Source: a virus. From it: a DNA stretch of 29,078 nucleotides. Made by a program: the position numbers and the translations under genes. Every line of letters starts with the position of its first letter. Positions within the stretch are counted from its first letter, which is position 1. The stretch spans positions 1-29,078 of the IMG/VR virus record IMGVR_UViG_3300013131_000184; one strand, given 5' to 3'. Below the pieces are notes generated by a model that had not been told where the DNA came from, did no database searches, and worked only from the letters and a program-made list of their open reading frames with translations. Below, in pieces: positions 1 through 29,078 of this stretch.

Positions 1-872
1 GATGTCGACGTAACAGACGTGCCTTGTACGCGAAATAATATACGTTTAGTAGATGTTAAAACGATATTAAACGGACCTGGTTTACTTATTAAACTCTGTG
101 TAGAAGAACCAGTATTTGATGCAGAAACAAAAAATGATACAGCATAATTATTATTACGGTCATATGTTCCCGGTACACTGCTATTTGGTATATTAATAAA
201 ACTGTTACCATTAAATTTAGCAGCTAATCCTATTGATTTATTAGATCCAGTTAATGCAGTAACACCTGGTACAAATTCAATTGGTCCTTGAATTACGTTT
301 AATTTATTATTAGCAGGATCAAAATATTTATTAAATCCTTCATAGAATTTTACATCAGAAATAATAGAAGATGTATTAATATTACTATCGATAATATTAC
401 CACGACTATCGGATGTTAAATTTAAATTAATACTACCGGTTATAGTATTTAATTGAAATGATGCCGGCTTAATACCTTCACCTATTTTAACATATGGAAA
501 TGAAAAAATAGAAGCCGACTGAAATAAATGTTTTATAGTTTGATTTAAATTAGCAGGACCATATGTATAATATGTACTACTATTTTTATAAAACAAACGA
601 TTAACTGAATAATAAGTAACTGTTTGTAAACTGTTATCTGTATTTTTTAAATCATTAAATGTTAATTCCGTACCTAAAGCTGGCAAGTAATTAATATCAG
701 AATAAATTGCAGATAACGGCAAACAACTACCACTATCACTACCAGAAATAACACTCCAAGATTTATAAACCTTAAATGGTGTCACTGTTGTATCAGATAT
801 ATCTACTCGTTTAAAAACAGTAGGTACTATGCCATCGTATAAATCTAAATCTGATAATGTTATGTTTGCCAT
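1..872 (-). CDS. Virion structural protein with LamG-like domain (partial, C-terminus missing)
   Basis: The reading frame opens at an ATG (MANITLSDLDLYDG) and has no stop down to base 1, so at least 290 codons are seen and the C-terminus lies outside the window. The last ~70 visible residues (GLAAKFNGNSFINIPNSS, then YAVSFFVSAS and SLISKPGPFNI) follow the pattern of a concanavalin A-like/LamG beta-sandwich, a fold common in phage fibres and baseplate proteins that bind glycans. It is the last visible gene of the structural run and sits behind a hairpin terminator, so it may be expressed separately from the genes upstream. A peripheral adhesin or baseplate role is inferred from fold and neighbours; the exact function is unknown. 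Confidence 0.75.
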   Translation of the reverse strand, partial: MANITLSDLDLYDGIVPTVFKRVDISDTTVTPFKVYKSWSVISGSDSGSCLPLSAIYSDINYLPALGTELTFNDLKNTDNSLQTVTYYSVNRLFYKNSSTYYTYGPANLNQTIKHLFQSASIFSFPYVKIGEGIKPASFQLNTITGSINLNLTSDSRGNIIDSNINTSSIISDVKFYEGFNKYFDPANNKLNVIQGPIEFVPGVTALTGSNKSIGLAAKFNGNSFINIPNSSVPGTYDRNNNYAVSFFVSASNTGSSTQSLISKPGPFNIVLTSTKRILFRVQGTSVTST

Positions 873-877
873 AATAG

Positions 878-915
878 TAAAAACCCTGCTATATTTAATA
901 TAAATATAACAGGGC
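878..915 (-). terminator. Rho-independent terminator before the LamG-domain gene
   Basis: On the minus strand a 13-bp stem (CCCTGTTATATTT with AAATATAGCAGGG, one G-U pair), a 5-base loop and a TTTTT tail follow the stop of the 403-aa gene. The 5' arm contains the ATATTTAT element, and the T-run ends only about 6 bases before the next ATG. Confidence 0.75.
900..907 (-). promoter_or_regulatory. ATATTTAT element upstream of the LamG-domain gene
   Basis: Octamer on the coding strand 27 bases before the ATG, embedded in the 5' arm of the terminator stem. Confidence 0.4.
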
Positions 916-932
916 TAAAATCAGTAGTGTGT

Positions 933-2144
933 TTAGAAATCTAACTTAACTCGTATAAGAGCTTCACGCTGAAATGATTTTAATAGCGGTTTGCTTAGTT
1001 TTGCAACAGCTAATAATTCTTGAGTATCATTATATAATCCAACCGTAGTGATATACGTTTTAGGATTACCGATAAATGATGATTGCGCAATTTGACCAAC
1101 TGAACCTGTTACAAAAGATGGGTTATTAGTAAAATTATACTCAGCATTTTTAATTCGAACAAAATAATGTGTACTAGTAATTTTTTCAGAGTTACGAGCT
1201 AAGAATCCATATGGGTCTGACGTAGATGGATTTGTTTGTAATGCTGAACCTGATATAGATTGGTATAATACAAAATGATTATTACCTTCAGAACTAGAAC
1301 CAGTATTAGTAGCAAATCCTAATTGTTGATCTAGCATTTTACCATCTAATACTAAAACACCATGGTCTGGATATGCTAATCCATAATATACCGGAGCAGC
1401 TGAATTGTATACACCTGATGCTAATGATCCGGATACTATATTATATACCTTTCCAGAATCGCCAACTGTAGCAGATGCTAATGTCGAATCATCAATCAAT
1501 GTAATTATAGTCGAACCTACAGATACAGATCCAGTTGCATTAGTAGCACGTGCAGTTACATTACATAATGGTAATTCAAAATTACCTGCATCTAAACGTT
1601 CTTTTAATCGATTACGTTTAAAGTTAACAATATAAACATAATCAGTACTTCCACTACCCGCTGTTATAAATCTAGAATTGTTAGCAGGTAATAATAATTG
1701 CTTATATTGCGAATAAATTGCTCGGCTCGGAGAATCATTTAATTGGCCTTGAGCATCAGAACCACTACCTAATGCGTGACCAAATGCTAATGAAAATTGA
1801 GTAGTAGCCCCATCATTCGCAGGATTATCTTGCAACACATCTACATAATATTTTCTTTGTGTAGTTGTCTGTGCAGATGATGTAAAATATGTTGATAACG
1901 TTGCTAAATTATCAGACCATAAACCAGCAGTAACAACTTCTGTTTGATTAGATACAACATCGTTAACCATATCAAATTTAGAAAATACTCGACCGTTACG
2001 TGCTGCAATCGCAGCTGCTTGTTGAGATGCAACAATTTGTGCAGCTAACTGTTGAGCTAATGCTAATGTTTGTGGATCTACTGTATTACTAGGAGTTGCT
2101 CCTATTCGACTTTGTTTTCTTAAACGCTCAATAAGATGTTTCAT
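933..2144 (-). CDS. Virion structural protein, probable baseplate/tail periphery
   Basis: 403 aa with no recognised enzymatic motif. The N-terminus is basic and then Ala/Gln-rich helical (about residues 20-50, TLALAQQLAAQIVASQQAAA), followed by a Ser/Gly/Asn-rich beta-type body. The C-terminal block (YFVRIKNAEYNFTNNPSF, then TYITTVGLYNDTQELLAVAKLSKPL and a final VKLDF) has the look of a conserved virion protein of large T4-like phages, but I cannot name the family with certainty. It follows the 225-aa gene by 21 bases and ends at a strong terminator, so it is probably the last gene of the long structural transcript. Structural role is inferred from composition and neighbours. Confidence 0.75.
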   Translation of the reverse strand: MKHLIERLRKQSRIGATPSNTVDPQTLALAQQLAAQIVASQQAAAIAARNGRVFSKFDMVNDVVSNQTEVVTAGLWSDNLATLSTYFTSSAQTTTQRKYYVDVLQDNPANDGATTQFSLAFGHALGSGSDAQGQLNDSPSRAIYSQYKQLLLPANNSRFITAGSGSTDYVYIVNFKRNRLKERLDAGNFELPLCNVTARATNATGSVSVGSTIITLIDDSTLASATVGDSGKVYNIVSGSLASGVYNSAAPVYYGLAYPDHGVLVLDGKMLDQQLGFATNTGSSSEGNNHFVLYQSISGSALQTNPSTSDPYGFLARNSEKITSTHYFVRIKNAEYNFTNNPSFVTGSVGQIAQSSFIGNPKTYITTVGLYNDTQELLAVAKLSKPLLKSFQREALIRVKLDF

Positions 2145-2165
2145 ATATTTTCTTTTATTAATTTT

Positions 2166-2843
2166 TTAGCTTTCGGCAATATTACCGGTTGGTGTAGCTA
2201 CTGTTGGTTGTGTTTTTGCAACAGTTAAATTAATAGTTACACTACCACCGGTTTCGTTACCAATGATAGTAATTGTACCTGTTTTGCTAGTTAATAAATT
2301 TGGTTTTGCGATTACTTTAAATTCAAATCCGGCTACCGCTACACTTTGTGCATCTTCATTATCACCAACATATGTAGGGGTTGTTGGTAAAATTGAATTT
2401 TGTAAAGGTTTTGTAATTTGTAAAGTAGCAATTGATGAATCTGATAAAATCGCAGTATACCCTAATGTGCCATTACCACCTTGTATGTTAATAGTATTAG
2501 GAATAATTCCTGCACTAATTCCAGCACCATTTAATGATATTGATGTATTACCAACCGTTACAATTGGTAAATTTACAGTTTGTTTTGGTAACGTAATTAA
2601 TTTTGAACGTAATGCCTGAGTTTCATCTGGAATTGCTTCTACTACCGGCATATTTTCTATAATTACACCATAATAATCAGTTCCTAATGGATGATCAGGA
2701 TTCCAAAGTGTATAATCCACTTCGTCATCTCCTAGTGCAAATTGTGTAATTTTAAATGAATTTTCACCTCGAGCTAATAATTCTCGACCTTTTAATGTTA
2801 AAATTGCATCTACTGTAACCGAGCTATTATCTAGATATCCCAT
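2166..2843 (-). CDS. Virion structural protein with Ig-like C-terminal region
   Basis: 225 aa. The N-terminal half (LDNSSVTVDAILTLKGRELL, FALGDDEVDYTLWNPDHP) is acidic and well ordered. From about residue 95 the protein becomes a series of Val/Thr/Ile-rich strands ending TITIIGNETGGSVTINLTV, typical of an Ig-like or BACON-like beta-sandwich used on virion surfaces. An ATATTTAT element and a good AAAGGA ribosome site precede the ATG. It lies between the 1196-aa and 403-aa structural genes. A surface-display or tail-periphery role is inferred; no precise homologue is recognised. Confidence 0.75.
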   Translation of the reverse strand: MGYLDNSSVTVDAILTLKGRELLARGENSFKITQFALGDDEVDYTLWNPDHPLGTDYYGVIIENMPVVEAIPDETQALRSKLITLPKQTVNLPIVTVGNTSISLNGAGISAGIIPNTINIQGGNGTLGYTAILSDSSIATLQITKPLQNSILPTTPTYVGDNEDAQSVAVAGFEFKVIAKPNLLTSKTGTITIIGNETGGSVTINLTVAKTQPTVATPTGNIAES

Positions 2844-2859
2844 ATATTATTCCTTTTAA

Positions 2860-2867
2860 ATAAATAT
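2860..2867 (-). promoter_or_regulatory. ATATTTAT element upstream of the Ig-like structural gene
   Basis: Coding-strand octamer 17 bases before the ATG, followed after a few bases by AAAAGGA. Confidence 0.5.
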
Positions 2868-5800
2868 CATCCCCGTAAAAAAGATCCATCATCTGACAAT
2901 TCTTGATATATTAATTGAGAGCCATTTGCTGGTTTCCATTCTACCGGAGGTTTACCATCAACTGTATGTGGAGAATTAATATTAAAATCTGCGGAAGTTA
3001 ATTTACATCCATCATATTTTTGATTATACATACCAGTCGGTCTATAATCTTGAACCTGTGCTAAACTACTAGAAAATTGATATCCATACAATGTATAACT
3101 ACCACTGCCGTATGAACTAGTGCCATAGTATGATGCTGATGCTGACGGATATAAAACAGATCCGGATGATAATCGATATTCCGATACATTTGCATTTAAA
3201 ATTGTTGGCATTAGTGCTTCACTTAACCAATATGGTGTAGATCCGGTTGTATATGTAGTACCATTCCATATTGCATATTGATAACTATATGTGCTACCAT
3301 TATATCGTTCATCTGCTGACGCTGTTAGATATGCTTGATATTTGATATCAACATCCGATGATAATGTTGCAATATTAGTTACTTGACCCGTATAATAGGT
3401 ATAATCAGCTGATGCGGTTGGTTGTACTTCTGATATAATAGTATCATATGTAACATGAAATTTATGAGCTTTTGGTAAAATACTTTGTTTGCTACGTTCT
3501 AATAAATTTGGTTGTATTAATAACCCAGTTAATTTATTAGCACGAGCCGGTAATATTTGTTCCAATTGCCTAAAAAATGACATATCAAACAACGTAAATA
3601 TTTTTATATACGCATTAATATCATTTTTATCAACATATTTTTTCCAATATTCATGTGATTTTTTTATTAATGCTGGATATGAAAAACTATCATCATCACC
3701 AGGATCACCAATATAATCATCTAAAACCGTAAAACCTAATTGAGCAATAATATCTTCATTGATAATTGTTTGTGGAGAAAAATATATTGCTAATTTATTC
3801 GTATCAACCGGAGCTTTATCATATTGACTTTGTTCAGCACGCGTTTTAACATCTAACGTACCTACTAACACGTTATTTTCTAAACGTATCTTATTATCAT
3901 CAAATGTGCCAGTACCTAATGAAATAGAATCATAATAATATGTTTCTTCTACTGAATCATATGGCTCTGCATTAGTCCAACTTGTAAATGATGCAGATAT
4001 AGATGAAGAAACTGGTTGTGCGCCAGTTAAACTACCTGTTGCTGTATGATTAACTTTTTGTGTTAATGGTAATCTGAATACTAATTCATTATAAGCATCT
4101 GTATTTCCATTATATGCCGCCGGGGCTTTGACGTGATTATTAAACGCAGAATCATTTAAACTACTAGACCACAATCTTAATTCTTGCAATTGTCCTTGCA
4201 ATCTAGATGCACCAGTACTGGTACTACCTAAAACTACAGATGTGGATCCAGCAAATGATGCTGTTGCTGATGCAGATACCGCGCTAATAATTTTACCATA
4301 TTTAGAACGTTTAGCAACTACTTGCAATTTATTACCAGATGTTTTCAACATGGTAGTCAACCAACCACCATCAAACATTTCGATATTCGCAGAACTAGTA
4401 CCATTAATTTGAATTGTACCTAAAGTACCACTCGTATAATCTAATGTTACTACATTACTACCAACTGTAAATAATGTCATCGTACTAGGAAGTAGTGGAT
4501 TTTTTACTACATTATCAGTACGAAATCTTAACTCTACAGTGTTTATAGATTGCGAATAATTAACTGTTACAGATCCTGCTGTATTTGTAATTAAATCTAA
4601 TGCATAATCAAAATTTAACTTTTCATAAATAGGAGTTCTATCTAATCTAGGACCACCAAATTCTTTAATTGTAATAATCGACTGCGGAATGCCATAACAT
4701 GATAATAATGCTTGTACGCTGCGTTTAGTACCTTTAGACTTTAATAATAACGGTAAGTTATTAACAATTCGTCGCCAAACCGTATATGTCATATCCTGAC
4801 CGGATAGTGATTGTTGATTAACAGAATTCGAACCAGTTAATGGAATACCAGTTTCATTAGTTCCTAATACATATTTCCATAAATCTTGTGACTGATTACC
4901 ATCTGTTAAGTTCCACCCGAATTGTTTTGCCACAGAATATAATAATTCATTTGGCATTCCTAATTTTGGATTCTCTTCACGTTTATTTATATTAGTCATA
5001 TGATTAATATATGTATACATTATATCATAATGATGTCCTAACATATTAACAAACGTGTGTAAGTTTACACTATCTTGACTAAATCTTATATGTTCCGGTA
5101 TAGCATTAATTAATGAATTATAATTTGAAGCATCATATAATTTTGCATATGAATATATAGTATCAAACCATGTAGTAAATTGTGAACTATTAATTGAAAC
5201 TATATTATATGGTTTTGTCGAATTCGTTTTAGGTATCGGTGTTATATAACTACCAGTAACTGCCGGAACATTTGCATTAGCTAATGGTAATGTATATGTA
5301 GTTAGTTTCGAAGATGATTCGTAATATAAAAAACTTTCAAATGCATCAAATCCGCTAATTAAATTAACACGTTGTTTCTCTAAATCCTGTGCATTTGTAG
5401 TTGATACGCTACCTGATATTAATGAAACCGATGCACTTTGTGCTGTATAATATTCTAGTAATTGTAATTTATATTTGAAATTTTCTAAACGTTCTGTTGC
5501 TGAACTATAAAAAATAAAATTATTAAAATCAGAATAATCAATATTTAACTTTATTCCAGATAAACTACCTGAAAAATATGCATCAATAATTTGTTGCGAT
5601 GTCTGTGTTGACGATCCTAATAAATCATTCCATGTTTTTATGCCAGTATCTGTTGATGTATTAAAATCAGGAGTAGCTGCCCAATTGGGATTAGCTAATG
5701 TCGTTGTAGTTGTTATCGTTGGAATTGCTGGTATAACGTTGATTCGATCGATATATGGCTTTTTTGATTCTTCAACAATCCAACATTTAAAATCTAATTT

Positions 5801-6457
5801 TAATTCTTCTGGTAATGGTTGTAATAATTTTACATATATATACTCACCAATTACGACGATATTAATAAATGATACGCATTTATTTCTACTAAAATTTAGT
5901 AAATATGATTTATAATAATTTATAGTACTATTAGGCGGTATAATTGATTGGGTTTGCTTAACCGTATTAATAAAATTTGTTACTTGTTGTAAAAATGTTG
6001 TATTTGTCGGTGATATAGCGCGTAAACGTAATTCGGTACGATCTGGAGAAATATCATCTATTACTAAATACTGAGTATTATAGCTACCAATTAAATTTCT
6101 GAAAAAGTTAACAACAATTCTGAAAGATCCGTTTGTTATATTTAAATTATCTAACTGTTTATATAAGTCGATATTAATTGGATTAATTAAATTAATTGGC
6201 TGATTATTATCTTTATCTATGTATTGACCAACCTGTTGTTCGGGTTGTACCTGATGTAATCCGGTTATCCATGTTGAATTCGAATATAAATGTAATTCAA
6301 TTTTATCTGCTGTAGTTTGTGAATTTACATTAGGAGTAAATGATACTAAGTTATTAGATAACGTCAGTAAACTTCTTTTATTATCCGGAATACGTTCAGC
6401 AGATAATGATGCACTAGCATTTAATATTTGATTTATGTTTACGTATTGAGATAACAT
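2867..6457 (-). CDS. Large baseplate/tail structural protein with LamG-like insert
   Basis: 1196 aa, the largest gene here. Around residues 553-600 it carries WRRIVNNLPLLLKSKGTKRS followed by ALLSCYGIPQSIITIKEFGG. The 'K-G-T-x-x-x-x-x-x-L-L-x-x-Y-G-I' pattern resembles the core of P2 gpI-type tail proteins that link baseplate wedge to fibres. Residues about 630-775 form a LamG/concanavalin-like beta-sandwich (LQGQLQELRLWSSSLNDSAF is the typical late strand and loop). The C-terminal third is rich in Tyr/Ser/Gly (for example SSYGSGSYTLYGYQFSSS). It lies downstream of the wedge genes in the same operon. A connector between baseplate and receptor-binding parts is inferred; membership in the gpI family is uncertain. 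Confidence 0.75.
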   Translation of the reverse strand: MLSQYVNINQILNASASLSAERIPDNKRSLLTLSNNLVSFTPNVNSQTTADKIELHLYSNSTWITGLHQVQPEQQVGQYIDKDNNQPINLINPINIDLYKQLDNLNITNGSFRIVVNFFRNLIGSYNTQYLVIDDISPDRTELRLRAISPTNTTFLQQVTNFINTVKQTQSIIPPNSTINYYKSYLLNFSRNKCVSFINIVVIGEYIYVKLLQPLPEELKLDFKCWIVEESKKPYIDRINVIPAIPTITTTTTLANPNWAATPDFNTSTDTGIKTWNDLLGSSTQTSQQIIDAYFSGSLSGIKLNIDYSDFNNFIFYSSATERLENFKYKLQLLEYYTAQSASVSLISGSVSTTNAQDLEKQRVNLISGFDAFESFLYYESSSKLTTYTLPLANANVPAVTGSYITPIPKTNSTKPYNIVSINSSQFTTWFDTIYSYAKLYDASNYNSLINAIPEHIRFSQDSVNLHTFVNMLGHHYDIMYTYINHMTNINKREENPKLGMPNELLYSVAKQFGWNLTDGNQSQDLWKYVLGTNETGIPLTGSNSVNQQSLSGQDMTYTVWRRIVNNLPLLLKSKGTKRSVQALLSCYGIPQSIITIKEFGGPRLDRTPIYEKLNFDYALDLITNTAGSVTVNYSQSINTVELRFRTDNVVKNPLLPSTMTLFTVGSNVVTLDYTSGTLGTIQINGTSSANIEMFDGGWLTTMLKTSGNKLQVVAKRSKYGKIISAVSASATASFAGSTSVVLGSTSTGASRLQGQLQELRLWSSSLNDSAFNNHVKAPAAYNGNTDAYNELVFRLPLTQKVNHTATGSLTGAQPVSSSISASFTSWTNAEPYDSVEETYYYDSISLGTGTFDDNKIRLENNVLVGTLDVKTRAEQSQYDKAPVDTNKLAIYFSPQTIINEDIIAQLGFTVLDDYIGDPGDDDSFSYPALIKKSHEYWKKYVDKNDINAYIKIFTLFDMSFFRQLEQILPARANKLTGLLIQPNLLERSKQSILPKAHKFHVTYDTIISEVQPTASADYTYYTGQVTNIATLSSDVDIKYQAYLTASADERYNGSTYSYQYAIWNGTTYTTGSTPYWLSEALMPTILNANVSEYRLSSGSVLYPSASASYYGTSSYGSGSYTLYGYQFSSSLAQVQDYRPTGMYNQKYDGCKLTSADFNINSPHTVDGKPPVEWKPANGSQLIYQELSDDGSFLRG

Positions 6458-6473
6458 TTTTAATTACTTTATA

Positions 6474-7310
6474 TTATATTTGATTCCATTCATCTACATT
6501 TTTACTAGCATCAGTTATTGACCAATATGTCTGATCAGCATTAATCGTATGGTATCTAAATTGTTCTGCATTGCCACAGTTTGCGCCTATACTAAACACA
6601 TCTCCAATTTGAAATTCCGAATTTGGTATAACTAATTCAAACTTCGTAGTCCACACTTCATATGGAGACATATAACTCCAACGACCATCCGTACCTATTC
6701 CAGAATATTGTTGATTTTTATATAAACGGTCTAATGGATAATCTGGTCCTTCTTTAAATATACTAAATGCAACCGTGCTAGGATTATCTGAAAAACTAGT
6801 GCCATCATATCTATGATTAATCTTAACTCGGAATCGTAAATCCTTTCCAGAATTTTTTATTTCAGATGTAATATAATACTTATCTATATTTGTTGGATGT
6901 TGTGATAACCCAGCAGCAACTTCATCCATTTTAATTTGTGTAAATGTTGCTTCACTAGGAATTATATAGTTTTCTAATGGTTTATATCTTGCATAAATAA
7001 TATCAGATTCAATCGGTTCCGGTATATCAAAATTATCAATTGATCCGGTAGTATCGAGTGAAGTTACTGGGAATGTATAATAATTAAATGCAGTATTCAA
7101 TACACGTGTTACCGATTCAACTGTATATTGTTGATCGACACATTCAATTATTAATGCAGAATTCAACCCAGACCCAGATTCTATTACAATATTACCTGCT
7201 GTATCTCTAGAATGTATACTTTTATTATTTGAATTATATGTTAATCCATAATTTACATATGATACTGACTGTGCAGACGCAACTCCATTATATATTGTAT
7301 TGTTTGGCAT
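6474..7310 (-). CDS. Virion-associated protein of unknown fold
   Basis: 278 aa, beta-rich, with no motif I can assign. Visible blocks are SIHSRDTAGNIVIESGSGLN near the N-terminus, DLRFRVKINHRYDGTSFSDN in the middle and YEVWTTKFELVIPNSEFQIGD in the last third, which read like strands of a jelly-roll or carbohydrate-binding-type domain. Its ATG overlaps the stop of the 393-aa gene (TAATG), indicating translational coupling inside the structural operon. It may be a fibre or baseplate accessory protein. This is inference from position and composition only. Confidence 0.7.
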   Translation of the reverse strand: MPNNTIYNGVASAQSVSYVNYGLTYNSNNKSIHSRDTAGNIVIESGSGLNSALIIECVDQQYTVESVTRVLNTAFNYYTFPVTSLDTTGSIDNFDIPEPIESDIIYARYKPLENYIIPSEATFTQIKMDEVAAGLSQHPTNIDKYYITSEIKNSGKDLRFRVKINHRYDGTSFSDNPSTVAFSIFKEGPDYPLDRLYKNQQYSGIGTDGRWSYMSPYEVWTTKFELVIPNSEFQIGDVFSIGANCGNAEQFRYHTINADQTYWSITDASKNVDEWNQI

Positions 7311-8491
7311 TATCTAACTACTTTAAAATATATTTCATCTGTGATATATTGTTCTTCAATTCCGTTTACTATTTTTAATTCTAAACGATAATTACGTTCT
7401 GGCATAAATCCGTTCATATCTAAATAAATAAAATTGCTTGTACTATCACAACTTACTTTAGTATAAATATCATCATATGGAATTATAGTCTCATCTGTAA
7501 CAGCATCTAACACCGTATAATAGGTAGTAGTTGGTAAGTATTTAACCGTTTGTTGTGGAAATAAATTAGTAGGAGATTTTTGTGGATATTTATCACGCGA
7601 ATATATTCTAATTTTAGCAATTTCAGTGTCTTTATACTGCGGTTTAATGTGTGTATACACAGTATAGGAATCAGTATTAACAGAAGTTAACGATCCTGTT
7701 GTAAAAGTGCTATTATCCCAATATAATGTTAGTTTAGGAACATAAATAGTATGAGTTTCTCTACTAAAATATCTTACATAACCAGTTACATTATTATCCG
7801 CTTCATCTTCATCTGAAAATTTAAGTAAGAAACCATTATTAGGTATACTTCTACCCCCACTACCAGATATCCATACTTTTATAGCATCAGTAACATCGAT
7901 ATTTAAATCCGTAGGACGTGTTGTAAATGCTTCAGTACTAGCTAAACCAGGCTGATTAAAAAATGATTGATTAAAATTATTAATATTAAATCCAGACGAG
8001 CCCGATTGATAATACCAACTACCCCCTTTACCAGATCCGGATATATAAATAGAAGAAGAATTAACTTGTATGTTTTGGCTACTAGAAATCCACAAAGAAC
8101 CTGATTCAGCATCCAACGACCACGATGTTAACGGTTGTGCCCAACATACACCATCATTTGCTGATGTAGAATCTGAATAGAATCCAGTTCCATTCATCCA
8201 TAGCTGTCCTGTTAACTTAACATCAATTGTAAAGTCACTAGGTAAATTTTTAGCGTGAGTTGTATATAATTGTAATACAAATTTACACGAATCTAGATTC
8301 ACGGAATATTTAGATAATGATGCAGAAACTTCAGCCATATCAAACTTGACCAATGATCGAGATTTTTGCCACGTCTCGCCATCAGTACCTAAACGTTTAC
8401 CTACTTCTAGAATCTCATCGATACCAGTATTTATGGTTTCTGCAGATTCATATAAAGCAGCATCTTTTTCTGCATAAAATATTCTAAACAT
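7310..8491 (-). CDS. DNRLRE-like structural/adhesion protein
   Basis: 393 aa. The order of blocks fits a DNRLRE-type beta-sandwich: SRSLVKFDMAEVSASLSKY near residue 45, SCKFVLQLYTTHA near 68, LNIDVTDAIKVWISG near 197, NGFLLKFSDEDEADN near 218, and SRETHTIYVPKLTLYWDN near 244. DNRLRE domains are surface or spike modules in bacteria and phages. The C-terminal ~120 residues (from about TSVNTDSYTVYTHIKP) form a second beta domain. The first codons overlap the stop of the 108-aa gene by 8 bases and the stop overlaps the next ATG. A tail-surface structural role is inferred. Confidence 0.75.
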   Translation of the reverse strand: MFRIFYAEKDAALYESAETINTGIDEILEVGKRLGTDGETWQKSRSLVKFDMAEVSASLSKYSVNLDSCKFVLQLYTTHAKNLPSDFTIDVKLTGQLWMNGTGFYSDSTSANDGVCWAQPLTSWSLDAESGSLWISSSQNIQVNSSSIYISGSGKGGSWYYQSGSSGFNINNFNQSFFNQPGLASTEAFTTRPTDLNIDVTDAIKVWISGSGGRSIPNNGFLLKFSDEDEADNNVTGYVRYFSRETHTIYVPKLTLYWDNSTFTTGSLTSVNTDSYTVYTHIKPQYKDTEIAKIRIYSRDKYPQKSPTNLFPQQTVKYLPTTTYYTVLDAVTDETIIPYDDIYTKVSCDSTSNFIYLDMNGFMPERNYRLELKIVNGIEEQYITDEIYFKVVR

Positions 8492-8810
8492 TTTGATTTC
8501 CTATTAAAGCTAAAAAATTATTAACAAACTGTTTATCTAAATCAGATAAGTTTTCATACTGTAAAATTACGGTGTCTAAATTAGTCGTTTCTCGATTATA
8601 AGTAACTCTAAATATTTCCGTATATTCAATATCATCTTTAACAATATTAACAACGAAATTTGTATTGCACAAACTAAAAAATTGTTCATAAATAGTTTTA
8701 TCACTATCTGACAATGTTTGATATTTTATAATTGCGTATGTACCGTTTTTATTACCTACGGTGCATTGCTCTAATTCTAAATCTGATACTGCGGTTGTTA
8801 TATTAATCAT
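8484..8810 (-). CDS. Small acidic protein between fibre and DNRLRE-like protein
   Basis: 108 aa, acidic and helix/strand mixed. It has a curious internal echo: 'LSDSDKTIYEQFFSL' near residue 33 and 'LSDLDKQFVNNFLAL' near residue 88, as if two similar helices bracket a beta hairpin. No family is recognised. It starts right after the stop of the fibre operon neighbour and its end overlaps the DNRLRE-like gene by 8 bases, so it is co-translated with the structural genes. It could be an assembly factor or a small capping protein, but the sequence does not decide. Confidence 0.7.
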   Translation of the reverse strand: MINITTAVSDLELEQCTVGNKNGTYAIIKYQTLSDSDKTIYEQFFSLCNTNFVVNIVKDDIEYTEIFRVTYNRETTNLDTVILQYENLSDLDKQFVNNFLALIGNQNV

Positions 8811-8812
8811 AA

Positions 8813-10717
8813 TTAAAACATATATTTTGGTACTGTTACATTAGGTTCATATGTGAATCCTGTTGACGAATATGAACTACTAAGATTTGGGTTAAGTTGT
8901 TGATTTGCGGTTACGTTAATTAATCCAGCATAATAACCGGCTGCTGGCACATGTACAAAATATCCAGACGAACCAGATCCTTGTGATAATACATTATTTG
9001 CATATACTCTAGCAGATGTAGACCCAATATAAAGCATATTCTGATCAGGGTTTTCTGAGTATAATGTAGTGCTATTCATATGGATTTGACCTGAATTACT
9101 ACAATCCATAGGTACAGATGCTGAATTAAAATACCAAACATTAGATCCAACTAAATTTAATTGAGTAGTATTATATACACCAGCTACCTTTCCTTCATAA
9201 CATATAATATTTCCTCGATGTGTAAGTTTAGTATATCCATATAATAATATAGCTCGTTGGCGATTTGCATAAATATTTCCGTTAATGTGTACAATTCCAC
9301 CAGCATTACCCCATGTACTGATTATAGCATCAGTCGTAGTATTCATTGGCGAATCTACTTCGGAATATAAATTACCATTAATTATTATTCGATTAGATTG
9401 AAACGTCCAATCTTGCATATGTATTACTTGTTTAAATTCATTCAATCTACCTAAACTACCAGAATCGGTTAATACTAATTCAGGGCAATTAACTATCAAT
9501 TGTCCACCAAATTGTCGGTTTATATGCAATACTCTATATGGACCTCTGATGCGCCGTTTGATATTCATTATCACATTAACACCATTTGCCCATCTTAAAT
9601 TAACAGTTTGTCCATTAACATTGTCACCATATAATTCATTTGCATTAAATACTACAGACGAACCATTACCACCCGAACCGATAAAAAATACTCCTTCACC
9701 ATTTGTATTATTTACTTCATCACATTCGAATGTAATATTGTTATTTTGATGAACTATGCCTAATGATAAACTACTAGATATAAATCTCGCAAATCCAGTT
9801 ACCCGCGTCGTGACATTGCTTTTATTTGAATAAAATCCACCAGCTGTAAATATAACTCCAGGCGAACAATGAACTTCTGCTTCGGAGTTTACATAACATG
9901 TTTCTGTATATTGTCCTGGTTTTAAAACAATTAAACGACGTTGTTGTGTAGTAAATAAATAACTAGAACTAACTGCGGTAAATGTTGCTAAACTAACAGT
10001 ACCGGCAGCATAACTAGCGCTAGTATCTGAATATGTAGCAAATGCCGATGATACCATTAATGCATAACTAGCACTAGCAGCAGTTAATGCACTTGCATAT
10101 GTTGCATATGGTTTTGTTAAATTACCCGGTTGGGCTGTTATATTATTTCCATATGACGGATCTACATAAAATGAGTTCGTAAAATATATCTCGGATGCTG
10201 GAATTGATATATCAAATGTAGTAGAATCACCTTTAGTAAATGAAATCGTACTTCCCGCAATTGATGCTGTATTAATATATGTAGGGGAGTAACTACTAGT
10301 TAATGAATATGAAGATGAAACAGAATTACTAGCAAAACTAGAACTTAAAGATATATCACTATAACTAGAAGATACAGAATTAACAACATAAGATGCTGTT
10401 AATGCATATGATGCTGTAATTGCAGTATCTGATTGGGAAGACGTATTAATATAGTTTAGATATGAAGCCGATACAGCATATGATGCAGTTAATGCACTTA
10501 CTGCTCTAGATGCAGTTACTGAATAACTCGCAGTGCCTTGTAACGATGCAGTTACACCGGCAGTAGATATAATAGATCCTGTTACGGTTAATGAACCAGT
10601 AACTTTTAATGCTTCTGGTTCAGATCCCATTAATACTTCATATATATCGGAAACATAACTTGCAGAAATCATAGCACCTGGTATGATCTGTGCATAGTTA
10701 TTAGATAGTACTCCCAT
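8813..10717 (-). CDS. Tail fibre/spike: Ala-Ser-Tyr repeat stalk plus right-handed beta-helix
   Basis: 634 aa. Residues about 50-160 consist of degenerate 7-8-residue repeats around 'A-S-Y' (TASYAVSASYLNY, TAITASYALTASYVV, SVSSSYSD), a fibre-stalk repeat. From about residue 190 the text changes to a pectate-lyase-like solenoid beginning FYVDPSYGNNITAQPGNLTK with 'PYATYASAL', the usual entry to a parallel beta-helix, followed by many short Asn/Gly-rich rungs. Such beta-helices form trimeric phage spikes, with or without polysaccharide lyase activity; no catalytic residues can be assigned by eye. It sits after the gp6-like gene, as expected for a baseplate-attached fibre. An ATATTTAT element precedes it. 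Confidence 0.8.
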   Translation of the reverse strand: MGVLSNNYAQIIPGAMISASYVSDIYEVLMGSEPEALKVTGSLTVTGSIISTAGVTASLQGTASYSVTASRAVSALTASYAVSASYLNYINTSSQSDTAITASYALTASYVVNSVSSSYSDISLSSSFASNSVSSSYSLTSSYSPTYINTASIAGSTISFTKGDSTTFDISIPASEIYFTNSFYVDPSYGNNITAQPGNLTKPYATYASALTAASASYALMVSSAFATYSDTSASYAAGTVSLATFTAVSSSYLFTTQQRRLIVLKPGQYTETCYVNSEAEVHCSPGVIFTAGGFYSNKSNVTTRVTGFARFISSSLSLGIVHQNNNITFECDEVNNTNGEGVFFIGSGGNGSSVVFNANELYGDNVNGQTVNLRWANGVNVIMNIKRRIRGPYRVLHINRQFGGQLIVNCPELVLTDSGSLGRLNEFKQVIHMQDWTFQSNRIIINGNLYSEVDSPMNTTTDAIISTWGNAGGIVHINGNIYANRQRAILLYGYTKLTHRGNIICYEGKVAGVYNTTQLNLVGSNVWYFNSASVPMDCSNSGQIHMNSTTLYSENPDQNMLYIGSTSARVYANNVLSQGSGSSGYFVHVPAAGYYAGLINVTANQQLNPNLSSSYSSTGFTYEPNVTVPKYMF

Positions 10718-10733
10718 TTACATCCCTTTTTCT

Positions 10734-10741
10734 ATAAATAT
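10734..10741 (-). promoter_or_regulatory. ATATTTAT element upstream of the fibre gene
   Basis: Coding-strand octamer 16 bases before the ATG, with AAAAAGGGA between them. Confidence 0.5.
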
Positions 10742-10753
10742 TAGAAACGGAAA

Positions 10754-12637
10754 TTAATAGGAAACTACATTACCTCGAATATCTGAATTAGGATATTTAA
10801 CTTCAAAAATACTAGGGTCTAATGATGGATATATAACACCATTTCTAGTAGCTGTCTGTAAATTATAAACATTACCGGAATATCCAGCAACAGTATCATA
10901 TAAATTATTAAATGTAACACCTATAACAGATTGAACGCCTTTTACATTTGCTAGCAATGTCGTTACATCTGATTTCATTATAGGTTGGTTGATTTGCCAT
11001 TTATCTATATTAAAATAATTTTTTACAGCATTAATACATTTTAATAAAACTTCATTGCTATTAAAATTAGGTAATACCGTAATTTGGAAATCTATACCGA
11101 TATTAATTATGAATGCATTTTTAATATTAACAGCATCTGTTAAAATTCGATAATAATCTAGATATGTTTTTAAATTCTCTTTAACTGCGTTATTTAAATT
11201 AATTAATCGTTTATTAGCATCATACCCCAACACATACATATTCATTGCTAATGGGTTAGCAGTAGTCTGTGTGATATTTTGTCGTTGGTTTATTTGATCA
11301 TCTGGAACTATATATGCTTTTGCAACACTTCCATATTTAGGTGGCATTGAATATGCTCTAACAATATAATCTTCTTTAGTTACTAAACGATTTTGAGTAG
11401 CAAAATTTGCCATTGCATTGTTTTTAATTTCTTGTATGCTATCATTAGTTTTAGCTCCAGCCGCTGGTTCCGGATTATTAACTGCTAATGTACTTTTTAC
11501 AAAGTTTACAACGCCTACATTATTTATAGAATTAACATTATCATTATATTCTACATTATCAATTAATCTTAATGTATTCGCAGAAACATTGTCAGCAAAT
11601 CCATTACCGATAGTATATGTAACTGTTAATGTTGTATTAGATGGGGCTTGCCCATATGCTCTAGTATATAAAAAATTTGATGGATCTATATCTATATTAA
11701 TATCTCGACGAAATGCAGATAATCCATTACCTACATTATCTGGATTAGGTATAATTTCTTCATCATTATTATCCGATATACCTGCTCCAAATTGTAATTC
11801 TAATTTACCATCACTACGTAATCTAGTTATATAACGTTTCGATGTTTTCTTTAATTTTAATAAACTAGGTGAATTAGACCGATATTGATATAAATCCGGG
11901 TCATTTTCTATTAAATTAGGAACTTCTTCAAATATAGTATCCTGAGCCAAATACGGAACATGATACCAATTATCACCATCTGTTTCTTTTACAGATAATA
12001 TTTCTATAACATTTGAATCAGATAATACTACTTTATCATATGGTATCGGGGTCGAAAATGTAAAATTAGCAGTTTTAATTTGTCCACTTATAGCTTTAAC
12101 TGATTTTTTTAACATGTAGTAAACTGGTTGATTAGTAACATTGTCAGTTTCATATGCAGTTACCTCAGTCGGGTCAAATGAAGACGAAAATCTAAAATCT
12201 ACTGTATCTAAAGTACGAAACACCGCCGATCCATTTTGTTGTTTAATTCGCATTCCCGGTTTAATTGTTAATGCATAATTATAATCTGGTGCAATATTAG
12301 TTCCAGATCCAATTGCAGGAACTAATTGATATACATCTAAAGTAACGTGTGCTGGAATTGCATTATTTGGTACATATCCAACAGTTCGTGCTAAATCAAA
12401 TATATTCGATCGTTCAGTTGCTTGATCTAATAATGATTCTCGTAAATTTGTATCAGCATAATAAGTTAATACATCGCCAACATATGATGCTAATTCTAAA
12501 AAGATCATTCCAGGAGATGATTCATTAAAATCAGTATATGTTTGTGGAAAATATTGTTTTGTAAAATTTATAAGATTTTGTCTAATTTGTCCAAAATCTT
12601 TTCCTAAATATGCTATATCTTTTTTCGTAGTTTCCAT
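10754..12637 (-). CDS. 6: Baseplate wedge protein, T4 gp6 / baseplate J-like
   Basis: 627 aa, close to the T4 gp6 length. The N-terminal block (residues about 36-95: YTDFNESSPGMIFLELASYV, then DVLTYYADTNLRES, LLDQATERSNIFDLARTVGY) matches the J/gp6 signature 'D-x-x-P-G-x-x-x-L-E ... Y-Y-x-D ... A-x-x-x-x-N-x-x-x-L-A-x-x-x-G-Y'. A C-terminal part with NRLVTKEDYIVRAY and MPPKYGSVAKAYI also fits the family. gp6 dimers form the ring of wedges that holds the contractile baseplate together. It lies directly after the gp25-like gene, 10 bases away. This is one of the most secure calls in the window. Confidence 0.92.
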   Translation of the reverse strand: METTKKDIAYLGKDFGQIRQNLINFTKQYFPQTYTDFNESSPGMIFLELASYVGDVLTYYADTNLRESLLDQATERSNIFDLARTVGYVPNNAIPAHVTLDVYQLVPAIGSGTNIAPDYNYALTIKPGMRIKQQNGSAVFRTLDTVDFRFSSSFDPTEVTAYETDNVTNQPVYYMLKKSVKAISGQIKTANFTFSTPIPYDKVVLSDSNVIEILSVKETDGDNWYHVPYLAQDTIFEEVPNLIENDPDLYQYRSNSPSLLKLKKTSKRYITRLRSDGKLELQFGAGISDNNDEEIIPNPDNVGNGLSAFRRDINIDIDPSNFLYTRAYGQAPSNTTLTVTYTIGNGFADNVSANTLRLIDNVEYNDNVNSINNVGVVNFVKSTLAVNNPEPAAGAKTNDSIQEIKNNAMANFATQNRLVTKEDYIVRAYSMPPKYGSVAKAYIVPDDQINQRQNITQTTANPLAMNMYVLGYDANKRLINLNNAVKENLKTYLDYYRILTDAVNIKNAFIINIGIDFQITVLPNFNSNEVLLKCINAVKNYFNIDKWQINQPIMKSDVTTLLANVKGVQSVIGVTFNNLYDTVAGYSGNVYNLQTATRNGVIYPSLDPSIFEVKYPNSDIRGNVVSY

Positions 12638-12647
12638 TTATTGCCAA

Positions 12648-13091
12648 TCATTGAACTAACATTGTATTATCAGTTACAAATATTTTTATAGTATCCGTAC
12701 TAAAATTTTGAACGGTATATGTTAAATGTATTTCGACCGTATGAACTAATGTCGAATCATCTTCAAATGTTTTAATATCAATATTTTCTATAACAATATA
12801 TGGTAGCCAATATGATATTGGTCCTCGTATAGTGTCATCTATTGTTTCTTTAAATTCATGTGTGTTTGGTTGAAATAATAAACCTAATAAATCGGTACCA
12901 TACTCTGGAAGCATATATCGTTCACCGATTTGTGTTAATAAAAGGCTTTTTAAGTTTTCTTTCGCTTGTTCTGGAACAGTATATAATGTAGTAAAAATAT
13001 TATTTCGATTACCTATTTTTACTCCTAAGCCAACCGGATTAACCGTATTAGTTTGTTGTATAGGGGATACTGATTCATAAACAAATGCCAT
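12648..13091 (-). CDS. 25: Baseplate wedge protein, T4 gp25 / GPW family
   Basis: 147 aa (T4 gp25 is 132). The diagnostic stretch is about residues 46-73: KENLKSLLLTQIGERYMLPE, then YGTDLLGLLFQP, which matches the GPW/gp25 rule 'L-L-x-T-x-x-G-E-R-x-x-x-P-x-x-G-x-x-L'. The C-terminal half supplies the beta strands typical of the fold (LVHTVEIHLTYTVQ). gp25 family proteins attach the sheath initiation end to the wedge in phages, type VI secretion and related contractile machines. The gene is followed 10 bases on by the gp6-like gene, which is the expected partner. Confidence 0.92.
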   Translation of the reverse strand: MAFVYESVSPIQQTNTVNPVGLGVKIGNRNNIFTTLYTVPEQAKENLKSLLLTQIGERYMLPEYGTDLLGLLFQPNTHEFKETIDDTIRGPISYWLPYIVIENIDIKTFEDDSTLVHTVEIHLTYTVQNFSTDTIKIFVTDNTMLVQ

Positions 13092-13094
13092 TTA

Positions 13095-13589
13095 TTATCC
13101 TTTTTTCTTGTTAATTGCTTTCATTAATGCTGAATAATCACGCGTCATTGCTTGTGCAACTTCAGGTGCAACATCATACACTTTACCAGTTTCAGGATCT
13201 TCCATTACTTTAGGTGCCGAAGTAGTCGGTTTCATGTTTTGTCGCATCATACCAAACGACTGTGCATCAGAAGATGTAAATCGCAATTCATCCATTCCCT
13301 CTGACATTAATTGTGCATAATCAGAAACCACATTATTCGTTGATTCAGTTATTCCTTCAGTTTCATTTAAAACTGATGCCCACTTATTTTCAGAAAACTG
13401 CACTTTTGGTTTTCTACCCGATTCGGAAACCATTCTAGGTTCAACTTGTACCGTTTTAGACTGTTTTTTAAGTTGTGTCATTTCATTAATAGTAGATTGT
13501 AACCCCTCACGAAGAATTTCAGTTAATTCTTCTTTTATAACTTCACGTACGGCAGATTTAAGTGCTTTTACTAATGTTTTTGTATCCAT
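13095..13589 (-). CDS. Baseplate-module protein of unknown function, helical N-terminus
   Basis: 164 aa. The first ~45 residues form a long charged amphipathic helix (TLVKALKSAVREVIKEELTE, then ILREGLQSTINEM); the rest is low in hydrophobics with a Ser/Thr/Pro-rich middle and ends in a helical tail plus KKKG. The helix contains 'ILRE|G', which matches the (L/I)-x-E cleavage rule of T4-type prohead protease, so it could be an internal or scaffold-like protein. Its place directly before the gp25 gene (3 bases) argues equally for a baseplate assembly role. An ATATTTAT element precedes it. No family recognised. Confidence 0.75.
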   Translation of the reverse strand: MDTKTLVKALKSAVREVIKEELTEILREGLQSTINEMTQLKKQSKTVQVEPRMVSESGRKPKVQFSENKWASVLNETEGITESTNNVVSDYAQLMSEGMDELRFTSSDAQSFGMMRQNMKPTTSAPKVMEDPETGKVYDVAPEVAQAMTRDYSALMKAINKKKG

Positions 13590-13602
13590 ATGAATCTTTT
13601 AT

Positions 13603-13610
13603 ATAAATAT
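13603..13610 (-). promoter_or_regulatory. ATATTTAT element upstream of the 164-aa baseplate-module gene
   Basis: Coding-strand octamer 13 bases before the ATG; its first base overlaps the stop codon of the preceding gene. Confidence 0.5.
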
Positions 13611-14455
13611 TATGTCCATGAATTTTGTGAAGGCTTAGGCCCATATATAATTTGCGTTACATTATCAATATAATAATCGCCAACTAAACCTAAGTCTGTA
13701 TCAGGCATACCATTTCCTCGTAAAACTTTAGATGGGGCTTCTACAAGATTTTGTATTACAGTTAATTGGTCTTGTATTAAACTGTTAATTTCATCAACTC
13801 GCAAATCTAAATCAACATCAGATACATTAACTCTACTATAAAATTCACTCGGATATATTGCATTAAGTGCAGCGCCATCCGCGGATAAATTACCATTAGG
13901 AGTATCAGTAGAATTAGGTATTACTGAAACTGAATTATTAACATCATTATCATTGCCACAAATACTAGCTAATTTACGTTCAACTTTATTAATTAAATTA
14001 TTTGCCTTATTAATCAGTTTACTAATTATTTTTAATATAATATTAAATACATTAATAACAGCCGTAATACCAGCTATTAAATCTGCGATAGTTTGTAATG
14101 TTTGGTTCTTTGGGCCTTCTGGAACACCTGGGACTGCCGGAATAGCAACTAAAATACCCGCAGTTATATTAGCTATCCTAGTTGCAGTTTGCATTGTATT
14201 TACTACTGGCTGTAAACGTTGTACAATTAGATTTAAATTATCAATTACGCGTTTTAATTTTGCTAATTTTCTCTTTAAATCTATAACCCTAGGATCTGTA
14301 CATTTTACATTTTTACCCAATGATGCTAAACGTTGTGTTATTTGATCAAATATCTTATTGAACTTCGCAATCTGTTTATCTATTACTGGCTTAGTTTGTT
14401 TAATTACAATATTTGGAAGTTTAGATGCTTGATTAAATGGAAATACCGATGACAT
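13610..14455 (-). CDS. Hydrophobic coiled-coil protein with fibre-type C-terminal tag
   Basis: 281 aa. Residues about 20-90 are charged coiled coil (KRKLAKLKRVIDNLNLIVQR and flanks). Two hydrophobic stretches follow, about 91-115 (TRIANITAGILVAIPAVPGV) and 122-150 (IADLIAGITAVINVFNIILK), separated by a Pro/Gly turn, a hairpin reminiscent of membrane-inserting or pore proteins. A second coiled coil and a Cys (SICGN) precede a disordered linker. The C-terminus (GNGMPDTDLGLVGDYYIDN, then IIYGPKP) is the 'GDYYID...IYGPK' tag seen on many phage fibre proteins. ATG overlaps the stop of the OB-fold gene's neighbour (TAATG). Possibly part of the hub or tail tip; function unknown. Confidence 0.75.
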   Translation of the reverse strand: MSSVFPFNQASKLPNIVIKQTKPVIDKQIAKFNKIFDQITQRLASLGKNVKCTDPRVIDLKRKLAKLKRVIDNLNLIVQRLQPVVNTMQTATRIANITAGILVAIPAVPGVPEGPKNQTLQTIADLIAGITAVINVFNIILKIISKLINKANNLINKVERKLASICGNDNDVNNSVSVIPNSTDTPNGNLSADGAALNAIYPSEFYSRVNVSDVDLDLRVDEINSLIQDQLTVIQNLVEAPSKVLRGNGMPDTDLGLVGDYYIDNVTQIIYGPKPSQNSWT

Positions 14456-15432
14456 TAATTTTCTCCTTTGTCTTGACGTATTTTTAAATTATCAATTTTA
14501 TCAATTAATTCTAAATACTTATCAACAAATGTTGTATCAACATTAATCGGCATACCATCTCTGTCTGTCAATCCGCTTATTAACACATTAAAGAATTCCC
14601 AAAATAATTGTTTAACAGATGTACTATGCAATCCATATTCCTTTTCAGAATCTTGTTTATTACCAATTACTAGTATCGGAGAATTTAATTCAATTGCTAA
14701 ATTAGAATCTACTGCAACAACATCAGTTTTTGATTTTAAAATAATTCGATCAGCAACTCCTATGAATTGTGATTTTGAAAATGCTGTGCTAGTATCGTTG
14801 CTATAATTTAATGTATTATGTAATTTTAAATTATTTAAACGTTGTGTGCTAGTTAAATATAATGATGACACATCTTCATTAATATCTTCTACTGCAAATC
14901 CACTTCCAGTTTGTGGTAACTGGGTATTTGATATTATAATAATAGGATCAGTTTGTGTATCACCAGTCCATGGCGATTGTATAGTATAACTATTACTATT
15001 TGAATTTGTACTACCTAACCGTATTGTATTACCAAATCTACCTTCGAATAACACATCGCCTCGATATGGTTGAAGAAATGATACCGGGATTTCCTTAAAC
15101 TCATCATCGGTTTTAAAATCTTTAGATATAATTGGTAATATGTTATTATTAATATTCGACTGTATACCAATTAATGATAAATAATACCATTGATATTTAC
15201 GATTATTAAAACTAGTACTAGACTCATATCCTTGAAACATTAAAACTGATTCTCCTTTTATCGGAATTTGTTTTACATGTATATTGGATGGTTTAACATT
15301 TTCTACAACTTTTTTTGTAACACCGTATTTAATTAATACATTAATAGTAAAATCTTTAGATTCTTGTTTATATGTATTCGGGGAATCTATAACTTCCCCA
15401 ATATAAAAATTAATTTTACTTTGATCAATCAT
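14455..15432 (-). CDS. OB-fold baseplate hub/spike-like protein (gp5-like region)
   Basis: 325 aa. The N-terminal ~150 residues look like an OB-fold: beta strands INFYIGEVIDSP, FTINVLIKYG, IPIKGESVLMFQGY, QWYYLSLIG, then FLQPYRGDVLFEGRFGNTIR and SPWTGDTQTDPIIIISN. The 'G-R-F-G-x-x-I-R-x-G-S ... D-P-I-I-I-I' pattern is what baseplate hub/spike proteins of T4-like marine phages show. A second part is Ser/Thr/Asn-rich (VEDINEDVSSLYLTSTQRL) and the C-terminus is helical. It lies upstream of the gp25 and gp6 genes, as expected for a central baseplate component. There is no lysozyme domain, unlike T4 gp5. The hub assignment is likely but not certain. Confidence 0.7.
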   Translation of the reverse strand: MIDQSKINFYIGEVIDSPNTYKQESKDFTINVLIKYGVTKKVVENVKPSNIHVKQIPIKGESVLMFQGYESSTSFNNRKYQWYYLSLIGIQSNINNNILPIISKDFKTDDEFKEIPVSFLQPYRGDVLFEGRFGNTIRLGSTNSNSNSYTIQSPWTGDTQTDPIIIISNTQLPQTGSGFAVEDINEDVSSLYLTSTQRLNNLKLHNTLNYSNDTSTAFSKSQFIGVADRIILKSKTDVVAVDSNLAIELNSPILVIGNKQDSEKEYGLHSTSVKQLFWEFFNVLISGLTDRDGMPINVDTTFVDKYLELIDKIDNLKIRQDKGEN

Positions 15433-15859
15433 TCGATTCCTTTGTTAACTTTTGTTTAACATCGGCAATTTTTTGTGTTAATATTTTATCTTCTTGTGTG
15501 ATATTGTCAATTTCTTCTTCTAATTCAGCTGACATCGTTTTTTCTGCAATTCGAAGTAATTCTTGTTTTTCTTCATCGCTAATTAAACCATCAGCCCCAG
15601 ATATAGTTTGTTTAGTTGAAATATAACGTTGAACGATAGCAGTTAATTTAACGAGATGATCGTCATTCTTAACTGCTACGTCTAAATATTCTTTGATTAA
15701 AGGAACTATGATAGTAGCATCAGATGCATTACGTATCAATGGTTGTAATTGAGATATAAGCTGATTTATTTGTCGATCTTTCTTTTTCGAATTGTGATAT
15801 ACATCGGACATTAAATCAGCAAAACTCGTTCCTTTAAATAATTCATCGTTTTTGTCCAT
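15425..15859 (-). CDS. Coiled-coil protein of the baseplate operon
   Basis: 144 aa, almost wholly helical and charged. 'TSFADLMSDVYHNSKKKDRQ' opens the protein, residues ~30-70 form one helix (INQLISQLQPLIRN and on), and the end is strongly acidic then basic coiled coil (KTMSAELEEEIDNITQEDKI). No catalytic motif is visible. Its last 8 bases overlap the start of the OB-fold gene, so the two are likely translated together. A chaperone or assembly role for the OB-fold protein is a reasonable guess but not shown. An ATATTTAT element and AAAGGA ribosome site precede it. Confidence 0.75.
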   Translation of the reverse strand: MDKNDELFKGTSFADLMSDVYHNSKKKDRQINQLISQLQPLIRNASDATIIVPLIKEYLDVAVKNDDHLVKLTAIVQRYISTKQTISGADGLISDEEKQELLRIAEKTMSAELEEEIDNITQEDKILTQKIADVKQKLTKESND

Positions 15860-15877
15860 ATGTAAAATCCTTTAATA

Positions 15878-15885
15878 ATAAATAT
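15878..15885 (-). promoter_or_regulatory. ATATTTAT element upstream of the coiled-coil gene
   Basis: Coding-strand octamer 18 bases before the ATG, followed by TTAAAGGATT; probable entry point for the baseplate operon downstream of the sigma gene. Confidence 0.5.
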
Positions 15886-16202
15886 TAAAAAGGCAATTTT
15901 ATGAAGTTTTCGCGTTCATATGCTTTAAAATAGTCTTCATAAATTTGTTTCAATGTTTTTACTACTCGAGTTACTGAACTTGTTTGAGATACATCCAATC
16001 CGGTACGTTCTCGAATTAAAATATATAAACGCTTCTTGTTAAAATCTTCAATTATTTCACGATGTTCGAATATATGCAATATAGAATCAGCAACATGTAT
16101 ATCAGTAGAATTAGTAAAAATATAATTTAAATTATCATAACAATAATTTACAAATGCATCCATGAAATACTTTAAAGTTTCTTGCATTTCAACATTATGC
16201 AT
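15885..16202 (-). CDS. Late sigma factor, C-terminal helix-turn-helix segment
   Basis: 105 aa if started at the first ATG after the TAA, but open frame extends 5' to the TAA itself and no ribosome site precedes this ATG. The sequence is helical: TLKYFMDAFVNYCYDNLNYI, ADSILHIFEHREIIEDFNKK, then RLYILIRERTGLDVSQTSSV followed by TRVVKTLKQIYEDYF. The last two blocks form a helix-turn-helix in the position of sigma region 4; T4 gp55 lacks such a domain. Best read as the second half of the interrupted sigma gene rather than an independent protein. Confidence 0.6.
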   Translation of the reverse strand: MHNVEMQETLKYFMDAFVNYCYDNLNYIFTNSTDIHVADSILHIFEHREIIEDFNKKRLYILIRERTGLDVSQTSSVTRVVKTLKQIYEDYFKAYERENFIKLPF

Positions 16203-16301
16203 TTCTGTTATTACATTGCGCTGTTCATCTATATCTAATTCTTGAGTATCTGCTTTAAGTTTTTTATAAGCTTTATCATTCTCACCAATCAGATAGTTAT
16301 A

Positions 16302-16592
16302 TTATGTACGGGTATAATATGAATATGCTTTACCAAAGTTAGGATCAAATTTATTTAAACGTTCTGTTAGAAATGTAACTAAATCGGTCTGTAAATCGGT
16401 AAATGTAGAATCGATATATGTAGGTTTAACTGTATTAATTAAATTTTCAGCCATTTTCATGAATGCTGGATATATGAATCTACGATATATTTTTTCTCGT
16501 AATACAGAGTTATCTGTTTTATTATATGCTAATATTGCATACTCTGTTATCTTAGTAAAGTATATATTACTCTTCTTCTTTTTCCTCGCCAT
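16302..16592 (-). CDS. Late sigma factor, region-2 segment (N-terminal part)
   Basis: 96 aa as it stands. After a very basic start (MARKKKKSN) the residues from about 25 on follow sigma region 2: LREKIYRRFIYPAFMKMAEN for the core-binding helix, TFTDLQTDLVTFLTERLNKF for the 'D-L-x-x-x-x-x-x-x-x-x-x-x-x-K-F-D' helix, and DPNFGKAYSYYTRT for the region that meets the -10 element. It ends abruptly at TAA in the middle of that last helix. The first 26 bases overlap the membrane-protein gene upstream. It would bind host RNA polymerase core and direct late promoters if complete. Confidence 0.7.
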   Translation of the reverse strand: MARKKKKSNIYFTKITEYAILAYNKTDNSVLREKIYRRFIYPAFMKMAENLINTVKPTYIDSTFTDLQTDLVTFLTERLNKFDPNFGKAYSYYTRT

Positions 16593-16863
16593 CGAATGTT
16601 TCTTTTAATTCAGTTATAGTTTGTAACAACATGTTAAATGTAGTGCCAGCTTCATCTTCTGCTTCAAATGCACCTTTATGATCAATTTGTTTCATGGTAT
16701 CATATGCATCTGCAATACGACCATACATATATTCATTAGTTAATTCTAAATCACCAATATATTCTTGAGCATCTGCTAACATACCGGCTAAATAATATGC
16801 ACGATATGATGCATACACTATACCTATAGTTAACAATACTACTACAATACTTAATACTATCAT
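16567..16863 (-). CDS. Small membrane-anchored coiled-coil protein
   Basis: 98 aa starting at ATG (MIVLSIVVVLLTIGIVYASY). A TTG three codons earlier would overlap the stop of the HD gene; the ATG gives the arrangement TAGTATG and is preferred. Residues 1-20 are a single transmembrane helix with few charges, then a cytoplasmic-type coiled coil (MLADAQEYIGDLELTNEYMY) and an acidic tail (DGEEKEEE). No signal peptidase site is seen, so it likely stays as an N-terminal anchor. It is sandwiched between the HD phosphohydrolase and the sigma gene and overlaps the latter by 26 bases. Function unknown; comparable small anchors in phages act in lysis control or superinfection exclusion. Confidence 0.75.
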   Translation of the reverse strand: MIVLSIVVVLLTIGIVYASYRAYYLAGMLADAQEYIGDLELTNEYMYGRIADAYDTMKQIDHKGAFEAEDEAGTTFNMLLQTITELKETFDGEEKEEE

Positions 16864-16864
16864 A

Positions 16865-17635
16865 CTATTCAAATGCTTTAAAAATATCTGTTAATGTTTG
16901 TTCTACTGCTGGATTATTTTCTGCTAAGTTTTTTAATCCGTTACTTTTTGTAACTTTGCTTTTTTCTGCAACTGGCTTAGGTGTACCCGATTTATAATTT
17001 CTCCAACGTTCATATTCAATCTGTGATGCCATATGATCTGCATGATGCAATAACAAAGGTAAATTTGTTTTTAATTTTGCTTGTGCCGATCTCGCAACGA
17101 AATATGGTTTATTAGCATCATCATACATACCATCGTGTATTTTGATTGCTTGATATTCTGTCCAAGACATTTTAACACCATATTCTTGCAACAACCAAAT
17201 TGATAAATCTGGCACCATTGCAAAAGGAATATTTTCATTGTGTCGATACATTTTACCTTGATTCTTACGGTGCCAATCTGAAGTTTCAATTTGATATACT
17301 TCATTGCCTTCACCTGGAAATCCTATTTTACCTAAATCATGATGCATTGCCGCAAACACCAATTCTTCTTTAGTATATCCAGACATATCAGATCCCATTG
17401 AATACCATGTAAAATGCAATGATTCAGCACATTGAATAACACGAAGTATATGATCAACATAACCACCGGCAAATGCATTGTGATAATGTTCTACACCAGA
17501 TGCTGGCATAAATATCATTCTTTCTTCAAACTCATCATACATTTTATTTAATGCAGCTTTACGAGTAGGAAACATTGAATCAACAATTGCTCTATATTCT
17601 TCCCAATTTGATTTAATTTTTTCTGCTTCTAACAT
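16865..17635 (-). CDS. HD-domain metal-dependent phosphohydrolase
   Basis: 256 aa. The HD superfamily metal ligands are in order: His62 in AGGYVDHILRV, His99-Asp100 in FAAMHHDLGKIG, and Asp200 in LLLHHADHMASQIE, with an extra His-Asp (IKIHDGMYD, residues 167-168). This H...HD...D set hydrolyses phosphate esters of nucleotides or cyclic nucleotides. In phages such enzymes act as dNTP or nucleotide-monophosphate hydrolases, or against host signalling nucleotides; the substrate cannot be read from sequence. A Lys/Ser-rich linker (about 218-235) and short C-terminal helix follow. It is translated between the zinc-ribbon gene (3 bases away) and the membrane protein. Confidence 0.88.
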   Translation of the reverse strand: MLEAEKIKSNWEEYRAIVDSMFPTRKAALNKMYDEFEERMIFMPASGVEHYHNAFAGGYVDHILRVIQCAESLHFTWYSMGSDMSGYTKEELVFAAMHHDLGKIGFPGEGNEVYQIETSDWHRKNQGKMYRHNENIPFAMVPDLSIWLLQEYGVKMSWTEYQAIKIHDGMYDDANKPYFVARSAQAKLKTNLPLLLHHADHMASQIEYERWRNYKSGTPKPVAEKSKVTKSNGLKNLAENNPAVEQTLTDIFKAFE

Positions 17636-17638
17636 AAC

Positions 17639-17836
17639 TTATTTTTTAGATTTTTTCTTGGTCTTAGTTTCTGTTTCTGGTAACTCTAATACTTCACCAC
17701 GCATCATTTTATTCACACAACGAAAACAAGTAATAGCATCTGCGTTCGAATCAACTCGTTCACAAATGCTACCACAATATTTACATGCTAATTTTTTGAA
17801 ACCGCGTGGAGGTGCGGTTTTTGTAGGTCTTCTCAT
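17639..17836 (-). CDS. Small zinc-ribbon protein
   Basis: 65 aa. Two CxxC pairs, Cys18-x2-Cys21 (ACKYCGS) and Cys37-x2-Cys40 (TCFRCVN), make a likely zinc ribbon; an extra Cys25 lies between. Both ends are basic (MRRPTKTAPPRGFKK and KTKKKSKK), which suits nucleic acid or RNA polymerase binding. Its ATG overlaps the stop of the 59-aa gene (ATGA). Position in an operon with the sigma factor makes a transcription or replication accessory role plausible, but this is inference. Confidence 0.8.
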   Translation of the reverse strand: MRRPTKTAPPRGFKKLACKYCGSICERVDSNADAITCFRCVNKMMRGEVLELPETETKTKKKSKK

Positions 17837-18012
17837 TTTTGTTGAATATAATTTAAACTTCTTTCTAGTTTATTAATACATGCAATTAAATTTGAGATAA
17901 CAGATTCTTTATCTGCCTTATTGTCCTGTACAGCACGGCCCATTGCTTTAATAATCTCTAAAGCATCGGTAACTTCATTAAAGGCTGCTTCTTTGTAATT
18001 GATAGTTGGCAT
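17833..18012 (-). CDS. Small helical protein (59 aa), first gene of the sigma operon
   Basis: The frame starts at ATG (MPTINYKEAAFNEVTDAL) and ends in TGA that overlaps the next ATG (ATGA), which supports it as real. The protein is one or two amphipathic helices (EIIKAMGRAVQDNKADKESV, then LIACINKLERSLNYIQQK). No family recognised. It is preceded by AGGAAAAAAAG and a very AT-rich leader with an ATATTTAT element, so it is likely the promoter-proximal gene of the group running through zinc ribbon, HD and sigma. Confidence 0.7.
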   Translation of the reverse strand: MPTINYKEAAFNEVTDALEIIKAMGRAVQDNKADKESVISNLIACINKLERSLNYIQQK

Positions 18013-18069
18013 AACTTTTTTTCCTATTTATATATTATTATATTAATTATATTATATAATATAAATATA
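18013..18069 (-). promoter_or_regulatory. AT-rich promoter region of the sigma/HD operon
   Basis: The 57 bases between uvsE and the 59-aa gene are almost pure A/T on the coding strand and contain ATATTTAT (18061-18068) and, nearer the ATG, TATAAATA (about 18028-18035), the T4 late-promoter octamer in the correct orientation here only. AGGA follows before the ATG. Confidence 0.55.
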
Positions 18070-19095
18070 TTATCCTATTAATATATTATTATTTTGACAA
18101 CATTCTACTCCGATCTGAATCAAAGTCTGCTCTTTTGCCTTAGCCTCTACCTCGATATCTAAATCAGCAACACCATAAGTGCAAGGAAGCTGAGTAATGT
18201 AGTCAGCATGAGCTTGCTCTTTGATCTTAGTAAACTCTTTATATTGCTTGTGAAATGTCGGCCATTGTGCAATATTCTCCATGGATATACCATGATGCTC
18301 AAACATACGTACAATAAGGATCTGTGCTTCGCGTCGGCGAGATTCTGAGTAATGAGTGCATTGAGTAACACCATGGCGTTGCCATGTCTCACGTGCCATA
18401 AAGAATGCTTCTTGTTCGGATAAGTCACCGGTATTGAAAGTATGGTGCCAATAGTCAAACGTAATCGGAATAGCAACCTCGGTATACAACATCTGATACA
18501 AGTCACGTACAGAATACATAGAAGCCTTGTCATCATTTTCTATAACAAGACGAGCCTTAAGATTGTCAGACAACCGATCATAGTTTTGCAACCAACGTTG
18601 CACCGTAGTGTGCTTGTCGCCATAAGTAGCACCGACATGAATATTGATAAGATTGTCAAAGCTAGGAGCAAAACCCATAAGGTCAAACAATTCAGAATGA
18701 CGTTCTAAACCAATAATAGAATTTTCTACAACAACCGGATCGGGACTACCTAAGATATGGAACGGACCAGGATGAGTAGTAAGGCGATGGCCATGGGCAC
18801 GTGCATAATCACCAGCAGCTCGTAAGTGCTTAGTAATTTCATCTATACCTGGCAAATCTTCTAAACGATAATGATTCCAACGAGGAAACAATTCGCTACC
18901 GACACGAAATAAACGAATACCTTGTCGCTCATTCCATTGCAGAATAAGGAGTAAGTCCTTAGCATTAGCTAAAGAAATGTCGGATGCTAATTGCATACCG
19001 CCGAGTTTGAATTTGCGATCGATCATAGTGCGACCGGTGCGAATACCTTGTGAAGAAAGTTGCATATTGATACAACAATAACCGTAACGAATCAT
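18070..19095 (-). CDS. uvsE: UV-damage endonuclease (UVDE)
   Basis: 341 aa from ATG (MIRYGYCCINMQLSSQGIRT); a TTG 13 codons upstream is less likely because the family starts at 'R-x-G-Y-x-x-x-N'. UVDE TIM-barrel motifs appear in order: LQWNERQGIRLFRVGSELFP, HGHRLTTHPGPFHILGSPD, INIHVGATYGDKHTT, ARLVIENDDKASMYS, ITFDYWHHTF and THYSESRR, which carry the metal-binding His/Glu/Asp residues. The enzyme nicks DNA 5' of pyrimidine dimers, starting alternative excision repair. Phage copies protect injected or replicating DNA in sunlit habitats. The gene uses noticeably more G/C in third positions than its neighbours and lacks a ribosome site of the usual type, suggesting separate acquisition. Confidence 0.95.
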   Translation of the reverse strand: MIRYGYCCINMQLSSQGIRTGRTMIDRKFKLGGMQLASDISLANAKDLLLILQWNERQGIRLFRVGSELFPRWNHYRLEDLPGIDEITKHLRAAGDYARAHGHRLTTHPGPFHILGSPDPVVVENSIIGLERHSELFDLMGFAPSFDNLINIHVGATYGDKHTTVQRWLQNYDRLSDNLKARLVIENDDKASMYSVRDLYQMLYTEVAIPITFDYWHHTFNTGDLSEQEAFFMARETWQRHGVTQCTHYSESRRREAQILIVRMFEHHGISMENIAQWPTFHKQYKEFTKIKEQAHADYITQLPCTYGVADLDIEVEAKAKEQTLIQIGVECCQNNNILIG

Positions 19096-19197
19096 AGGAT
19101 TTTTTTTATAATATAAGAAAATTATTTCAAACAACCAAATTTCATGTTTTTTTATTATATCGATATTTATTAGAAAGGAACCTTAAGGGAATATAAC
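19096..19197. promoter_or_regulatory. Divergent intergenic region between uvsE and the plus-strand gene
   Basis: 102 A/T-rich bases with T-runs. On the plus strand ATATTTAT (19163-19170) is followed by AAAGGAACC and then AAGGGAATATAAC before ATG. Promoters for both directions probably lie here; no clear -35 is seen. Confidence 0.55.
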
Positions 19198-19872
19198 ATG
19201 AAAAATCTATTATCAGAAAATTTATTAAGATTTGGTGTAAAAAACCTAACCGAATCTGCTAAAAAAGAATTAATTGTTAAATCTATAATGGAAACAATTG
19301 ATCAACATGGTTTACGTAACGTAATTAAAAATAAATTAACAGAGCAAGATCCTAATATACCAACTGCAGATGATATAGTAGTAAGACCTAAAATGCAAGA
19401 TGCTGGTAATAAACCATTACCTGGATTTGCTAAAGGTAGCAAACTTAGATTAGGAACATTACGAGCTAAGCAAGGCCCGGCTGTATTTAAAGTACAAGCA
19501 CCAGGAGTTCAAGCATATGAACCGGAATGGACTATCAACGATGCATATTCGATGATAACATACGATGCAAATGGTCAACGGGTAGTAGGAGCATATCTTA
19601 CTTTAACAAATTCCGAATTAGGTGCACTAAAAATAGTAACAGGTGCTGGTAATACTTTTTATAATGTATCATATACACCAGCTCCAAATGCTAAGAAATA
19701 TGAATTTCCAGTTGGTACATTTGGTACGGATCAGGCAGGGCCGATAAAGGTTGTTGATAATATGACTAGTAGTCTACTCGGTATCGCTGGTTCACAAACT
19801 AATCCAAATGTATATAGTAAATCTCCAATTAGTGCAATGAAAAAGGCAATACAAGTAATGCCTAAACAATAA
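19198..19872 (+). CDS. Leader-bearing virion/internal protein, only plus-strand gene
   Basis: 224 aa. The first ~50 residues are a helical leader (MKNLLSENLLRFGVKNLTES, ending NVIKNKLTEQ) with three (L/I)-x-E sites: LLSE|N at 5-7, NLTE|S near 19 and KLTE|Q near 49. These match T4 prohead-protease sites and the leader of internal head proteins. After it comes a Pro/Gly-rich stretch (DAGNKPLPGFAKGSKLRLG) and a beta-rich body (WTINDAYSMITYDANGQRVV). The gene has its own promoter element and a strong terminator 20 bases past the stop, so it forms a monocistronic unit. Capsid-internal protein is the best guess; no enzyme motif seen. Confidence 0.8.
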   Translation: MKNLLSENLLRFGVKNLTESAKKELIVKSIMETIDQHGLRNVIKNKLTEQDPNIPTADDIVVRPKMQDAGNKPLPGFAKGSKLRLGTLRAKQGPAVFKVQAPGVQAYEPEWTINDAYSMITYDANGQRVVGAYLTLTNSELGALKIVTGAGNTFYNVSYTPAPNAKKYEFPVGTFGTDQAGPIKVVDNMTSSLLGIAGSQTNPNVYSKSPISAMKKAIQVMPKQ

Positions 19873-19891
19873 TAATAAAACATATAAACAC

Positions 19892-19920
19892 AAAAAAATG
19901 CCCCTTATTTGGGGCATTTA
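19892..19920. terminator. Bidirectional rho-independent terminator
   Basis: Perfect 9-bp stem AAATGCCCC / GGGGCATTT with a TTATTT loop. It serves the plus-strand gene and, with a seven-T tail on the minus strand, the convergent secreted-protein gene. Confidence 0.9.
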
Positions 19921-19938
19921 TACTGTTTATTCAAAATA

Positions 19939-20457
19939 TTATTGAGTAACACTAAAACTATCTATTGCGCCATTGGTAATAATAATACCATTAATAGATC
20001 CATCAACATTATACCAATATGATACTGCGAACGATGTATTTATATCTTTACTAATACTAGTTTCATTTAATTGATTTAAATCAAAAAAGAAATATTCAGT
20101 ATATGAATTAGTTTTAGATCCATCAAAGCCTGTTGCTTTAAATGTCATTATATTATCGATACAGTGGTAATTATCAAAATTCTTATAACGGATAATCGTA
20201 TCATTACCATTCCATGATGTTTGATTAATCAACTTATTTTTTGAAACATTAATATCATTTGGGCCGAACATGATATCTAATGATGCATTTCGATGATATA
20301 ATAAATCTAAAACATCTTCTCGATTTTCAACTTTAAAATTAGATGAATTCGTACTAGGTACGGTAAAATAAAAGAAAATGTCACATTTAATATTAAATGA
20401 CTGTGCAGATACTAAATTGCTAACTGCTAATGCTACTGCTAAAACTAACTTTTTCAT
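19939..20457 (-). CDS. Secreted protein with signal peptide
   Basis: 172 aa. A classical signal peptide MKKLVLAVALAVSNLVSA is followed by a likely signal peptidase I site (VSA|QSF). The mature protein is beta-rich with Asn/Asp/Ser loops (FDGSKTNSYTEYFFFDLNQL, SYWYNVDGSINGIIITNGAI) and only two Cys, one near each third. No family recognised. It is a single gene ending in the shared terminator, with non-coding sequence on both sides, which is how cargo ('moron') genes tend to sit. It would be exported to periplasm or surface of the infected cell; roles such as superinfection exclusion or host modification are speculation. Confidence 0.75.
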   Translation of the reverse strand: MKKLVLAVALAVSNLVSAQSFNIKCDIFFYFTVPSTNSSNFKVENREDVLDLLYHRNASLDIMFGPNDINVSKNKLINQTSWNGNDTIIRYKNFDNYHCIDNIMTFKATGFDGSKTNSYTEYFFFDLNQLNETSISKDINTSFAVSYWYNVDGSINGIIITNGAIDSFSVTQ

Positions 20458-20527
20458 GACTCTTATTTTTTAATTGGTTTCTTATACATTAAATATAAGA
20501 AATAATCGTTATGATTCCAACCAGATA

Positions 20528-21088
20528 TTAATCTTTTTTAATAAATCCATTAAGAAAGTCTTTTTGCTTTTGTATTGCTGTATCTAAGTCGCTTTTAGTA
20601 TTTTTTCTTGTGTTTGCAGTGTTATTAGACACTCTTGTAGAGCTAGGCTTAACATCATTCTTTGTGCTAGATCCAGATCGCTTCCTCGTAACAGTTTTTC
20701 TGATATCGATTCCATTATCGGTTGTGTTGCTTCTATCATCATCTTGGCTTTGATTTTCTTGCCCTCTGGTGTCGATAGAAACTGCTGTAAACGTTCTTGG
20801 TTGGTTAATTCGGGCTGCACATTCATCAGATCCGAGCTGTTTGGATTCTTCGAGGAAGATGAATCCAACTTCATATGATTTAATACCTTCGATTTGTAAC
20901 CCACATGGATAACGACGTTTTTGATCACTCTCCACGGTATACTGAATACCCCAATTAGTTTTTTTAGTTTTAGTAACATACCCGTATTGTTTTTGACCGA
21001 GCCAAGAAAAGAAAACCGCATTCCCTGGTTGGAATTGCGGTTTATCAAATTTAGCTTGAATCTTGTCTGTTATTTTTTTCTTTGCCAT
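20528..21088 (-). CDS. Conserved phage protein with disordered C-terminal half
   Basis: 186 aa. Residues 1-100 are ordered: KFDKPQFQPGNAVFFSWLGQ, KTNWGIQYTVESDQKRRYPC and YEVGFIFLEESKQLG suggest a small SH3/KOW-like beta barrel that could bind nucleic acid or peptide. From about residue 105 the sequence is Ser/Thr/Asn/Lys-rich and disordered (SQDDDRSNTTDNG, STKNDVKPSSTRVSNNT). The start is firm because the ATG follows the 145-aa gene's TAA directly. The disordered half overlaps a second open frame that looks more like folded protein than this one does. Function unknown. Confidence 0.75.
   Translation of the reverse strand: MAKKKITDKIQAKFDKPQFQPGNAVFFSWLGQKQYGYVTKTKKTNWGIQYTVESDQKRRYPCGLQIEGIKSYEVGFIFLEESKQLGSDECAARINQPRTFTAVSIDTRGQENQSQDDDRSNTTDNGIDIRKTVTRKRSGSSTKNDVKPSSTRVSNNTANTRKNTKSDLDTAIQKQKDFLNGFIKKD
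20584..20874 (-). CDS. Possible overlapping gene in another frame (96 aa)
   Basis: Nested inside the 186-aa gene, same strand, frame shifted. From ATG at 20874 (MKLDSSSSKNPNSSD) it reads ELTNQERLQQFLSTPEGKKI, then IEATQPIMESISEKLLRGSD and LAQRMMLSLALQECLITLQT: a regular amphipathic helical protein, while the main frame here is low-complexity. GAAGG lies 11 bases before the ATG. Another ATG (20826) would give 80 aa. The local base composition is less AT-rich than its surroundings, as expected under double constraint. It may instead be a chance shadow of the host frame. Confidence 0.4.
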   Translation of the reverse strand: MKLDSSSSKNPNSSDLMNVQPELTNQERLQQFLSTPEGKKIKAKMMIEATQPIMESISEKLLRGSDLDLAQRMMLSLALQECLITLQTQEKILKAT

Positions 21089-21526
21089 TTAATTACAACA
21101 TATATCAGGTGCCTGATTGATAATTTTAAATATTCTGAGATACTTAGTCACTTTGTCTTTTCGAAACATTTTTTCAACTGCAATATCTCGACGTATAATG
21201 TATCCAGATTCTACAAATTTAAATATAACAAATCTAATAGCTTTTAAACTATTAGATTCGATCATTATATTGTTGTCATCGATCATCACATCAACGCGAT
21301 CTTGATCATCTGGTACATCACTCCATTCAACATCATATGATTCAGTAGATGATTGATCTAAGGATTCATATACACCGTTAAAAAACTGTGTTAAATCAAT
21401 TGATTTATTTACTGTTACTGCATCATATATTTGAAACAACCATTTAACCTGGTCTGATGCTGACAAGGAGCACCAATATTGATATTCAGAATAATTTGCA
21501 GTTATATGCGAAAAAATTGTGTTCAT
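21089..21526 (-). CDS. Conserved-looking acidic phage protein
   Basis: 145 aa, helical start (ITANYSEYQYWCSLSASDQV), acidic centre (DVEWSDVPDDQDRVDVMIDD), and a basic, helical end (RRDIAVEKMFRKDKVTKYLR). It ends with two Cys (DICCN). No family recognised. AAAGGA precedes the ATG by a suitable distance, provided by the tail of the 52-aa gene, and its stop is immediately followed by the start of the 186-aa gene. Part of the small-gene region of unknown early or middle function. Confidence 0.7.
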   Translation of the reverse strand: MNTIFSHITANYSEYQYWCSLSASDQVKWLFQIYDAVTVNKSIDLTQFFNGVYESLDQSSTESYDVEWSDVPDDQDRVDVMIDDNNIMIESNSLKAIRFVIFKFVESGYIIRRDIAVEKMFRKDKVTKYLRIFKIINQAPDICCN

Positions 21527-21529
21527 ACG

Positions 21530-21688
21530 TTATCCTTTTTCAACATTAAACAAATTCAAAATATCATCGATGGGCAATTGTTTAATCACTGAGATTTTTT
21601 CTAAAGCATCTTCAATTGTATATGCTTTTACCGAGCCAATTACCTCATGGATAGGATCTGATTTATATGAATATGTGTAAATATACAT
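21530..21688 (-). CDS. Small protein (52 aa)
   Basis: ATG-started frame (MYIYTYSYKSDPIHEVIGSV, then KAYTIEDALEKISVIKQLPI and ending FNVEKG) fills the gap between two genes and ends 3 bases before the next ATG, its last codons supplying that gene's AAAGGA ribosome site. An ATATTTAT element lies just before its own start. Beta-hairpin plus helix; no family recognised. Confidence 0.6.
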   Translation of the reverse strand: MYIYTYSYKSDPIHEVIGSVKAYTIEDALEKISVIKQLPIDDILNLFNVEKG

Positions 21689-21691
21689 TTA

Positions 21692-22078
21692 TTATAAATA
21701 TAAACCTAATTCATAAGCCTTCAACGCTGACACCGATGCTTCATTCAAAGTTTCGGATAATTTTGCTAATTCATGACGCTGCAATGTAAACGTTTGCGAT
21801 TTCACTCGGATACTATATAAATCAGATTTAGTACCTGAAATATACGATTCATCCGATGTTGTTTTTATACTCTTTGCATAATTAATTAAATCTTTATACG
21901 TTAATTTAAGTTGCTGATTGTAAATATGCAGATTGCCTATAATAGAATTCATAGGATCCGTTTTAAATACATCTTCGGAAATTTTATCTAGAAACACAAA
22001 ATCTAGATTAGACCATACTTCTCCATATCTTGCACGATATTTATCGGAAATTGCCCAGGGGGTGTTGATACTTTTCAT
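21692..22078 (-). CDS. Helical phage protein of unknown function
   Basis: 128 aa. Helices are visible at YRARYGEVWSNLDFVFLDKI, IYNQQLKLTYKDLINYAKSI and SETLNEASVSALKAYELGLY. No motif for enzyme or binding function is seen. Its ATG follows the methyltransferase stop by 1 base, so the two are coupled. Could be a partner or substrate of the methyltransferase, though nothing in the sequence proves it. Confidence 0.7.
   Translation of the reverse strand: MKSINTPWAISDKYRARYGEVWSNLDFVFLDKISEDVFKTDPMNSIIGNLHIYNQQLKLTYKDLINYAKSIKTTSDESYISGTKSDLYSIRVKSQTFTLQRHELAKLSETLNEASVSALKAYELGLYL
21694..21701 (-). promoter_or_regulatory. ATATTTAT element upstream of the 52-aa gene
   Basis: Coding-strand octamer only 5 bases from the ATG and overlapping the stop of the preceding gene, which is too close for a promoter of that gene; it may act on the 145-aa gene instead. 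Confidence 0.35.
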
Positions 22079-22079
22079 A

Positions 22080-22745
22080 TTATTTATTGATTTTTAAAAT
22101 TGTTACGGAATAAACATCTTTTGAATAATTGTGACGAATACTTACAAATTGATATTTTTCTACTAGCATATCCATGATTAATCCTGGATGCACATAAAAG
22201 AAACTATCATATATTTTAGTATTTATCGGAGATAACAGATTGAATGACACTGATGAATTGCATAATTGATACATTTTATCAATATCCTCAAACAACTTGA
22301 TTAATTCGGCATCTTCTGTTTGACATCTACGTTGAGTAAATACTCCAGATGCTAAAACACAATCATATGTTTCTGATTTTAAATTTTCAAAAGAAACGGC
22401 TTCGACATCAACATCATATTTTTTTAATGCTAAGTCAATCATGATTGGATTATGATCAATTCCTTTATATCGAACTACATCGCCATAAACATCTTTAAGA
22501 TATCCATATAAATCAGCACGACCGCATCCTATATCCAAAATGCTATTAACAGATGGATCTATACCATGAACTAAGTTTTGAAATAGATATTGTTGTTCAG
22601 CGGTACTATTGTATCCAACGACAAATGGACTATGAAGCATATACTCCGGATCCGATGAATCTAAAGAATCACGTCGTTTATGTTCTTCATTATTACCAGA
22701 AATAAGTTCTTCTAATTTATTCTGAATAGTTTTTAATAACGTCAT
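22080..22745 (-). CDS. Class I SAM-dependent methyltransferase
   Basis: 221 aa. Motif I (SILDIGCGRADLYGYL, residues 68-83) and the acidic residue after strand 2 (YKGIDHNPIMIDLA, Asp97) bind S-adenosylmethionine; strand 4 is ETYDCVLASGVF at about 125-136. There is no D/N-PP-Y/F DNA amino-methyltransferase motif and no Cys-loop of a cytosine methylase, so a nucleic acid base as substrate is not indicated. Substrates could be a small molecule, sugar or protein. The long N-terminal part (LISGNNEEHKRRDSLDSSDP) is hydrophilic. First gene of a coupled pair with the 128-aa gene. Confidence 0.85.
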   Translation of the reverse strand: MTLLKTIQNKLEELISGNNEEHKRRDSLDSSDPEYMLHSPFVVGYNSTAEQQYLFQNLVHGIDPSVNSILDIGCGRADLYGYLKDVYGDVVRYKGIDHNPIMIDLALKKYDVDVEAVSFENLKSETYDCVLASGVFTQRRCQTEDAELIKLFEDIDKMYQLCNSSVSFNLLSPINTKIYDSFFYVHPGLIMDMLVEKYQFVSIRHNYSKDVYSVTILKINK

Positions 22746-22780
22746 ACTAACATGGTATTTAAGTGCATTAAATGAACGGA

Positions 22781-23056
22781 TTATGCTCTTACAATTGGTA
22801 ACTGATCATTTTCAAATAGTGTGGCATAATCCATTGTAGGAGTAATTTCACCACTATCGCATAACTTGGTAGTTAGATCTTTATTAATATACATGTTTTT
22901 ATTTTTTGATGTATTTACCATAGTGAATGCACTTCGGTTTTCTAATAAAACATCATACATGGTTAGTTTATTAACTAGGAATTTATCTAAGATAATACCA
23001 ACATGATTCACGTTATCTCTCGTAATGATAACTGGTTGTCCAACACGATAACTCAT
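22781..23056 (-). CDS. Small beta-rich phage protein
   Basis: 91 aa. The start (YRVGQPVIITRDNVNHVGII, then FLVNKLTMYDVLLEN) resembles a small SH3-like barrel, as in regulatory 'G-x-x-V' proteins. The second half is polar (NTSKNKNMYINKDLTTKL). Its ATG overlaps the stop of the DUF4494-like gene by one base. No function assigned. Confidence 0.7.
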   Translation of the reverse strand: MSYRVGQPVIITRDNVNHVGIILDKFLVNKLTMYDVLLENRSAFTMVNTSKNKNMYINKDLTTKLCDSGEITPTMDYATLFENDQLPIVRA

Positions 23057-23265
23057 TATTCTAGGATTTTAATAATTTTACTTGCAGTTACTGATTTTAC
23101 TTCGAAGTCGAATGTATATCCGGCAAAGTCTTTGATAACTTTAGCTTCTGCTTCTGTAACAGACAATGCTTCTACTAAATACATTTCAGTAAGTTTTTTG
23201 ATTTTTGGACCTTTTGGTGTATCAACTTCATCTGTAAGTTGCACCTTTGCTACGTAATAACTCAT
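23056..23265 (-). CDS. DUF4494-like protein
   Basis: 69 aa. The pattern YYVAKVQLTDEVDTPKGPKI, followed by EMYLVEALSVTEAEAKVIKD and FEVKSVTASKIIKIL, fits DUF4494: beta strands, 'Y-L-V-x-A-L-S-x-T-E-A-E-A', then a strand of the type 'x-V-x-x-I-x-x-A-x-I'. This family is known mainly from Bacteroidota and their phages and has no known function. It heads a two-gene unit with the 91-aa gene. Family call is by eye and should be checked against the profile. Confidence 0.65.
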   Translation of the reverse strand: MSYYVAKVQLTDEVDTPKGPKIKKLTEMYLVEALSVTEAEAKVIKDFAGYTFDFEVKSVTASKIIKILE

Positions 23266-23282
23266 TTTAATAAAAATTTAAT

Positions 23283-23290
23283 ATAAATAT
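23283..23290 (-). promoter_or_regulatory. ATATTTAT element upstream of the DUF4494-like gene
   Basis: Coding-strand octamer 17 bases before the ATG; no AAAGGA follows, the leader is nearly pure A/T. Confidence 0.45.
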
Positions 23291-23294
23291 AACT

Positions 23295-23325
23295 TTATAC
23301 AATAATAAGAAAAAATATTGTATAA
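23295..23325. repeat. Inverted repeat, AT-rich hairpin or operator
   Basis: Perfect 9-bp arms TTATACAAT / ATTGTATAA separated by 13 A-rich bases, between the 272-aa gene and the DUF4494-like gene. Could be a weak terminator or a protein-binding site beside the ATATTTAT element. Confidence 0.5.
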
Positions 23326-23339
23326 TCAAATTAAATTTT

Positions 23340-24158
23340 TTACTTTTTTTCTAAGAATTGTTGCAATCTTTTTTGCGATTTGTGGAATTCATATGATTGC
23401 TGTATTTGTTTAGATGTTAAATTCAATTTCATCTGCAATATATCTAATATATCAGCAATTACACGTTCTTTTTGATGGGCAGTTTTGGTTTTTCTAGCAA
23501 TTAATTTAATAAATCGCTCAATATGACGTACATATTCAGTCGGTAAATCATCCATAATCCTAGTTTTTTCAATGTAGTTAGATTTTTTAGACGAAGCTTT
23601 TTTATTTTTCGTTTCTAACATTAAATTTTTAGCAATATTTACAGATTCTTTTAATATATCACCATATTTTACAACCCAGGATACCTCAGTTGGTGGAGCT
23701 GGTGGTGGTGGAGTTGCTTCAGCGCTGGCCTCAGCTGGTGGAGCACCTGCCGCACCTGAACCAGATTCTATACTTTTTCGTTCTTCGTCGCCTAATCCTT
23801 TAATATCATCTAGATCTAACTGTAATTCTATGGTATAATCATTATTACGACCCCAACCAGTATATGGTACTAATTTAATAACTTTGCGTTTTAATAAACT
23901 AAGCAATATTCTCGGTGTAAGATTTAAATCTTTTCCAGATCTAGCAATGAATTCTCGTATACCAATGTCAGATACTGAGTAAATTATACCTAAATTAGTT
24001 GTCCCGCGAGCATCGAATTTACCCAAAAACATTTTTTCAGCAGGTGTGAACAATGAACTTTCAGCATCCATTGGTGCATTATCTGTTTCTTGTGCAGGAG
24101 CTTCTGCAATCATTTGTTTTAGAGTAGATTCGATGATGTAATATTTGCGGGAATTCAT
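23340..24158 (-). CDS. Protein with putative cleaved leader and Pro/Ala linker
   Basis: 272 aa. The start MNSRKYYIIESTLKQMIAEA contains a possible prohead-type cleavage site MIAE|A at residues 16-19. A folded region follows to about 120 (FTPAEKMFLGKFDARGTTNL, SVSDIGIREFIARSGKDLNL, PRILLSLLKRKVIKLV), helical and reminiscent of a winged helix. Residues 131-158 are a Pro/Ala/Gly linker (ATPPPPAPPTE). The C-terminal 110 residues are basic helices (ETKNKKASSKKSNYIEKTRI, SYEFHKSQKRLQQFLEKK). DNA binding is plausible from charge and shape. Nothing assigned with certainty. Confidence 0.75.
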   Translation of the reverse strand: MNSRKYYIIESTLKQMIAEAPAQETDNAPMDAESSLFTPAEKMFLGKFDARGTTNLGIIYSVSDIGIREFIARSGKDLNLTPRILLSLLKRKVIKLVPYTGWGRNNDYTIELQLDLDDIKGLGDEERKSIESGSGAAGAPPAEASAEATPPPPAPPTEVSWVVKYGDILKESVNIAKNLMLETKNKKASSKKSNYIEKTRIMDDLPTEYVRHIERFIKLIARKTKTAHQKERVIADILDILQMKLNLTSKQIQQSYEFHKSQKRLQQFLEKK

Positions 24159-24160
24159 AG

Positions 24161-24346
24161 TTAAATTTCTTTTGTTTCTGCTAATTGAGTTGAACGATAC
24201 TTAGTTGCTAACTTTTTTAATTCATTGATAGATTTTCTAGCAATAACTCCGGCTTTTTTAACTTGTTTAGTTTGAAATCTGTCATGATTTTCTTTAAACG
24301 TTAACCAATGAGATTCCATAATTTCGTAGATTTCTTGTGATGTCAT
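24161..24346 (-). CDS. Histone H1-like (Hc1-type) small protein
   Basis: 61 aa from ATG 24346 (MTSQEIYEIMESHWLTFKEN), preferred over the upstream ATG at 24406 because AAAAAGG lies 5 bases before it and the longer frame would overlap the preceding gene by 46 bases. The body (KQVKKAGVIARKSINELKKL, ATKYRSTQ) follows the Hc1 pattern 'K-x-x-K-A-x-x-x-x-R-K-x-x-x-x-L-K-x-L-A-x-x-x-R'. Hc1-like proteins are small basic DNA-binding proteins common in Bacteroidota and their phages. It may compact phage or host DNA. An ATATTTAT element overlaps the end of the gene upstream. Confidence 0.6.
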   Translation of the reverse strand: MTSQEIYEIMESHWLTFKENHDRFQTKQVKKAGVIARKSINELKKLATKYRSTQLAETKEI

Positions 24347-24359
24347 ACTAACCTTTTTA

Positions 24360-24572
24360 TTATTTATTATAAATATCCGATTGTGAAAATCGGTCCATGA
24401 ATACATGAATGTTTGGCGTTTTAATTTGATATATAGTATATTCAGTTAATTCTAAATATACCTTTTCATTTTCTTCATATATTTGTATAATATGATCTGC
24501 ATTAATAAATCGTTGTTGGATCGTGCCATCTGATTTAATCATATTAATTGATATGAAGTATGGTTTATTCAT
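24360..24572 (-). CDS. Small protein, FlbD-like pattern
   Basis: 70 aa: PYFISINMIKSDGTIQQRFI, then NADHIIQIYEENEKVYLELT and MDRFSQSDIYNK. The 'I-N-A-D-H-I-x-x-I' core with flanking beta strands resembles the small FlbD-like family. Its ATG overlaps the stop of the 187-aa gene (TAATG), so the two are translationally coupled. Function unknown. Confidence 0.65.
   Translation of the reverse strand: MNKPYFISINMIKSDGTIQQRFINADHIIQIYEENEKVYLELTEYTIYQIKTPNIHVFMDRFSQSDIYNK
24369..24376 (-). promoter_or_regulatory. ATATTTAT element upstream of the Hc1-like gene
   Basis: Coding-strand octamer 22 bases before the ATG; it is also the DIY codons near the end of the preceding gene, followed by AAAAAGG. 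Confidence 0.4.
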
Positions 24573-25135
24573 TAATCACCTAAACTACCTCTATGATATT
24601 TGCCACTTGCTTTATCAGCATCAATCATACTACCGATACCAGCTGATGCTGGTTTATTAGTTGTCGTACCAGATAATTGGTTAACTAGTTTCATAACTTT
24701 AAGATTTAATTCGCGTGCTTGGCTACTAGTTAATTTTTCAAACGTACGGTTTGCTGAATCTGTACAATATTTTTTAATTAGTTTTTGTATAACTGTTGCA
24801 TGTTCAGGTCGATTCTTTATCATATATTTTATACCATTTAAATAAATGCGACCATCTTTATCATCATTTGCTAATTGGTATTCGCTTAAATCAATTGAAT
24901 CTTGTATATTCGATGGAATTTGATCCCATTCATTTGAAATGTAAGTATTAACAAGATCCGAACCGTTATTACCCGTGACCGCTAACAGTGCATGCTCGCG
25001 ATCAGATTCTGGCATATCTGCCCAAATTTCATCGGCATTAAAGTGACTGCCTTCATTTAGTAGATTTTTAGCTCGTCGCAATTCTTCTAATAGAATTTTA
25101 AAATGTTTAGGATTATTTGAATCGAAAATTTTCAT
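24572..25135 (-). CDS. Phage protein with leader-like N-terminus
   Basis: 187 aa from ATG 25135 (MKIFDSNNPKHFKILLEELR), preferred because AAGGAAA lies 6 bases upstream and the longer frame would run through the small basic gene. The N-terminal ~30 residues are a basic amphipathic helix ending RAKNLLNE|GSHF, a possible (L/I)-x-E cleavage site. The remainder is acidic/helical (FNADEIWADMPESDREHALL, NNGSDLVNTYISNEWDQIPS) with a Thr/Ser/Gly tail (GTTTNKPASAGIGS). No family recognised. Might be another internal head protein of the leader group. Confidence 0.75.
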   Translation of the reverse strand: MKIFDSNNPKHFKILLEELRRAKNLLNEGSHFNADEIWADMPESDREHALLAVTGNNGSDLVNTYISNEWDQIPSNIQDSIDLSEYQLANDDKDGRIYLNGIKYMIKNRPEHATVIQKLIKKYCTDSANRTFEKLTSSQARELNLKVMKLVNQLSGTTTNKPASAGIGSMIDADKASGKYHRGSLGD

Positions 25136-25136
25136 T

Positions 25137-25283
25137 TTATTTTCCTTGTGATATATATGATTTAACATAGTTTTTACTATGTTTATTTTTACTATTTTTC
25201 GTTTTCGCGTGAACTCCAAGACGCTTTACTTTTGGTTTTGCATTATGAATGCGAGTGGTAGTTTGTTTTTTAACCGCAGCCAT
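25137..25283 (-). CDS. Small basic protein (48 aa)
   Basis: The frame MAAVKKQTTTRIHNAKPKVK, continuing RLGVHAKTKNSKNKHSKNYV, has about one third Lys/Arg/His and no acidic residue. It is preceded by AAAGGA and an ATATTTAT element and stops 1 base before the next gene's ATG, which its last codons (CAAGGAAAA) provide with a ribosome site. Looks like a small DNA- or RNA-binding or packaging protein. No family is known to me; conserved architecture would support it. Confidence 0.75.
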   Translation of the reverse strand: MAAVKKQTTTRIHNAKPKVKRLGVHAKTKNSKNKHSKNYVKSYISQGK

Positions 25284-25298
25284 TTTATATCCTTTATA

Positions 25299-25306
25299 AT
25301 AAATAT
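25299..25306 (-). promoter_or_regulatory. ATATTTAT element upstream of the 48-aa basic protein gene
   Basis: Coding-strand octamer 15 bases before the ATG, followed by ATAAAGGATA, just after a terminator. Confidence 0.55.
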
Positions 25307-25312
25307 ATAAAC

Positions 25313-25346
25313 ATAAAAAAACCCAGGCATCTGGGTTGCCTAGGTT
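25313..25346 (-). terminator. Rho-independent terminator
   Basis: On the minus strand AACCTAGGCA / TGCCTGGGTT (one G-U pair) with a 7-base loop and a seven-T tail, between the 31-aa gene and the 48-aa gene. Confidence 0.85.
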
Positions 25347-25358
25347 TTCTAACTAAAA

Positions 25359-25376
25359 CGACTAAGGTAGCAGTCG
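25359..25376 (-). other. Small hairpin preceding the terminator
   Basis: CGACT / AGTCG stem with an 8-base loop followed by TTTTAG on the minus strand; possible auxiliary terminator or processing hairpin. Confidence 0.35.
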
Positions 25377-25382
25377 CATATC

Positions 25383-25478
25383 TTAATGTAATACCGGTTC
25401 TAATTCTTCGATATCCGTTTCTACATCTAATGTTACTAATCCGAATAAGATATCGTAATCTTCTGCCGTGTATTCCAT
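25383..25478 (-). CDS. Acidic micro-protein (31 aa)
   Basis: ATG-started frame (MEYTAEDYDILFGLVTLDVE, ending EPVLH) with CGGGAGCA as ribosome site and an ATATTTAT element 30 bases upstream. Nine Asp/Glu and almost no basic residues; single amphipathic helix likely. It ends before the terminator pair, so it is the last gene of its transcript. Coding status rests on the start signals and needs proteomic proof. Confidence 0.5.
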   Translation of the reverse strand: MEYTAEDYDILFGLVTLDVETDIEELEPVLH

Positions 25479-25507
25479 GTTGCTCCCGTAATTTAAAATG
25501 ATTTATT

Positions 25508-25515
25508 ATAAATAT
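25508..25515 (-). promoter_or_regulatory. ATATTTAT element upstream of the 31-aa gene
   Basis: Coding-strand octamer 29 bases before the ATG. Confidence 0.45.
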
Positions 25516-25524
25516 ACAAGTGCA

Positions 25525-25668
25525 TTAAAAATATGTTTGTTCGTAATATAAAACTTCGAATTTATTATCTATATTAACTAATTCTGTTGCATTTAATAAA
25601 TCTGAATATTCAATAACCGATTCTGCTGAATCGTCTTGCAATGTTTTTAGGGCTTTTATTTGTGTCAT
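25525..25668 (-). CDS. Small acidic protein (47 aa)
   Basis: Frame MTQIKALKTLQDDSAESVIE, continuing YSDLLNATELVNIDNKFEVL and ending YYEQTYF. It begins 13 bases after the stop of the EF-hand-like gene and fills the gap to the next signal. Amphipathic helix followed by a strand; no family recognised. No ribosome site of the AAAGGA type is visible, so confidence is moderate. Confidence 0.5.
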   Translation of the reverse strand: MTQIKALKTLQDDSAESVIEYSDLLNATELVNIDNKFEVLYYEQTYF

Positions 25669-25681
25669 ATAGTTGTTTTAA

Positions 25682-25987
25682 TTATTTACGAGTTGCACCG
25701 CCGATAAGATTTTTTTTCAAACGACTAACGAATGATTCATCGATGTTTTTTGCAATAGTATCGCGACGATTTTGTAAATAATCATCCGATTCATCTTCTT
25801 TACCATCGTTGTTAATATCAGCATCTTCTTTTCCTACCGGATCTAACGCTTCCGCTGTAGTTTCCGTTTCTTCTGCTTCTGCCAAATTTGCGGCGTGTGT
25901 GTTTATTGCATCTTGCAATGTAGGTAAAGACCCATCAGCTTTACGTTCCCATGCAAATCCTTCTAGCAATGTTTTTAATTTTGTCAT
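25682..25987 (-). CDS. Small leader-bearing protein with EF-hand/dockerin-like loop
   Basis: 101 aa. It begins [10 protein letters not shown], a variant of the leader family of the cassette, followed by [18 protein letters not shown]. The centre is acidic ([20 protein letters not shown]) and contains [19 protein letters not shown], a D-x-N-x-D-G-x-x-D-x-x-D loop typical of calcium-binding EF-hand or dockerin repeats; only one loop is present. The tail is basic ([13 protein letters not shown]). AAAAGGA and an ATATTTAT element precede the ATG. The same loop-plus-leader combination is seen in some large marine phages. Internal head or virion protein is inferred. Confidence 0.75.
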
Positions 25988-26001
25988 TTGTTTCCTTTTA
26001 T

Positions 26002-26009
26002 ATAAATAT
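26002..26009 (-). promoter_or_regulatory. ATATTTAT element upstream of the EF-hand-like gene
   Basis: Coding-strand octamer 14 bases before the ATG, followed by AAAAGGA; overlaps the stop of the cell-wall enzyme gene. Confidence 0.5.
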
Positions 26010-27595
26010 CATCGATTTGTATTTGATACATGTATATGATTCCAATGGTTACCACCTGTATCAGACCGCCATATAAATCCTTTAGCATTGCCAGATTCGC
26101 CCCATTTATATCCTAATGATTTTAATGCTTCGATAACTTTATCTCCATTTGCCATGAACGATGCACCACCCGATCCGCCTAATCCTTTATTTTTACCATT
26201 ACCACCAGAATTACCTTGTCCATTAAACTCATCTAAATCAACACCTGTACCTGTCATATGTCTACTTTGTTTGGTACTATCTTTAACATTTTTAGCATGA
26301 CCAGTTTTTGCAGTACCAATTCTAGCAGTTACTCCGGCAATCTCTAATGCTTCTATAATATCGTTAATTAAATTAGGATTAATGATTCCAGCTTCGAAAT
26401 CTTTTTTAGCTCTGGAACTAAATGATAATTTACTATTTTCAACAGATGGTAGTACCCCATTAAATTTAGAAGTAGTAGTATCTCCACCGACTGGGCTAGT
26501 GTCACCTGTATCGTATTTATTTAATCCATATGATTTTATTATACTAATTAATTTCCTTGCATAATCGCTACCAGTAGCATATCCTGCACTTTGTAATCCG
26601 GTTGCCCATCCTTCATAGTCTGTTATTTTCAGTTTAAATAAATCAGAATATCTTCCATTTTTTACTAAGAATTTACTATGGTCTTCGAATGACTGAGCAG
26701 CATCTGGATATTTACGGAAACAATCTTTTGCATTATCATCTTTAGCATATACCTTTTCTCCAGACCAGCTATGACACTTAATTCCAAAATAATTATTAGC
26801 TTTTCTAGATAAATATGATTTACCCCATCCAGATTCTAATCCTCCTTGTGCTAATGTAATACTAGCAGGAATACCATATTGTTTCATTTGCGCAATTGCT
26901 GCATCTTTCCACATATTAATGAATGCTGCGGCGTTTGCAGGCACTGGTCCTAGATCTGGTATACTATCTAATGATGTAGTATCAGCCGTATCTGCATCTA
27001 TAGTTTGTTCAGCATCCTGTGTATTTAATACAGTACCGAATTTATCATTAATATAATTTATAACACGTTTCTGTATTGCGCGTAATAAATTAGCACTTAA
27101 AATACCAGCTTTTGATTTATCTTTGGTATATGGAATTGTTTCAATAACAACATCAGTGCTTAATGAATTTTTTAAACGTTCATAAATAGTTACTAATTCA
27201 GAAGTTTCAGTTTCAGCATCCAATGATGGCGTGACTATGCCAATGGTATATGCATTAAATGATTTTGCAATAGAAACGGCTTCATCAATAAAACGAAGTT
27301 CAGAATCCAAATCAGTTGTTTCGATTTGATCAGCATCTACCTGAATAACTACGACGTTATATGTATCTTTTATTTTGCGTCGCATTAAACGTAATAATTT
27401 TGTTGCACTAATATCTTGCAATCCCACAATATTACCAGCTACTAATTTAGATTTAACTAATTGGTATGCATATCCATATTTAGATGCGGTTTGTTGATCT
27501 CCGATAAATAAAACATTCGGTTTCTTAACTTCGGTAGTTTTTTTAGTTTTATCAGATGCTGGTTGTTCTAATAATAAAGATTTTAATCGTATCAT
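26009..27595 (-). CDS. Three-domain cell-wall enzyme: SGNH-like, glucosaminidase, M15 peptidase
   Basis: 528 aa. Leader MIRLKSLLLE|Q. Residues 27-185 look like an SGNH-hydrolase fold (PNVLFIGDQQTASKYGYAY, YNVVVIQVDADQI, AYTIGIVTPS), but the nucleophile Ser of 'GDS' is Gln, so it is probably inactive or a binding module. Residues about 222-358 are a FlgJ/LytG-type glucosaminidase with catalytic Glu254 in LAQGGLESGWGKSYL and the usual NYFGIKC and YPDAAQSFEDHSKFL blocks; it would cut the glycan strand. Residues about 390-528 match peptidase M15 (D-Ala-D-Ala/L,D-type): His446 and Asp453 in SRHMTGTGVDLD and HIH at 520-522. It could breach or lyse peptidoglycan; the leader suggests packaging in the head. 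Confidence 0.9.
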   Translation of the reverse strand: MIRLKSLLLEQPASDKTKKTTEVKKPNVLFIGDQQTASKYGYAYQLVKSKLVAGNIVGLQDISATKLLRLMRRKIKDTYNVVVIQVDADQIETTDLDSELRFIDEAVSIAKSFNAYTIGIVTPSLDAETETSELVTIYERLKNSLSTDVVIETIPYTKDKSKAGILSANLLRAIQKRVINYINDKFGTVLNTQDAEQTIDADTADTTSLDSIPDLGPVPANAAAFINMWKDAAIAQMKQYGIPASITLAQGGLESGWGKSYLSRKANNYFGIKCHSWSGEKVYAKDDNAKDCFRKYPDAAQSFEDHSKFLVKNGRYSDLFKLKITDYEGWATGLQSAGYATGSDYARKLISIIKSYGLNKYDTGDTSPVGGDTTTSKFNGVLPSVENSKLSFSSRAKKDFEAGIINPNLINDIIEALEIAGVTARIGTAKTGHAKNVKDSTKQSRHMTGTGVDLDEFNGQGNSGGNGKNKGLGGSGGASFMANGDKVIEALKSLGYKWGESGNAKGFIWRSDTGGNHWNHIHVSNTNR

Positions 27596-27598
27596 ATA

Positions 27599-27979
27599 CT
27601 AGGCTACTTTATTTAAAGTTAATTGTTTGGTAGGTGTAATAGATTGTGGAGCTGAATTTTTTATTTGATTTGTTATATTTTCCATTTGATCATGCTCAAT
27701 TTTCATTGATTGATTTTCACTAGTAATAATGTTAAAATCTGTTTTATTTTGATGTACGCTCACCGACTGTAATAAAACAGGCCCTGAGTAAAGACTCGTA
27801 TCAACATGTACTTTATAAAAGTATGTCTTGTTGTTATATACAATTTTTAAAAATCCTGAATATTTAGCATTAGGATAATATAAACCTTTTTTCGGATCAT
27901 TGTATTTAATTGGTACGGTTGATAATGTTACTCCATTAAACCCGATGCCTTCTGATAATAATTGTTTTAAGCGTATCAT
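27599..27979 (-). CDS. Leader-bearing protein of unknown fold
   Basis: 126 aa. Leader MIRLKQLLSE|G. The rest is beta-rich (IVYNNKTYFYKVHVDTSLYS, GPVLLQSVSVHQNKTDFNII) with a polar helical end. No family recognised. The ATG follows the ATATTTAT element by only 4 bases. The gene lies 3 bases before the cell-wall enzyme in the same transcript, which, with the shared leader, suggests both proteins go to the same place. Confidence 0.75.
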   Translation of the reverse strand: MIRLKQLLSEGIGFNGVTLSTVPIKYNDPKKGLYYPNAKYSGFLKIVYNNKTYFYKVHVDTSLYSGPVLLQSVSVHQNKTDFNIITSENQSMKIEHDQMENITNQIKNSAPQSITPTKQLTLNKVA

Positions 27980-27983
27980 ATTA

Positions 27984-27991
27984 ATAAATAT
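27984..27991 (-). promoter_or_regulatory. ATATTTAT element upstream of the 126-aa leader gene
   Basis: Coding-strand octamer 4 bases before the ATG, too close for a promoter of this gene; a translation-start or leader role fits better here. Confidence 0.35.
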
Positions 27992-27992
27992 C

Positions 27993-28532
27993 TTATACAG
28001 TATAAGTTACGAAATATTCTGTGATAATACCACCGCCGGTATTGACTACAACGCGACCTGGTCCTTCTAAGTTCTTTGCACTACCAACAGCTTGTTTAAC
28101 AGCATTCGGTCCTGGATCATGTCCCCAACCTCCTCTGTGATTCAATTGATATATCTGACTAGCATCTACCGCAACAAACGGAATCCATATGTTCATATCA
28201 TACGTTTTATCGTTTTTTACACAATTAGATTCTATAGCATTGATATTAGGTTTTAATCCTCCTTTATATAAAAATGGATTAACTTCACACACAACAACAT
28301 TAAATGCTTGGTGCAAAGAATCACCCTTACCATTTTTTGCATGAGATATAGCATAACCAGATCCTGGTCCTACATAATGTAAATGCATTCCAGCATCATT
28401 CATACTAACAGTTATTTTAGGTCTCCCGTCTTGGCCGTTCCAATAACCAGTTCCACCAGAAGCTTTCCAATTCTTGCAAGAAGTCCAAGATGACCCAACT
28501 TGTTCAGCCAATAAATGTTTCATTCGTATCAT
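27993..28532 (-). CDS. Leader-bearing protein with His/Trp-rich globular region
   Basis: 179 aa. Leader MIRMKHLLAE|Q. The mature part is Trp/Gly/His-rich and compact (TSCKNWKASGGTGYWNGQDG, ITVSMNDAGMHLHYVGPGSG, IYQLNHRGGWGHDPGPNAVK) with Cys at about 19, 82 and 104. Histidines in MHLHY, NHRGGWGH and a carboxylate neighbourhood could bind metal, but no catalytic family is recognised. Next gene in the leader cassette, 13 bases before the 126-aa gene. A capsid-delivered effector is possible; this is speculation. Confidence 0.75.
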   Translation of the reverse strand: MIRMKHLLAEQVGSSWTSCKNWKASGGTGYWNGQDGRPKITVSMNDAGMHLHYVGPGSGYAISHAKNGKGDSLHQAFNVVVCEVNPFLYKGGLKPNINAIESNCVKNDKTYDMNIWIPFVAVDASQIYQLNHRGGWGHDPGPNAVKQAVGSAKNLEGPGRVVVNTGGGIITEYFVTYTV

Positions 28533-28537
28533 TTTAA

Positions 28538-28545
28538 TAAATATA
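28538..28545 (-). promoter_or_regulatory. ATATTTAT element upstream of the 179-aa leader gene
   Basis: Coding-strand octamer about 5 bases before the ATG (ATATATTTATTAAAATG). Confidence 0.35.
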
Positions 28546-28687
28546 TAGCACGTTGTAAAGCGGTTGTAGTAAGCAGTAAAACAGTGCGCCCTTTCAGGTC
28601 CGCACTAATTACTCGAACATACTACATGCACAGTAAAAATGCGTACCGATGAGATACACATTGTGGCAGATTGTGTGTTTATCCGTA
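28546..28687. other. Unassigned non-coding stretch in the leader cassette
   Basis: About 140 bases with no credible frame and less AT-rich than the surroundings. It holds a GC-rich hairpin near 28584-28605 and an ACACA/TGTGT arm pair. No tRNA cloverleaf could be built. May carry a small RNA or 5' leader structure. Confidence 0.4.
28575..28605 (-). terminator. Possible terminator hairpin
   Basis: On the minus strand GTGCG / CGCAC arms with an internal CCT/AGG stem, followed by TGTTTTACTG; the T-run is weak. Confidence 0.4.
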
Positions 28688-28966
28688 CTACTTGCGTTCT
28701 AACACGTTTAAATACAACATTGCTACATTACCAGATTTAGTACGTATAAATAATATAGTTTCATCTTCAGCCGCAGGATTAACGAATTGAATGAATTTGC
28801 TATTGTTGTTGTTTATTAATTTTTCTATAACAGCCGCGGCGTCAACCATTTGTTCTAACTGTTGTGATAACCATGCATCATACCCCACAATGATGTCATC
28901 GAAGTGTTCCGCCATCCACTGTGTCAATGCATCTTAAGATTCTAATAAAGATTTAAATCGTATCAT
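28688..28966 (-). pseudogene. Leader-bearing gene with TAA directly after the leader
   Basis: An ATG at 28966 opens MIRFKSLLES, the cassette leader, then TAA (28934-28936) stands in frame and the frame continues as DALTQWMAEHFDDIIVGYDA and on to KSGNVAMLYLNVLERK. Without the stop the product would be 91 residues plus one unknown. The body is an acidic helical N-part and a hydrophobic strand-rich end; no family recognised. A downstream start at TTG (28927, 79 aa) or ATG (28915, 75 aa) exists, but neither has a clear ribosome site, so the leader plus stop looks like a disrupted gene or a regulated one. Reads are needed to exclude error. Confidence 0.6.
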
Positions 28967-29078
28967 ATTAATATATATGGTTTCCGCTGAAAGCTGGAAA
29001 CGATTCACAGCCAATGCATTGCATGCTACATCATTTTCCACGTGTATGCATCAAGTATATCTGCATACTGTGTAGGGC
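28967..29078. other. Non-coding upstream region at window end
   Basis: About 110 bases with no convincing frame. A hairpin at 28980-29001 (GTTTCC-A-GCT / AGC-GGAAAC on the minus strand) lies 14 bases before the leader ATG, followed by ATATATATTAAT. It may regulate the leader gene. Confidence 0.35.

Follow-up and report, generated by a model that had tools for sequence, protein, structure and literature searches.

What does a lone in-frame stop codon represent inside what otherwise reads as a complete phage sigma-factor gene? The window analysed here is an entire virus record of 29,078 bases, probably a fragment of a genome, and it carries the gene on the minus strand at positions 15885..16592, as 235 codons plus a stop, interrupted once and in register with intact relatives. 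Read from 16592 down to 15885, the frame gives 96 residues, then TAA at 16302-16304 (codon 97; the base at the stop is read from the contig consensus alone), then 138 residues and the terminal TAA. The first-pass annotation had noticed two same-frame segments parted only by this codon; its coordinates are right, and the strand, which it left unstated, is minus. It had offered four readings of the stop, namely an error, a defective copy, readthrough or a sigma factor made of two polypeptides, and it is against these that the comparisons below are set.

The interrupted gene and its product

The ATG of the sigma gene sits within the end of a small upstream gene (16567..16863, minus strand), an overlap seen also in the relatives L163 and L166 and in Flavobacterium phage immuto. 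According to a predicted model of the protein, the N-terminal 96 residues (16305..16592, minus strand) make up most of the sigma-2 domain, while residues 98-235 (15888..16301, minus strand) contain the end of the sigma-2 helix, a linker and a C-terminal helical, sigma-4-like part. Residue 97 lies within predicted helix 89-115, the last of the sigma-2 domain, so the earlier placement of the stop inside a region-2 helix was correct. Past the stop, the next in-frame ATG is codon 131 (16200..16202, minus strand), which is also the start of a 105-aa ORF listed separately. The split frame is beyond chance because relatives carry both halves as one uninterrupted frame, collinear with the window. A frameshift in place of a substitution was considered and rejected, as both flanks share one frame with the relatives without any indel.

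Fold, together with sequence in some members of the family, supports a reading of the protein as a sigma factor, one that is divergent and unannotated. Its predicted model (pLDDT 85.8, pTM 0.47) aligns with SigB (8x6g_H) at Z 10.2 and rmsd 2.5 Å over 90 residues and with sigmaE at Z 9.6 and rmsd 3.0 Å over 100 residues. The best structural matches are nearly all sigma factors and many span both ends of the model; the Foldseek E-values are weak when taken alone (best 0.22). The predicted sigma-2 fold is thus shared with the bacterial sigma-70 family (S. aureus SigB, E. coli sigmaE and sigmaS), from which the protein differs in sequence, with only 6–16% identity in the structural alignments shown. 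At the sequence level the NCBIfam sigma-70 model TIGR02937 matches 8 of 64 family members (best E 9.3e-7) and Pfam Sigma70_r2 reaches E 0.055, short of the Pfam cut-off. Pfam and PHROGs yielded no usable family and no named sigma PHROG, and a sequence-profile search against solved structures returned only weak, irrelevant matches. In the C-terminal half the model has helices from 127 to 227, and alignments to sigmaS, RpoH and others extend to residues 224–232 with a large rmsd, as a different arrangement of the two domains would lead one to expect.

How close is this protein to T4 gp55, to which it had been likened? T4 gp55 consists of a sigma-R2 domain and a C-terminal clamp-binding segment (PMC7892883). 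Homologues of this late sigma factor occur in cyanophages and in phages of Aeromonas and Vibrio. A profile of nine gp55 proteins is collinear with the region-2 half of the window family (columns 8-117 against 5-119, E 1.3e-4, hhalign probability 53%); T4 gp55 alone scores an hhalign probability of 1.3%. T4 gp55 is shorter, at 185 aa against about 235 in the window family, and shows no recognisable match to the C-terminal half, where the window family has a helical domain at the place of sigma region 4 that is not described for T4 gp55 (PMC7892883). Of the gp55-like label, then, the sigma identity stands on fold and TIGR02937, any likeness to gp55 is weak and confined to the region-2 half, and no recognisable likeness extends into the C-terminal half. 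A late role could at best be inferred from the position beside baseplate genes.

At the very end of the protein (window 15888-15908), the near family terminates in a strongly conserved NF[IV][KN]LPF tail, which is absent in distant members. This tail may be a short recognition peptide for a partner protein, for instance a sliding clamp.

Codon 97 is a sense codon in all relatives aligned through it

Relatives were collected by two scans, with each half of the protein as a separate query and 80 loci from each. Codon 97 is a sense codon in 155 of the 155 related loci that align through it, encoding Ser in 147, Ala in 5 and Thr in 3; this count excludes the window's own locus and includes some contigs twice, because the two queries often brought back the same contig. 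A profile scan of wider reach added loci down to 37% identity. Of 79 examined, mostly more distant relatives, 78 align through codon 97, all with Ser, Ala, Thr or Val. The alignment to related phage sigma factors that the first-pass annotation had proposed as a check therefore gives a small residue at the position of the stop throughout, and relatives with the two parts as separate genes, which it had named as the contrary outcome, are absent among the loci compared. No internal stop occurs in the sigma homologues (153 distinct homologues, 35,356 aligned codons). Near-family relatives have 231–236 codons, uninterrupted and collinear with the window on either side of the stop, and the isolate homologues in Flavobacterium phage immuto and Microcystis phage Mel-JY01 are likewise intact. 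No split sigma gene was found in any relative, near or distant, among the loci compared. Judged from these alignments, the ancestral gene was a single frame, and it is whole in the relatives. A single substitution separates the window's TAA from the codon most frequent in relatives, and about 5.8% of single substitutions in the sigma gene would create a stop. A search for the same strain, with a degenerate 29-base pattern allowing either base, found no match in a set of viral contigs that may exclude the window's own record, and nucleotide searches in isolate phages returned nothing.

Among these relatives, L273-L282 lie on contigs that had been assigned to MAGs of archaea, Gammaproteobacteria and Bacteroidota; those in the archaeal MAGs, if no others, look like misbinned phage contigs.

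Both halves of the gene show constraint

In a comparison with L089, the nearest relative (91.5% protein identity), the part before the stop has a dN/dS of 0.054, the part after it 0.069 and the whole gene about 0.065, and pairs of intact relatives give values similar to that of the window–L089 pair. The sigma gene has no second lesion, and the other conserved window genes compared have no internal stops. Such strong purifying selection on both halves implies that the stop is either recent or not real. An ancient loss of the second half would have left relaxed constraint or additional lesions and, since neither is seen, the stop is not old.

How common are isolated stops of this kind? Across nine gene families in the relative loci, two internal stops were encountered in roughly 164,000 aligned codons. 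One of them, in L105 (also in L029), is a lone in-frame stop about 38 residues into a homologue of window 14455-15432, with the frame otherwise intact. The other, in L222, was discarded, being a natural gene end that the alignment had read through. The convincing background is thus one isolated stop per roughly 164,000 aligned codons. With such a low background a stop in any given 29-kb window is uncommon, but the present case was picked for its oddness. Isolated stops in these public metagenome contigs are rare but present, as expected from consensus errors or mutants in a minor part of the population.

What the stop codon most probably is

We consider it very probable that the locus is a normal phage sigma gene, coding for a single polypeptide and hit by a lone point nonsense. 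That nonsense would be a mistake in the sequencing or in the consensus of the metagenome assembly, or else a loss-of-function mutation that arose very recently in the sampled phage or in part of its population; we rank error slightly ahead. The predicted fold suggests that, in working relatives, the intact protein would attach to host RNA polymerase through the sigma-2 domain and guide the enzyme to phage promoters. The window copy, read literally, would end translation inside the sigma-2 domain and yield a non-functional fragment, and the stop itself would have no function. Error and defective copy are the two of the earlier options that the comparison favours; readthrough and a two-polypeptide sigma drew no positive support from it.

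A stop that is real and tolerated, by programmed readthrough or by the use of two chains, would place a phage transcription factor under a regulatory switch, which we regard as very improbable. For readthrough one could argue that the conserved coding signal runs across the stop and beyond it with the frame kept, as would be needed if full-length sigma came from suppression by a tRNA or from a leaky stop context. However, no relative has a stop at codon 97, and TAA had rightly been taken as a true terminator in this code: of the 29 other gene models in the window with a stop, 22 end in TAA and all are free of internal stops. Within some 24 kb of coding sequence the window has a single internal stop and so lacks the pattern of stop recoding, in which stops recur and a suppressor tRNA is present; phage recoding as described concerns TAG and TGA (PMC11210395). 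ARAGORN was run on the window, on its two nearest contigs and on three larger relatives (93, 97 and 169 kb) and found no suppressor tRNA; one would have to be encoded in the rest of the window's own genome or by the host. The only tRNAs that it found were Trp, two Leu and Glu. We therefore hold readthrough to be very improbable. The tRNAs form a four-gene cluster in the 169-kb relative (L252:1301-2265), in which the Leu anticodons are UAA and UAG; these are not suppressors.

A two-chain sigma, in which the 96-aa N-terminal part would join a C-terminal part translated from the internal ATG to form an active factor, seems to us extremely improbable. An in-frame ATG does exist 34 codons past the stop and both halves are constrained, but this level of constraint is what an intact ancestor leaves, and no near or distant relative has a split gene. 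Moreover, a C-terminal part starting there would be without residues 98-130, which include N99, Y100, L101, N105 and Y109 of the sigma-2 helix, all invariant or nearly so. A promoter scan gave matches no commoner than in shuffled sequence, and so offers no argument that the C-terminal part has an internal promoter of its own. Could the gene instead be a long-standing pseudogene or a decayed duplicate? The presence of a stop speaks for such a history, but the lesion is single, dN/dS is low over the whole length, the neighbours are the baseplate and phosphohydrolase genes usual for this gene by synteny, and the record, a 29-kb fragment, contains no other sigma copy of which it could be the duplicate; we find this very improbable too. 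An isolated nonsense, erroneous or very recent, in an otherwise normal gene accommodates the single lesion, the constraint and the intact relatives.

A family of phage sigma factors in aquatic phages

Full-length homologues of the protein exist in isolates, namely Flavobacterium phage vB_FspM_immuto gp118 and Microcystis phage Mel-JY01 WWT39502, at 36–37% identity and near baseplate or tail genes. In contrast to the window copy they are uninterrupted, and both are annotated as 'hypothetical protein'. The homologues in isolated phages at L160:6001-6699 (NC_055915) and L161:5968-6738 (PP395634) are so annotated, and the fold and profile evidence suggests that they can be named as sigma factors. 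A split sigma, if true, would be a new way of controlling phage transcription. The more modest use of the analysis is that a large family of sigma factors of aquatic phages, 'hypothetical' in isolates, can now be named.

What the first reader, a model, noticed from the sequence alone, without database searches (positions are those of the whole stretch)
25682..28966. Shared MIR-x-K-x-LL-x-E leader on a tandem cassette: putative capsid-targeting sequences
Four genes in a row begin MIRLKSLLLE|Q, MIRLKQLLSE|G, MIRMKHLLAE|Q and MIRFKSLLE|S, and the fifth begins [10 protein letters not shown]. The bodies behind these leaders are unrelated, so the leader is a portable tag. It ends in (L/I)-x-E, the cleavage rule of T4 gp21 prohead protease, and resembles in length and character the N-terminal targeting sequences of T4 internal proteins. 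Similar candidate sites are at the start of the plus-strand gene (19198), the 272-aa gene (23340) and the 187-aa gene (24572). The set would be a repertoire of proteins packed into the head and injected with the DNA. The targeting role is inference from known T4 biology.
Basis: partly seen in the sequence, partly recalled or inferred. Interest (0 to 1): 0.8.

Follow-up and report, generated by a model that had tools for sequence, protein, structure and literature searches.

The report
Interchangeable head-packaging tags on phage proteins
Several neighbouring genes of an uncultured T4-like phage carry the same short front-end tag, which very probably loads unrelated proteins into the virus head and is then cut off; the tag is widespread in environmental phages and may mark proteins that are injected into the host.

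Summary
Three genes begin MIRLKSLLLE, MIRLKQLLSE and MIRMKHLLAE; the fourth copy is a 10-codon mini-ORF ended by TAA; a fifth gene has a shortened form. The tag is far above chance: 118 tagged bodies fall into 79 sequence-unrelated clusters. Of 47 tagged contigs of at least 25 kb, 28 encode a gp21-like prohead protease, against 2 of 46 controls. The conserved positions are those of T4's capsid-targeting sequence (4, 7, 8 hydrophobic, Glu 10), and relatives' capsid proteins carry a matching [LIV]xE where T4 gp23 is cut. In a published virion proteome (S-CREM2) all 5 genes with this shape were detected; in a second phage 1 of 3. Other leader classes exist, one copying the scaffold's C-terminal tail, and the same body occurs with swapped leaders. 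Most likely these are capsid-targeting propeptides cut by the prohead protease. Nothing was measured for this phage, and injection is inference. The 29-kb fragment holds no protease gene, but all 10 searched relatives of at least 38 kb do. An expanded variant of a known kind.

The parts
27566..27595 (-). Class A leader MIRLKSLLLE on the 528-aa gene 26009-27595 (N-terminal domain whose tagged homolog in L558 matches GDSL lipase; glucosaminidase; weak M15 peptidase)
   Evidence: homologs in L061, L557, L558 and L561 keep an N-terminal leader ending in [IL]xE, those in L562/L563 a degenerate one
27950..27979 (-). Class A leader MIRLKQLLSE on the 126-aa gene 27599-27979 (body without a known family)
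28503..28532 (-). Class A leader MIRMKHLLAE on the 179-aa gene 27993-28532; AlphaFold2 gives the leader low confidence (first block mean 53) and the whole model mean 88.8
   Evidence: no fold match
28934..28966 (-).
28688..28912 (-). Open frame downstream of the TAA; relation to the mini-ORF unknown
   Evidence: no homolog in held loci
25961..25987 (-). Shortened class A leader MTKLKTLLE on the 101-aa gene 25682-25987; homologs carry full-length forms such as MIKLKNLLKE|GFAWER
19198..19254 (+). Class D leader MKNLLSENLLRFGVKNLTE on the 224-aa gene 19198-19872
24102..24158 (-). Candidate propeptide MNSRKYYIIESTLKQMIAE of the 272-aa gene 23340-24158; site mostly conserved in homologs
25052..25135 (-). 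Candidate propeptide ending KNLLNE|G of the 187-aa gene 24572-25135; site conserved in homologs
10754..13091 (-). Baseplate wedge genes (gp6-like and gp25-like) that place the record among T4-like phages and were used to find relatives

Best explanation
The leaders are capsid-targeting propeptides of a T4-type head. During late infection the short amphipathic N-terminus brings each tagged protein to the scaffold core of the prohead (inferred by analogy with T4 IPIII, where residues 4 and 7 direct targeting). The S77 (gp21-like) prohead protease then cuts after the Glu of [LI]xE at position 9 or 10, the same kind of site as on the major capsid protein, and leaves the mature cargo inside the head (site match shown, cutting inferred). 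Cargo is exchangeable because only the leader matters: unrelated bodies share a leader, and the same body is found behind different leader classes, with homology starting just after the Glu (shown by sequence). At least some cargo is probably injected with the DNA, as with T4 IPs and Alt (inferred).
For: Portability: 118 class A bodies in 79 unrelated clusters; 118 class D bodies in 51; 7 body families with swapped leader classes, homology starting a median of 5 and 4 residues after the Glu. Peptide-level selection: synonymous Leu codons at 4, 7 and 8 vary, TTA 57-70% against 53% in the bodies; among 30 further M-I-[KR]-x-K starts that did not match my search pattern, 7 and 8 are hydrophobic in 30 of 30 and Glu stands at 10 in 20 and at 9 in 3. 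T4 rule: targeting by residues 4 and 7, processing by 8 and 10 (PMC9026906 section 2.6 read); in 92 kb of T4 the exact shape occurs on two ATG ORFs of at least 60 aa, gp24 and Alt, both named as losing an N-terminal propeptide to gp21 in PMC5694885 (passages). Protease: 28 of 47 versus 2 of 46, all 10 relatives of at least 38 kb. Capsid site. A core-region gene near gp21 keeps a Glu at the leader-end column in 13 of 13 aligned members. Virion proteome: 5 of 5 in S-CREM2. AlphaFold2: leader apart from a confidently folded body.
Against: I found no mass spectrum, cleavage or packaging measurement for this phage or for any phage with the MIRxKxLLxE form. In S-SCSM1 only 1 of 3 exact-shape proteins is tagged as a virion protein, and the exact shape was fixed after I had seen the S-CREM2 N-termini. 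In Mel-JY01 the looser shape is not significantly enriched at N-ends (12 of 246 ORFs, p = 0.07). Leader genes are not significantly nearer gp21 than chance: 11 of 50 within 5 kb, 8.3 expected, 957 of 5000 simulations as high. Of 110 tagged proteins scanned, 3 match Phage_lysozyme, 2 Phage_lysozyme2, 1 Glucosaminidase and 1 Peptidase_M23 (members may overlap), enzymes usually placed in the tail or in lysis. The residue after the Glu is varied, not small as at most capsid sites. The motif is short, so descent from T4's leader cannot be shown. Contigs counted include related ones.
Confidence: 0.74

Rival explanations
1. The leader directs proteins into the virion but not into an injected head cargo: tagged proteins are core, neck or tail components, and the Glu site serves assembly only.
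For: Up to seven of 110 tagged proteins match cell-wall hydrolase families; a homolog of the window's 528-aa protein matches phage tail lysozyme; S-SCSM1 virions contain a glucosaminidase and a D-Ala-D-Ala carboxypeptidase (PMC9602691 passages).
Against: At least 86 of 110 tagged proteins match no Pfam family and bodies are highly varied; in S-CREM2 the exact shape is on 0 of 24 detected structural proteins, 5 of 28 other detected ones and 0 of 167 undetected ones; S-SCSM1's virion lysozyme and carboxypeptidase do not bear the shape.
Confidence: 0.13
2. Targeting tag that is not cut: the Glu is part of the binding helix and the protein stays full length.
For: The residue after the Glu is varied; T4 IPIII with Asp at 10 is targeted but not processed (PMC9026906 section 2.6).
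Against: Body homology begins just after the Glu; of the 7 unascertained leaders without Glu at 9 or 10, 5 have an [ILM]xE a few residues on, by eye, as T4 ipI has at 17-19; the capsid protein has the matching site.
Confidence: 0.07
3. Non-virion tag: the amphipathic N-terminus anchors proteins to the inner membrane or acts as a translation-start or stability signal.
For: The peptide is short and amphipathic; AlphaFold2 makes residues 2-11 a helix.
Against: Link with S77-protease phages, [LI]xE end, virion detection for the same shape; the class D pattern has 3 matches in 84,980 bacterial and archaeal genomes, none at an N-end.
Confidence: 0.04
4. DNA-level repeat: a promoter-plus-start unit was copied in front of several genes and the peptide is a by-product; the mini-ORF at 28966 is one such copy.
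For: The mini-ORF; similar AT-rich upstream stretches before three of the four MIR starts.
Against: Codons vary while the peptide is kept; the 25 bases upstream of the IMG/VR leaders are mostly unalike.
Confidence: 0.02

Closest known systems
T4 capsid-targeting sequence (CTS) of internal proteins IPI-IPIII and the propeptides of Alt and gp24, cut by gp21 (PMC9026906 section 2.6 read; PMC5694885 passages)
   Same: N-terminal, about 10 residues, hydrophobic at 4, 7 and 8, Glu at 10, followed by unrelated bodies; T4 letters fetched: gp24 MAKINELLRE|S, Alt MELITELFDE, ipI MKTFKEF...ITE|A (bars are inferred sites).
   Different: Leu instead of Phe/Tyr types, dozens of unrelated bodies, and longer leader classes (ENMRRFGTKNLxE; RMQxLAGI) that I did not look for in T4. 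The constancy of I2 and K5 comes from my search pattern and is no finding.
Virion-associated enzymes of T4-like cyanophages (S-CREM2, S-SCSM1)
   Same: Non-structural enzymes in virions start MK.F..FL.E, the same four positions.
   Different: Phe instead of Leu, different host group; the main text of the S-CREM2 paper holds none of the words targeting, N-terminal, propeptide or cleav.
Propeptides of giant-phage ejection proteins (SPN3US, phiKZ)
   Same: Protease-cut N-terminal propeptides on head cargo, cut after Glu; two paralogs share an identical 15-residue start (PMC5694885 passages).
   Different: Several over 100 residues long, A-x-E motif in SPN3US; no short tag shared by unrelated bodies in the passages I saw.
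T4 gp22-type scaffold (my reading of the gene before gp23 in these phages)
   Same: Class B leaders carry the motif that ends this protein, RMQxLAGI(I) or a variant.
   Different: At the N-terminus of other proteins and mostly followed by [IL]xE.

Membership tests
T4-type capsid-targeting sequence | Extreme N-terminal leader of about 10-19 residues on otherwise unrelated proteins | tested here: met
   stays N-terminal when a homolog has an insert behind it (L581)
T4-type capsid-targeting sequence | Hydrophobic residues at 4 and 7 (targeting), 8 and Glu at 10 (processing) | tested here: met
   window leaders (the fourth and fifth have Glu at 9); 20 of 30 unascertained leaders with E10, 3 with E9
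T4-type capsid-targeting sequence | gp21/S77 prohead protease in the same phage | tested here: inconclusive
   no match in the 29-kb fragment; present in 10 of 10 relatives of at least 38 kb
T4-type capsid-targeting sequence | Leader end matches the protease site used on the major capsid protein | tested here: met
   relatives' gp23: QLISE|A, QIVSE|A, QLLDE|A or T, QLVKE|A or S aligned with T4 FLTE|A; cut not observed, and the window has no gp23
T4-type capsid-targeting sequence | Tagged protein present in virions | tested here: inconclusive
   other phages only: 5 of 5 and 1 of 3
T4-type capsid-targeting sequence | Propeptide removed, and leader alone sufficient to package a foreign protein | not testable with these tools
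   needs experiment
T4-type capsid-targeting sequence | Common descent with T4 IP leaders | tested here: inconclusive
   too short to decide
Peptidase S77 (Pfam PF03420) | Profile match over the curated cut-off in phages that carry the leaders | tested here: met
   14 well-known cellular control genomes gave none

The most novel reading that the evidence does not exclude
A large group of uncultured T4-like phages uses a modular packaging code: at least three interchangeable N-terminal tags (MIKLKxLLxE; M..KNILAENMRRFGTKNLxE; MKxxLNExxRMQxLAGIxxE), one of which imitates the C-terminal tail of the scaffold protein, load an open-ended and fast-changing set of enzymes into the head for injection. 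Reading the tags would list the injected effector sets of thousands of unknown phages directly from sequence.
Probability: 0.5. Interest if true: 0.85.

Novelty: new variant of a known kind. Interest (0 to 1): 0.7.

Why it matters
Which of the many unknown proteins of a phage travel in the particle and act first in the host is a long-standing question. If the tags are read correctly, it can be asked from sequence for uncultured phages, and tested by simple virion proteomics. The leaders also give small, swappable packaging signals and a hypothesis, scaffold-tail mimicry, for how cargo gets into a prohead.

Tried and rejected
Clustering near gp21: not supported overall (50 leaders on 28 records), although in some contigs tagged genes sit in the head module. 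A stricter cyanophage pattern that demanded certain residues at 5 found 0 of 28 detected non-structural proteins and 2 of 167 undetected ones; the looser shape (6 of 28 against 8 of 167, p = 0.007) and the exact-position shape are reported. The four positions come from the T4 review, but the exact pattern was written after I had seen the S-CREM2 and T4 N-termini, so S-SCSM1 (1 of 3) is the only fresh test. Relatives of the 528-aa protein by back-translated patterns: none confirmed; found later by the genome search in 9 of 29 records. The 179-aa protein: 1 of 29 of those records, 7 loci in IMG/VR. Fold of the 179-aa body: confident model, no match with Foldseek E <= 0.001 in PDB or BFVD and best VIA-align Z 3.8; a first model from two sequences was poor. 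Phage tail sheath in the window: none. The window's 224-aa protein has no match in the phage records. Paper searches for a description of such leaders in other T4-like phages listed none that I recognised by title or abstract; for the two phage names gave unrelated papers; subscription papers and preprints are not held.
Full report
What is there. The window is the whole of a 29,078-base linear virus record. Its genes include gp6-like and gp25-like baseplate proteins, and the gp6-like protein matches Microcystis phage Mel-JY01 (53%) and Flavobacterium phage immuto (40%), both with T4-type head genes in their annotation. On the minus strand three genes in a row start with the same decapeptide shape, MIRLKSLLLE, MIRLKQLLSE and MIRMKHLLAE; a fourth copy, MIRFKSLLES, is followed at once by TAA; and a fifth gene has [10 protein letters not shown], a one-residue-shorter form of what several homologs carry (for example MIKLKNLLKE|GFAWER). 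A similar one, MIKLKQLLNEVVPEAAHH, exists in Mel-JY01.

Is it more than chance? Of the 127 matches read, 109 start an ORF of at least 50 aa. After removal of the leader, 118 tagged bodies fall into 79 blastp clusters. To avoid the bias of the search pattern I listed other ORFs in the same loci that start M-I-[KR]-x-K but do not match it: 30 cases, hydrophobic at 7 and 8 in all 30, Glu at 10 in 20 and at 9 in 3; of the other 7, 5 have an [ILM]xE a few residues on by eye. Across the loci the looser shape (hydrophobic-xx-hydrophobic-hydrophobic-x-Glu) occurs in residues 2-22 of 179 of 1529 ORFs that lack the class A leader, against 2.8% of internal windows; in control loci 46 of 1107 against 2.6%. 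For single phages: immuto 23 of 225 (p = 1e-6), T4 (92 kb) 9 of 125 (0.015), the window 5 of 41 (0.02), Mel-JY01 12 of 246 (0.07, not significant) (all). Leucine codons in the leader vary synonymously, so the peptide, not the DNA, is kept.

What it goes with. Of 47 tagged contigs of at least 25 kb, 28 carry a Peptidase_S77 (gp21-type) gene; of 46 control contigs, 2 do over the cut-off and a third only below it (Fisher p = 3e-9, with the reserve that contigs of related phages are not independent). Twenty relatives of the window found through gp6 (70-91% identity) have the leader in 18, and the protease in all 10 that are 38 kb or longer; the 10 without it are 27.4 kb or shorter. The fragment itself has none. 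In some contigs tagged genes stand in the head module near gp21; one core-region gene there, within about 5 kb of gp21 in the six records where I read both, keeps a Glu at the leader-end column in an alignment of 13, its Mel-JY01 ortholog having another N-terminus with VxE at that column. But over 50 leaders there is no significant nearness to gp21, which resembles T4, whose ipI and alt lie away from genes 20-24.

The cleavage site. In relatives the N-terminal part of gp23 aligns with T4's, and T4's FLTE|A stands over QLISE|A, QIVSE|A, QLLDE|A or T, or QLVKE|A or S. The window's leader KQLLSE|G is of the same make. The T4 review states that in IPIII residues 4 and 7 direct targeting and 8 and 10 processing (PMC9026906, section 2.6 read). 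In the 92 kb of T4 that I fetched, only gp24 and Alt among ATG ORFs of at least 60 aa have this exact shape; both are named as losing N-terminal propeptides to gp21 in PMC5694885 (passages). T4 ipI shows a bipartite form, MKTFKEF and then ITE at 17-19 (that this is its cut site is inferred from the 10-19-residue propeptides of the review).

Further leader classes. In 84,980 bacterial and archaeal genomes the same pattern gave 3 matches, none at an N-end. Some leaders join both classes (MIKLKNILAENMRRFGTKNLNE). A third class came from immuto, whose two proteins MKKQILSEQFKRMQFLAGIITES and MKKQILSEQFRRMQKLAGIITES carry the motif that ends the protein encoded just before gp23, which I read as the gp22 scaffold. 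A scan for R-M-Q-x-L-A-G-I, also stopped at its limit, gave 128 occurrences: 84 within 25 residues of a C-end, mostly such tails, 46 within 40 of an N-end (a few of these being tails or other ORFs cut by the contig end), and 2 in neither place by my reading of the list. This suggests cargo that imitates the scaffold tail, an inference. Of the contigs of at least 25 kb that I gave the search, 7 of 17 with class D and 4 of 9 with N-terminal class B have S77.

Leader swapping. Comparing bodies across classes gave 75 pairs in 7 families in which the same body stands behind different leaders; homology starts a median of 5 and 4 residues after the Glu. A clear case is MIKMKNLLKE|QDLSDLENKLGFDSGAN against RFGTKNLRE|VDLNDLENKLGFDSGAN. 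Some pairs in the largest family may be loose matches. For the window's 179-aa protein, three of seven IMG/VR loci have MIRLKQLLME, MIRLKRLLHE or MIRLKQLLTE, one keeps MIRLKSLLE in front of an insert of nearly 40 residues, and three have other starts. Its AlphaFold2 model is confident (mean pLDDT 88.8) except for the first ten residues (53), so the leader looks like an appendage; the fold of the body has no match.

Virion evidence. For T4-like cyanophage S-CREM2, Table 3 of PMC10665884 (section 18 read; other parts as passages) lists 52 virion proteins. Applying the exact shape (hydrophobic 4, 7, 8; Glu 10) to its 219 annotated genes gives 5, all detected: SAM hydrolase MKDFDSFLEE, a kinase MKRFDAFLTE (GTG start), a cytidylyltransferase MKNFSSFLTE and two unknown proteins, MKDLHSFLTE and MQTFSMFFSE (chance 6e-4, with the reserve that the exact pattern was written after I had seen these N-termini). 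The authors write that such enzymes may be encapsulated but also that they may not have been separated from virions; the main text does not use the words targeting, N-terminal, propeptide or cleav. In S-SCSM1, 3 of 282 genes match, 1 tagged as virion protein, MKSFLQFLKE of NMNAT; the two others are RecA and a 106-aa protein MKTFKQFMSE. Six of 6 NMNAT-like homologs read, out of 496 records matched, begin MK.F..F[LFI].E. This supports the shape in a related system, not the Leu form of the window.

Cargo. Of 110 tagged proteins, 3 match phage lysozyme, 2 tail lysozyme, 2 zeta toxin and 2 AAA_33 (possibly the same two), and single ones glucosaminidase, M23 peptidase, NUDIX, FMN reductase, HEAT repeats and PrlF; at least 86 match nothing. 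PHROGs hits include endolysins and a few tape-measure families. Enzymes fit an injected set, cell-wall hydrolases fit less well, although S-SCSM1 virions hold such enzymes (PMC9602691 passages).

Verdict. The leaders are very probably capsid-targeting propeptides of the T4 kind, in a richer and more modular form than I know from T4. Targeting, cutting and injection are inferred for this phage; the portability, the positions, the protease link and the matching capsid site in relatives are shown by sequence.

Noticed in passing
window, upstream of the genes at 2166, 8813, 13095, 15425, 19198, 25682, 27599 and 27993: ATATTTAT lies 12-35 bases before many gene starts on the coding strand, and before 154 of 1557 other ORFs of the leader loci; it looks like a late promoter and is only about 12 bases before two of the MIR starts.
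   Followed up: partly
24161-24406 (-): 81-aa gene matches Pfam Hc1, histone H1-like (25.9 bits, cut-off 23.5); homologs suggest the true start is at MTSQEIYE.
   Followed up: no
L230 and L235, around gp21: Another recurrent N-terminus, MKITKSQLKEIIKEEL and variants, on several small genes; 28 of 1671 ORFs in leader loci and 0 of 1107 in control loci fit a loose pattern for it.
   Followed up: partly
Mel-JY01 62733-62789 (L007 13233-13289): A leader mini-ORF of 18 codons, MIKLKQLLNEVVPEAAHH, like the one at 28966 of the window; decay product or free peptide.
   Followed up: no
Mel-JY01 60276-62718 (L007 10776-13218): Three ORFs (two with class A leaders, one with MIKLMSLVTE) share a body starting ISDRVWH; the two tested have no Pfam match.
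   Followed up: no
L558, L561, L562, L563: A small gene (MFEKLISTLMASRDQAH and variants, Pfam DUF5856 in L562) stands beside the homologs of the window's 528-aa gene in relatives.
   Followed up: no
18070-19134 (-): Endonuclease-family gene (phrog_8420, E = 2e-38) in the tail-module region; UV-damage endonuclease is my recollection, not a call.
   Followed up: no
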